DNA of 44,936 nucleotides from an uncultured bacterium (GCA_902760645.1 CACWHC010000013.1:1-44936), one strand, 5' to 3'. Numbered from the stretch's first letter, positions 1-44,936 are shown. Notes: generated by a model not told the origin, from the sequence alone. Made by a program: numbers and translations.

Positions 1-1
1 T

Positions 2-1759
2 ATCAATATGGCTGTACAGAGAAAAGGTCCTGACGGTTGGCATCCTGTTGATAAAGATAATCCGGAAGAAATATATTTTACTAACCTTAATTTCTCGGGT
101 GATTCTACAATTAACGGCAACATCACAGGTGAAAATGATATTAAAAATACTCTTGATATGAAAAATACCGCCGGAAGTACTGTTAATTTTAACGGTGAAG
201 AAATAAATGTTAATACCCTTGATAACAACGGTGACATAAATATTAGTAAAAATGCCGCTATTACAACTGTTGAAGATACTATTACGGGCAACGGTAATTT
301 GAATCTTTTATCGGGGGCATCTTTAGCTTTATCTTCAAATATTACAAATATTGAAAATTCTTTAAACCTTAATAATGCTTTATTTGATATGGAAAACGGT
401 TCTATTGATTCAACTGTTTTTACAAAATTAACTTTATCAGGGGATAACTCAATGAAGGTTGATGTGGATATTGCTTCTCAAACAACCGACACCCTTAAAT
501 TCAACAGTTCTACTGATTTAATCGTAAATCCCAATGCAAATTTAAATGTTTCAAAAGTAAATTTAATGAATACAAATGATGTACAAACTTATACCAATGA
601 AAAATACTACATTCCATTCGTTTCCTCTGATTTTAAAAACCAAAATCTTTTGGGGCATGTAACTTTGAGTGATTCAAGTGATATACTGACCCCAATATTT
701 AAGTATAATTTCGGGTACGAAGAAGATGCCACACAAGGCGGTTTCTTGTTATCAAGAGGAGCAACTAAAGATTATAACAGTTATAACCCTGCTGTTGTAA
801 CATCACCTGTTGCAGCTCAATTTGGAGGATATTTAAACCAGTTAAATTCTTATGAACAGGCTTTTTATAATTATGATATAAAAATGCTTATGACTCGTGA
901 AGAACGTAAGGCTCAGCAAATGTTAAATCGCTATGCCTCGCAGGAAACTCCAAAAGTATTTTCCCCTGTATATTTGCCTGAAAAAGATAGTGCAGGCTGG
1001 ATTAGGCCTTATGCAACATTTGAGAAGGTCGGTCTTCATAACGGACCTAAAGTTGAAAATATTTCTTACGGTTCATATTTCGGAGGAGATTCAGAAACTC
1101 TTACAACCAAGAATGGCTGGGATTTTCAATATTCACTTTATGCAGGTTATAACGGCTCTCACCAAAATTATTCTGGCAATTCAATATACCAAAACGGAGG
1201 TACTCTTGGTTTGACCGGCATTTGGAACAACGGAAACTTTTTTACGGCATTGACTGCCAACGCCGGAGCAGGAGTAGCTGAAGCTTCTACAATGTATGGC
1301 TCGGAGGATATGACAATGCTTATGGCAGGTATAGCATCAAAAACGGGTTACAACTGGGAGTTGGCAAAAGGTAAATTTATAATCCAGCCGAGTTATTTAA
1401 TGTCATATTCGTTTGTTAATACTTTTGATTACACAAATGCTGCCGGATTAAGAATATCTTCCGACCCGTTGCATGCAATAAATATTTCACCCGGACTGAA
1501 ATTTATAGGAAACCTTAAATACGGATGGCAGCCTTACGTTGGGGTGCAAATGGTATGGAATATTATGGATAAGACAGATTTCAGAGCGAATAATGTTGCA
1601 TTGCCCGGTATGAGTGTAAAACCATATTTCCAATACGGGATAGGTATACAAAAACGTTGGGGTGAAAGGTTTACATGCTTTTTCCAAACAATGCTCAGAA
1701 ACGGCGGAATAAACGGTGTTGCATTAACAGCAGGCTTCAGATTTACTCTTGGTAAATAG
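2..1759 (+). CDS. Autotransporter outer-membrane beta-barrel protein, 5' end outside window
   Basis: This is the C-terminal part of a type V secretion autotransporter. The first ~260 residues are a low-complexity Asn/Ser/Thr-rich passenger with repeated short beta-strand patterns (N-I-x-N and D-I-x-I blocks), as in beta-helix passengers. From about residue 320 there are alternating amphipathic strands rich in Gly, Tyr, Phe and Trp, typical of the PF03797-type barrel, which would sit in the outer membrane and carry the passenger to the surface. The last strand ends G-F-R-F-T-L-G-K, so the terminal aromatic of classical barrels is a few residues in from the end. The frame is open to the window edge and the first in-frame ATG (position 8) has no signal peptide after it, so the true start is upstream. 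Passenger function is unknown. Confidence 0.82.
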   Translation: MNMAVQRKGPDGWHPVDKDNPEEIYFTNLNFSGDSTINGNITGENDIKNTLDMKNTAGSTVNFNGEEINVNTLDNNGDINISKNAAITTVEDTITGNGNLNLLSGASLALSSNITNIENSLNLNNALFDMENGSIDSTVFTKLTLSGDNSMKVDVDIASQTTDTLKFNSSTDLIVNPNANLNVSKVNLMNTNDVQTYTNEKYYIPFVSSDFKNQNLLGHVTLSDSSDILTPIFKYNFGYEEDATQGGFLLSRGATKDYNSYNPAVVTSPVAAQFGGYLNQLNSYEQAFYNYDIKMLMTREERKAQQMLNRYASQETPKVFSPVYLPEKDSAGWIRPYATFEKVGLHNGPKVENISYGSYFGGDSETLTTKNGWDFQYSLYAGYNGSHQNYSGNSIYQNGGTLGLTGIWNNGNFFTALTANAGAGVAEASTMYGSEDMTMLMAGIASKTGYNWELAKGKFIIQPSYLMSYSFVNTFDYTNAAGLRISSDPLHAINISPGLKFIGNLKYGWQPYVGVQMVWNIMDKTDFRANNVALPGMSVKPYFQYGIGIQKRWGERFTCFFQTMLRNGGINGVALTAGFRFTLGK

Positions 1760-1771
1760 GAACATTTTTAT

Positions 1772-1787
1772 TTTCATAACAATGAAA
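1772..1787. repeat. Short inverted repeat between autotransporter and ktrB
   Basis: TTTCAT-aaca-ATGAAA is a perfect 6-bp inverted repeat just after the autotransporter stop and over the -35 area of the ktrB promoter. It could be a weak terminator (only three T's follow) or an operator. The sequence alone does not decide. Confidence 0.3.
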
Positions 1788-1791
1788 TTTA

Positions 1792-1800
1792 TGCTAATAT
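1792..1800 (+). promoter_or_regulatory. Extended -10 promoter of the ktrBA operon, predicted leaderless
   Basis: TGCTAATAT is an extended -10 element (TGC + TAATAT). Exactly 7 nt separate the hexamer from the ATG at 1808, so transcription would begin at or next to the start codon. No Shine-Dalgarno sequence precedes the ATG. The -35 (TTTTCA, 18-nt spacer) is weak. Confidence 0.55.
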
Positions 1801-1807
1801 ATCTGTT

Positions 1808-3160
1808 ATGACAAAGATTTTCAAAAGAGCAAACGATTTATTTATAGATAATATTTATAATGAAGTAGTAAAATCGCCGGTTCGCATACTCCCTATTACT
1901 TTTTTAATTCTGTGCATTTTGGGCGGAGTATTACTGGCACTCCCTTATTTTGGTGAAATGTCTTTTATAGATGCGTTATTTACATCAGTAAGCGGAGTCT
2001 GCGTAACAGGCTTATCCGTTCAGGATATAAGTACCCAATTAAATTTAGGGGGACAATTTATACTTATGCTCCTAATTCAGGCAGGCGGACTGGGGATAAT
2101 GAGTATTTCATCAGTAATTTTTCTTTTATTAGGGAAGAAAATGTCTGTTACATACGAAAAAAATGCCCGAAGTATGTTTGAAGCGGAAAGCAAAGAAGAA
2201 ATCAAAGAATCGCTGTTTTTGATATTTAAATATACATTTTTACTTGAATTTATAGGTTTTATTATCCTCGCTGCAAGATTTTCGTGTATCAGTAAAGATA
2301 TATTTTGGGGAATAAAACAAGGATTGTTTTTAGCTGTTTCAGGATTTTGTAATGCAGGATATGCATTAATATCAGACAATTTAATATCCTATAACAGTGA
2401 CCCGATTATTATTTTAACAGTATCATTCCTGATTATTTTTGGAGGTATTGCTCCGGCTATTGCAATAACTTTACCAAAATTTTTAAGAGGCGAAAAACCT
2501 ACACCGGTCGCCAAAATAGTATTTTATACAACAGCGGCTCTGCTTTTAATCGGAACAATTTTTATACTTGTATCATCATTTAATGGTGCTCTCAATGGCA
2601 TGAATATTTCTGACAAAATACTGAATGCATGGTTTCAATCAGTAAGCGCCAGAACCGCTGGATTTAGCTCCATTGATTTAAGTAACATATCTTGCGGCAG
2701 TTATTTTACTTTAATATTCCTTATGATTGTAGGAGGTTCGCCCGGTGGTACTGCCGGCGGCATTAAAACAACAACATTTGCTATATTTATAATCACAGCA
2801 TTTAATATATTCTGCGGAAAGAAAAATATTATAAGAAACAGAGAAATACAACCTGAAACTGTTTATAAGGCAATAGCACTAATATCAGTATATCTGCTTG
2901 TACTTGTAATTTCTTGTTTTTTATTAATTACAACTCAAATAATTTCACATTCCAAGCTGGTTTTTGAAGCAGTTTCCGCAATGGGAACTGTTGGATTATC
3001 AATGGGAATAACACCTCAGCTTGATACATTCGGCAAAACTGTTATAATTTTAACAATGTTTTTAGGCAGGGTACTTCCTGCAATGATTATTTATTACCTG
3101 AACTCCAGGACTAACGAATTTTATTTGAGTTATCCGAAAGCGAAAATATCTTTAACATAG
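1808..3160 (+). CDS. ktrB: KtrB/TrkH-family potassium uptake channel subunit
   Basis: Integral membrane, K+-conducting subunit of a Ktr/Trk system, 450 residues, the usual length for KtrB. The four pore-loop repeats are visible: S-V-S-G-V-C-V-T-G-L near residue 62, S-G-F-C-N-A-G near 180, S-V-S-A-R-T-A-G near 280 and S-A-M-G-T-V-G-L near 393. Each has the conserved filter glycine followed by a membrane helix. The Gly-rich stretch G-G-S-P-G-G-T-A-G-G (around residue 310) is the flexible gating loop typical of the family. It is followed after 10 nt by its cytosolic RCK partner and forms an operon with it. The start has no ribosome binding site and lies 7 nt after an extended -10, so a leaderless transcript is likely. 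Confidence 0.93.
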   Translation: MTKIFKRANDLFIDNIYNEVVKSPVRILPITFLILCILGGVLLALPYFGEMSFIDALFTSVSGVCVTGLSVQDISTQLNLGGQFILMLLIQAGGLGIMSISSVIFLLLGKKMSVTYEKNARSMFEAESKEEIKESLFLIFKYTFLLEFIGFIILAARFSCISKDIFWGIKQGLFLAVSGFCNAGYALISDNLISYNSDPIIILTVSFLIIFGGIAPAIAITLPKFLRGEKPTPVAKIVFYTTAALLLIGTIFILVSSFNGALNGMNISDKILNAWFQSVSARTAGFSSIDLSNISCGSYFTLIFLMIVGGSPGGTAGGIKTTTFAIFIITAFNIFCGKKNIIRNREIQPETVYKAIALISVYLLVLVISCFLLITTQIISHSKLVFEAVSAMGTVGLSMGITPQLDTFGKTVIILTMFLGRVLPAMIIYYLNSRTNEFYLSYPKAKISLT

Positions 3161-3170
3161 GAGAAAATTT

Positions 3171-3830
3171 ATGAAAAAACATATAAAAGAACAAGTATTA
3201 ATAATCGGTTTAGGACAATTTGGAATGGCTTTGACCAAAACGCTTTTTGAAAAAGGATATGAAGTAATTGCCGTAGACGTTGATAAAAAATTAGTTAATG
3301 AAGCTTCTAATTATGCAACAGATGCTATTTGCATAGATGCTATTGATGAAATTTCGCTTTCTAAACTTTCACCCAAAACCCGTGATTTGATTATTTGTTC
3401 AATAGGTGCAAGAGAACCATCCATTTTGGCTGTTGCTCTTTTAAAACAAATGGGCTGTGAAAATATTGTAGCAAGGGCATCTGAGGCAATCCACGCAAGA
3501 ATTTTAAAAGCTATCGGAGCAAAACGTATTATTAATCCCGAATATGAATACGGTAAAAAATTTGCAAACAAAATTATATTTAAAAGCATTTTCCTTGATA
3601 ATAATGCAGATGAGCTTGAACTTTTTGAAATTCCGGTTCAGTCGTTTATGATTGATAAAAATCTCAGAGAACTTCAATTACCTGACAAATATAATGTAAT
3701 TGTTGCGGGCATTATGAAAGATAATAAATATACAAGACCTGTACCTGATGAGAAATTTCAGCCAAATAGCAGGCTTTTGGTAACAGGCACCAATGAAGAT
3801 ATTGAAAAAATGATAAAGGAGAATAATTAA
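3171..3830 (+). CDS. ktrA: KtrA/TrkA-type RCK regulator of potassium uptake
   Basis: Cytosolic gating ring subunit that binds nucleotide and controls the membrane subunit encoded just upstream. Residues ~8-125 form a Rossmann RCK_N domain with G-L-G-Q-F-G (the GxGxxG loop) and an acidic V-D-V-D at the end of beta-2 that contacts the ribose. Residues ~140-217 match the smaller TrkA_C domain. At 219 residues it has the single-RCK KtrA length, not the duplicated TrkA length. A clear AGGAG lies 7 nt before the ATG. Its TAA overlaps the ATG of the next gene by one base (TAATG), which implies coupled translation of that HAMP protein. Confidence 0.93.
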   Translation: MKKHIKEQVLIIGLGQFGMALTKTLFEKGYEVIAVDVDKKLVNEASNYATDAICIDAIDEISLSKLSPKTRDLIICSIGAREPSILAVALLKQMGCENIVARASEAIHARILKAIGAKRIINPEYEYGKKFANKIIFKSIFLDNNADELELFEIPVQSFMIDKNLRELQLPDKYNVIVAGIMKDNKYTRPVPDEKFQPNSRLLVTGTNEDIEKMIKENN

Positions 3831-4456
3831 TGAATTTTTCCGGAAAGATTTATTTGTATTTTATAACTCTTTTAATTTGTTCCACAGTAATTACACTTGC
3901 AGGTATTTACGGATTTCAAAAACTGGAACCCTCAATTAATTTATTAAACAGCAGTAACACTCAATCTTTATATTATTCGGAACAAATGCTGACAAGCATT
4001 TCCGCAAAAAAAGATATAAATGTTTTTGAAAAATATTTAACTTTGGCAAAACAAAATATAACCGAAGAAGGAGAGAAAGAAGTTGTTAATGATATATCCG
4101 CCGACTATTTGGCAGCATTTAAAGGGAATAAAAAATCAGAAGATGAAACTATCAAGGATATAACTGATCTGGCAATGATTAACCGTATGGCTATGGAGCA
4201 GGCAGGAATCAACGCAAAAAAACAATGTACAATCGGGATATGGATTATTCTGTTTCCGTCAATTTTCATCTGGATAATAGGAATTGCCCTTTTAAGACGG
4301 CTCGACAGAACATTCATTAAACCCATACAGGAATTAAATGATGTTATCCTTGAATATAATAAAGGAAATCAAATGAGGAGATGTCCTTCCGTAACAATTT
4401 CAAAAGATTTACAAATGCTTTATGACGGAATAAATAATATTTTGGATAATAAATAA
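3830..4456 (+). CDS. Small two-TM HAMP membrane protein without an output domain
   Basis: The 208-residue protein resembles the front half of a chemoreceptor or histidine kinase. TM1 is at ~6-24, a ~105-residue mostly helical extracytoplasmic segment at ~25-130, TM2 at ~134-154, then a HAMP-like segment (~155-205) with the conserved Pro in K-P-I-Q-E-L. The chain stops right after HAMP, so there is no kinase, methyl-accepting or cyclase domain. Its ATG overlaps the ktrA stop by one base and it ends the operon, so a role in sensing or modulating potassium/osmotic state is a reasonable inference from context only. It converges on the next minus-strand gene with a 10-nt gap. I see no frameshifted output domain downstream. 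Confidence 0.6.
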   Translation: MNFSGKIYLYFITLLICSTVITLAGIYGFQKLEPSINLLNSSNTQSLYYSEQMLTSISAKKDINVFEKYLTLAKQNITEEGEKEVVNDISADYLAAFKGNKKSEDETIKDITDLAMINRMAMEQAGINAKKQCTIGIWIILFPSIFIWIIGIALLRRLDRTFIKPIQELNDVILEYNKGNQMRRCPSVTISKDLQMLYDGINNILDNK

Positions 4457-4466
4457 TATTCTCTTA

Positions 4467-5519
4467 CTATCCTCTGTTCTGAGGCAGACTGATTCTTATT
4501 TTTTCAGGGAGTTTACTTTCTAAAAACTCTCTCAATTTGTCTGCATTTTTATTATAAAGAACCCCTGCATACAAAATTATCAAACCTGTCAGCAGAATAA
4601 GACTGGTTAACAGAGTTGTATTATCTTTTATATGCGAAATTTCAAGATTTATAATGTATTCAATTACACCAAGCAAACCGATAATTGAAAACGGCTTACG
4701 CTGTATAAACAACCCGATTAAAAGATAAAATAAACTTAATATCAAAATTATCAGCTGCATTTGCCAATCAATATTTGTGTACATATCAGCCAATCTGAGT
4801 ACTTCTGTATAAACAAAAACCGCACCAAAGAAATACATCCATTTTGAATAATCTGCTTTTGTTAACCTGTCCTTTATAAATGCCGCAATAATAAGACCAA
4901 TACCAAAAATAATATTACTGTTAACAATAATTTTGTCTTTCATATTTTGCCATCCGAAAATCCAATCTACGATACACATAAAAATTGAATATGAACAAAA
5001 AATCGTCGGGATAGCTAATAAAGTCACATTCCTGAATTTTTGTAAAATTGTATTTGCAATAATTGTTAAAGCTGACAGTACAATAACAGGAAATTTACAC
5101 ATATCTCCGTAATTTGCAAATTTATCGATGTCCGAAAAATGAGGGAAAAACCCTGTCATTTTTTCAATATCCATTACAATAAGACCGAATGCCGCAATAA
5201 AAAGGAAATACAAAATTCCTGCCGGGAGTTTTTCGTCTTTTCTCCACAAGAATTCACCAATACCAAAAAACAATCCTGCGTATAATGTCCCTAACAATAA
5301 TATCATTGTATATGTACTGTTTTGAATTGTATTCGACATTAACGAGGTCATTGCACAAAGCATTATGAAACCGCCAATGTAATAAAATGTCTTAACTACA
5401 GTTGATACCTGTTTTTGTTCATCACTATACTGCTTGAACAATTCGGTTAATCCGTCTTTTTGACATTCATTAATTATCTCTTTTTTAACACCCAAATCCA
5501 GTATTTTTTCAAAATCCAT
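4467..5519 (-). CDS. Multi-pass membrane protein of unknown function
   Basis: 350 residues with a soluble ~40-residue N-terminus, then about ten hydrophobic segments (approx. 44-61, 70-90, 100-117, 143-160, 166-186, 200-215, 227-243, 252-270, 275-292, 302-320) and a charged C-tail. The pattern is reminiscent of the DUF2157/DUF4401 group, but I cannot identify it firmly and give no function. It has a good Shine-Dalgarno (AGGAG, 6 nt before the ATG) and lies 30 nt after the cupin gene, so it is probably last in a four-gene minus-strand operon (kinase-like protein, secreted protein, cupin, this gene). Confidence 0.55.
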   Translation of the reverse strand: MDFEKILDLGVKKEIINECQKDGLTELFKQYSDEQKQVSTVVKTFYYIGGFIMLCAMTSLMSNTIQNSTYTMILLLGTLYAGLFFGIGEFLWRKDEKLPAGILYFLFIAAFGLIVMDIEKMTGFFPHFSDIDKFANYGDMCKFPVIVLSALTIIANTILQKFRNVTLLAIPTIFCSYSIFMCIVDWIFGWQNMKDKIIVNSNIIFGIGLIIAAFIKDRLTKADYSKWMYFFGAVFVYTEVLRLADMYTNIDWQMQLIILILSLFYLLIGLFIQRKPFSIIGLLGVIEYIINLEISHIKDNTTLLTSLILLTGLIILYAGVLYNKNADKLREFLESKLPEKIRISLPQNRG

Positions 5520-5548
5520 AAATTTCTCCTGAATTTTATATATTTTGA

Positions 5549-5968
5549 CTATTTATTAACCGACAATGGAGTGCCTTTTTCTCCAATATAGAATACTACA
5601 AGCTCAACAGGCACATCTCCGGTATTTTTGCCGTAATGATATTTACCTACCAGTTCAGGAAGGCATTGTCCTTCAGTTAATGTTATTTGGTCATCTTTGT
5701 CCGTAATAACAGTTAACGTACCGTGTTTCACATAAGCAATATTTACCAAATCATGCTTATGCATAGGTAAACTTTCACCAACACCTATATTAATCTTTAA
5801 TACAGTAACTTCCGGGTTTTTTATTTTTAATTTTTTATAGTGAGCATTATCCCACGTTGAAGTTGTTTGCAATAATACATCTTTTTGTGCCGAATACACA
5901 GTATTTGAAGCCATAAACAATAATAATGCTACTGCTAAAATTAGTGATTTAATGTATTTATCCATCAT
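5549..5968 (-). CDS. Secreted single-domain cupin
   Basis: 139 residues. Residues 1-27 are a classical signal peptide (K-Y-I-K, hydrophobic core, A-x-A-like end near T-V-Y-S-A), so the protein is exported. Residues ~55-130 form one cupin barrel. Motif 1 appears around P-M-H-K-H-D with two His and a downstream G-T-L-T-V; motif 2 is shorter around G-K-Y-H-Y-G. Two to three histidines are positioned to bind a metal, but the usual motif 1 Glu is not obvious. The substrate is unknown; exported cupins of this size include sensors and small-molecule binders. Two adjacent ATG codons follow a GAGAGGT ribosome site; I chose the first. Confidence 0.7.
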   Translation of the reverse strand: MMDKYIKSLILAVALLLFMASNTVYSAQKDVLLQTTSTWDNAHYKKLKIKNPEVTVLKINIGVGESLPMHKHDLVNIAYVKHGTLTVITDKDDQITLTEGQCLPELVGKYHYGKNTGDVPVELVVFYIGEKGTPLSVNK

Positions 5969-6003
5969 ATACCTCTCTTTAATATATTATATCTAAATTT
6001 AAA

Positions 6004-6537
6004 CTAATCCGGGAAATTAAAATAAATTGTTTCATTAGGCTTAATATCAATTTGTACCCCTTTTCCCCACGGAGTAGAACGATTAGCATAATCATCCCAA
6101 ACCTCTTTAGACTCTCCATTAATAATTTTTTTTGTATCATCAATATACGATGGTGAGAAAAGCATATTACCTACAGTTATTTCAGAATGCTTGTAATCAG
6201 GCTGCATTTTTTGTCTGTACGTTCCTCTGATTTCTTTATTAATTGAATGCTTTATCCCATCCGAATCAGTATACGAAGTCGGTATAAAAGTAAAAGATGC
6301 ATTATGGTGCCATTCCTTTGGAGGGGTTACATCCTGCATTTTTCCGGTTAATATATAACCTTTTTCTAATACAGTACCATCACTCAAAGAGACTTTTTTA
6401 GACACATAAACACTAATAATATCTTTTGGAGCTGTTGTTGAAATTTCATCAACAGCTTTTCCCTTTAATACACTTGCCTCGGCAGATAAAAACAAACCCG
6501 ACAATACTATAAGTGCAGCTAAAATATTTTTTCCCAT
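6004..6537 (-). CDS. Exported protein of unknown function
   Basis: 177 residues starting M-G-K-N-I-L-A-A-L, with a signal peptide ending near A-E-A-S. The mature part is small and beta-rich with several Thr/Ser/Asp-rich loops, no Cys and no recognisable catalytic motif. I chose the start at 6537 because a GGAG ribosome site lies 5 nt before it and a signal peptide follows. The frame runs open to 6801, but that extension is Cys/Ile-rich, overlaps the upstream gene by over 240 bases and looks non-coding. It sits between a polyprenol-kinase-like gene and a secreted cupin on the same strand. Function is not known. Confidence 0.65.
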   Translation of the reverse strand: MGKNILAALIVLSGLFLSAEASVLKGKAVDEISTTAPKDIISVYVSKKVSLSDGTVLEKGYILTGKMQDVTPPKEWHHNASFTFIPTSYTDSDGIKHSINKEIRGTYRQKMQPDYKHSEITVGNMLFSPSYIDDTKKIINGESKEVWDDYANRSTPWGKGVQIDIKPNETIYFNFPD

Positions 6538-6557
6538 GCCAACTCCTTTTTTTATAT

Positions 6558-7496
6558 TTAAAAAATTACACAAATTCCAAATAACAATGAAAATCCTATA
6601 AGCATCATAATTGGAGTATCCATAGAATGAGGTGCAAAAGCCTCTGATAATGTCATAATCGGAGGGAATAACAGCATTGCAGACCAAAATTCCTGAGGAT
6701 TTGCAAACTGAGTCCTGAATAGAATCAAAAATACAACAGCAGCAATATATACGCAAGCACTTCCGGCATATGATCTTACATATCTGTGTTTTAAATTCCA
6801 TGACGGAACCACATATTTTTTCTTGCCTAAATAAGTTCCGACCGGCTCTGCAAAACCATCACCTATAGCAACCGTAAGGACAACAACTGATGCTAATAAC
6901 GGCAAATTTAAATATGTTTCAAAAATTTGTTTAAAAACAGTTATAATTAAAAGTCCGGGCAAAATATTACCCAAAACTATCCATTTTAAAGTATTAGGTC
7001 TGTCCTCTACCCTGTCCAAAGAATTAAACTGCAACATAAAAAAGGCTGAAAATTCTCTTACCGGTTTTATTAAGAGCAAAAACATAAAAAGTACGAATAA
7101 AGATTCCCAAAGGTGAGGCAATATTCCAAAAGGTTCAGTCGGAGGACTCAGTAAAGGAACAAGATAAGCCGCAAAATGCTGTATCTTTCTTGTATAATTA
7201 ACCTTAAACCATTTATTCTTTGAAGTTGTAATATAACCTTTTTCATCCGTATTGCAATAATGACGGCATAACATGCCTCCTAATAGTGCCAAAATCATCA
7301 TTACGGATAATTTTACTACAGTTTTTTTAAAAAATGCCCACGCATCAAAAAGCCCCGGATCAAACAATACCGTCCAACTGAGCAGAAATGCAAATAATAT
7401 TAACCATAGTATCAAGAACTTTAAATCAAAAGTTTTTGTCCATCTTTCGTCATAATTTCCGGCAGCATCACCCGGCATCAATAATTTATCTTGCAT
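6558..7496 (-). CDS. Membrane protein of the dolichol/phytol kinase (SEC59/VTE5)-like family
   Basis: 312 residues with about seven membrane spans. Two family marks are visible: R-K-I-Q-H at residues 103-107, matching the 'RKxxH' motif, and I-G-D-G-F-A-E-P-V-G at 211-220, followed by L-G-K-K-K and R-S-Y-A-G-S (241-246). These match the GDxxA-xxxG...G(K/R)...K-S-xE-G-S signature of CTP-dependent polyprenol, dolichol and phytol kinases and related CDP-DAG synthases. It would phosphorylate a polyprenyl or phytyl-type alcohol in the inner membrane. The final motif has Tyr-Ala where Leu-Glu is common, so the substrate is uncertain. It leads the minus-strand operon, with AAGGAT 6 nt before the ATG. 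Divergent from a PAP2 phosphatase gene. Confidence 0.62.
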   Translation of the reverse strand: MQDKLLMPGDAAGNYDERWTKTFDLKFLILWLILFAFLLSWTVLFDPGLFDAWAFFKKTVVKLSVMMILALLGGMLCRHYCNTDEKGYITTSKNKWFKVNYTRKIQHFAAYLVPLLSPPTEPFGILPHLWESLFVLFMFLLLIKPVREFSAFFMLQFNSLDRVEDRPNTLKWIVLGNILPGLLIITVFKQIFETYLNLPLLASVVVLTVAIGDGFAEPVGTYLGKKKYVVPSWNLKHRYVRSYAGSACVYIAAVVFLILFRTQFANPQEFWSAMLLFPPIMTLSEAFAPHSMDTPIMMLIGFSLLFGICVIF

Positions 7497-7529
7497 TTAA
7501 TATCCTTGCAATTTTAAACTAACGAAATT

Positions 7530-7535
7530 ATTATA
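7530..7535 (-). promoter_or_regulatory. Candidate -10 (TATAAT) for the polyprenol-kinase-like operon
   Basis: On the minus strand TATAAT occurs ~34 nt before the ATG at 7496, giving a leader of about 26 nt with the AAGGAT ribosome site. No convincing -35 is visible. It shares a 98-bp divergent region with the promoter of the PAP2 gene. Confidence 0.35.
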
Positions 7536-7578
7536 TACCAAAAGAAATTTTGTTACCTTTTATTTTTTCAGAATTTTG

Positions 7579-7587
7579 TGCTAACAT
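7579..7587 (+). promoter_or_regulatory. Extended -10 promoter of the PAP2 gene, predicted leaderless
   Basis: TGCTAACAT is an extended -10 (TGC + TAACAT) with 7 nt between the hexamer and the ATG at 7595. This decides the start: a TTG start at 7550 in the same frame would lie upstream of the transcription start, and the ATG has no Shine-Dalgarno sequence. Confidence 0.5.
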
Positions 7588-7594
7588 AATTGGC

Positions 7595-8581
7595 ATGATT
7601 GATTGCTTATCAAACCCAAACTGGATAAATCCGCAAATAGATTTTTTACTTTTTTTACAAAACATAAGAGTAAATCATTTTGAAATATATGATAAATTCT
7701 TTTTATCGATTACTGTTTTTGGAGAATTTTGGCTTCCAACATTAATTTGTGCAATTACATACTGGTGTATAGATTTTATGGCAGGATTATATTTATTTTC
7801 TTCATTTGGACTTAATGCCATAGCCACACATTTCTTTAAAATGCTTGCATGTGTTTACCGGCCATGGGTTTTGAGTAACGAAATACACCCGTCAAAACTT
7901 GCCGTACCATTTGCAAAAGGGTATTCATTTCCGAGCGGACATTCTGCAACAAGTGCCTCAGTATTAGGTGGAGTTGCTTATCTTTTAAGGCATAAAAAAA
8001 TATTATGTACACTCTTAATTTGCTTAGTCTTATTAATAGGATTTTCAAGGTTGTGGCTTGGAGTTCATACACCGCAGGATGTGGTATGCGGTTTATCAAT
8101 AGGCTTGGTTTTAGTTTTTGCGGTAAATAAAATCATAAGATGGGCAGAATTAAATACAGACAGATACCTGTATCTGGCATTTATAACTGATATTATAATG
8201 ATTGCAATCTTAATTTATATTAAATATTTTAGTACATACAGAATGGATTATATCTCAGGGAAATTATTGGTAGATCCTCAAAAAGCTATCTATAGTGTAG
8301 TAGTAATATATGGTTATATTATGGGACTGCTTAACGGATGCTTTTTATGCAGAAGATTTTTCCCGTTTAATCCAAAAGACCTTCCCCTTAAAAATCGTAT
8401 CCTGATAGGAGCTATAGGTGGGATTTTCATAGTTTCCGTATTAAGAATAGCTGTCGGATATATCATTTTGAATCAGACAGCACTAGCCGTTGCAATGCCG
8501 GTTATGTTGCTTACTGGACTTTTTATAACACTTATTTACCCGATTATATTTCAGCATTTTAATAAAAAATATATACACTAA
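7595..8581 (+). CDS. Large PAP2-family membrane lipid phosphatase
   Basis: 328 residues. All three phosphatidic-acid-phosphatase type 2 motifs are intact: K82-x6-R89-P90, P-S-G-H at 113-116, and S151-R152-x3-G-V-H158-x3-D162. The catalytic His pair is therefore present. Hydrophobic helices surround the core, and an extra ~150-residue C-terminal part with four more membrane segments makes it longer than the ~200-residue family minimum. Likely substrates are undecaprenyl diphosphate, phosphatidate or other lipid phosphates at the outer face of the inner membrane. It converges on the diacylglycerol-kinase-family gene, and the two stop codons share the 4-bp sequence CTAA (8578-8581). Start chosen from the extended -10 seven bases upstream. 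Confidence 0.85.
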   Translation: MIDCLSNPNWINPQIDFLLFLQNIRVNHFEIYDKFFLSITVFGEFWLPTLICAITYWCIDFMAGLYLFSSFGLNAIATHFFKMLACVYRPWVLSNEIHPSKLAVPFAKGYSFPSGHSATSASVLGGVAYLLRHKKILCTLLICLVLLIGFSRLWLGVHTPQDVVCGLSIGLVLVFAVNKIIRWAELNTDRYLYLAFITDIIMIAILIYIKYFSTYRMDYISGKLLVDPQKAIYSVVVIYGYIMGLLNGCFLCRRFFPFNPKDLPLKNRILIGAIGGIFIVSVLRIAVGYIILNQTALAVAMPVMLLTGLFITLIYPIIFQHFNKKYIH

Positions 8582-9441
8582 ACTGTTTTACAATATACAT
8601 TCAGCGATTGGTTTACTAAGTTTATATATATATCGTCTTTTAATCTTATTTTTTCACCGTCTATATGACAAACCGTCCAATAGTTTTTCATAAATAAGGT
8701 TTTAACCTTCATATAACGAGCTCTGGAATTATTAGATTTTATATTTAACAATATTCGTAAAAATTCATAGAAAAAAGCAATCGGATTCTTCGTTTTTAAA
8801 ATAAATATATCAAAATATCCGTCATCAAGTTCTGACTTTTTACCGACAGAAACAATATTTTTGTACATATTTGGAGCTTTTGCGACAATAATACAGGTTG
8901 CAGTAATTCTTCTCGTATTATTATCGTACGTTATTTCATAAGTTTTTGGCTTTAATCTTAATGCAAATATGATACCTGCAATTACATATGCAAAATATCC
9001 GAAATCATTTTTAAGTGATTGCGGAGTTTTACATATAATATCAGAATCGTAACCCAACCCAAACCGTAAAAAGCAAGGAATATCATTTATTTTTAACATG
9101 TCAATTTGTTTTATATAATTTTTATCAATTATTTTTAAGCATTTTTTTAAATTTGCAGGAATACCAAGCTTTGCAGCCAAAAGATTAGCTGTACCACTTG
9201 GAATAATTGCAAGAGTTTTATCCGAACCTGCAATAGATTTTGCAACCTGATTAATTGTACCATCGCCGCCAACTGCAAATATAGTATCATAATCATCAAT
9301 AATTGAATCGTTAAATTCATCAATATTAATAAATTTAAATTTATTACATCTTTTTAATAGAAATTTATGAAGGATTTTTTTGTGAAATATTGCTTGCTTT
9401 CTGCCTGAATTGTAATTAAAAACAACTAAAGCATCTTTCAT
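8578..9441 (-). CDS. Diacylglycerol/lipid kinase family protein (YegS/DgkB-like)
   Basis: 287 residues. The N-terminal DAGK catalytic domain (~1-130) carries N-x-N-S-G at 9-13 (ATP phosphate-binding loop) and the signature G58-G59-D60-G61-T62, followed by P-S-G-T-A-N at 81-86. The C-terminal beta-sandwich (~130-285) includes the conserved D-G-Y-F-D segment. The soluble enzyme would phosphorylate diacylglycerol or a related lipid at the membrane surface, feeding phosphatidate back into phospholipid synthesis. Its ATG follows directly on the TAA of the upstream small PAP2 gene (no spacer), so the two are translationally linked. The enzymes catalyse opposite reactions on lipid phosphates. Confidence 0.85.
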   Translation of the reverse strand: MKDALVVFNYNSGRKQAIFHKKILHKFLLKRCNKFKFINIDEFNDSIIDDYDTIFAVGGDGTINQVAKSIAGSDKTLAIIPSGTANLLAAKLGIPANLKKCLKIIDKNYIKQIDMLKINDIPCFLRFGLGYDSDIICKTPQSLKNDFGYFAYVIAGIIFALRLKPKTYEITYDNNTRRITATCIIVAKAPNMYKNIVSVGKKSELDDGYFDIFILKTKNPIAFFYEFLRILLNIKSNNSRARYMKVKTLFMKNYWTVCHIDGEKIRLKDDIYINLVNQSLNVYCKTV

Positions 9442-10056
9442 TTAGCATTTACCTCCAATAAGTTTGATTAATTTTATATAAACCAAACTCACAATTATTG
9501 CAAGCAAATATCCGCCTATCACATCTGTAGGATAATGAACACCTAACCATATCCTGCATATTCCCATGAATAAAATCCATAATACAGAAATTAAAATACC
9601 GGCAAACTTTAAATATTTATTCGTACAATATTTATTCAAATAATAAATAACTATTGCAAAAAATACAAATGTGACAAAAGAATGCCGTGAAACATAACTG
9701 AAAGAATGAGAATGCACTGCAATTTGCAATTCCATTGGCGGTCTTGGTCTGTGAAGGCATATTTTTACAAAACTGTTAATATAATATGCAACAACAGGTG
9801 CTGAAATAATTATAAGCATATCAATTAACAAATACTTTCTGTAAAAATATATACACCAGCCTATGACATTTATTATAATCATCCCCCAGTATAATTCGCT
9901 TCCCACGAGCAAAGGAATAGTAACGGGAAAAACTGTTAATACATTTTGAACAGCGGATATTATGCTAATATCCCACTGAGTTACAGCAGGACAAAATAGC
10001 ACAAAACCTGAATAAATAAAAAATAGTAATACTAAAAATGCAATTATTTTTTTCAT
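9442..10056 (-). CDS. Small PAP2-family membrane phosphatase with variant motif 2
   Basis: 204 residues, about six membrane spans, no separate signal peptide. Motif 1 is K98-I-C-L-H-R-P-R105-P106. Motif 2 reads V-S-R-H at 122-125 in place of P-S-G-H but keeps the catalytic His125. Motif 3 is C167-R168-x2-L-G-V-H173-x3-D177, with Cys in place of the usual Ser. The catalytic Arg/His/Asp set is therefore complete and activity on an isoprenyl or glycerolipid phosphate is likely. AGGAC lies 4 nt before the ATG. The gene lies 15 nt after a radical SAM gene and directly before the lipid-kinase gene, so it is probably part of the same transcript. Confidence 0.8.
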   Translation of the reverse strand: MKKIIAFLVLLFFIYSGFVLFCPAVTQWDISIISAVQNVLTVFPVTIPLLVGSELYWGMIIINVIGWCIYFYRKYLLIDMLIIISAPVVAYYINSFVKICLHRPRPPMELQIAVHSHSFSYVSRHSFVTFVFFAIVIYYLNKYCTNKYLKFAGILISVLWILFMGICRIWLGVHYPTDVIGGYLLAIIVSLVYIKLIKLIGGKC

Positions 10057-10071
10057 TTTTGTCCTATAAAT

Positions 10072-11592
10072 TTAATGACAGCAACAACCTGCACATTCTT
10101 TTTCACAAGTTTGCGGCTGAGATTTTTCCTTTGAACAGAAATGATCTCTGTCAATATAATATTCACCTTCAAGAGGGAATATTGTCATCCATAAGTTTTC
10201 TCTCCAGTCTTTATCCAGGATTTCTTTTACTTCAGATGAATATTTATCAATCTCAGATGTAATCTTAGGATCGGTAAGATATGCTGCAGCATTTTCATGT
10301 GTTTCGTACGGTTTAAATTCCTCGTAATATTTTCTCAACACATCAGGTCTGTCAACAATCATACAAGGACGCAACATGTTACCGTCTTCATATGGAATGC
10401 CGTTTCTGATAGCAGTCATGAACGGCGAAGCCAAAGCCTCGGTCAAAGTACAATTATTTAAGTTATGAGTTGCCAAATGAACGAACGTACAAGGTTCAAC
10501 ATCACCTCTCGGGTTAACGTGAACATATTGTCTGCCACCTGCTATACATCCCATCATTTCAGGACCGTCACCCCAGAAATCAACTGTCATCATCGGCAAA
10601 GTGTTTCTGGCATTATAAACAGCCTTTAATATCTGACGTCTTTGTTCTGCATTTGGAGTCATACTTACATCCGGGCTGTCCCCTACAGGAACATAATGGA
10701 AGAACCATGTCCACAAACAACCCTTATCAGATAACATCTGCATAAATTCATCGGATGTAACTTCGTCACAATTTTGACTTGTTGCTGTGATTGATGCACC
10801 AAAGAAAATTCCTGCTTTCTTCAGCATATCCATTTTATCCATAACCATGTCAAAACAGCCTTCGCCTCTGATTGCATCGGTATTTTCTTTTAATCCGCCC
10901 AATGAAAACATAGGTTGAACATTACCCAATTTTTTCAGTTTTTCAACAGTTTTTTCGGTAATTAAAGAGCCGTTTGTAAAGGTAATAAACGTACAATCGT
11001 CAAATTCTTCACACAATTCCAAAAATTCTTTTCTCGCAAAAGGTTCACCCCCAACGATAGGGAAAATATGTATTCCCATTACATCTCTTGCCTCTGTGAA
11101 AATTTCTCTCCATTTATCTTTTGTCAAATCTTCTTTAACATCATATTCATGAGCCCAACAGCCCTTACAATTAAAGTTACATCTTTTTGTAATACTTGCT
11201 AACAAAACGGTAGGAGGGAAAAATCCGTTCTTTTCATTAAACTCTGAACGTTTTCTCAGATTATCACCATAATAACCGTTTACAAAGAAGTTTTTAATCC
11301 ATTTGTTACGGCAATTAGGATGCAATTCCGTTAAAATCTTTTTCCACCAGAAAAGATGTGCATGTTCTGATTCAAACAACCACTGCATTCTTTTGGCATG
11401 ATTTATTCCACCCTTTGAACCTGAAATCTTTTCAAAAATTTTTGCAAGATTAATCAGCTTTTGTTTGCTGAAATTATTTCCCAAATAATTGATTGTTTGG
11501 TCAATTACAAAATTATTGAACATTAATTTTAAATTATCAAATGCACCCATTGAATTTGATTGCCACACTGTGGACTGTTTTTCTACTCTCAT
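10072..11592 (-). CDS. Radical SAM protein with C-terminal cysteine cluster (SPASM-like)
   Basis: 506 residues. The [4Fe-4S]/S-adenosylmethionine motif is C138-N-F-N-C142-K-G-C145, followed by the GGEP-type stretch G-G-E-P-F near 180. Downstream, G-C-I-A-G (~350), P-C-T-F and R-P-C-M give a second set of cysteines as in SPASM/twitch domains. The protein ends in a distinctive C-E-K-E-C-A-G-C-C-C-H tail that probably binds metal. The first ~130 residues are helical and precede the barrel. A strong AAGGAG lies 6 nt before the ATG. It is downstream of the SLBB export gene and upstream of PAP2/lipid kinase, which suggests an envelope lipid or glycan modification. The exact reaction cannot be read from sequence. 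Confidence 0.8.
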   Translation of the reverse strand: MRVEKQSTVWQSNSMGAFDNLKLMFNNFVIDQTINYLGNNFSKQKLINLAKIFEKISGSKGGINHAKRMQWLFESEHAHLFWWKKILTELHPNCRNKWIKNFFVNGYYGDNLRKRSEFNEKNGFFPPTVLLASITKRCNFNCKGCWAHEYDVKEDLTKDKWREIFTEARDVMGIHIFPIVGGEPFARKEFLELCEEFDDCTFITFTNGSLITEKTVEKLKKLGNVQPMFSLGGLKENTDAIRGEGCFDMVMDKMDMLKKAGIFFGASITATSQNCDEVTSDEFMQMLSDKGCLWTWFFHYVPVGDSPDVSMTPNAEQRRQILKAVYNARNTLPMMTVDFWGDGPEMMGCIAGGRQYVHVNPRGDVEPCTFVHLATHNLNNCTLTEALASPFMTAIRNGIPYEDGNMLRPCMIVDRPDVLRKYYEEFKPYETHENAAAYLTDPKITSEIDKYSSEVKEILDKDWRENLWMTIFPLEGEYYIDRDHFCSKEKSQPQTCEKECAGCCCH

Positions 11593-11649
11593 TTCGACTC
11601 CTTTTTATATAAAGATATTTGTTATTGTTCTGATTAGATAGACATTATA

Positions 11650-14037
11650 TTACCATTTATGAACAGCAAATGCTACCAGGAATATTTGACTTACAATCTG
11701 TAAAGCTGAAGCAAGAGGAGAAATCCAATCGTTACCCGGGATTTTTCTCGGAACAATAATTGTATCTCCGGGATTAACCTTAGTTGATAAGTGAATTTTC
11801 TTTGCCCTGCCGTTTACACCTACTTTATACGTTCTGAAACGATTTGCACTAGGTGTATATCCGCCTACTTCTTTTATGTATTTTCTTACAGTATAACCTT
11901 TTTTGTATATAAACGACTGCTCGTTATACACTTCGCCAATAATACTTACATGATTTGATACCCTTGGAATATAAATATCATCGCCGTCCTGAATTTCAAT
12001 ATTATCAACTTTGCTTATTTTATCTATATCATTGGTATCAATATTTAATGCAATTTGTCCGTTATAGCGATATGGTAATGAATCCTTCCGAGCCTGCAGA
12101 GATTCAATTAAGTCTATTTTATTTTTCTGGTCAGCCTCAGTTTGCTTAAACCCTACCGCAAGCTTGCCTCTGAGCAATTCAATATCTCTCTCATTATTTT
12201 GAAGTGCAATATTAGTTTGTTTTGACTGTAAAGTATTACGCTTAAATACAATACCTCTTAAATCAGCATCTTCAGTTAATCCGCCTGCCAACTTTATGAC
12301 ATCAGATAAATTTTGACCTTTCACAAATGTAAATACCCCCGGATCTTTAACATATCCTGAAATCTTTACTGTTTTTAATACTTCATCATTCCTCAAGGTT
12401 CTGAAAAATATTTTGTCTTCCGGCGAAATAGATATTGCTTTAATTTTGTCAGAATTAATCATCAAATCATACATATAATGTATACTTGTACCGCCCGATT
12501 TATGAGTAATTTCAACAACAACGTTTTCAGTCGGAATAAGTTTGTTTGTATTATCTGTACCCATTTTGAGTTTTCCGTCACCATCGACATGAGAAGTGTT
12601 AATCTCATTATTATCACCTGATTTTATATCAGATTCCATAAATTTTATATCGGACAGAACATCTTTTAATGTCATCCCGGTCATATACGGTATATGTTTT
12701 GGATTGTTAATACATCCGTACACATCAACAAAAGAAGAATTCGTATTTCTATAAACAGTAATAACATCTCTTGCTTTCAACACAGGATCATTCATTCCTG
12801 CGAAAAATTCTTTTAAAAACACCGGAATCGTTTCTACGGTATTTTCATCGCCTGATATTCTTCTTATCACAGCCTGATTAATAAAAGTTTCTTCCAATAA
12901 TTCATCTTCACTTTTCAATATATCAGAAAGACGCATTCCTTCCTTCCAAACATAGGTTGAAGGATGTTTAATGTTACCTTGTAAAGTAACGAGATTTTCA
13001 ACACCATTATATAATTCTCTGAATTCTAAGATATCACCATTTGCAAGTTTTGTATTTTTAGCTTCATTCCAAAGAATTGTTCTACCCGTTTTTTGTCCGG
13101 AAGTCGGATCAAATCCTACCCGAACAACTTCATTAGGAGTTGTTGTAACAAGGAATCCACCCGCATAACGGATTAAATCACCCATTGTTTCGCCGGGCTT
13201 TAATTCATAAATACCCGGTGTAGGAACTCCGTTTCTCACAGCAGAAGTAGTTCCGATTTTTGGAACAAATATCCTGTCATTTGCTTTTAAAATCAGGTTG
13301 CCGTCATTTCCAAAAAGTATTGCATTATACAAATCAATAGCACCTGCTTTACCATTATATGAAATGTTTCTTAAAGAACCGGATTTTTTTACACCTCCTG
13401 CTGCTCCCAAAGCATCAAGTATTGAAGAGTTACCGCTGACATAAACTTTTCCGGGATGTCCGACTTCACCATAAACAAATATTGAAAAAGTTGTATCAGA
13501 AGAAACAGTAAGTTTTACATTCATATTGTTAAATTTACTTCTTGCAATTCTGTTAACATCACTCTCTACTTCACCCAACGTTCTGTTTTCTGCTCTGACA
13601 AGACCTATACCGGGGATAAAAATAGAACCGTTTGAACCGACTGTAACTTGTGATGCCGGAGGAACCAAGTTTGAACCTGACATAGACATTACATCAACAG
13701 ACGCACCATAAGATAAAACATTAATTCTGTCACCCAAACTGAGTTTGTAATCAGAACCGAATTTACCTGTAGAAGTTGAACCTGTAGCTGTTGATGAACT
13801 AAAATTATAACCTATCTGTTTCAAATAATGACCTGAAACAACACTCTCTTTACCGTTGTATAGAGCTTCAACAGAGGTTTCAATATCTTTAATTTCCTGT
13901 TCGTTATCGCTAAAAGCATTTCCGCTCTTAACAGTACCGGCTTCCATGTCATCAGTAGCAGCGAATGCAGGAGCTGCAGACATCGGCATAAAGCAAAATG
14001 CCATCAGTAAAATTACAGCAATTATCTTTTTAAACAT
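11650..14037 (-). CDS. Wza-like polysaccharide export protein with multiple SLBB domains
   Basis: 795 residues, about twice the length of E. coli Wza. A signal peptide (1-26, ending A-P-A-F-A) is followed by a Poly_export domain (~88-180: Y-K-L-S-L-G-D-R-I-N-V and I-F-I-P-G-I-G) and then several SLBB repeats. The repeats start near residues 188, 268, 345, 431, 555 and 695 and are recognisable by P-G-x-V/Y and L-x-D-x-L/I-x-x-A-G-G blocks. A charged coiled coil occupies ~605-660. The C-terminus (~775-795) is hydrophobic and may be the helix that crosses the outer membrane in Wza. No lipoprotein Cys follows the signal peptide. It lies between two radical SAM genes; no Wzc or Wzx/Wzy partner is in the window. 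Confidence 0.88.
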   Translation of the reverse strand: MFKKIIAVILLMAFCFMPMSAAPAFAATDDMEAGTVKSGNAFSDNEQEIKDIETSVEALYNGKESVVSGHYLKQIGYNFSSSTATGSTSTGKFGSDYKLSLGDRINVLSYGASVDVMSMSGSNLVPPASQVTVGSNGSIFIPGIGLVRAENRTLGEVESDVNRIARSKFNNMNVKLTVSSDTTFSIFVYGEVGHPGKVYVSGNSSILDALGAAGGVKKSGSLRNISYNGKAGAIDLYNAILFGNDGNLILKANDRIFVPKIGTTSAVRNGVPTPGIYELKPGETMGDLIRYAGGFLVTTTPNEVVRVGFDPTSGQKTGRTILWNEAKNTKLANGDILEFRELYNGVENLVTLQGNIKHPSTYVWKEGMRLSDILKSEDELLEETFINQAVIRRISGDENTVETIPVFLKEFFAGMNDPVLKARDVITVYRNTNSSFVDVYGCINNPKHIPYMTGMTLKDVLSDIKFMESDIKSGDNNEINTSHVDGDGKLKMGTDNTNKLIPTENVVVEITHKSGGTSIHYMYDLMINSDKIKAISISPEDKIFFRTLRNDEVLKTVKISGYVKDPGVFTFVKGQNLSDVIKLAGGLTEDADLRGIVFKRNTLQSKQTNIALQNNERDIELLRGKLAVGFKQTEADQKNKIDLIESLQARKDSLPYRYNGQIALNIDTNDIDKISKVDNIEIQDGDDIYIPRVSNHVSIIGEVYNEQSFIYKKGYTVRKYIKEVGGYTPSANRFRTYKVGVNGRAKKIHLSTKVNPGDTIIVPRKIPGNDWISPLASALQIVSQIFLVAFAVHKW

Positions 14038-14076
14038 AAATGTATTATTCCTTTCAAAAAATCTTCCTAATACAAT

Positions 14077-14097
14077 ATTACATGCTAATTATGTAAT
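14077..14097. repeat. Inverted repeat overlapping the end of the upstream radical SAM gene
   Basis: ATTACAT-(7 nt)-ATGTAAT is a perfect 7-bp stem that spans the stop codon of the radical SAM gene at 14089 and lies 40 nt before the SLBB gene. It is AT-rich with no long T-run, so at most an attenuator or weak terminator between the two genes. Confidence 0.3.
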
Positions 14098-15141
14098 AGC
14101 AATCTCCATCAAAGATTTTATTGCCGGCCATTCAAGTTTCCACAATCCGGAAGCATCCAGAGCGTAGTTTCCGACACAAGCAAGTTTGCAATCTTTACAT
14201 TTATTAACGGTTTCAATAAACAATGGATCGCTGATAACTTCTTTTAAAGATCTGCCTCTTACGTTAATAAATGGTTTTCTGTCATAGCAACGGAGCATTT
14301 CTCCGTTTGAGTATATTACTGTAGCAATTCTTGGCCAATGGCATTCGTAATAATTCTTCTTTGCAATAATATAATCCATAAAGTAGTATGAATTTCTTAT
14401 AGGATACCCTTGCTTTTTGAGTTCTTTGATTTTTATAAACATTTCAGATAATTGTTCATTTTCAAGCTCCGTATTTACAACGTTTTCTGCCTCTTCAGGT
14501 ACGGATGCCGCCTTATTAACGGTAAAATAAAGCAATATATCCGCATCTTTGCAATACTGAGCCACTTCTTTAATCTGTTCAAAATTTGTCTGAGTTGATA
14601 CCGTACAGCAAATATAAATTCTCATTTTAGGTGAATGGATTTTATGGTACTCAATACCGCTCATAACTCTGTCACAAATTCCGGGCATATGTCTGATATC
14701 ATCATGAGCCTTTCCTACCGCATCCAATGAACAAAACATTAAATCCGTATACTGCCCGAACCCGGGATTTTCTTCCAGAAACCAGCCGTTTGTAGCAATT
14801 TTTGTATATAAACCTGCATCATGAGAAGCTTTGCATATTTCCGTAAAATCTTTTCTCAACAGCGGTTCACCGCCCCACAAAATACTATCCATATACCCGA
14901 TTTGGCCTGCTTCAGTTAACAGTCTGATAATTTCCTCTTTAGGCATATCGTCCTGACCTTTTTTTGACTTCCAAAAACAGAAATCACAATCACAATTACA
15001 CGCACTTGTCACCATTAAAGAAAAACATAACGGTTTTGGATTTTTTGATAATCTGCTTTGAATACACTCTAATGCCCCGCCAAATAAATGTCTGTAGTAT
15101 TTTATTCTTTCCAATGTCATATTATTTCTGGATTTTGTCAT
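14089..15141 (-). CDS. Radical SAM protein, SPASM-type, in the COG3580/3581 cluster
   Basis: 350 residues. The cluster-binding motif is C48-N-C-D-C52-D-F-C55 (Cx3Cx2C), then W-G-G-E-P-L near 116 and a TIM-barrel pattern to about 230. The C-terminal third has C-H-W-P, L-R-C-Y and C-K-D-C-K-L-A-C, an auxiliary iron-sulfur cluster set as in SPASM proteins. Such enzymes modify peptides, cofactors or sugars by radical chemistry. The start overlaps the preceding COG3581-like gene by 20 bases, with AGGAGA 4 nt before the ATG inside that gene, so the two are one transcription unit. Target unknown; the genes for the two dehydratase-like proteins are its best clue. Confidence 0.8.
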   Translation of the reverse strand: MTKSRNNMTLERIKYYRHLFGGALECIQSRLSKNPKPLCFSLMVTSACNCDCDFCFWKSKKGQDDMPKEEIIRLLTEAGQIGYMDSILWGGEPLLRKDFTEICKASHDAGLYTKIATNGWFLEENPGFGQYTDLMFCSLDAVGKAHDDIRHMPGICDRVMSGIEYHKIHSPKMRIYICCTVSTQTNFEQIKEVAQYCKDADILLYFTVNKAASVPEEAENVVNTELENEQLSEMFIKIKELKKQGYPIRNSYYFMDYIIAKKNYYECHWPRIATVIYSNGEMLRCYDRKPFINVRGRSLKEVISDPLFIETVNKCKDCKLACVGNYALDASGLWKLEWPAIKSLMEIAIT

Positions 15142-16306
15142 TTTCTCTCCTTAACTTTTTTCTCATAACTAAATCTACAAAAGCTTCTATTCTCGTTATA
15201 TTTCCGGCCTTGCCTGTCTGCTCATCCAGCACCAATTCCAAAATTGGTATATTCTCATTTCTACTAACCTTTGGCAAAATATTTTGAGCCACAATTTCAG
15301 GCATACATGAGAATGGCATTATATGTATTATACCATCAATATTGTTTTTTGCAGCATATACCGTATCACCTACTGTTTCAAGGCATTCACCACCTATTGC
15401 ACGTTTCATGTAATCTTTTGCATATCTCACGCAGCGTTCTCTGTGAGATTCTTTCTTATAAAATATGGAAGGCTGAAGTACATGCTCAAGCCAGTCTGAA
15501 AAGAATATCTGACGCTGAACTTCAACGCCCAAATCGCCGAGAGTTTTTTCGATTTCCTGATTGGTAAACGGGTCCAGCAATACAAAAAATTCACCGAGCA
15601 AATATACTTTTGGCACAATTTTATCTTCATCAATAGGAATTTTCTTGAAATCTTCAATAACTTGTTTTTTTAATTTTTTACAATCTCTGACAGATGTTGT
15701 ATCTCTTATTATTTCATACCATTTTTTATAGCATCGTTCCGCTTCCCCTTTGTTAATTTCTCTTGGACGTGTGTAAAATAAAAGCCGCTCTGCTGTATCA
15801 ATTGCAAAAGCCTTGTTAAATCCCGTACTAAAACCTTTATAATAGCGGTAAGGATTAATGCAACGTGTAACATGCCAGAAAGCTTCCAAAGTTTGCTTCA
15901 TTTTGCTCTGATACATATCAAAAACTATCATATCAAACTTATAGCCCATTTTTTTAAGAGTTTTCTGAGCCATTTTTGTATAATTACCGAAACGACAGGA
16001 ACCGGGGGCCTGAAACATCATCAGCGTATTTGCACCGTTTTCAAGTGCCATAATATAATTTGCAAGATTTAACTTATATGGTAAGCAAATACCTTCAATA
16101 CTGTTTTTTACGCCTATTTCGAGAGCTTTATTTGTATTTTGCGGCGGCATAACAATTTTTGCACCAAGAGAACTCACTAATGCCCCCATAGATAAATCTA
16201 TATTACCCATACGAGGCCATGCAACAACTCTGTCTTTAGTCTTGATTGAATGTTCACGCTGTGCAAATCGTTTTTTATTTAGTTTTTTTTCTTTTTCTTT
16301 ATCCAT
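15122..16306 (-). CDS. COG3581-like 2-hydroxyacyl-CoA dehydratase/activase-related protein
   Basis: 394 residues. It resembles the C-terminal module of the large BadF/HgdC-type activase fusion proteins, the part usually classed as COG3581. Conserved cysteines that may ligate an iron-sulfur cluster are C74 (E-G-I-C-L-P-Y-K), C104 (G-S-C-R-F-G-N-Y), C308 and C334 (P-F-S-C-M-P-E). The end carries L-D-E-Q-T-G-K-A-G and T-R-I-E-A-F-V-D, a motif shared with the COG3580-like protein encoded two genes upstream. The Hsp70/actin-type ATPase of complete systems is absent here, so this is a stand-alone subunit. A highly basic N-terminus precedes the domain. AAGGT lies just before the ATG, 8 nt after the PHP gene. 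Reaction unknown. Confidence 0.72.
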   Translation of the reverse strand: MDKEKEKKLNKKRFAQREHSIKTKDRVVAWPRMGNIDLSMGALVSSLGAKIVMPPQNTNKALEIGVKNSIEGICLPYKLNLANYIMALENGANTLMMFQAPGSCRFGNYTKMAQKTLKKMGYKFDMIVFDMYQSKMKQTLEAFWHVTRCINPYRYYKGFSTGFNKAFAIDTAERLLFYTRPREINKGEAERCYKKWYEIIRDTTSVRDCKKLKKQVIEDFKKIPIDEDKIVPKVYLLGEFFVLLDPFTNQEIEKTLGDLGVEVQRQIFFSDWLEHVLQPSIFYKKESHRERCVRYAKDYMKRAIGGECLETVGDTVYAAKNNIDGIIHIMPFSCMPEIVAQNILPKVSRNENIPILELVLDEQTGKAGNITRIEAFVDLVMRKKLRRENDKIQK

Positions 16307-16314
16307 ACCTTAAT

Positions 16315-17349
16315 CTATTTTACTATAATCGGATTTGAGTATGCAAATCCTCTTTTATTCATTTCGACCTGAACTCTGTATTTACCGGTTTGGGAAATTT
16401 TTAATTTACATGATTTTGCTTTGCAGTTATGAATTTCAATACCGTCTTTTAGTATTTTAATATTTGAGATAACTGAATTTTCAACATACAAAAAAGTATT
16501 TTCATCTTTTGATATGCTCCCGCCGCAACCGGCAAATGAATCAGAATTTAATACATATATTTCAGGAATCTTTTTACAGACTGACTTATTTGCAATAACA
16601 TTATTTCCGCTTTTCAATGCCGACAATATTTGTTCCTTTGCTATATTAAAATCACTGCTTAAAGGACAGTCTAAATATATTTCATTCACAATCGTATTAA
16701 GCATAAATTTATACGGGAAAATCGTAACGGGAATAATATAGCGAACCCGCATAGCATGAGCGTCTGTACCACCTATAGCCGGTATAATTTTATCGGAAGA
16801 ATTATTCAGGCAATCCCACCATTTAATAGTATCAGAAGCCGGTCTTTTCACAAGATTATTCTTAAAAATATATGAATATATAACGCTGAAAATATTATTT
16901 GAGTTATAATTATCCGCCCACTGAGAAAACCAGTTCCATATTTCAACACCGTCAGGAATATTATTTTTATCAGTCCATCTTAAAGGCTTATATTTATTTT
17001 TGCGGTTTACTGACTCATCAGGGTGAGCCGCAAAACCGAATCCGCCGTTTTCTCTTACTTTAATAATGTTTTTTTCACAATTATCTGACGGTTCAATAAA
17101 ATTATCTATCCCGAAAGCCAAATAATGATTTCCATACTCCGAAGAAATTTCTTCACCTTTTATAACTAAAACTCCGTCTATATAACCTTCTTCTATATCT
17201 AAATTATTGTGATCCGTTATAATAATCCACGATAAACCGCATCTGTTTGCAGCTTTAGCTATATCACTGACACTGCCTGTCCCGTCAGAATTAACCGTAT
17301 GTATATGAATTGCACCGCAATATTTATGTATATCAATACTTTTATTCAT
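16315..17349 (-). CDS. PHP-domain metal-dependent phosphoesterase
   Basis: 344 residues. The N-terminal PHP motifs are H15-I-H17-T-x3-D22-G, then T-D-H-N-N near 41, E-x-S-S in motif III and A-A-H-P-D around residue 105. G-G-T-D-A-H near 195 supplies the last metal ligands. The ~110-residue C-terminus (from ~235) is a beta-rich extension with Ig-like features (K-Y-R-V-Q-V-E). Related proteins hydrolyse nucleoside, inositol or histidinol phosphates, but the substrate here is unknown. Its ATG overlaps the stop of the COG3580-like gene by one base (TAATG), and it sits exactly between the two dehydratase-like genes, so it is likely part of the same pathway. Confidence 0.78.
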   Translation of the reverse strand: MNKSIDIHKYCGAIHIHTVNSDGTGSVSDIAKAANRCGLSWIIITDHNNLDIEEGYIDGVLVIKGEEISSEYGNHYLAFGIDNFIEPSDNCEKNIIKVRENGGFGFAAHPDESVNRKNKYKPLRWTDKNNIPDGVEIWNWFSQWADNYNSNNIFSVIYSYIFKNNLVKRPASDTIKWWDCLNNSSDKIIPAIGGTDAHAMRVRYIIPVTIFPYKFMLNTIVNEIYLDCPLSSDFNIAKEQILSALKSGNNVIANKSVCKKIPEIYVLNSDSFAGCGGSISKDENTFLYVENSVISNIKILKDGIEIHNCKAKSCKLKISQTGKYRVQVEMNKRGFAYSNPIIVK

Positions 17350-18428
17350 TATTCTTTACTTAGTGAACTTACTAAAACTTTTTCAATTACAGGTTCATCA
17401 ATTGTTTTCTTAACAGGATTATTAAGTTCTAAGTTTTTACGTTTCTTACGGAACAACATATCCGCAAAAGCTTCAATTCTCGTTACAAATCCTGCTTCAC
17501 CGGTATGCTCATCAATATTCAGGTGTAACATAGGCATCCCTATATTTTTCGCATGATAATCAATTTCATCAATCATTAAAGAATCAGGTCCGCAGCCAAA
17601 CGCTGATAGTGCAATTATACCGTCTACTTTTTTATTCAACATATAATATGCAGCCGCTCCGGTTAAATCCAGCTCATTTGCCCAATATTGAGTTTCACCT
17701 ATTGCAAGGAGAGAATTTATTGAATTTTCTCTTGAAACATCAAGTGATGTATAAACCTTAATATCCATTTTTTCTAATTTTTTTATCAGATTTAAGGAAA
17801 TTCTTTCATCAAAGAGATTGTAACCGTGAGCCATAATTACAACGGAAATCGGTCTTACTATCTGAACATTCTTTTTCTCAAATACGCCGTTAATCGCATT
17901 ATTCAGTGCTGTGCCGTAACTGATACCTGATTCTGTCATAGCTTTAAAATTATCATAGGCTTCCCAACCTGCATCTATTGCTTTATTTATTAACTTTTTG
18001 TCGGTAATACCAAGACTTTCTGCTGTTTGATACCAAAAATCATAAAACCCTGCGTTTTCAGTTTTATCCAATGTCGGTTCAATCATATTAAACGGTTTAT
18101 CTATTACGTTTCTTATGATTTCCGGCAGCCCTCTTATTTTACTGCAATTATTAACCTTGTATCCTGTTGATTGAATTGACGGAATAAAAATGTTGGTAAT
18201 ACCTTTTTCAAGCAAATTAACAACATGCCCGACAAAAACCTTTATCGGCAGACAAGTATCCGATACCAAATACTTATTACCGTCTTTAATTATTTTTGAT
18301 GTAGTTTTATCAGACAGAACAACCTCTACCCCCAGCGTAGTAAAAAATCCGTGATAAAAAGGGTAATTTGTATAATATGAAATTGCTCTTGGTATACCAA
18401 TTTTTTCTATTTTATTATATGTTAACAT
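17349..18428 (-). CDS. COG3580-like (DUF2229) 2-hydroxyacyl-CoA dehydratase/activase-related protein
   Basis: 359 residues. The N-terminus reads I-E-K-I-G-I-P-R-A, then Y-P-F-Y and V-V-L-S-D-K-T, which matches the DUF2229 opening (iGiPraL...yPfw...vvlS..T). Conserved cysteines are C59 (S-D-T-C-L-P-I-K), C95 and C279 (G-C-G-P-D). The I-D-E-H-T-G-E-A-G-F / T-R-I-E-A-F-A-D motif (305-323) is almost the same as in the COG3581-like protein. I start at the second Met (18428) because the family begins there and the 26 residues before it are hydrophobic, unlike the family and encoded across the likely promoter. First gene of the cluster; no ATPase activase is present. Confidence 0.75.
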   Translation of the reverse strand: MLTYNKIEKIGIPRAISYYTNYPFYHGFFTTLGVEVVLSDKTTSKIIKDGNKYLVSDTCLPIKVFVGHVVNLLEKGITNIFIPSIQSTGYKVNNCSKIRGLPEIIRNVIDKPFNMIEPTLDKTENAGFYDFWYQTAESLGITDKKLINKAIDAGWEAYDNFKAMTESGISYGTALNNAINGVFEKKNVQIVRPISVVIMAHGYNLFDERISLNLIKKLEKMDIKVYTSLDVSRENSINSLLAIGETQYWANELDLTGAAAYYMLNKKVDGIIALSAFGCGPDSLMIDEIDYHAKNIGMPMLHLNIDEHTGEAGFVTRIEAFADMLFRKKRKNLELNNPVKKTIDEPVIEKVLVSSLSKE

Positions 18429-18465
18429 TTCTACCGCATATATTATGTTTTCAACATCTGATAAA

Positions 18466-18474
18466 ATTGTAACA
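18466..18474 (-). promoter_or_regulatory. Extended -10 promoter of the COG3580/PHP/COG3581/radical SAM cluster
   Basis: On the minus strand TGTTACAAT is an extended -10 (TGT + TACAAT) about 38 nt before the ATG at 18428. The transcript would have a short leader with a weak GGTAGAA ribosome site. No clear -35. Confidence 0.45.
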
Positions 18475-18530
18475 CAAAAATATAAAGTATAATTTTTTTT
18501 AAACAAATATCAAAATTATTATTAATTTAT

Positions 18531-19001
18531 TTAATATTTTAGCCACTTGTAAGAGTATACATCAAGATACTTTGAATAATTATTTAAATCTCCTGAATCT
18601 TTAGCTTTTTTATATACATAACTGTCAAATTTACCTGAGAAAATTTCATTTTCATCGACTTCACCGTTTCCGTTCAAGTCTAAGGCAAATTTATCTTTTC
18701 CTACGACATAATCAAATATATTAAGTGATTTTTTATCTTTAGCACTCGTTCCATACTGATAATTATTCGTAAAAAGTACCGCATCCGCATATTTTGGCTG
18801 CGAATATTCTGATAACTCAATATTTTCACGATAACAATTACCCATTACATCGTTAGTACCTTTTTTGAAAAATGTATATTTGCTTTCATTATTCTCCTGA
18901 GCTCTGTTAGTTTGCTGTTTTACATCACAGCTCTGCTTAAATGTTTCCAACATACCGTCATAAGTGCCGAATTTCATTCCAACATTAATTTCCCCTGACA
19001 T
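18531..19001 (-). CDS. Small EF-hand calcium-binding protein
   Basis: 156 residues, no signal peptide. One canonical EF-hand loop is present at residues 108-119 (D-L-N-G-N-G-E-V-D-E-N-E), with Asp, Asn, Asn, Asp and Glu at positions 1, 3, 5, 9 and 12, so calcium binding is expected. The rest is polar and Tyr/Asn/Lys-rich with no other recognised domain. AAAGGAG sits 7 nt before the ATG. It is 77 nt downstream of the giant papain-like protein gene on the same strand, so the two may be co-expressed, and a calcium-dependent partner role is conceivable but unproven. It might alternatively be an isolated lineage-specific protein. Confidence 0.6.
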   Translation of the reverse strand: MSGEINVGMKFGTYDGMLETFKQSCDVKQQTNRAQENNESKYTFFKKGTNDVMGNCYRENIELSEYSQPKYADAVLFTNNYQYGTSAKDKKSLNIFDYVVGKDKFALDLNGNGEVDENEIFSGKFDSYVYKKAKDSGDLNNYSKYLDVYSYKWLKY

Positions 19002-19043
19002 AAAAATCTCCTTTATAAATTATCCCCGTATTTATATAAAGTA

Positions 19044-19073
19044 TTTTTATCAGAAAAAATTGCATGTTTTAAA
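19044..19073 (-). promoter_or_regulatory. Weak candidate promoter of the EF-hand gene
   Basis: Minus strand: TTTAAA (19068-19073), an 18-nt spacer ending in TGA, then TAAAAA (19044-19049). The extended -10 form fits the other promoters here, but both hexamers are poor matches in very AT-rich DNA. Confidence 0.28.
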
Positions 19074-19078
19074 TAAAA

Positions 19079-22000
19079 TTATGATACACTTATCTCAGAA
19101 TTAGGATAATAGGTTGGGAATGATGCCTGGTAACCTATTAAATCCTGACATTCCTGTAAGAATTTATCTGCCTGCTTTTTAGCTTCCGAATTTTCAGGTA
19201 GTTTTAGTCCTACCATAATCCTTTGTATCTCACCCAATCTTTTCAAATCATCTGAAAGTACATTAAGATTATTTTTTACATTTTTGGTAATTCCGTTTGT
19301 CGCAGCATACATAGCACTATTCATAATAAGATATTTCGACATATCAGGATTACTTGCTATTTTTTTGAGTATTTCATCTATTGCAGCATCATATATGCCC
19401 ATAGGCTCTCTGTAATTTGACCTTTTTATCTTTGCATCAAGTTTTTTCTTAAATTCTTTTAGCGTTTTCTCATAATTTTCATCATTATCAATGCCTGACA
19501 TAGCTTCCAAATGTTTATTTATAAACTTAACCTGACTATCAAAACTTTTCAAAATACTATGCATGCGATTAATATTTTTACGGGCATCAGAGAACTGCTC
19601 ATCATCCACAATACTGAGAGCAAAGGTTTCACTTAATCCGAGTTCGTTAAAGAAATCTATCAATATCGGAGCATTTTCTTTTGTTAATAACGATGAAAAT
19701 AGTATTGATAAACCATCCGGTGATGCCACAGGGACAAAAGAACCATCAATAAGTTCTATTTGAGAATTTTTAAATGCATCTGCAACAAGATTTAATTTAC
19801 CCTGACGTTTATAACTCATAATTTGCATCTGAAGTTCTACAAGGTTTGCTTTCACAAGAACACCTCTCAATGCACCATAAAGTTCCTCATTTCTTTCCTC
19901 AAGTTCTTTTTTCTTTGCCTCAGAAATATTTCCCGACATTAGCTCAGAATCTTTTGCATTCATCAATAAAAATTCTTCCAGCAATTTTTCAGGCTTATCA
20001 ACTATTGAATGTTTATCATAATATTTTATAAACATATCATAATATTTATCGGCTTCTTCTGCTTTACTCTCATTCCCTCGTCCGAGTTTTATTCTTGCCG
20101 ATATCCATTTATCCAGTATTTCCGCAGCTTTACTTTGGTATCTTGGTTCAAACAATTGCTTCAGCATGTCCTCTTTTGAAGCTTTCAAATTTTTCAAAGC
20201 CTCTTCTTTTGCTTCTTCCATTGTATCGCCATATGCTGTCGTCTGGAATGCTTTAATTTTGTCATATATTTTGTCGGTAAGATATCTGTACACAGCTACG
20301 GACATTTCGCCGGAATCAGTAATTTTAGTTATTTCATCCGATAAATCCTGCAATGTTTCGTCACAAAGATTTGCCGTTACAAAATCTTCCATTAAATCTG
20401 ATACTTCCGAAAAATCGTCATACGAAAGAGTTAAATCATTTTTATTATATTTTGCAAGTATTTCATTTAAATCATCTACAATTTCCATTGATATTATTTG
20501 CGAATCATAAGAATAAATATATGTCATATAATCGTCAAGTTTATCAAACATATTTTTGAAAGCACCTTCTATATCTTCAATATCTCTTATGCGGACAAGC
20601 GGATAACCCGGCATTACACCGTATTTTTTGTAATTAGTATCTTTGTATTTATTAAAAAGTTTGTCTAAATGTAACAATGATATTGCCGAACTGTAATCAG
20701 TATAAATATCATCAAAGGTTTTTTCCTTGACATACGTTACGGTACTGCTTTTTTCCCGTTTGAATTTATTATAATCATAATGAGCTTTTGTTTCTCCTGT
20801 TTCAATATCGCCAAACAGTTTATCTCTGTATATCTGATTATATAAAATATTTACAGCCTCATCATTTTCTGCACGAAGCCGCTTCAGCATATCATAGCCT
20901 GTAATATTTTCGATACCCAAAGCCTCTTTTGTAATTTTATTCCTATACAAACTTTCAAATTCTTTAGTGGTTAAATCTCTTAAATCATTAAATATTCTTA
21001 TAAATTCTTCGTTAGTAGTTGGAGCAAAAGTACTGTCAATCCATTTTTCAATATTTGGCATATTTATTTCTTCAGATTCAGAAAGATAATTGTTTTTAAT
21101 CAGAATTGCTCTTACTTCGTTTGCTAATTCGTCTATTTTTTCATCCTTATTTTCAAAATCCGGAGTCACTTCTACCATATCTTTTTTGAAATTGGATACA
21201 ACAGAAGTAATTGTATGAAGCATACTTCCGTCAAAATCGGAATTTTTCACATTTTTCATATTTTTAATAACAGGCAATAATTCTTTTGGCTTCGACTGAA
21301 TATCATAACGACTGACCCAATCGTCAATGGCTGACGCTATTTCCTTATTGGAAGAATATGTAATATAGTTTTTTATATCACTATTTTTACCAAATACATA
21401 ATAAAAATCCTTAATTGCCTCTTTTTCTATTTTGTTTTTTATTTTTTCTATATCATCCGCATTTTTTACATAGCTGTAATCTTTATATATTGTCGAATTA
21501 TCATACGAAGCAGATACAGCAATTTTATCTAACATCAGCCTTATCGGATTGTTTTTTGGAAGATTCTTATATTCTTCAAATGTTGAGATTCCTTTATCGA
21601 AAGGTCTGGTGCCAACAATTTTCTTCATAAAATCATCAAAATCTTTATCATAACCTTTCCCTGCATTGTCCCCTCTTTCCATAGCCTTTTTAATTTGAGC
21701 CTTGGTCATACTATTTGCATATACTTTTAAAGCAGGTAAACTTTGATAAGGATTTATTAGAAATGTATTTTTTAAGCTGCCGGCACTCTGAGCGACATGA
21801 GGCACCATCCCCGGAGCTATCACATCTGACAAAAGTGGAAATCTGAATTCATCACCGCCGCCGTTAACTATTTTTTTGTAGAGTTTGTCTTCTATGATTT
21901 CAGGTTTTGTTTCTCCAACTTTATCCAATATATTTTCCTGAATATTCCCGTTTAAGTATTTTGAATTTGTGATATAACCCAATTCTCCACCGAAATCTCT

Positions 22001-25000
22001 GGCATAATCAGTTCTGACAAAACCGTTTTTATCAGTCCACACATTTTCAAATTCAGAAGCACCCCAGCTGTTATCATGGAATACTACATATTTAGTTTCG
22101 CCGTTTTTCAGAGTTACGGGAGCAATATCCGCAATATACTGGGCATGCATCGCAGGTCTTGTATGATCAACTGAAGTAGAAGAAATTCCTGAATATACAC
22201 CGTTACGGATATTATCAAACGCTCTCTGACCGTTTTCTTCAATATAATAAGGTCTGTCCGTCATATGTTCTATAATACGGACTTCCTGCGAAGAATATAA
22301 TCCGCTGTTACCTTCTTGCGGAACCCAATAATTACCTGATTTGACACCTATTTTTCTTGCATGATTTTCCAAAGGCTCTTTAAAATCTCTGTATTGGTTC
22401 AGTAATCTTCTGTTAACTACTGCATACCATTCGTTAATATTATTTCTATACTGTTTAAGAGCCGCCTTTTCCATAGGTGATAATGTTGTATATGCTTTTG
22501 GCAAATCAGAATAACTCTTTATGTCATTATTTTTATCTGCCAAAAGCTTATCAATTTGATCAAATCTTCTTTTAAATGCTTTTAATTCGGACTCTCTCGG
22601 GATTTCGCCCAAATCTTCCAGTTTTTTAACTATATCATATCTTACATCTGTATGATTTAAAACATCATTATTTGATTCATCAAATATAAATAGAGCTCTG
22701 TGATACTGATTAATTAATTCTTCAACGTTATTAAAACTTTTTGCAAGTTCTAAGTAGATTTGTTTTGTCTGTTCAATATCCGCATCTTCGGGAACACCAT
22801 TCAAAAGATTAAAATCATGAATCACATTATCGCATTTCTCATGAAACATTAGTTTCCCGATTTTATCGAGATCTTCCGTAAACTTAGTCATATAAGATTC
22901 AAGTCCCATATCATCAAATATTTTTTTGTATTCTTCTTGCGTACATTCACCTGACTCCAAAAGGTCTATTTTTGACTGCAGATATTGTTTTACTTTTCGT
23001 TTAAGAGGACCATCCGCTAATTCTTTTCGCAAATTTTCAACTTTTATAAAAAGTTCTTCATTTTCCTTTTGGGTTTTTGCACTTACGTCTTCTTTATTTG
23101 CAGCTTCCTCCATTTTTGCTCTCAGCTTTCCGCTTAATTTTGCAAATTCTTTTCTTTTCTTTTCATATTTTTCAATTTCATGCTTTGTCGGATTTAAATT
23201 CAAATCATCGGCGATTTCCTGAACAAGTCTTCTGTTTTCAGGTAAATCAAGCTGATTTTTATAATCTTTAATTTCATTAGCAAGTGCATGATACCTGTCT
23301 GCCATAGTAATTGAATGATAGAATTTATCTATTGCATCCGTTGTAACTAACTCTACCTGATTTTTCATTTCAGACAAAATTGCAGCCAAAACTTCCGGAT
23401 CATTATCAACCCCAAGATTTGCAGCAAGTTTACTCTGAATTTCCGGTTTCAAAGTACCTTTACCGATTTTTTCAATTAGTGAATCCATGTTTTCCATCAG
23501 CTTAGTTTCTCTATTCGGAAGATGAAACCTCATCATAAGAGTTTTTCTGTGTTCGGGAATACTCAGCTGTAAAATCTGCTGAGTTCTGTAGCTTGCGGCA
23601 GCTTCATACAAAGTTCTTGCATTTCTAAGCTTTTTGCCTGTGACATTTGAATTAACTCCTGAAGCCTTACTTAAATCTTCCAAAAGTTCCGTCATTTTTT
23701 CTGACAATGCATCAATTTTATTTTTATCGGAATTCGGGAATACAGCTTGCAGATAATTTGAAATTTTATATTCTTTTAAATCTTTTTCTTCATTTGGCAA
23801 ATACGAATACTCACGAAAGTTATCAGGAACTTTTTTAAGTTTATCAGAATTTTTAACTTCAAGATTTCTTAAATCAGACAAAACTTTTGCTATCTGCTTG
23901 TCAAATGTATTTTCTCCGGCTAATTCATATATATATGATTTTAATAGATTATTATTTGCATTTGATATAAACAAATTTTTCTGCATTTCCGAATCGGATT
24001 TTCTTTTCAAAAACTTTTCTTTTTCAACTTGAGCCTTATATTCAGCAATAATTGACTTTGCTTTAACCAAACCTCTGTAATAATCATGTTTCTCTGCCAA
24101 ATCTTTTGATATATCATTCATCAAGTGAGAATCGGTGAACGTATCGAAATAATTAATATCAATAGGACTATAAAATCCGTAAGATTCATTATTTGCACCT
24201 ATTTTATCTGCAACATTCATCCAGTACATAGCAGCAGTATCAACTACTCTGTAACCTCTTGCCATTGCAGTTTTAAAGTCTATATACGGTTTTTGAACAG
24301 GAACTTTGGTATGCGAACCGAGTTTACTCGTATCATAAATCATTAAATTATCGTTATTGTCCAGCTCAGACATGACCATATCAACATAATTTGCCTTATC
24401 TTCATAAGCTAAATCTTTTCTGCAAATTGAAATCGAGGCACACATACCGTGATGTAACTGATTTATTTCCTTTGAATTCGGGAATTCAGATTCAGGCGTA
24501 TTAATGACTATATCATTTATTATTTCCGCAAGAACTCTGTTTTTTTCATTCGACAACTGGGGATTTATTACATAATCATCACTCATAAAATGGTTTAAAC
24601 GCTTTAATATATATAACTTTTGTGCGGTAGGAACCTCTGAAGAAATAACAAAATAATCCAGATTGTTTCCGACATTTTCAAGATTTTTATTTTTCAGTGC
24701 TTTTAACTTATCAAAATCAATTTTTTTGAGTAATTCTTCCCGCTCCCTTAGAATTGCATTTTCTTCCTCTGTATAAGCCTTTTGAGCTTCCATTTGCTTT
24801 AATACGGGGATATACTTCCTCTGAACTTCCCAGTCAGATGCGTATACAGCTATTTTTGCCGCATTATCAAGTTTGGATTTCCATTCATTATATGATTTTT
24901 TATTATCAAGATTTATATTTGTACCGTACCTGAGATTATTTGATACATCAAGAAGAAATTTAACATTTTCTTCGCCTCTTATTTTTGCAAGATTTTCTAT

Positions 25001-25135
25001 TGCCTCATTTATTCTTCTCTGATTTGGCAAATTTAAATCATAATCATTGTCCCTCTTTAGCTGTGAAACTGTGTTTCTATCCTGTCTTTGTCCTTTAAAC
25101 GTAACACCAATTAAATCAACACTGTTTATATTCAT
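19079..25135 (-). CDS. Giant helical protein with a split papain/bleomycin-hydrolase-like catalytic signature
   Basis: 2,018 residues, mostly charged helical and coiled-coil sequence, with no signal peptide or membrane span. Residues 225-234 read N-Q-L-H-H-G-M-C-A-S: Gln226 is six residues before Cys232, the same spacing as the oxyanion Gln and nucleophile of papain. Near 995 is A-M-H997-A-Q-Y, and at 1020-1025 H-D-N1022-S-W-G, the papain NSWG box, followed by N-G-F-V-R. The His-Asn distance of 25 resembles bleomycin hydrolase (24). A helical insertion of ~765 residues lies between Cys and His, and ~1,000 more helical residues follow. I use the ATG at 25135 because GAGGGA lies 11 nt before it; an in-frame TTG 18 nt upstream is less likely. 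Peptidase activity and target are inference. Confidence 0.6.
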   Translation of the reverse strand: MNINSVDLIGVTFKGQRQDRNTVSQLKRDNDYDLNLPNQRRINEAIENLAKIRGEENVKFLLDVSNNLRYGTNINLDNKKSYNEWKSKLDNAAKIAVYASDWEVQRKYIPVLKQMEAQKAYTEEENAILREREELLKKIDFDKLKALKNKNLENVGNNLDYFVISSEVPTAQKLYILKRLNHFMSDDYVINPQLSNEKNRVLAEIINDIVINTPESEFPNSKEINQLHHGMCASISICRKDLAYEDKANYVDMVMSELDNNDNLMIYDTSKLGSHTKVPVQKPYIDFKTAMARGYRVVDTAAMYWMNVADKIGANNESYGFYSPIDINYFDTFTDSHLMNDISKDLAEKHDYYRGLVKAKSIIAEYKAQVEKEKFLKRKSDSEMQKNLFISNANNNLLKSYIYELAGENTFDKQIAKVLSDLRNLEVKNSDKLKKVPDNFREYSYLPNEEKDLKEYKISNYLQAVFPNSDKNKIDALSEKMTELLEDLSKASGVNSNVTGKKLRNARTLYEAAASYRTQQILQLSIPEHRKTLMMRFHLPNRETKLMENMDSLIEKIGKGTLKPEIQSKLAANLGVDNDPEVLAAILSEMKNQVELVTTDAIDKFYHSITMADRYHALANEIKDYKNQLDLPENRRLVQEIADDLNLNPTKHEIEKYEKKRKEFAKLSGKLRAKMEEAANKEDVSAKTQKENEELFIKVENLRKELADGPLKRKVKQYLQSKIDLLESGECTQEEYKKIFDDMGLESYMTKFTEDLDKIGKLMFHEKCDNVIHDFNLLNGVPEDADIEQTKQIYLELAKSFNNVEELINQYHRALFIFDESNNDVLNHTDVRYDIVKKLEDLGEIPRESELKAFKRRFDQIDKLLADKNNDIKSYSDLPKAYTTLSPMEKAALKQYRNNINEWYAVVNRRLLNQYRDFKEPLENHARKIGVKSGNYWVPQEGNSGLYSSQEVRIIEHMTDRPYYIEENGQRAFDNIRNGVYSGISSTSVDHTRPAMHAQYIADIAPVTLKNGETKYVVFHDNSWGASEFENVWTDKNGFVRTDYARDFGGELGYITNSKYLNGNIQENILDKVGETKPEIIEDKLYKKIVNGGGDEFRFPLLSDVIAPGMVPHVAQSAGSLKNTFLINPYQSLPALKVYANSMTKAQIKKAMERGDNAGKGYDKDFDDFMKKIVGTRPFDKGISTFEEYKNLPKNNPIRLMLDKIAVSASYDNSTIYKDYSYVKNADDIEKIKNKIEKEAIKDFYYVFGKNSDIKNYITYSSNKEIASAIDDWVSRYDIQSKPKELLPVIKNMKNVKNSDFDGSMLHTITSVVSNFKKDMVEVTPDFENKDEKIDELANEVRAILIKNNYLSESEEINMPNIEKWIDSTFAPTTNEEFIRIFNDLRDLTTKEFESLYRNKITKEALGIENITGYDMLKRLRAENDEAVNILYNQIYRDKLFGDIETGETKAHYDYNKFKREKSSTVTYVKEKTFDDIYTDYSSAISLLHLDKLFNKYKDTNYKKYGVMPGYPLVRIRDIEDIEGAFKNMFDKLDDYMTYIYSYDSQIISMEIVDDLNEILAKYNKNDLTLSYDDFSEVSDLMEDFVTANLCDETLQDLSDEITKITDSGEMSVAVYRYLTDKIYDKIKAFQTTAYGDTMEEAKEEALKNLKASKEDMLKQLFEPRYQSKAAEILDKWISARIKLGRGNESKAEEADKYYDMFIKYYDKHSIVDKPEKLLEEFLLMNAKDSELMSGNISEAKKKELEERNEELYGALRGVLVKANLVELQMQIMSYKRQGKLNLVADAFKNSQIELIDGSFVPVASPDGLSILFSSLLTKENAPILIDFFNELGLSETFALSIVDDEQFSDARKNINRMHSILKSFDSQVKFINKHLEAMSGIDNDENYEKTLKEFKKKLDAKIKRSNYREPMGIYDAAIDEILKKIASNPDMSKYLIMNSAMYAATNGITKNVKNNLNVLSDDLKRLGEIQRIMVGLKLPENSEAKKQADKFLQECQDLIGYQASFPTYYPNSEISVS

Positions 25136-25160
25136 AAAATTTTTATCCCTCAAGGTCTGA

Positions 25161-25166
25161 ATTATA
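25161..25166 (-). promoter_or_regulatory. Consensus -10 (TATAAT) of the giant-protein gene
   Basis: Minus strand TATAAT, 25 nt before the ATG at 25135. Transcription from about 25154 gives a ~20-nt leader that includes the GAGGGA ribosome site. No good -35 is seen at 16-18 nt. Confidence 0.4.
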
Positions 25167-25257
25167 ATGCATGTGTTGATTTAAACTCCTAAAAAATTTT
25201 TTTTGCCATAATTCAGCACTAACACACATCAGAATTAACAAAATTTAATAAAATCAG

Positions 25258-25305
25258 AATAATATATATATGAAAACCATTTATATGTTTAAATAATATA
25301 TATAT
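25258..25305. repeat. Two copies of a 14-bp AT direct repeat upstream of the serine operon
   Basis: AATAATATATATAT occurs at 25258-25271 and again at 25292-25305, 34 bp apart, ending right at the -35 (25306). It could act as an UP-element-like or bendable region. The rest of the 240-bp gap between the divergent genes is AT-rich and featureless apart from the two promoters. Confidence 0.5.
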
Positions 25306-25335
25306 TTGTACATGCCATATCCGATATGGTAAAAT
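25306..25335 (+). promoter_or_regulatory. Promoter of the serine biosynthesis operon
   Basis: TTGTAC (25306-25311), an 18-nt spacer, then an extended -10 TGG + TAAAAT (25330-25335). Transcription would start near 25342, leaving a ~34-nt leader that contains AAGGAG (25363-25368), 7 nt before the ATG of the aminotransferase. Confidence 0.6.
25315..25329. promoter_or_regulatory. Perfect palindrome in the promoter spacer, probable operator
   Basis: CCATATC-C-GATATGG is a perfect 7-bp inverted repeat with a 1-base centre. It fills the spacer between -35 and -10 of the serine operon promoter and includes the extended -10 TGG. A protein bound here would block RNA polymerase, so repression of serine synthesis is the obvious reading. 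The regulator is not identified. Confidence 0.5.
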
Positions 25336-25375
25336 AATAAAAATGTATTTTAGTAACATGATAAGGAGAATGTAA

Positions 25376-26530
25376 ATGAGGGATAAGACTTTTTTGATGA
25401 TTCCAGGACCTACTCCGGTGCCGGAAAGTGTGATGCTGGATATTGCCCGCCATCCGATTGGACACAGAAGCAGCGAATTTTCTAAAATTTTGGAAAATGT
25501 TTATGCAAACTTAAAATATGTATTCAGAACTAAAAATGATGTATTTGTGTATACTTCAAGCGGTACGGGTGCTATGTGTGCAGCTTTGGAAAACCTGATT
25601 AATGAAGGGGATTCCGTTTTATCTCTTGTACTTGGAAACTTCGGCAACAGATGGGCAAAAATTGCGGCTTCACGGGGTGCGGTTGTTGAAAAAATAGAAG
25701 TACCTACAGGTGAGGTTATTGACCCTGAAGTATTAAGAACGAGATTAGCACAGGATACGGAAAAGAAAATTAAAATAGTTACATTAACTCACAGTGAAAC
25801 TTCAACAGGTGCTGCCAATGATATAAAAACACTTTGTTCAATTATTAGAGAACACGGAGCTTTATCGGTTGTTGACGGGGTAACATCTGTTTGTGCAATG
25901 GAATGCAATCCTGACGAATGGGGAATTGATGTTCTCGTATCAGGTTCACAAAAAGGCTTTATGATTCCTCCGGGATTAGCCTTTCTCGTAGCAAGTGAAA
26001 GAGCTTGGAAAGTTTACGAAGAATGCAAACATCCGAGTTTCTACTGGGATTGGGCAGCCTACAGAAAATCCGTTCAGGCAAATTCAACTCCGTTTACGCC
26101 TGCAGTTAATCTGTTTGTAGGCTTGAATACCGCTTTAGAAATGATTAAAAAAGAAGGTATTGAAAATATGAATGCCCGCCATAAAAGGCATAGTTTGGCA
26201 TTAAGAAACGCCATAAAAGCTATCGGACTTGAGCTTGTTGTAAAAGACGATAAAAACGCAAGTAATTCAATAACTTCAATATTACCGCCTGACGGAATTA
26301 CCGTCCCTGACATTAGAAAAGTAATAAAAGAAGATTTTGATATAGTTGTTGCAAACGGACAGAATGAACTGAAAGATAAAATCTTCAGAATGGGAACTTT
26401 AGGTTTTGTCTGCGACAGAGATTTAATCTCAGCTGTTGGAGCTTTAGAGGCAACTCTATACAAACTCGGTTATAAATTTGACTTGGGCAAAGGTGTTGCA
26501 ACGGTAATTAAAGAATTAGCAAACAAATAA
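25376..26530 (+). CDS. Class V aminotransferase (serine/alanine-glyoxylate type), likely phosphoserine step
   Basis: 384-residue PLP enzyme of fold type I, class V, closest in pattern to the serine-pyruvate/alanine-glyoxylate aminotransferases of cyanobacteria (also called the soluble hydrogenase 42-kDa subunit). Visible marks: G-P-T-P-V-P at 11-16, S-S-G-T-G-A-M at 61-67 (phosphate cup), D167-G-V-T-S, and the Schiff-base Lys193 in S-G-S-Q-K-G-F. It heads the operon with serA and serB, and no separate SerC-type gene is present here, so it probably converts 3-phosphohydroxypyruvate to phosphoserine. Broad-specificity class V enzymes are known to do this in some methanogens. Glyoxylate transamination is the alternative. 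Confidence 0.85.
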   Translation: MRDKTFLMIPGPTPVPESVMLDIARHPIGHRSSEFSKILENVYANLKYVFRTKNDVFVYTSSGTGAMCAALENLINEGDSVLSLVLGNFGNRWAKIAASRGAVVEKIEVPTGEVIDPEVLRTRLAQDTEKKIKIVTLTHSETSTGAANDIKTLCSIIREHGALSVVDGVTSVCAMECNPDEWGIDVLVSGSQKGFMIPPGLAFLVASERAWKVYEECKHPSFYWDWAAYRKSVQANSTPFTPAVNLFVGLNTALEMIKKEGIENMNARHKRHSLALRNAIKAIGLELVVKDDKNASNSITSILPPDGITVPDIRKVIKEDFDIVVANGQNELKDKIFRMGTLGFVCDRDLISAVGALEATLYKLGYKFDLGKGVATVIKELANK

Positions 26531-26548
26531 CAAAAAGGGACTAACGTT

Positions 26549-27037
26549 GTGAAAGAATTAATTACATTTTTTATATTAGCAGTTTTTTTGAGCGTAAATA
26601 TGAGTGTCGCTGCAGAGGATACACTGTTGAATGAAATTCAAGAAAATACATCTGCCGTAGTACATAATGATGCCCCTGTTTGGGCTGATTATGTAGCTCC
26701 AAAGTACCGCAATCCCCGTCAGGATTTTTCAAGAGGCGGTGCTATTACAGAAGTGGCAGTTGGGGGAGTTTTGACAGGGTTAATACTTACTGCTCCAATC
26801 GGTGTTCCTATGATTATACACGGCTCAACAAAAATAAAAATGGTTTCATACAGTAACCGCAAACAAATATTTGACAAAAAAATTGCCGAAGCACAATTAA
26901 TTGAAGATGATGCAGAAAGACAAGCTGCGTATGATGCTATATTAAAAAAATGTAATTTAAAAGAATCAACAAAAGCACATTATGCTAAAAAAACAGAAAA
27001 AGCTGAGAAAAAGGCTGCTAAAAAAAATCAAAAATAA
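26549..27037 (+). CDS. Small exported or membrane protein within the serine operon, unknown function
   Basis: 162 residues from a GTG start, with GGGA about 9 nt upstream. Residues 1-22 are a signal peptide or anchor (ending S-V-A-A-E). A second hydrophobic segment, Gly/Leu/Ile-rich, spans ~68-92. The C-terminal ~60 residues are strongly charged, ending in a Lys/Ala-rich tail (A-E-K-K-A-A-K-K). I do not recognise the family. It lies 18 nt after the aminotransferase gene and 47 nt before serA on the same strand, so it is co-transcribed with serine synthesis genes; whether it has any role there is unknown. Confidence 0.6.
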   Translation: MKELITFFILAVFLSVNMSVAAEDTLLNEIQENTSAVVHNDAPVWADYVAPKYRNPRQDFSRGGAITEVAVGGVLTGLILTAPIGVPMIIHGSTKIKMVSYSNRKQIFDKKIAEAQLIEDDAERQAAYDAILKKCNLKESTKAHYAKKTEKAEKKAAKKNQK

Positions 27038-27084
27038 AAATTGGAAGGTGGGTGTTAATGCCCCAACATTATAAGGAGAAATAA

Positions 27085-28677
27085 ATGAAAGTATTAGTTA
27101 CGGATAAAATAAATGAGGCAGCAGGCAGGATTATTGAGGCTGCGGCAGAAGTAGACTTTTTACCTACAATGAGTGAAGATGAACTCGCCAAAATAATCGG
27201 AAATTATGATGCCCTTATGGTAAGGAGTCAAACCAAAGTTACTCCCAAAATTATTGAAGCCGGGAAAAATTTAAAAATTATCGGCCGTGCAGGTGTCGGA
27301 GTTGATAATATAGACCTTGAATCAGCAACTCAAAAAGGTATAATTGTTGTAAATTCACCTGACGGAAATACAATGGCAGCAGCCGAGCATACAATTGCAC
27401 TTATGCTTGCTATGGCACGTAATATTGCACCTGCCGCTACTTCTACAAAAGAAGGGAAATGGGACAGAAGTAAATTTACGGGTACCGAATTATACAAAAA
27501 GACTCTTGGTATTATCGGATTTGGTAAAATAGGTTCTCATGTAGGAGAAGTCGCACTCGCTTTGGGGATGAAAGTCGTTGTTTATGACCCGTTTACATCA
27601 AAAGAGGTTGTTGAAAAATTTGGCGGCGAATATATTGAAAATTTAGATGATTTTTGGGGTAAACCCGATTTTATTACCGTACACGTTCCAAAGACAAAAG
27701 ATACTGTTAATATGATTAACAAAGATACAATTCAAAAAATGAAAAAAGGTATAAGACTGGTAAATTGTGCAAGAGGCGGAATTATAAACGAAAATGACCT
27801 GAAAGAAGCAATAAATTCCGGTTATGTAGCATCTGCAGCTATTGACGTTTATGAAAACGAACCTAACATTACGGAATGTCCGCTTATAAACTGCACTGGC
27901 AACATTGTTTTAACTCCTCACCTTGGAGCAAGCACAACAGAAGCACAAATGAATGTTGCAATTGACGTTGCAGAACAAATTAAAGAAGTATTATCTGGCG
28001 GCTCAGCTTCTTCTGCTGTTAATATTCCGTCACTCAGACCCGATAAACTCGAACCTGTAAAAGATTATATGGGTATTGCTGAGAATACGGGTGAACTTGC
28101 CGTTCAATTATCAACAGGGGCGGTTAAATCTATTGAAATAACTGCTGACGGAGATTTGGCTGATTTGGATATTCAGCCGCTTGAAGTTGCAGTATTGAAA
28201 GGTATTTTATCTTCCAGACTGGAAGGTGTAAATTATGTCAATGCACCTGTGATTGCTAAAAAACGAGGTATCGATATTATTACTACACATTCAAAAAGGA
28301 AATGCAGCTTTGACGGCAGAATTACGGTAAAATTAACTACGGACAAAGAACAAACCGTTGTTGCAGGTGCAATCGTTGCAAAAGATATTCCAAGAATTGT
28401 AAAAATTAACGATTACGAAACAAGTATTCGACCTGAAAAACACGTTATTATCGTTCCTCATGTTAATAAACCATCAATGATTGCCAAAGTCGCTCAAGTT
28501 ATCGGCGAAAAAGGTATCAACATCGGCTCTATGAACGTTGTTCAAAAGAATGACAAACACGAAACAGAATCCATAATGGTTATAAATGTTGATACTGCAG
28601 TTGATGATAATACATTAAAATCTATTGAAAAAATCGACGGTGTACATAATCCTAAGTATGTAAATTTAACGGTGTAA
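27085..28677 (+). CDS. serA: D-3-phosphoglycerate dehydrogenase
   Basis: 530 residues, the long form of PGDH. It oxidises 3-phosphoglycerate to 3-phosphohydroxypyruvate with NAD+, the first step of serine synthesis. The N-terminal substrate domain is followed by an NAD-binding fold with G-I-I-G-F-G-K-I-G near residue 147. Catalytic residues are Arg in C-A-R-G-G, Glu in Y-E-N-E-P and His in T-P-H-L-G-A-S. After ~310 comes the intervening ASB domain, and ~455-530 is an ACT domain (P-S-M-I-A-K-V, I-N-I-G-S-M) that in this family binds serine for feedback inhibition. AAGGAG lies 7 nt before the ATG. The 47-nt gap before it includes a G-rich then C-rich stretch that might fold weakly. Confidence 0.96.
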   Translation: MKVLVTDKINEAAGRIIEAAAEVDFLPTMSEDELAKIIGNYDALMVRSQTKVTPKIIEAGKNLKIIGRAGVGVDNIDLESATQKGIIVVNSPDGNTMAAAEHTIALMLAMARNIAPAATSTKEGKWDRSKFTGTELYKKTLGIIGFGKIGSHVGEVALALGMKVVVYDPFTSKEVVEKFGGEYIENLDDFWGKPDFITVHVPKTKDTVNMINKDTIQKMKKGIRLVNCARGGIINENDLKEAINSGYVASAAIDVYENEPNITECPLINCTGNIVLTPHLGASTTEAQMNVAIDVAEQIKEVLSGGSASSAVNIPSLRPDKLEPVKDYMGIAENTGELAVQLSTGAVKSIEITADGDLADLDIQPLEVAVLKGILSSRLEGVNYVNAPVIAKKRGIDIITTHSKRKCSFDGRITVKLTTDKEQTVVAGAIVAKDIPRIVKINDYETSIRPEKHVIIVPHVNKPSMIAKVAQVIGEKGINIGSMNVVQKNDKHETESIMVINVDTAVDDNTLKSIEKIDGVHNPKYVNLTV

Positions 28678-28680
28678 TTT

Positions 28681-29310
28681 ATGACAAACAAGTTAGCGGT
28701 ATTTGATTTTGACTCAACACTAATGGACGGAGAAACTTTGGAATTTTTCGCCCGTGAAGTTGGCATTCAGGATAAAGTTAAATCCATCACAGATAAAGCG
28801 ATGAGGGGTGACTTGGACTTTTTTGAGAGCCTTACGGAAAGAGTATCTTTTTTAAAAGGACTTTCTGTTTCCAAAATTGATAAAATTTGCAAATCACTGC
28901 CACTTATGAATGGTGCAAAAGAAGCCGTCTTGGGATTGAAAGAAAAAGGGTATAAAGTTGTCTGCTTTTCGGGAGGTTTCAGAAATGCAACACGATTATT
29001 TGCTGAAGAACTGGGACTTGACGGAGAATTTTCAAACATCTTACACTCAAAAGACGGTATCTTAACAGGGCAAGTCGGCGGAGAAATGATGTTTAATGAC
29101 AGCAAAGGTCAAATGCTTTCAAGACTTCAAAAACTTCTTGATGTATCCGAAGAAAATACACTCGCAGTCGGAGATGGCGCGAACGATTTGAGTATGTTTA
29201 AATTCGCCTCAAAACGTGCCGCTTTTTGTGCAAAACCAATATTAAAAGAAAACGCAAATATTGTTATTGAAGAAAAAGATTTAAGTAAAATTCTTGATTT
29301 TATTGAATAA
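28681..29310 (+). CDS. serB: Phosphoserine phosphatase, HAD family
   Basis: 209 residues. It hydrolyses phosphoserine to serine, the last step of the pathway. HAD motif 1 is D9-F-D11-S-T (nucleophile and acid/base), motif 2 is S-G-G-F near residue 98, and motif 4 is G-D-G-A-N-D near 160 with a Lys (S-K-G-Q) ahead of it. The four-helix cap between motifs 1 and 2 has the SerB pattern (E-x-x-x-R-V-x-x-L-K-G-L). No N-terminal ACT domain, so it is the minimal form. It begins 3 nt after the serA stop without its own ribosome site, which points to coupled translation. Last gene of the operon. Confidence 0.92.
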   Translation: MTNKLAVFDFDSTLMDGETLEFFAREVGIQDKVKSITDKAMRGDLDFFESLTERVSFLKGLSVSKIDKICKSLPLMNGAKEAVLGLKEKGYKVVCFSGGFRNATRLFAEELGLDGEFSNILHSKDGILTGQVGGEMMFNDSKGQMLSRLQKLLDVSEENTLAVGDGANDLSMFKFASKRAAFCAKPILKENANIVIEEKDLSKILDFIE

Positions 29311-29326
29311 TTTTTCTCGGTTTTTG

Positions 29327-29335
29327 TGCTAAAAT
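29327..29335 (+). promoter_or_regulatory. Extended -10 promoter of the DmeF-like transporter gene
   Basis: TGC + TAAAAT (29330-29335) in the context TTTTTGTGCTAAAAT. Transcription would start near 29342 and the ~36-nt leader holds GGAG at 29363-29366. Confidence 0.5.
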
Positions 29336-29377
29336 TTCTGTGTAATAAATGTTATATAATACGGAGTATTGTATATT

Positions 29378-30067
29378 ATGCACAAACATAGCCACGAAGT
29401 AACAAATGAGAATGAGAAAAAGACACTTATCGTGATTATTTTCACAATAATTGCAATGGCTGCGGAAATTGCATACGGCTATATCACCAATTCAATGGCA
29501 TTACTTGCTGACGGGTACCATATGGGAACTCATGCACTTGCATTGGGTTTAACTTATATTGCATACATATTAATCAGAAAATTCAAAGATTCTCCAAAAT
29601 TTCCTGGCGGCACAAACAAAATAGGAATGCTTGCAGCTTATACAAGTTCACTATTTTTGGGATTTACAGGTATCTGGATTATATTAGAAGCAATAGAACG
29701 CCTTGTTAATCCTTTAAAAATTGAATTTAACGAAGCAATACTTGTTGCAGTAATAGGATTAATTGTAAATGCAGTTTGTATATTTATTATGGAAGGCAAA
29801 CATAATGGCGATTGCTGTGAACATTCCGAACACGAACATCATCACCACGATGAAGAAGATTACAATTTCAAAGCGGCATACTACCACATACTGGCAGATG
29901 CTCTTACATCTATCCTTGCAATCGGAGCATTGGTTGTGGGCAAATACTTAAATATACTTTGTTTTGATTCAATTGTCGGTATATTAGGCGGGATTTTGAT
30001 ACTTAGATGGGCTGTCGGACTACTCAAAAATACCGTTGTAATTTTGATTGACATGAAAAAAGGCTAA
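29378..30067 (+). CDS. Short cation diffusion facilitator (DmeF-like) lacking the C-terminal domain
   Basis: 229 residues, six membrane spans. TM2 carries A-L-L-A-D45-G-Y-H48-M-G-T-H52, the DmeF-type version of the metal site. TM5 carries H-I-L-A-D. The cytoplasmic loop between TM4 and TM5 is His-rich (E-H-E-H-H-H-H-D-E-E), and the N-terminus starts M-H-K-H-S-H, both consistent with divalent metal (Zn, Co or Ni) binding. The protein ends 8 residues after TM6, so the ~90-residue C-terminal domain that usually dimerises and senses metal is missing, and nothing resembling it follows in any frame. Start at 29378 is 11 nt after GGAG; a TTG 9 nt earlier is too close to it. Confidence 0.82.
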   Translation: MHKHSHEVTNENEKKTLIVIIFTIIAMAAEIAYGYITNSMALLADGYHMGTHALALGLTYIAYILIRKFKDSPKFPGGTNKIGMLAAYTSSLFLGFTGIWIILEAIERLVNPLKIEFNEAILVAVIGLIVNAVCIFIMEGKHNGDCCEHSEHEHHHHDEEDYNFKAAYYHILADALTSILAIGALVVGKYLNILCFDSIVGILGGILILRWAVGLLKNTVVILIDMKKG

Positions 30068-30140
30068 AAACAGAAATTTATCGTTGCAAGAGCTTTAATA
30101 ATTTTACAATGTTTAATGCACCGTTATCCGTTCATTAATC

Positions 30141-33100
30141 TTAATTTTCCGATTTTTCTTTTTGAAAAAGATGCTTAACTTTATATTTTAAAGTTTTCTT
30201 TTCAGCTTCTTTTGCCGCTTCCATAGCTTTTGCTTCTAATATAACTTCTTCAACAGTCGTTGCCGTACTGCCTTCAATCGGATCCGGAATTGAATTCACA
30301 AACTCAGAAGCTTTATCAAATTGTGCCTGCGTTGCAAGCCATTTAAATGATTTAATAAGCGTTAAAGGTTTTGAAGCATCCCCTCTGACCCCAAGCTGGA
30401 ATTTTGTAGCTGATGTATCAACATATTTATTATCGAATGAAGGTAATAACGCAAACACATCTTCCGGAACTGTTTCACAGAACACAGAAAAAGCTTTTGC
30501 CGTAACTACATTCATACTCGCTGCACTATTCATTAGATTTACAGGATTTATTGCATTCAAAGGTCCAAGTAAATTAGAAAGTATTGAAGTAATTTTTACA
30601 CGAACTTTCATATCCGCATAATTTTTTACAATATCAAAATTGCCCAAAATATGTAAATTCATTACATTTCCCTTTGATGAAATATAATCAATAGCACATA
30701 TTCCGTCTTTTAGTACAATTAATCCCTTCAACTCATTATAGTGTGTCGTATCAATCGTTGATAATGAATTAATTACACCTCCAAGTGCAGTTTGGAAGAA
30801 TTGTGATTCTCTGATATTTTCTGCAAGAATAAGATTTTCCAGTTTTCCAAAAGGCCCGAACTGCCCGTCTTTGGCTTGGAAAGTAACCGTACCTTTAATA
30901 CCTTTAATCTGTTCCTCTTGGGTTTTTGCAGCACCATTTATATCTAATTTTGCATCAAAATTAGTAGTACCTGATATAGCATCTTTCATGCCTGCAGCAT
31001 CTAACAGTGCTTTTTCGATATTTATATCCTGTCCATTCAAGTCAACACTTATGAGTGTTTTAATTAAGTCGACATCAATATTACCTCTTACACTTCCGTT
31101 AAAAATATTTGTCAAAAGATGACGCAAGTATAAATGATTTCCTCTTAATAACATCTGAGATACCGTATTTGTAAGTTCAATATTACCGGTAACTATTCTT
31201 CTGAAATTTATTAATCCGTTTGGAATAACAACAGGAATATCTTGATTACTTGATGATGCGGAGGACGACTGCGGCAAATAACGGGGAATAGCATTCGTTA
31301 CAGCCGTAACGTCATCAAGATTAACTGATTTTGAATTAACACGTAAATCATTAATTACGATATTTTTGCTTGATTCAAGAGAATATTTACCGCTTGCACT
31401 AATATCGGAATTTCTCATCATAAAATCCTGAATATTAAATATCAGTTCTCGACCGCTGACTCTTATATTCAGATTTTTAAGAGCAGAATGAATTTCAGGA
31501 ATAATAAGATTTCTTATATTTATGTTACTTCTTATTAATGGAGAACTTGCATTACCAAATACATAAGACTTAGTCCCATCAAGAGTAAAAGAAGATTTCG
31601 GGAATACAAAAATCTTACCCTCCATATTATGCGGAATATTCAACTTCATAAGATTTATACGATTATGCTCTATTGTACCATCCAGCTCAACAAGCTTATC
31701 AAGAGTTTCAACCTGCTGACCATTCTCATCTATTGTATAATTTCTTGTATACAGACCTGTATTTTTAATCTTTATTCTGTTTGGCTTGAAATCAACTGTT
31801 GCCTGAATTGCAGCTTTTTTATTCTGCAGATTTTTAAAATCTACAGGGGTAATATAGTTATTTTCATCACTTAAAGCTTTCGCAAGCATAGATACTTTTG
31901 CATTATTACCGCTAAGTGACATTTGTACAGGAATCTTACCCTTTGCGTTTATATATGGCTTAAATTCTCTGCCTATTAATTTAATTAAATCAGGAGTAGT
32001 AATTTCCCCCTCTGCATTAAAATCAATATTTTCCAAATTCAGATAATCGGTTACACTACCTGAATATCTGATTGCGGATTTTTCATTAAAATACAATAAA
32101 TTCTGCATTATATTGATATTTCTGTCCTGAATTTCAACATTTAATTTAGGAATTGATATTACAGAAGCTGTTTTCGGAAATATTAATTTAAAATCACTGT
32201 TATCAACTTTCCCTGATAAAGACGCCTTCTTTGCCTCAAAAACAAACGCAGACAATAATTCTTTGTTTTTAATATTTAAGTTATTTTTTTTATCAGCAAA
32301 ATCAAAATTGCTAAGTTTAAACTTGGCGTTAGTCACAGCCTTCTTCATCTTACCCTCAATTTTCAACACGGTTGAAAAATATCCTGATTTCAGATTGAAA
32401 GAATTACGCAAATCTTTTGGGGCAAAGGCACTAAACAATTTTGTTAAAGGCACACCATTCGCATTGACATTAATATCCATATATGATTTTTCGTCAATAG
32501 TTCCGTTAATATCAACTTTTGAATTTCCGACAGACAATCCGGAATTTTCTATTTTTAAAATATTATTATCTAACAGTACATTGATATTTGCAGCTGAAAT
32601 TACTTCACCAAGGTTTCTGACTTTCAAAGCTCCATTCTGAACTTTTATATACCCGTTCGATTTTAATTTTTTAAAATTTGTTTTAATATGACAGTCAACT
32701 AAAAGAGAACCCATAGCTTTGAACTGATTTAATTCATTTTTTATATTTACTGATTGCAAATAAGCTTCAACAAGCGATAAAAGCTGTTGGAATTTAATTG
32801 TACTTGTCTTTATGCTCATATCAAGTTTTGGATGACGTGAATAATTTACCTTTCCGAGCAGCATGATATTTTCGTCATTTGATGCATAGAAATTACTGTC
32901 AATATTGGCAACTTTACCGACAGTCTTAATTCTGAAATAACTTTCCGGTAACTGAATCTTTGATAATTTTAACGTTATATTATCGGCGTTAAAATAACCG
33001 TATGAAGTTAACCCGCTTCCCTCATAATATCTTATTCTGATTTTTGAATCAATATTAGTCTTTAAATCATATGTCTGATACGTTTTTACTGGATTAATAA

Positions 33101-33857
33101 ACGGGATATCAATCTTTTCAGCTCTGTCATCATCCTCATCTAATTTTGGAGAAGGCGGAGGTAAAAATGTATCAATATCAACATTCGCAGTAATATTATG
33201 GTTTCTGTCACTAAATAATTCTGCCAAAGTTCTTATTCTTATACTTTCACCGTTAAAGTACCCAAAGATAAGTTTTTCTCCGTGCAAATCAAGATAATGT
33301 CCGCTGCCGAAGTCTTTAACAAGAACTTTATAATTATGTAACCTTACATTTGGGATAACTATTCTTATCCATTCCGGATTAAAATGAAATCCGCTTTCCT
33401 CATTTATTACCTGTTTTTCACCAAATGTTGCTTCTTTCCTTTTGTTTAATATATTTTCAATATGTTTTACAATTTTGTAATCTTCGCCATTTTTCATAAT
33501 TTCCGCATTTATAACAGGGTTTTCAATATCAACACCTGAAACCCTTGCTGACAAAATCAATATATGCGGTAGAGATACAACGGCTTTTATACCGTCAGAA
33601 GTAAACAGAGTGGACTTATCCGGCAAAGACACTTTAATATTTTCCGCCTTAAATCCGACTCCTAAAAGCGGAGTAGTCACAATTTTTTCGTTTGAATAAT
33701 CCAAATCAAGATTTGCCTGTTCTTTTACAAGCTTTTGAATATCCGCTTTATAAATACTCAAATCTATAACTCTTGGCAGTACAAACAAAAACCCTGCATA
33801 CACCGCAACTAATATAACGCAGCAAATTATACCTAATATCTTAAAAAATTTCTTCAT
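30141..33857 (-). CDS. AsmA-like envelope protein
   Basis: 1,238 residues. One N-terminal membrane anchor (~4-26) is followed by a very long beta-strand-rich, non-cytoplasmic chain. The AsmA opening is clear (V-L-P-R-V-I-D after the TM, then a segment that brackets L-G-V-G-F-K-A-E-N-I). The C-terminal ~300 residues contain the conserved AsmA_2-like pattern, with F-N-G-S-V-R-G-N-I-D, G-T-T-N-F-D-A-K-L and G-P-F-G-K-L. Such proteins bridge inner and outer membranes and are linked to phospholipid transport and outer membrane assembly. Start at 33857 because AAGGGAT is 3 nt before it; 13 extra in-frame residues upstream lack a ribosome site. The tail (~1205-1238) is charged and helical. Confidence 0.8.
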   Translation of the reverse strand: MKKFFKILGIICCVILVAVYAGFLFVLPRVIDLSIYKADIQKLVKEQANLDLDYSNEKIVTTPLLGVGFKAENIKVSLPDKSTLFTSDGIKAVVSLPHILILSARVSGVDIENPVINAEIMKNGEDYKIVKHIENILNKRKEATFGEKQVINEESGFHFNPEWIRIVIPNVRLHNYKVLVKDFGSGHYLDLHGEKLIFGYFNGESIRIRTLAELFSDRNHNITANVDIDTFLPPPSPKLDEDDDRAEKIDIPFINPVKTYQTYDLKTNIDSKIRIRYYEGSGLTSYGYFNADNITLKLSKIQLPESYFRIKTVGKVANIDSNFYASNDENIMLLGKVNYSRHPKLDMSIKTSTIKFQQLLSLVEAYLQSVNIKNELNQFKAMGSLLVDCHIKTNFKKLKSNGYIKVQNGALKVRNLGEVISAANINVLLDNNILKIENSGLSVGNSKVDINGTIDEKSYMDINVNANGVPLTKLFSAFAPKDLRNSFNLKSGYFSTVLKIEGKMKKAVTNAKFKLSNFDFADKKNNLNIKNKELLSAFVFEAKKASLSGKVDNSDFKLIFPKTASVISIPKLNVEIQDRNINIMQNLLYFNEKSAIRYSGSVTDYLNLENIDFNAEGEITTPDLIKLIGREFKPYINAKGKIPVQMSLSGNNAKVSMLAKALSDENNYITPVDFKNLQNKKAAIQATVDFKPNRIKIKNTGLYTRNYTIDENGQQVETLDKLVELDGTIEHNRINLMKLNIPHNMEGKIFVFPKSSFTLDGTKSYVFGNASSPLIRSNINIRNLIIPEIHSALKNLNIRVSGRELIFNIQDFMMRNSDISASGKYSLESSKNIVINDLRVNSKSVNLDDVTAVTNAIPRYLPQSSSASSSNQDIPVVIPNGLINFRRIVTGNIELTNTVSQMLLRGNHLYLRHLLTNIFNGSVRGNIDVDLIKTLISVDLNGQDINIEKALLDAAGMKDAISGTTNFDAKLDINGAAKTQEEQIKGIKGTVTFQAKDGQFGPFGKLENLILAENIRESQFFQTALGGVINSLSTIDTTHYNELKGLIVLKDGICAIDYISSKGNVMNLHILGNFDIVKNYADMKVRVKITSILSNLLGPLNAINPVNLMNSAASMNVVTAKAFSVFCETVPEDVFALLPSFDNKYVDTSATKFQLGVRGDASKPLTLIKSFKWLATQAQFDKASEFVNSIPDPIEGSTATTVEEVILEAKAMEAAKEAEKKTLKYKVKHLFQKEKSEN

Positions 33858-33900
33858 AATATCCCTTCTTATAATATTGATATTATGGTAATTCAAAAGA

Positions 33901-33906
33901 ATTATA
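33901..33906 (-). promoter_or_regulatory. Consensus -10 (TATAAT) of the AsmA-like gene
   Basis: Minus strand TATAAT about 43 nt before the ATG at 33857, with TTTACA abutting upstream. The leader would be about 38 nt and carry the AAGGGAT site. The surrounding DNA is rich in TATTAT words, so an alternative is possible. Confidence 0.35.
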
Positions 33907-33964
33907 ATGTAAAACTGCTGACTATAATATTATTACAATTCATTACAATACGAAAACTTATGTG

Positions 33965-34342
33965 CTAAATATTATCTTCTGCCGTTAATAAAACCTTACC
34001 GGCTTCCGGATTCATTGCTTCTATTGCAATTTTATTAGAACCGTCAATCACACAATCATTACCTGACATAACAAGTGTTCCGGATTGACCCAGTCTAAAA
34101 GCTATCGGATTAGCCTCCGACACATCCGTTCCCAAAATTTCCTGTCCGTTTGTAATGAATTTTACATTTTTTGGTTCAAATAAAACATCATTAATCTTTA
34201 CATAATTAAATCCGCTTATAAATCCCGGACCTAATACATTTTTTAAGACAATGCTTGCACCGTTATCAAGTTTTTTCAACGAACCCTTTTGATAAATTCT
34301 TCGGATTAAAAATTCAGGAACAACGACCATTTCATACCTCAT
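33965..34342 (-). CDS. Small beta-rich protein co-transcribed with the GH35 gene
   Basis: 125 residues, no signal peptide, predominantly short beta strands and turns (M-V-V-V-P-E-F-L-I-R-R near the start, then V-L-G-P-G-F and K-I-N-D-V-L). It is probably a single small beta-sandwich. I do not know its function. I recall that similar short proteins are sometimes labelled hydroxymethylglutaryl-CoA reductase in databases, but nothing here supports that enzyme: it lacks the length and the catalytic Glu/Lys/Asp/His set. The ATG directly follows the TAA of the beta-galactosidase gene with no spacer; a second Met four residues on has AGGT 5 nt before it and may be the real start. Confidence 0.55.
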   Translation of the reverse strand: MRYEMVVVPEFLIRRIYQKGSLKKLDNGASIVLKNVLGPGFISGFNYVKINDVLFEPKNVKFITNGQEILGTDVSEANPIAFRLGQSGTLVMSGNDCVIDGSNKIAIEAMNPEAGKVLLTAEDNI

Positions 34343-36760
34343 TTACTTAAATAACTGACAGATTTTAAAAGTACCCAATAATATTATAACATTTTTTAAA
34401 TCAGATTTAAATCCCCATGGTGATTTTATATTTCGTTCTTTTTCCCAGACAACAACTTCAAGTTTATTATGAGGCTTCAAAAATTCGGATACCAAATAAA
34501 ACTTATCCTGAACATTTCTGCGTTTTATATATCTTCCTATTTTTACACCGTTCAGGAAAATTGTTGCCCTGCGGCATCGAAAATCTTCAAATGAAATGTA
34601 TTTAGCCAAAAATACGTCATCATTAAAATCAATGTCAAATTCTGCAGTTATTTTTGCAAGATACGGATTTTCACTTTCATATTTATCTGTTCTTTCCAAT
34701 GCCAGCTTTTCACAAACAGAAAATTCCAAAGGTATCTCAGGGTTGGTCTTTATCAAAACTAATCCTCTCGGGTTATTTGTATCACCTGAAAATCCCTTAT
34801 CAAATCCCAGATTTTGCACTAAAATTGTAAGTTCATTTACTTTGGCACTTAAAATACTATTATTTAAAGGTATTGATATAGTTTCAGGAACCTCCTGCAA
34901 TTTTTCCAATTTATAACTATTCCTGTTAAGCACCTCTTTGCCGTTTATATAAACTGCAAAAAGGTGTCTTGCACTCAAAGTTATTTCCGATAAATTATCC
35001 GGTATTTTGGTTTTATACCAAACAAACTCGTCATACATATCACAAGAAAAAGCATCCGTATCCGAACTAACTTTTTTCCAATCAGAATAATCATAATCGA
35101 CATCAATTTCGGGAGAACAAAATTCAACCTTCTTAATTTCAAGTTTTTGAATTTTTTGTTCACCATTAAATTTATCAACAATACAATTTTTCTTATTAAA
35201 TTTATACGTCAAATCAAAATATGCAATTTCAGAACTTTTGTCTACCGCAACGGCACCGTTTGGCAGTACATAATCAGCATTAAAAATCATTTTGTCGCCC
35301 AAGCACCAGCTTTTATTTGCCAACTCTCTTGTCAAAAATATAAATTGTGTTTTTTTATCGTCAGCCCCAAACGTAAATTTGACATAATCCTTTTGATTTC
35401 CGCTAATTATTTTCCCGTCAGAAAGATATATATTAGCATTTTCATCCGCAATAAAAAATATGGCTTCCTCTTTTTCATTATTAAGCCGTGCAAATATTTC
35501 CACATCCGAAAAGTCAATTTTACAACCTTTTAACTGCAGGTTCAGCGGACAAATTTTCATATCATAAGATTTTAATTTAACATCTTTCCCGGACGGCAAT
35601 TTAATTTCGGCAGTATCAGGGTTTAAATTACGCAGGAACAGCCAGTCGCAATCGTTTACCAAGTCGTGTCTTAGCTTTGCATAAATATTTTCCTGATAAA
35701 AATCAAAATCTTTTGGCTCTGTACAGGTAAACCCAAAGGAATCTATTAAATAATTAATTTCTTTTGCCTTATAAAAATTACTTTGCAATGCACCAAATTC
35801 GTCTATTGGAGCTGCAAATTCATAGCTTGTATAAACTTCATCACAAGCCAAATCATCCCAATTTGTTCCGCCAACGGTCATATAATGGTTAAATAATGTA
35901 ACCCCCTGAGATAATGCCGTTTTTGTCATTATATTGATATGCTCATCCCCAAGAGCCTCTCTTATATGTTCATACCCTGAACCGTCCCATTTATCAAACC
36001 AGCCTGCCTGCATCTCAGCAATAAACGGTGGTGAATCTTCTTTTGCAGAACGAAAAATATCTTCAACATTATCCAACGTATCAAAACAGAAATTATCCTG
36101 TTTCCAATTTTGATTTGGATTAATGTAAGGGTACAAATCAAGTGCATATATATCAACACAATCCGCCCACAATCCTGCAAAATACGCATCATTATGGAAT
36201 ATCGGGCACTTTATTCCTCTTTCCCGTGCCATTTTATACAATTCTCGCATGTAATCTTCTTCCATTGTATCGGTTGCATATTCGTTCTCTATCTGAAAAA
36301 GGATTACATTATCAAATTCGTTAATCACAGGTATAATTTGGTCATACCACTCAGCTACATACTCCATATATTTTTTAGAATACTGATAAGCCGTACCGAC
36401 ACGATTTCGCGGAATTACGTCCTCTGCCTTTAAAAGCCAAAACGGCAAACCCCCTGCATTTACCTCCGCATTAATAAACGGACCCGGACGGGCTATTACA
36501 AAAAGTCCCGTATCTTTAGCCGCCTGCAAAACTTTACGGACATCTTTTATCCCTGAAAAATCGTAAACACCCGGAGCTTTAGAGTGATAATTCCAGTTAA
36601 AATATATATCTACAGTATTATATCCGCCGGATTTCATTTTTGAGAATCGATCCCGTGCCATTTTCTCACCGGGGGTACGGAAATAGTGGAATGCACCGCT
36701 CTTTATAAATAAGCGTTTACCATCAACCATTAGCGAATATTTATCATACGTTATATCCAT
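34343..36760 (-). CDS. GH35 beta-galactosidase, intracellular
   Basis: 805 residues, no signal peptide. The N-terminal TIM barrel (~1-330) opens with G-K-R-L-F-I-K-S-G-A-F-H-Y-F-R. It carries R-P-G-P-F-I-N-A-E (91-99) and G-G-L-P-F-W-L (103-109), both GH35 signatures. The acid/base is E160 in Q-I-E-N-E-Y, and the nucleophile is E249 in F-I-A-E-M-Q-A-G-W. The remaining ~450 residues are beta-sandwich domains including jelly-roll sugar-binding folds. It would hydrolyse terminal beta-galactosides in the cytoplasm, so short galactosides must be imported. The start codon is 7 nt after a -10 and lacks a ribosome site. Confidence 0.88.
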   Translation of the reverse strand: MDITYDKYSLMVDGKRLFIKSGAFHYFRTPGEKMARDRFSKMKSGGYNTVDIYFNWNYHSKAPGVYDFSGIKDVRKVLQAAKDTGLFVIARPGPFINAEVNAGGLPFWLLKAEDVIPRNRVGTAYQYSKKYMEYVAEWYDQIIPVINEFDNVILFQIENEYATDTMEEDYMRELYKMARERGIKCPIFHNDAYFAGLWADCVDIYALDLYPYINPNQNWKQDNFCFDTLDNVEDIFRSAKEDSPPFIAEMQAGWFDKWDGSGYEHIREALGDEHINIMTKTALSQGVTLFNHYMTVGGTNWDDLACDEVYTSYEFAAPIDEFGALQSNFYKAKEINYLIDSFGFTCTEPKDFDFYQENIYAKLRHDLVNDCDWLFLRNLNPDTAEIKLPSGKDVKLKSYDMKICPLNLQLKGCKIDFSDVEIFARLNNEKEEAIFFIADENANIYLSDGKIISGNQKDYVKFTFGADDKKTQFIFLTRELANKSWCLGDKMIFNADYVLPNGAVAVDKSSEIAYFDLTYKFNKKNCIVDKFNGEQKIQKLEIKKVEFCSPEIDVDYDYSDWKKVSSDTDAFSCDMYDEFVWYKTKIPDNLSEITLSARHLFAVYINGKEVLNRNSYKLEKLQEVPETISIPLNNSILSAKVNELTILVQNLGFDKGFSGDTNNPRGLVLIKTNPEIPLEFSVCEKLALERTDKYESENPYLAKITAEFDIDFNDDVFLAKYISFEDFRCRRATIFLNGVKIGRYIKRRNVQDKFYLVSEFLKPHNKLEVVVWEKERNIKSPWGFKSDLKNVIILLGTFKICQLFK

Positions 36761-36767
36761 ATTTTTT

Positions 36768-36795
36768 ATTGTACGGATTTTTCACTTTTGGTCAA
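36768..36795 (-). promoter_or_regulatory. Promoter of the GH35 operon, predicted leaderless
   Basis: Minus strand TTGACC (36790-36795), 16-nt spacer, TACAAT (36768-36773), then exactly 7 nt to the ATG at 36760. This is the best -35/-10 pair among the leaderless candidates, and no Shine-Dalgarno precedes the ATG. Confidence 0.6.
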
Positions 36796-36892
36796 ATGAT
36801 TAAGTCATTATTAAATATTTACAAATCAATTAGCAAAAAATTTATATCACGAACTTAAGATAATTATAGTATTATAAAATAAAGTAACTAAC

Positions 36893-36902
36893 CGGAATTC
36901 CG
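36893..36902. repeat. 10-bp palindrome just before the helical membrane protein gene
   Basis: CGGAATTCCG is a perfect palindrome 4 nt before the ATG at 36907. It is GC-rich for this region and contains the only purine run (GGAA) that might serve as a ribosome site, so it could mask translation as a hairpin or bind a protein. Confidence 0.35.
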
Positions 36903-36906
36903 CTGG

Positions 36907-38541
36907 ATGGATAACAATATTCAAACATATATACATCCCCATAAAGCCGCAATATTCAACAGATTTAAACTGGGAGAAAAATCTGCTGAACATACCTGCA
37001 CGCAAAGCAAAGAAAATTCTGCTGTCGCCTGCACCAAAAATTCCAATAAAAATTTTAATGTCACAGCAGGTAATATTGCTATTATTTCAGGTATAGGCTT
37101 ATTATTTCTCTCTAAAGGGATACAAAAAAATACCGGGAAATACTTAAACAAATTTAAAGAATATCTTGAAACAAAGTTAGAATATTCAGAATTAAACAAT
37201 AACAAGAAAAAAGTTTCATTTTACGATTATTCAATTCGCAAGCTGAGTGCTTTTATCAGCAAAACAGAAAGCATAAATAATATTACTTCATTAAAAGACA
37301 TCCTGTTCATGAAATTAATGTTTAATACAGCTCCTACCCAAAGAATCCATACCTGGATAACTAAAATGTTTGAACAGGCATCAAGAAAAACCGTAATAAA
37401 GTCCTACAAAGAAACCCAACAGGCATTTGACAAAATGTACAAAGCATTTGATAAATTAGACAATTATATTTTAAGCAATTCTGTCAATGAAAATATTATA
37501 TATAATGAAAAAACATACACCAAAGCAGAACTTGTAAAATTGGCTAAAGGTTATCGTGATACGGCAAAGCTTGTAATGGATAATTTTATGTCAGAAGAAG
37601 CTCAAAATACGCGATATAAATACATAAAAAGTAAAACCTCAAAATTATATTCCGAATTTTGGGATGCTTCATTTAAAGGTTTTTGGTCTAAAAACAATAA
37701 ATTTAAACGTAAAGAAATGTGGCAATCCTTTATTGCCGCAGAACAAGTTAAAGACGATAAAGCATTTTTTGAAGAAAATCTGGCAAATATCAGAAACGTC
37801 ATATCCTACAGCGCATCTGATAAAAATCTTCTTTTAAGAAATTACATAAAACGACTTAACGAAATTGTTTCGCCTACGGATAAAGAAAACATTGATATTA
37901 TTAACAGACTGGAATGGTTTGCGAAAAACCCCGAAATCTTAAATGAAACCAAAGAAATATTTTTAAACGAAGTCATAAAACTCGAAAAACTGGCAGATGC
38001 AACTATTATTACTGAAGATAATATCCTTAAAGAACAGGCAAACTCAATAAAATCCTATGCCAATTTGATATACCAGCTTATTAAATATAATGATACCGGC
38101 GAAATTCAGGACATGCTGTCAATATATTATAAAATTGCACCTTTTGAACTTTCAAAATCAGGAGCCGCATTAGCCGTTAAAAATGCTGTCAAATCATTTG
38201 ATAAATCCGTAGCACTTGAAGGCTCCGAATTTTTTGACAAACTGAGAGATTTGGTATTGGGTTCAGCACCTACAGACGTGCTTACCATAGTCAGTTCTAT
38301 CGGAATGATAGGTTATGGTTTGGGATTTGCTCATAATAAAGAGGAAAGGACGTCCATAATATTAACATCAGGCATCCCGATTATCGGTGCCATCGGAACA
38401 GCTTTATATACAACACTGAAACTTGTATCCGGAGGAAAATCGCTTGCTTTGGGTATAGTATCAGGACTTGTGCTGAACCAAATGGGAGTTTTTGCAGATA
38501 AAATACGACTGAAATATTTTAACAAAGACAAACAAGTTTAA
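36907..38541 (+). CDS. Helical membrane-anchored protein of unknown function
   Basis: 544 residues. A ~50-residue polar N-terminus precedes one hydrophobic segment (~52-70, I-A-I-I-S-G-I-G-L-L-F-L). A long charged helical region follows (~75-455) with coiled-coil-like heptads but no catalytic motif I recognise, then two more hydrophobic, Gly-rich segments (~462-478 and ~490-530). The C-terminus is short and basic. It could be a lineage-specific scaffold. The Lys/Asn/Glu-rich composition resembles the giant protein elsewhere in the window, but I see no shared motif. Only a weak GGAA site lies before the ATG. The stop codon lies 2 nt from the stop of the convergent CDF gene. Confidence 0.6.
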   Translation: MDNNIQTYIHPHKAAIFNRFKLGEKSAEHTCTQSKENSAVACTKNSNKNFNVTAGNIAIISGIGLLFLSKGIQKNTGKYLNKFKEYLETKLEYSELNNNKKKVSFYDYSIRKLSAFISKTESINNITSLKDILFMKLMFNTAPTQRIHTWITKMFEQASRKTVIKSYKETQQAFDKMYKAFDKLDNYILSNSVNENIIYNEKTYTKAELVKLAKGYRDTAKLVMDNFMSEEAQNTRYKYIKSKTSKLYSEFWDASFKGFWSKNNKFKRKEMWQSFIAAEQVKDDKAFFEENLANIRNVISYSASDKNLLLRNYIKRLNEIVSPTDKENIDIINRLEWFAKNPEILNETKEIFLNEVIKLEKLADATIITEDNILKEQANSIKSYANLIYQLIKYNDTGEIQDMLSIYYKIAPFELSKSGAALAVKNAVKSFDKSVALEGSEFFDKLRDLVLGSAPTDVLTIVSSIGMIGYGLGFAHNKEERTSIILTSGIPIIGAIGTALYTTLKLVSGGKSLALGIVSGLVLNQMGVFADKIRLKYFNKDKQV

Positions 38542-38543
38542 GC

Positions 38544-39458
38544 TTACTGCTTATTATCAGAGCACATCTTTTTACATTTTTTCTTGTAACATATCGGTTC
38601 AGAATGGATTGAAATTGAACTGTTCGGATAAACTTTTAATAAACTCTGCTCAATTTCTTCACATATTTTATGACATTCACAAATTGAAGTATCATGAGGA
38701 AACTGCAAAACAAAATCAATATCAGTAGAAGGTCCGACTTGACGAGCTTTTACGGTATTCTTTTTCAATTTTGCGACATCTGAAAACTTTTGAATTATTT
38801 GTTTAATCTTTTTTATCTCATCATTTGGTAAAGTATAATCCAAAAGATTTCTCAACGTTCTTTTGACGATAGAACATCCGGCAAGATATATAAACACCGC
38901 AACCATAATAGCAATTATCGGGTCAAGAATCGTATGTCCTGTTACATGAATTAATAGCAAACCCAACATTACACCTAATGAAGAATAAATATCCGTTCTT
39001 AAATGTTCACCGTCAGCGTACAATGATACAGAATTAGATTCCTTTGCAACTTTGAACAACAGAAAACTGACAATAGCATTCATTATAACCGCAGCCAGCA
39101 TTACAATAATACCCATAAATGCTTCCGTATCACAATGTATCCCTAAAATAATTTTTTGAACGGATTTATATACTATGAAAAATGCGGCAAAAATAATTAA
39201 CAAACCTTCTATAAAGCCTGCCATATCCTCATATTTCCCATGACCATACGGGTGATCTTTATCCGCCGGTTTTGAGGACTTATTTACAGAAAAAAGGGTT
39301 AAGGCAGATGCCAATAAATCACTCATAGAATGAATTGCCTCAGACAAAATACTTATACTTCCTGATATTATCCCGACAACAATTTTTGAAACGGAAAGTA
39401 TCAGATTCGATATTACAGATAATGCTGCAACAGCTTTTTTCTTTTTGTTAATATCCAT
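38544..39458 (-). CDS. Cation diffusion facilitator (FieF/CzcD-type metal exporter)
   Basis: 304 residues, the full-length CDF form. Six membrane spans occupy ~12-205. The metal sites are S-E-A-I-H-S-M-S-D in TM2 and A-D-G-E-H-L-R-T-D in TM5. A C-terminal cytoplasmic ferredoxin-like domain (~210-290) contains the conserved D-I-D-F-V-L-Q-F and H-K-I-C-E-E-I-E segments that dimerise. The far C-terminus has three cysteines in C-Y-K-K-K-C-K-K-M-C, an unusual potential metal site. It exports Zn2+, Fe2+ or similar by proton exchange. The ATG has no ribosome site and lies 6 nt after TAAAAT, so the mRNA may be leaderless. Confidence 0.88.
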   Translation of the reverse strand: MDINKKKKAVAALSVISNLILSVSKIVVGIISGSISILSEAIHSMSDLLASALTLFSVNKSSKPADKDHPYGHGKYEDMAGFIEGLLIIFAAFFIVYKSVQKIILGIHCDTEAFMGIIVMLAAVIMNAIVSFLLFKVAKESNSVSLYADGEHLRTDIYSSLGVMLGLLLIHVTGHTILDPIIAIMVAVFIYLAGCSIVKRTLRNLLDYTLPNDEIKKIKQIIQKFSDVAKLKKNTVKARQVGPSTDIDFVLQFPHDTSICECHKICEEIEQSLLKVYPNSSISIHSEPICYKKKCKKMCSDNKQ

Positions 39459-39464
39459 AAAGTT

Positions 39465-39470
39465 ATTTTA
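39465..39470 (-). promoter_or_regulatory. -10 of the full-length CDF gene, predicted leaderless
   Basis: Minus strand TAAAAT with 6 nt to the ATG at 39458, preceded by TTG. No ribosome binding site and no strong -35. Confidence 0.4.
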
Positions 39471-39501
39471 CAACATTTTAGAATTATTTACCAGTATTAA
39501 T

Positions 39502-39530
39502 TTGACATCTGTAAGCGGTTATTATAAAAC
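39502..39530 (+). promoter_or_regulatory. Promoter of the GT9 gene
   Basis: Consensus -35 TTGACA (39502-39507) followed by the -10 region TATAAAAC (39523-39530; 15- to 17-nt spacer depending on register). The leader would be ~20 nt and has no Shine-Dalgarno. Confidence 0.5.
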
Positions 39531-39544
39531 TATAGAGAATACAC

Positions 39545-39556
39545 AGATTTAAATCT
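39545..39556. repeat. 12-bp palindrome abutting the GT9 start codon
   Basis: AGATTTAAATCT is a perfect palindrome whose last base is next to the ATG at 39557. It lies in the predicted short leader, so it may be an operator or an RNA hairpin at the start site. Confidence 0.4.
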
Positions 39557-40750
39557 ATGATAATATTAGAGCTGATTTATAAAATTTATATCAAAATAAG
39601 AAAGTCCCTTCAGATTCCTGTCAGGTATTTTGTAAAAATGGTTGTTGCAATTTCATTTTATACAGCACCTAAAAAGGGTTCAAAACCTACATTGCTGATA
39701 ATAAGTGACAACGGATTAGGGGATTATTTTTTAGTTCAAAATTATTTCAAATACTTAAGAACAAGTACCAGATATAAAAATCACAAAATTATAGTACTGT
39801 CAAAGACCGACCGCATTGATTGTTACAAGAAATTTAATAAAGATATATTTGATGAAATTATACCGTTTTATCCTGCAAAATACACTAGCAATTTTATATA
39901 CAGAATTTACATTTTGAATAAACTGATATACAAAAATATAACAGAGGTACTGAACATTTTAGTGTCTTATACTGACATAGACTATGACAGTCTTTCTACA
40001 ACAAGCATTCTTCAGTATCTGAAGCCTGAACATGCTGTAGCTCATATTATTAAACCGAATGATAATAAACTGCTTGAAAAATTTAATCTGTATGATGAGC
40101 TGATTACTACTGACAGAACAGATATGTATGAATTTGACAGAAACAGGCAGTTTTTTGAAAATTTATTGGGATTAAAAATTTATGAAGGGAATTTACCACG
40201 AATAAAAACCGATAGTAATGTCGTCACAAACAGGATAGGTATATGCCCTTTTAAGAGAAATACAACTCAGGTTTTAACAAAAGAATTTTGGATTGAACTT
40301 ATAAATTTAATAACTGAAAATAATCCGAATTTTGCAGTATCGATAATTGGTGCTCCGCAAGATTTTTCTGATGTTAATGAAATAATCCGGTCAATAAAAA
40401 ACAATAATAACGTATTAAATTTAGCCGGGAAAATAAAAAGTTCAGATTTACCGGAATATATACATTCATGCGAAGCACTTATATCTGTAGAAACGGGTAC
40501 TGTGCACATTGCATCAGCCGTTGATACAAATACACTATGCATTTCAAACGGTTCATTTTACAAAAGGTTTCAGCCAATTCCATCAGATTACATAAATTAT
40601 ATCTATCCTCCCGAATATTATAACACTCCGAAACCGGCAAAAGACGGATTAAATATTTATGCTAATAAAACTGAGGACTTTGATATTAATACCATTACTG
40701 CAGAAACTATTTTTAACAAATTCAATGAAATATTAAATAATACGAATTGA
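39557..40750 (+). CDS. GT9-family (heptosyltransferase-like) glycosyltransferase
   Basis: 397 residues, GT-B fold. The N-terminal half has N-G-L-G-D-Y-F-L-V-Q (the GT9 'GD' loop after beta-1 is at about residue 53) and an I-I-V-L-S strand. The C-terminal half has I-G-I-C-P-F-K-R-N, where the family's nucleotide-sugar site starts, then L-A-G-K-I, E-A-L-I-S-V-E-T-G-T-V-H-I-A and the closing C-I-S-N-G. These match ADP-heptose:LPS heptosyltransferases, so it probably adds a sugar to an LPS-like core or another surface glycan on the inner membrane's cytoplasmic face. It overlaps the convergent phosphatase gene by 18 bases. No ribosome site is visible at the first ATG; M27 is an alternative. Confidence 0.8.
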   Translation: MIILELIYKIYIKIRKSLQIPVRYFVKMVVAISFYTAPKKGSKPTLLIISDNGLGDYFLVQNYFKYLRTSTRYKNHKIIVLSKTDRIDCYKKFNKDIFDEIIPFYPAKYTSNFIYRIYILNKLIYKNITEVLNILVSYTDIDYDSLSTTSILQYLKPEHAVAHIIKPNDNKLLEKFNLYDELITTDRTDMYEFDRNRQFFENLLGLKIYEGNLPRIKTDSNVVTNRIGICPFKRNTTQVLTKEFWIELINLITENNPNFAVSIIGAPQDFSDVNEIIRSIKNNNNVLNLAGKIKSSDLPEYIHSCEALISVETGTVHIASAVDTNTLCISNGSFYKRFQPIPSDYINYIYPPEYYNTPKPAKDGLNIYANKTEDFDINTITAETIFNKFNEILNNTN

Positions 40751-43057
40751 GAAAGTCAGAATATTCTGTCCGTTAGCTCTTTCATAAGAAATACTTTCAC
40801 TCATTTGTTTTACCATAAATATACCCAGTCCGCCCAACTGTCTGTCCTCAGGTGAAAGAGTAATATCAGGGTCTGCTTTTTCTAACGGATTATACTCAAA
40901 ACCTGTATCCTTAAATTTCAGCTCTACCACTTCATCCGATATTTTGGATAAAGTAACTTCAATATCCCCTGTTTCGTCACCATATGCATAAAACTCAACA
41001 TTAGCATATATTTCTTCGGCACACATATCTATTTTATTAACAGCTTCTTCATTCAATTTCCAGTCTGCGCAAACCCCGTGCAGCCATGTATAAAATACCT
41101 TATAATTTTCTTTTACGGCTTTTGCCTTAAATGTTTTTTCATTTGATGTATCAGAACCGCTTATGCCGTCAACACCGTTATATTTAAAGGCAAGCATAGT
41201 CACATCATCACTTTGAGGAATATCCCCCGAATACCGGCTGATACTACTTTTTATGCTGTTAATAATATTCACTATATCGCTGTTACCACAGGCATTAATC
41301 GTATTTAGCAATCTTTCCTCGCCAAACATTTCTTCATCCGCATTTAATGCTTCCGTAACGCCGTCCGTGTATGTATAAATAACATCACCCGGTTCTAATT
41401 TTGTTTCATAAATACTAAATTTTGCATCTTCTATAACACCAAGTACATAATTTGAATCCATATTCAAATACTTAAATTCCCCGTTATTCTGCTTTATTAA
41501 CGGAGGATTATGACCGCAATTTATGCAATATAATTTTCCTGTTGAAACATCTACAATTCCTGTAAACATTGTAATAAATAAGTTATTCTTATTATTAGAA
41601 CAAATTTTCTTATTGATTTCTTCAATTAAATCTTTAGGTTCACGAACAATTTGAGATACATTGTTGATAATTGTTTTTGTTGTCATCATAAACAGAGCAG
41701 CAGGAATACCTTTACCTGAAACATCAGCAATTAAAAACATGAAATAATTATCATCAATAAAATAAAAATCGTAAAAATCGCCGCCGACTTCTTTTGCCGC
41801 AACCATTGATGCAAAAATATCAAATTCTTTTCTTGCAGGGAACGGCGGGAATATAGCAGGCAGAGATGAAGTCTGAATTGATTTTGCAATTGTAAGCTCA
41901 GAGCTTATTCTCTCACGTTCTTTGGTAATAGTCTTTATATCTTTTGTCATTTTATCAAATGTATCAGCCAGTCTTGCAAATTCTTCAGGACTTTGAACCT
42001 TAATATCTATATTGGTTTCACCTTTACCGATTTTATTAGCTATCGCAATAAGTGCCCCGATTGGCTTCAGTACATTTCTTCTTAAACCGGAATACAAAAA
42101 ATATGCCAGAGAAAAACTTATCAATACAATTAACAAAGAAAATATCATCAAACCTTTTAAAATTTTCGCAAACAATTCACTTTCCGGAATACATACAATA
42201 AATTTCATTCCGTTAATCAGCTCTTGTTCAAAAGGCAAATATTTTTTGTTATTGTATATCAAATATTCTGTACGTTTTAAGTCCCCATTGTACCACGGAA
42301 TATTTTTTAAGGACTTTCCAACTAATTCTGCATCATTTAAGTTCGGATCCGTTGTAACTATAATATAATCTTTTTTCGGATTTGCAAACAATGCGAAACT
42401 ATTTTTCGTAAGTTTGTTTTCCAGCTTTATAATTTTTGCACGAACATTGCTAATATCCCAGTCAACGGTAGAAAGCCCGACAATATTTCTGTCATCATCA
42501 TAAATAGCAGTTCCTGCAGTAATCATTAAAGAGTCACTGCCCTCTTTTTCATAATAAGGAAATGACCATTCTACGTTATCATCTCTGGTTAAATTAGGCA
42601 TTATCTCCTTATACCAATTTTGATTTAAGTAATTATATTCCTCTGATTCAAATGATTCGTCAAGGACAAGTTTTCCCTTATCATTACGATAAGCATATAT
42701 ACAAGACCTCATTTTATCAGGATTAACAATATACGGCTTAAACCAAATACCTCCACCGAGTGAAATCGGATAGTTTTCAAATACTTCTATTATGGTCTTT
42801 TCGGCGATTTTAGGATTTCTGTCGAATTTGTAATAGAGTTCACCCATCAAGGCTAAATCTCTTGCATTTTTTTCCGTACGCAATATATCCAGATTAAGCT
42901 CCTCTGCCTGAAGCTCCGTAAAAATAATGGTTCGGTCTATCAATATTTGCTTAATATCATGATAATAACACAACGCAATAGCCGCCAGTATAAAAAGAAG
43001 CACCAGCGACATTGACAGCGTAATTATTAATATCTTTGATTTAATTGTTTTAAACAT
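40733..43057 (-). CDS. Cache-HAMP-PP2C (SpoIIE/RsbU) phosphatase fused to an RsbW-like kinase domain
   Basis: 774 residues. TM1 at ~8-30, an extracytoplasmic dCache-like sensor at ~35-290, TM2 at ~293-318 and HAMP at ~320-372. Then comes a PP2C/SpoIIE domain at ~395-600 with V-G-G-D-F-Y-D and D-V-S-G-K-G-I-P-A metal-binding motifs. Last is a HATPase_c domain at ~640-774 with an N-box (C-A-E-E-I-Y-A-N), D-T-G-F and G-L-G-I-F-M-V-K. One protein thus holds both the phosphatase and the kinase of a partner-switching circuit, acting on the STAS protein encoded just upstream. A ligand outside the cell would tune the balance. Its ATG overlaps the STAS stop by one base. No sigma factor or other obvious output is adjacent. 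Confidence 0.86.
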   Translation of the reverse strand: MFKTIKSKILIITLSMSLVLLFILAAIALCYYHDIKQILIDRTIIFTELQAEELNLDILRTEKNARDLALMGELYYKFDRNPKIAEKTIIEVFENYPISLGGGIWFKPYIVNPDKMRSCIYAYRNDKGKLVLDESFESEEYNYLNQNWYKEIMPNLTRDDNVEWSFPYYEKEGSDSLMITAGTAIYDDDRNIVGLSTVDWDISNVRAKIIKLENKLTKNSFALFANPKKDYIIVTTDPNLNDAELVGKSLKNIPWYNGDLKRTEYLIYNNKKYLPFEQELINGMKFIVCIPESELFAKILKGLMIFSLLIVLISFSLAYFLYSGLRRNVLKPIGALIAIANKIGKGETNIDIKVQSPEEFARLADTFDKMTKDIKTITKERERISSELTIAKSIQTSSLPAIFPPFPARKEFDIFASMVAAKEVGGDFYDFYFIDDNYFMFLIADVSGKGIPAALFMMTTKTIINNVSQIVREPKDLIEEINKKICSNNKNNLFITMFTGIVDVSTGKLYCINCGHNPPLIKQNNGEFKYLNMDSNYVLGVIEDAKFSIYETKLEPGDVIYTYTDGVTEALNADEEMFGEERLLNTINACGNSDIVNIINSIKSSISRYSGDIPQSDDVTMLAFKYNGVDGISGSDTSNEKTFKAKAVKENYKVFYTWLHGVCADWKLNEEAVNKIDMCAEEIYANVEFYAYGDETGDIEVTLSKISDEVVELKFKDTGFEYNPLEKADPDITLSPEDRQLGGLGIFMVKQMSESISYERANGQNILTFSIRII

Positions 43058-43365
43058 TACTCAATAACTAAAAATTTATCAAACCCTACCATTTGGAATG
43101 ATTTAAGTATTGTTTCAGATACGTTTCTGAGTTTCATTGAACCATGAGATGCCATTTCTTTATGCAATTCCAATACCACTTTTAACCCAAAACTGGAAAT
43201 AAAAGTTATGTTAGCAAAATCTAAAATTAACTCATCAACACCTTCAGAATCTTCTATAGTTTCTTTAACCTTTGTACCAAATTCTACTGCATTGTCTAAG
43301 TCCATTCTGCCCGTAGCCTTTACATATAATCCGGATACTCCGAAAGGTTTCAATTCTATTTCCAT
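43057..43365 (-). CDS. STAS anti-sigma-factor antagonist
   Basis: 102 residues, a single STAS domain of SpoIIAA/RsbV size. The phosphorylation-site region reads N-I-T-F-I-S57-S58-F-G-L: the Ser pair in the right place before the conserved Gly-Leu helix, with Phe where small residues are common. Ser58 (or 57) should be phosphorylated by an RsbW-like kinase and dephosphorylated by the PP2C domain, both present in the neighbouring fusion. It is first in the two-gene operon; GAGGGT precedes the ATG and its stop overlaps the next start (TAATG). What it releases when unphosphorylated is unknown. Confidence 0.88.
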   Translation of the reverse strand: MEIELKPFGVSGLYVKATGRMDLDNAVEFGTKVKETIEDSEGVDELILDFANITFISSFGLKVVLELHKEMASHGSMKLRNVSETILKSFQMVGFDKFLVIE

Positions 43366-43409
43366 TTATCTACCCTCTCATTTCATAAAATAATATAGCT
43401 ATTGCTCAG

Positions 43410-43438
43410 ATACTACCATATTTATCAACTTTAGTCAA
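43410..43438 (-). promoter_or_regulatory. Promoter of the STAS/phosphatase operon
   Basis: Minus strand TTGACT (43433-43438), 17-nt spacer ending TGG, then TAGTAT (43410-43415). This is an extended -10 with a near-consensus -35, predicting a ~38-nt leader with a GAGGGT ribosome site. It is the strongest two-element promoter in the window. Confidence 0.6.
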
Positions 43439-43456
43439 TTAAGTAACACAAACTGC

Positions 43457-43490
43457 AAAAAAATGAGCCCTAAAAAGGACTCATTTTTTA
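43457..43490 (-). terminator. Rho-independent terminator of rpsH
   Basis: In the minus-strand RNA, AUGAGUCC pairs with GGGCUCAU (one U-G wobble) around a 6-nt loop. The stem extends into flanking A-U pairs and is followed by a run of seven U's. It lies ~20 nt after the rpsH stop and separates rpsH from the STAS operon. Confidence 0.75.
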
Positions 43491-43509
43491 CACTGTATTT
43501 TTTACTAAA

Positions 43510-43908
43510 TTAGTAAATATAGCAAAGAACTTCGCCGCCTACATTTTCTTTACGAGCTCTTCTGTCAGTCAAAAGACCTTTGCTTGTAGAGATAATAGCA
43601 ACGCCCAAACCACCTAATACTTTAGGAAGAGTTTTTGCTTTATGATAAGTTCTCAAACCAGGTTTAGATATTCTTTCTAATTTAGAAATCACAGGTTTTT
43701 TGTTTTGGTCATATTTCAAAGTTATAACAATTACCTTGAATTTACCTGATTCTTTAACTTCATAATCTGTAATAAAGCCTTCTGATTTCAACAATTTTGC
43801 TAATTCAATTTTCAATTTTGAAGCAGGCACTTCAACAGTTTCGTGAGAAACCATGTTAGCATTTCTGATTCTTGTCAGCATATCTGCTATAGGATCTGTC
43901 ATTGACAT
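43510..43908 (-). CDS. rpsH: 30S ribosomal protein S8
   Basis: 132 residues, the normal length. The N-terminus [15 protein letters not shown] and the C-terminal motif [11 protein letters not shown], followed by G-G-E-V-L-C-Y-I-Y, are diagnostic. S8 binds the central domain of 16S rRNA early in 30S assembly. A strong GGAGG lies 8 nt before the ATG. It is unusual in standing alone: instead of L5/S14 before it and L6 after it, the neighbours are an unrelated membrane protein and a STAS operon, and it has its own promoter and terminator. No sign of degeneration. Confidence 0.97.
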
Positions 43909-44016
43909 AATTTATTCCTCCGGACTTACTCCACAGTTAGAGAGCAGTATCCAATTATCTGTTACACCGCTTACTGAATTAATGTTGCGAGATTATTAAC
44001 TACTCACTTTTTTCAG

Positions 44017-44029
44017 CAGTTCGGAACTG
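44017..44029. promoter_or_regulatory. Inverted repeat in the rpsH leader
   Basis: CAGTTC-G-GAACTG is a perfect 6-bp inverted repeat about 10 nt after the predicted -10, near the transcription start, so it could be an operator or a small 5' hairpin. The remaining ~110 nt of leader (43909-44016) shows no further strong structure by eye. Confidence 0.35.
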
Positions 44030-44038
44030 TATGAGATT

Positions 44039-44067
44039 AAAATATCATAAACAAATTCTTTTTTCAA
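44039..44067 (-). promoter_or_regulatory. Promoter of rpsH
   Basis: Minus strand TTGAAA (44062-44067), 17-nt spacer ending TGA, then TATTTT (44039-44044), an extended -10. It predicts a leader of about 125 nt, long for this genome. Confidence 0.45.
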
Positions 44068-44111
44068 ATATTCTGTAAATAAAAATTTACACATTACTTA
44101 CATCAGACTGT

Positions 44112-44924
44112 TTATTTATAAACTTTATCACCCAGTCTTACACGAGTAACAAACATGATTTGATAATTACCGTTTCTGTCATCATCTGCATCATTCTCAT
44201 CTCTAACAGTATTTGTATAATATGAATATCTGTGCCCCTGAGCATCCACATATTCCATATCTACAAGCATACCTTCCAAAATAATTTTATCCCAGGTTTT
44301 AATTCTAATCAAAGCACCCATTATATTATTATTTGCAGGTACAATATGTATATTAGACCAATGCGACATTGCATATTCAGGTGTTACAGGTAAAGTTTTA
44401 ACCTTTGCAGTAGTTAATAAAACATTCCCGCCGGTTTGTTCATCTTTGAGTTTTGTACACTCAAAATATTTTGTGTAAAAATTTTTATTCCCTAATTTAC
44501 CCCACGATATAGCAACATCATACAAAGCTGCCCCATCAGATAATTCCGTTTCGGATGAAAATATTCCGCTCGCAGAAACAATCAACCCCGCAATTTTATA
44601 ATATGCAACAGGCTTTATAGTAATATTATTACCACTTATTAACGTCCTGTACCAAAATATTTTTTTTGCACTTTCTTCATTCGTATAAACATCCTGAACA
44701 GGCTCCTCCATAACAGATATAGGAGTATTATCTACCTTTGAATAGAATGCAAAACCAAATTTTAACCAATACATTATATGAGCTTTGAAAACAACCAGCA
44801 ATACAAATATCAATATAAGAATCAATTTTCTGATATGTTTGGAATTTCGTATTAAATCTTCTTCCAATTTTTTATCGATTACCTTAATTGTATAATTATA
44901 CTCTTTTTTCTCATCTAAACTCAT
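44112..44924 (-). CDS. Single-pass membrane protein of a widespread unknown family
   Basis: 270 residues. A charged cytoplasmic N-terminus (~1-30) is followed by one membrane helix (~31-52) and a ~215-residue extracytoplasmic part. Segments near D-V-A-I-S-W-G (~140), N-I-H-I-V-P-A-N-N (~192) and L-E-G-M-L-V, followed by R-D-E-N-D, resemble a conserved hypothetical family I have seen in many Gram-negatives. There the same S-N-x-H-x-I-P-A and G-W-L-V blocks recur, but I know no function for it. AGGAG is 6 nt before the ATG. The gene lies upstream of rpsH on the same strand with a 200-nt gap and a separate rpsH promoter, so co-transcription is not required. Confidence 0.55.
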   Translation of the reverse strand: MSLDEKKEYNYTIKVIDKKLEEDLIRNSKHIRKLILILIFVLLVVFKAHIMYWLKFGFAFYSKVDNTPISVMEEPVQDVYTNEESAKKIFWYRTLISGNNITIKPVAYYKIAGLIVSASGIFSSETELSDGAALYDVAISWGKLGNKNFYTKYFECTKLKDEQTGGNVLLTTAKVKTLPVTPEYAMSHWSNIHIVPANNNIMGALIRIKTWDKIILEGMLVDMEYVDAQGHRYSYYTNTVRDENDADDDRNGNYQIMFVTRVRLGDKVYK

Positions 44925-44936
44925 GTAACGCTCCTA

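What the first reader, a model, noticed from the sequence alone, without database searches (positions are those of the whole stretch)
19079..25135. A 2,018-residue protein carrying a papain-type catalytic set split by ~765 residues
Directly visible: N-Q226-x5-C232-A-S, A-M-H997-A and H-D-N1022-S-W-G. Established: in papain-fold peptidases the oxyanion Gln lies six residues before the Cys nucleophile, and NSWG marks the catalytic Asn. His-Asn spacing is 16 in papain and 24 in bleomycin hydrolase; here it is 25. Inference: this is a C1-like cysteine peptidase with a huge helical insertion between its two half-domains and a 1,000-residue helical tail, with no secretion signal. Such an architecture is not one I know, and it could be a self-processing enzyme or an effector delivered to other cells.
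Basis: partly seen in the sequence, partly recalled or inferred. Interest (0 to 1): 0.78.

Follow-up and report, generated by a model that had tools for sequence, protein, structure and literature searches.

The report
Giant calpain-like cysteine peptidase, split lobes
A gut bacterium of the order Gastranaerophilales encodes a 2,018-residue protein whose papain/calpain-type active site is intact but split by a ~590-residue helical block; it belongs to a previously unnamed family of such enzymes that is confined, as far as searched, to this bacterial order.

Summary
The gene lies on the minus strand (25135..19079, 2,018 aa). Gln226, Cys232, His997, Asp1021, Asn1022, Trp1024 and Gly1025 are identical in all 47 aligned homologues. 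A confident AlphaFold2 model of residues 1-1130 (pLDDT 89, pTM 0.81) aligns with solved papain-fold peptidases across both catalytic halves: calpain cores first (Z up to 11.8, 217 residues), then staphopains, a CDI papain-like toxin and cathepsins. The insertion between the lobes (about 345-933) and the tail (1111-2018) are helical and much less conserved than the lobes; the tail matches no known fold. It occurs in 141 of 383 sampled genomes of the order and in none outside it in the phylum sample, without a fixed neighbour. Delivery to other cells is unsupported: no signal peptide, no VirB4, no T6SS sheath. Substrate and self-processing are untested.

The parts
19079..25135 (-). Coding sequence of the 2,018-aa protein (ATG at 25135, stop codon at 19079-19081)
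   Evidence: homologue starts align with the ATG
25046..25099 (-). Residues 13-30: N-terminal motif F-K-G-x-R-E-D-R-N-T-V-x-Q-L; best conserved stretch of the protein, R17 in 47/47
   Evidence: median identity 61%; the N-terminal region was found in no other protein of 26 genomes
24581..25045 (-). Residues 31-185: N-terminal helical region
   Evidence: Model m980d8176b6c3; median identity 47%
24104..24580 (-). Residues 186-344: first catalytic lobe (calpain PC1-like) with the oxyanion Gln and the nucleophile Cys
   Evidence: median identity 51%, 29 of 159 columns fixed in at least 45/47
24458..24460 (-). Gln226 codon, oxyanion-hole glutamine six residues before the Cys
   Evidence: 47/47 Gln
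24440..24442 (-). Cys232 codon, nucleophile
   Evidence: 47/47 Cys
22337..24103 (-). Residues 345-933: helical insertion between the two catalytic lobes
   Evidence: All-helical in the model except a short strand pair; median identity 21-27%; about 275-300 residues shorter in short-form homologues
21806..22336 (-). Residues 934-1110: second catalytic lobe (calpain PC2-like) with His and Asn
   Evidence: median identity 47%
22145..22147 (-). His997 codon, catalytic base
   Evidence: 47/47 His
22031..22072 (-). Residues 1022-1035, N-x-W-G-x2-E-x4-W-x-D, with catalytic Asn1022; same spacing as calpain-1 NPWGEVEWTGAWSD
   Evidence: N, W, G, E 47/47, W1033 46/47, D1035 43/47; calpain sequence verified
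19082..21805 (-). Residues 1111-2018: helical tail
   Evidence: Model mdceec51b1435 of residues 1106-2018, pLDDT 85.6, pTM 0.68; no known fold found; median identity 21-26%

Best explanation
The gene encodes an active papain-fold cysteine peptidase (or iso/transpeptidase). Cys232 is the nucleophile, His997 the base, Asn1022 the orienting residue and Gln226 the oxyanion-hole residue (inferred from conserved motifs and fold). As in calpain, the active site should form in the cleft between two lobes (186-344 and 934-1110). Here the inter-lobe junction carries a ~590-residue helical domain, and a ~900-residue helical scaffold follows. These fast-evolving helical parts most likely hold, open or close the cleft and select the substrate, so that activity depends on binding a partner or substrate (inferred). 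The conserved N-terminal FKGxREDRNTVxQL segment probably docks on the core as a structural or pro-segment (inferred, weak). It is a single-copy accessory enzyme of Gastranaerophilales acting in the cytosol, or leaving the cell by a route not identified.
For: Seven active-site columns identical in 47/47 homologues. Confident model, pLDDT 89 and pTM 0.81. VIA alignment to calpain cores Z 11.8 / rmsd 4.4 / 217 aligned (6bjd) and Z 11.7 / 4.0 / 215 (1kxr), spanning model residues 190-1109; staphopain C Z 10.6 / 3.4 / 155; CDI papain-like toxin 9l5u Z 9.4 / 2.4 / 129; cathepsin S Z 8.2 / 3.2 / 144. Calpain-type N-x-W-G-x2-E-x4-W-x-D. Catalytic lobes 47-51% identical versus 21-27% for insertion and tail, so selection guards the active-site lobes. 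Long intact frames in most homologues.
Against: Foldseek's own E-values are not significant (best papain-fold row SERA5E, E 0.65, probability 0.77), and Z near 11 over ~215 of 1,130 residues is moderate. Profile-profile comparison with C1 and C2 alignments is insignificant (probabilities 2.5-4%). No activity, substrate or cleavage data. The cytosolic location is an absence argument.
Confidence: 0.78

Rival explanations
1. It is an effector or toxin delivered into other cells (competing bacteria, protozoa or host cells), with the helical parts as translocation and receptor-binding modules.
For: Papain-fold CDI toxins are among the structural neighbours; large size, accessory distribution and patchy phylogeny; gut and rumen habitat.
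Against: No signal peptide or transmembrane segment by hydropathy. No VirB4-type ATPase in 58 genomes with and without the gene and no T6SS sheath protein in 17 genomes that carry it. No adjacent immunity-like or export gene shared between loci. Catalytic lobes are N-terminal and central, not a swappable C-terminal warhead.
Confidence: 0.15
2. It is a self-processing polyprotein-like enzyme: the peptidase cuts its own chain, for example after the N-terminal FKGxRED segment or before the tail, to release mature parts.
For: Very long chain with sharply bounded conserved and variable regions; conserved N-terminal segment next to a disordered start.
Against: No conserved cleavage-like motif stands out at the lobe/insertion or lobe/tail borders; the N-terminal segment is helical and contiguous with the fold from residue 16. 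Not tested by any experiment.
Confidence: 0.2
3. It is a true, highly diverged member of calpain family C2, derived from the C2 proteins that are abundant in the same order.
For: Calpains are the best structural neighbours; calpain-type motif after the Asn; Gastranaerophilales carry many Peptidase_C2 proteins, some with EF-hand matches; the weak core-versus-C2 profile alignment puts Cys, His and N-x-W-G in register over 178 columns.
Against: PF00648 does not match the window protein and is not among the families listed for its 46 relatives; profile-profile probability 2.5-2.8%; the G-D-C-W nucleophile motif of C2 is G-M-C-A here. Calpain Z exceeds staphopain by only 1.2, partly through aligned length.
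Confidence: 0.35
4. It is a catalytically dead scaffold, or a decaying or phage-derived gene, and the motif is a relic.
For: Large helical proteins of phage tape-measure type are common weak Foldseek rows in the viral library.
Against: 47/47 conservation of the active site against 21-27% identity elsewhere; open frames intact in most genomes; no relative in 50,697 phage records or in IMG/VR contigs.
Confidence: 0.04

Closest known systems
Calpain protease core (MEROPS C2, PF00648; e.g. 6bjd, 1kxr)
   Same: Two-lobed papain fold, Cys in the first lobe, His and Asn in the second; N-x-W-G-x2-E-x4-W-x-D after the Asn; best structural neighbour
   Different: ~590-residue helical insertion between the lobes, GMCA instead of GDCW, no Pfam C2 match, no recognised EF-hand, 900-residue helical tail
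Papain/cathepsin family (C1, PF00112)
   Same: Papain fold, Gln at -6 from Cys, Asn-Ser/Thr-Trp-Gly
   Different: No Pfam C1 match; Glu, not Trp, six residues after the Asn; insertion between lobes; weaker structural match (cathepsins Z about 8)
Staphopains (C47; 8oig, 1cv8)
   Same: Papain fold, Z 10.4-10.6
   Different: Small secreted enzymes (173 residues in the chains matched) without the insertion or tail
CDI papain-like CdiA-CT toxin (8ssm, 9l5u)
   Same: Core fold, rmsd 2.4 over 129 residues
   Different: Small C-terminal toxin domain with an immunity partner; neither arrangement is seen here
Gastranaerophilales Peptidase_C2 proteins (e.g. own genome C2:133-138 kb, L191)
   Same: Same genomes, calpain-type domain
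   Different: Canonical QGxxGDCW-type motif and Pfam C2 match toward the C-terminal end of the 400-1,000-aa proteins scanned, some with EF-hand or LysM

Membership tests
Papain-like superfamily (clan CA) | Papain fold spanning nucleophile and His/Asn lobes | tested here: met
   VIA Z up to 11.8 to papain-fold peptidases over model 190..1109; papain-fold families fill most of the top rows. Foldseek E-values alone not significant.
Papain-like superfamily (clan CA) | Cys, His, Asn in this order with Gln at Cys-6, conserved | tested here: met
   47/47 at all four positions
Papain-like superfamily (clan CA) | Cys, His, Asn and Gln meeting in one site at catalytic distances | not testable with these tools
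   Model coordinates are not exposed; only aligned ranges were returned
Papain-like superfamily (clan CA) | Hydrolase activity | not testable with these tools
   Needs protein
Peptidase C1 (PF00112) | Match to the family profile | tested here: not met
   No hit for the window protein; not among the families listed for 46 relatives; none in its genome; profile-profile probability 4% against 23 C1 sequences of the phylum
Peptidase C1 (PF00112) | N-S-W-G-x2-W-G-x2-G-Y after the catalytic Asn (pattern recalled) | tested here: not met
   Glu in 47/47 at Asn+6; G-G-x2-G-Y comes 27-32 residues after the Asn instead
Calpain C2 (PF00648) | Match to the family profile | tested here: not met
   No hit; profile-profile probability 2.5% (C2 of the phylum) and 2.8% (Gastranaerophilales C2)
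Calpain C2 (PF00648) | Q-G-x2-G-D-C-W nucleophile motif | tested here: not met
   Q-x3-G-x-C kept (G230 in 46/47), but Asp-Cys-Trp is Met-Cys-Ala
Calpain C2 (PF00648) | N-P-W-G-x2-E-W-x-G-x-W-x-D in the His/Asn lobe | tested here: met
   N, W, G, E, W, D at identical spacing, 43-47 of 47; the Pro is Ser/Thr and the first Trp and Gly of E-W-x-G are not kept
Calpain C2 (PF00648) | Closest solved structures are calpain cores | tested here: met
   Ranks 1-11; lead over staphopain 1.2 Z
Calpain C2 (PF00648) | Calcium dependence (core Ca sites or EF-hands) | tested here: inconclusive
   No EF-hand Pfam match in the window protein; core Ca ligands not examined

The most novel reading that the evidence does not exclude
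A new clan-CA peptidase family, restricted to one order of gut bacteria, in which a ~590-residue helical machine is built into the hinge between the two calpain-type lobes, so that lobe closure, and therefore proteolysis, is gated by that insertion and the helical tail instead of by calcium.
Probability: 0.4. Interest if true: 0.68.

Novelty: new variant of a known kind. Interest (0 to 1): 0.55.

Why it matters
Pfam and NCBIfam do not name this family, although it occurs in about a third of sampled genomes of a largely uncultured gut order. It shows a papain/calpain active site conserved across a ~590-residue helical block inserted between the lobes, and it offers a natural test of whether lobe closure in calpain-type enzymes can be controlled by an inserted domain. 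Together with the many C2 proteins in the same genomes, it marks calpain-type proteolysis as a feature of these bacteria.

Tried and rejected
Pfam, NCBIfam, PADLOC and PHROGs scans of the protein: nothing above cut-offs or convincing. PDB sequence search with the protein, the full alignment and each catalytic half: chance helical hits only. Phage records and IMG/VR: no relative. Conserved gene neighbours: none; the commonest shared neighbour families occur in 4 of about 33 loci at varying positions. N-terminal 'FKG' as a general sorting tag: the motif is not enriched at N-termini of 1,073 neighbouring proteins (0.75% against 0.67% background per 60 residues), and a stricter search for one remembered related motif gave one hit in 15 genomes. 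The N-terminal 177-residue region as a module shared with other proteins: found only in this family, single copy. Secretion by T4SS or T6SS: no VirB4 or VipA/TssB; T1SS, T3SS/flagellar export and lysis were not tested. Helical tail: no fold match above the range of chance helical bundles (best Z 9.2 with rmsd 14.7). Empty-site comparison in the genus: the divergent neighbour gene occurs only in the same two genomes, so no empty site could be read. The first hhalign runs were set in global mode by mistake and were replaced.

Full report
WHAT IS THERE. The in-frame TTG at 25153 gives six more residues but homologues begin at the ATG. The quoted residues are exact: Q226, C232, H997, N1022, with Cys-His distance 765 and His-Asn distance 25. 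The genome is 1.96 Mb in 29 contigs. Its relatives' records are Candidatus Gastranaerophilales / Melainabacteria MAGs, many from rumen or gut (record titles).

HOMOLOGUES. A search of 57 related genomes found homologues in 14. A profile search (A1) found matches in 141 of 383 genomes of the order, a few of these being marginal short matches, and in 26 of 52 genera. In 292 genomes sampled from the phylum, only members of the same order matched. No relative was found in 50,697 phage records or IMG/VR. The family is essentially single-copy per genome, and its N-terminal 177 residues occur in no other protein of 26 genomes at a significant E-value. Neighbouring genes are not shared between loci. 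In a FastTree of the core, the window gene and its nearest relative (G012, the only other carrier among 13 genomes of the genus) nest inside the sequences of another genus, next to L044, and families f3, f4 and f6 interleave with f1. This suggests horizontal exchange, without having been tested statistically.

CONSERVATION. In 47 distinct homologues aligned with MAFFT, Gln226, Cys232, His997, Asp1021, Asn1022, Trp1024 and Gly1025 are identical in all. His-Asn spacing runs from 20 to 33 and Cys-His spacing from 467 to 765, with a short-insertion class (467-490) that includes 1,371-1,388-aa proteins. Median identity to the window protein is 61% for residues 13-30, 47% for 31-185, 51% for the first lobe (186-344), 21-27% for the insertion (345-933), 47% for the second lobe (934-1110) and 21-26% for the tail. 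Selection therefore guards the two catalytic lobes and the N-terminal segment, and leaves insertion and tail comparatively free.

STRUCTURE. AlphaFold2 on residues 1-1130 with 47 natural sequences gave pLDDT 89 and pTM 0.81; the insertion is almost entirely helical. Foldseek against the PDB gave no significant E-value, but its likeliest rows include papain-fold peptidases (SERA5E, probability 0.77). Re-alignment of Foldseek's candidates by VIA-align 2 put calpain protease cores first (6bjd Z 11.8, rmsd 4.4, 217 aligned; 1kxr Z 11.7, rmsd 4.0, 215 aligned), then staphopains (Z 10.2-10.6), a CDI papain-like toxin (9l5u Z 9.4, rmsd 2.4, 129 aligned) and cathepsins (Z about 8), with aligned ranges from about 190 (or 36) to 1109. 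Matches thus draw on both halves across the insertion. The residue-to-residue geometry could not be read, because coordinates are not given. The tail (1106-2018) was folded with 41 sequences (pLDDT 85.6, pTM 0.68), is helical, and matched nothing beyond chance helical bundles.

C1 OR C2? Pfam's Peptidase_C1 and Peptidase_C2 models miss the protein, and neither is listed for its 46 relatives. I built alignments of C2 and C1 proteins from the phylum and compared them with the spliced core of this family (186-344 plus 934-1112) by hhalign: probability 2.5% (C2 of the phylum), 2.8% (Gastranaerophilales C2) and 4.0% (C1), none significant; the C2 alignment nevertheless runs over 178 columns with Cys, His and N-x-W-G in register. 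Control pairs: the two C2 sets gave 100%, C1 against the phylum's C2 set gave 87%, C1 against the Gastranaerophilales C2 set 8.7%, so an insignificant score does not exclude kinship. The stretch after the Asn has Glu at +6, Trp at +11 and Asp at +13 (47, 46 and 43 of 47), exactly the spacing in calpain-1 (NPWGEVEWTGAWSD, verified in PDB sequences), and not the W-G that I recall at +6/+7 in papains. On the other hand the C2 nucleophile motif GDCW is GMCA here. I therefore do not file it in C1 or C2: it is a separate family of the papain superfamily that resembles calpains most. A published survey groups papain, cathepsins, calpains and staphopain in one cluster of that superfamily and stresses its many insertions (PMC10318531).

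MECHANISM. Shown: conserved catalytic set, papain-type fold match across both halves, helical insertion at the lobe junction, helical tail, no hydrophobic export signal. Inferred: thiol nucleophile chemistry of Cys232 with His997/Asn1022 and Gln226; lobe closure as the control step, as is established for calpain (my knowledge); the insertion and tail as gate and substrate selector; cytosolic action. Delivery into other cells has no support: no VirB4-like ATPase in 58 genomes and no VipA/TssB in 17, but other routes were not tested. Self-processing is possible and untested.

CONTEXT. Gastranaerophilales genomes, including this one (contig C2, 133-138 kb), also carry Peptidase_C2 proteins with canonical QGxxGDCW-type motifs, often below Pfam's cut-off in the genome scan; seven full proteins checked all passed it, two also with EF-hand matches (one above cut-off) and one with LysM. 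A full-text search found no paper holding both 'calpain' and 'Melainabacteria'; the library is incomplete.

VERDICT. Observation confirmed; interpretation right in architecture, imprecise in family, unsupported in its effector suggestion. A new variant of a known kind.

Noticed in passing
Own genome G000:C2:133375-137474 (locus L191) and loci L192-L210: Calpain-family (Peptidase_C2) proteins are frequent in Gastranaerophilales; many hits fall just below Pfam's cut-off in the genome scan. Several combine the C2 domain with N-terminal EF-hand-like or LysM sequences. No paper found on calpains in this group.
   Followed up: partly
window 25046-25099 (minus strand): The N-terminal FKGxREDRNTVxQL segment is the best conserved stretch of the protein although it directly follows a disordered start. 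Role unknown; possibly a docking pro-segment.
   Followed up: partly
window 25161-25166 (minus strand): A perfect TATAAT lies about 25 nt before the start codon, with GAGGG close to the ATG, suggesting the gene has its own promoter and a very short leader.
   Followed up: no
window 30141-33896 (minus strand): A ~1,251-aa ORF whose relatives (1,233-1,255 aa) lie within 3-860 nt of the peptidase gene in three other loci (L027, L066, L076); not identified further.
   Followed up: no
window 25376-26530 (plus strand): The divergently transcribed ORF, which looks like an aminotransferase (not scanned against families), occurs in only the same two of 13 genomes of the genus that carry the peptidase gene.
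   Followed up: partly
G109:C58:1523-5844 (L216): Two neighbouring ORFs of about 1,200 aa with Peptidase_C1 domains (E 1e-28 and 2e-23) in one Gastranaerophilales genome, an otherwise C1-free order in this sample.
   Followed up: no
L110 (ONYB01000044.1): A record titled 'uncultured Brachyspira sp.' carries this Gastranaerophilales-type gene; probably a mislabelled bin.
   Followed up: no
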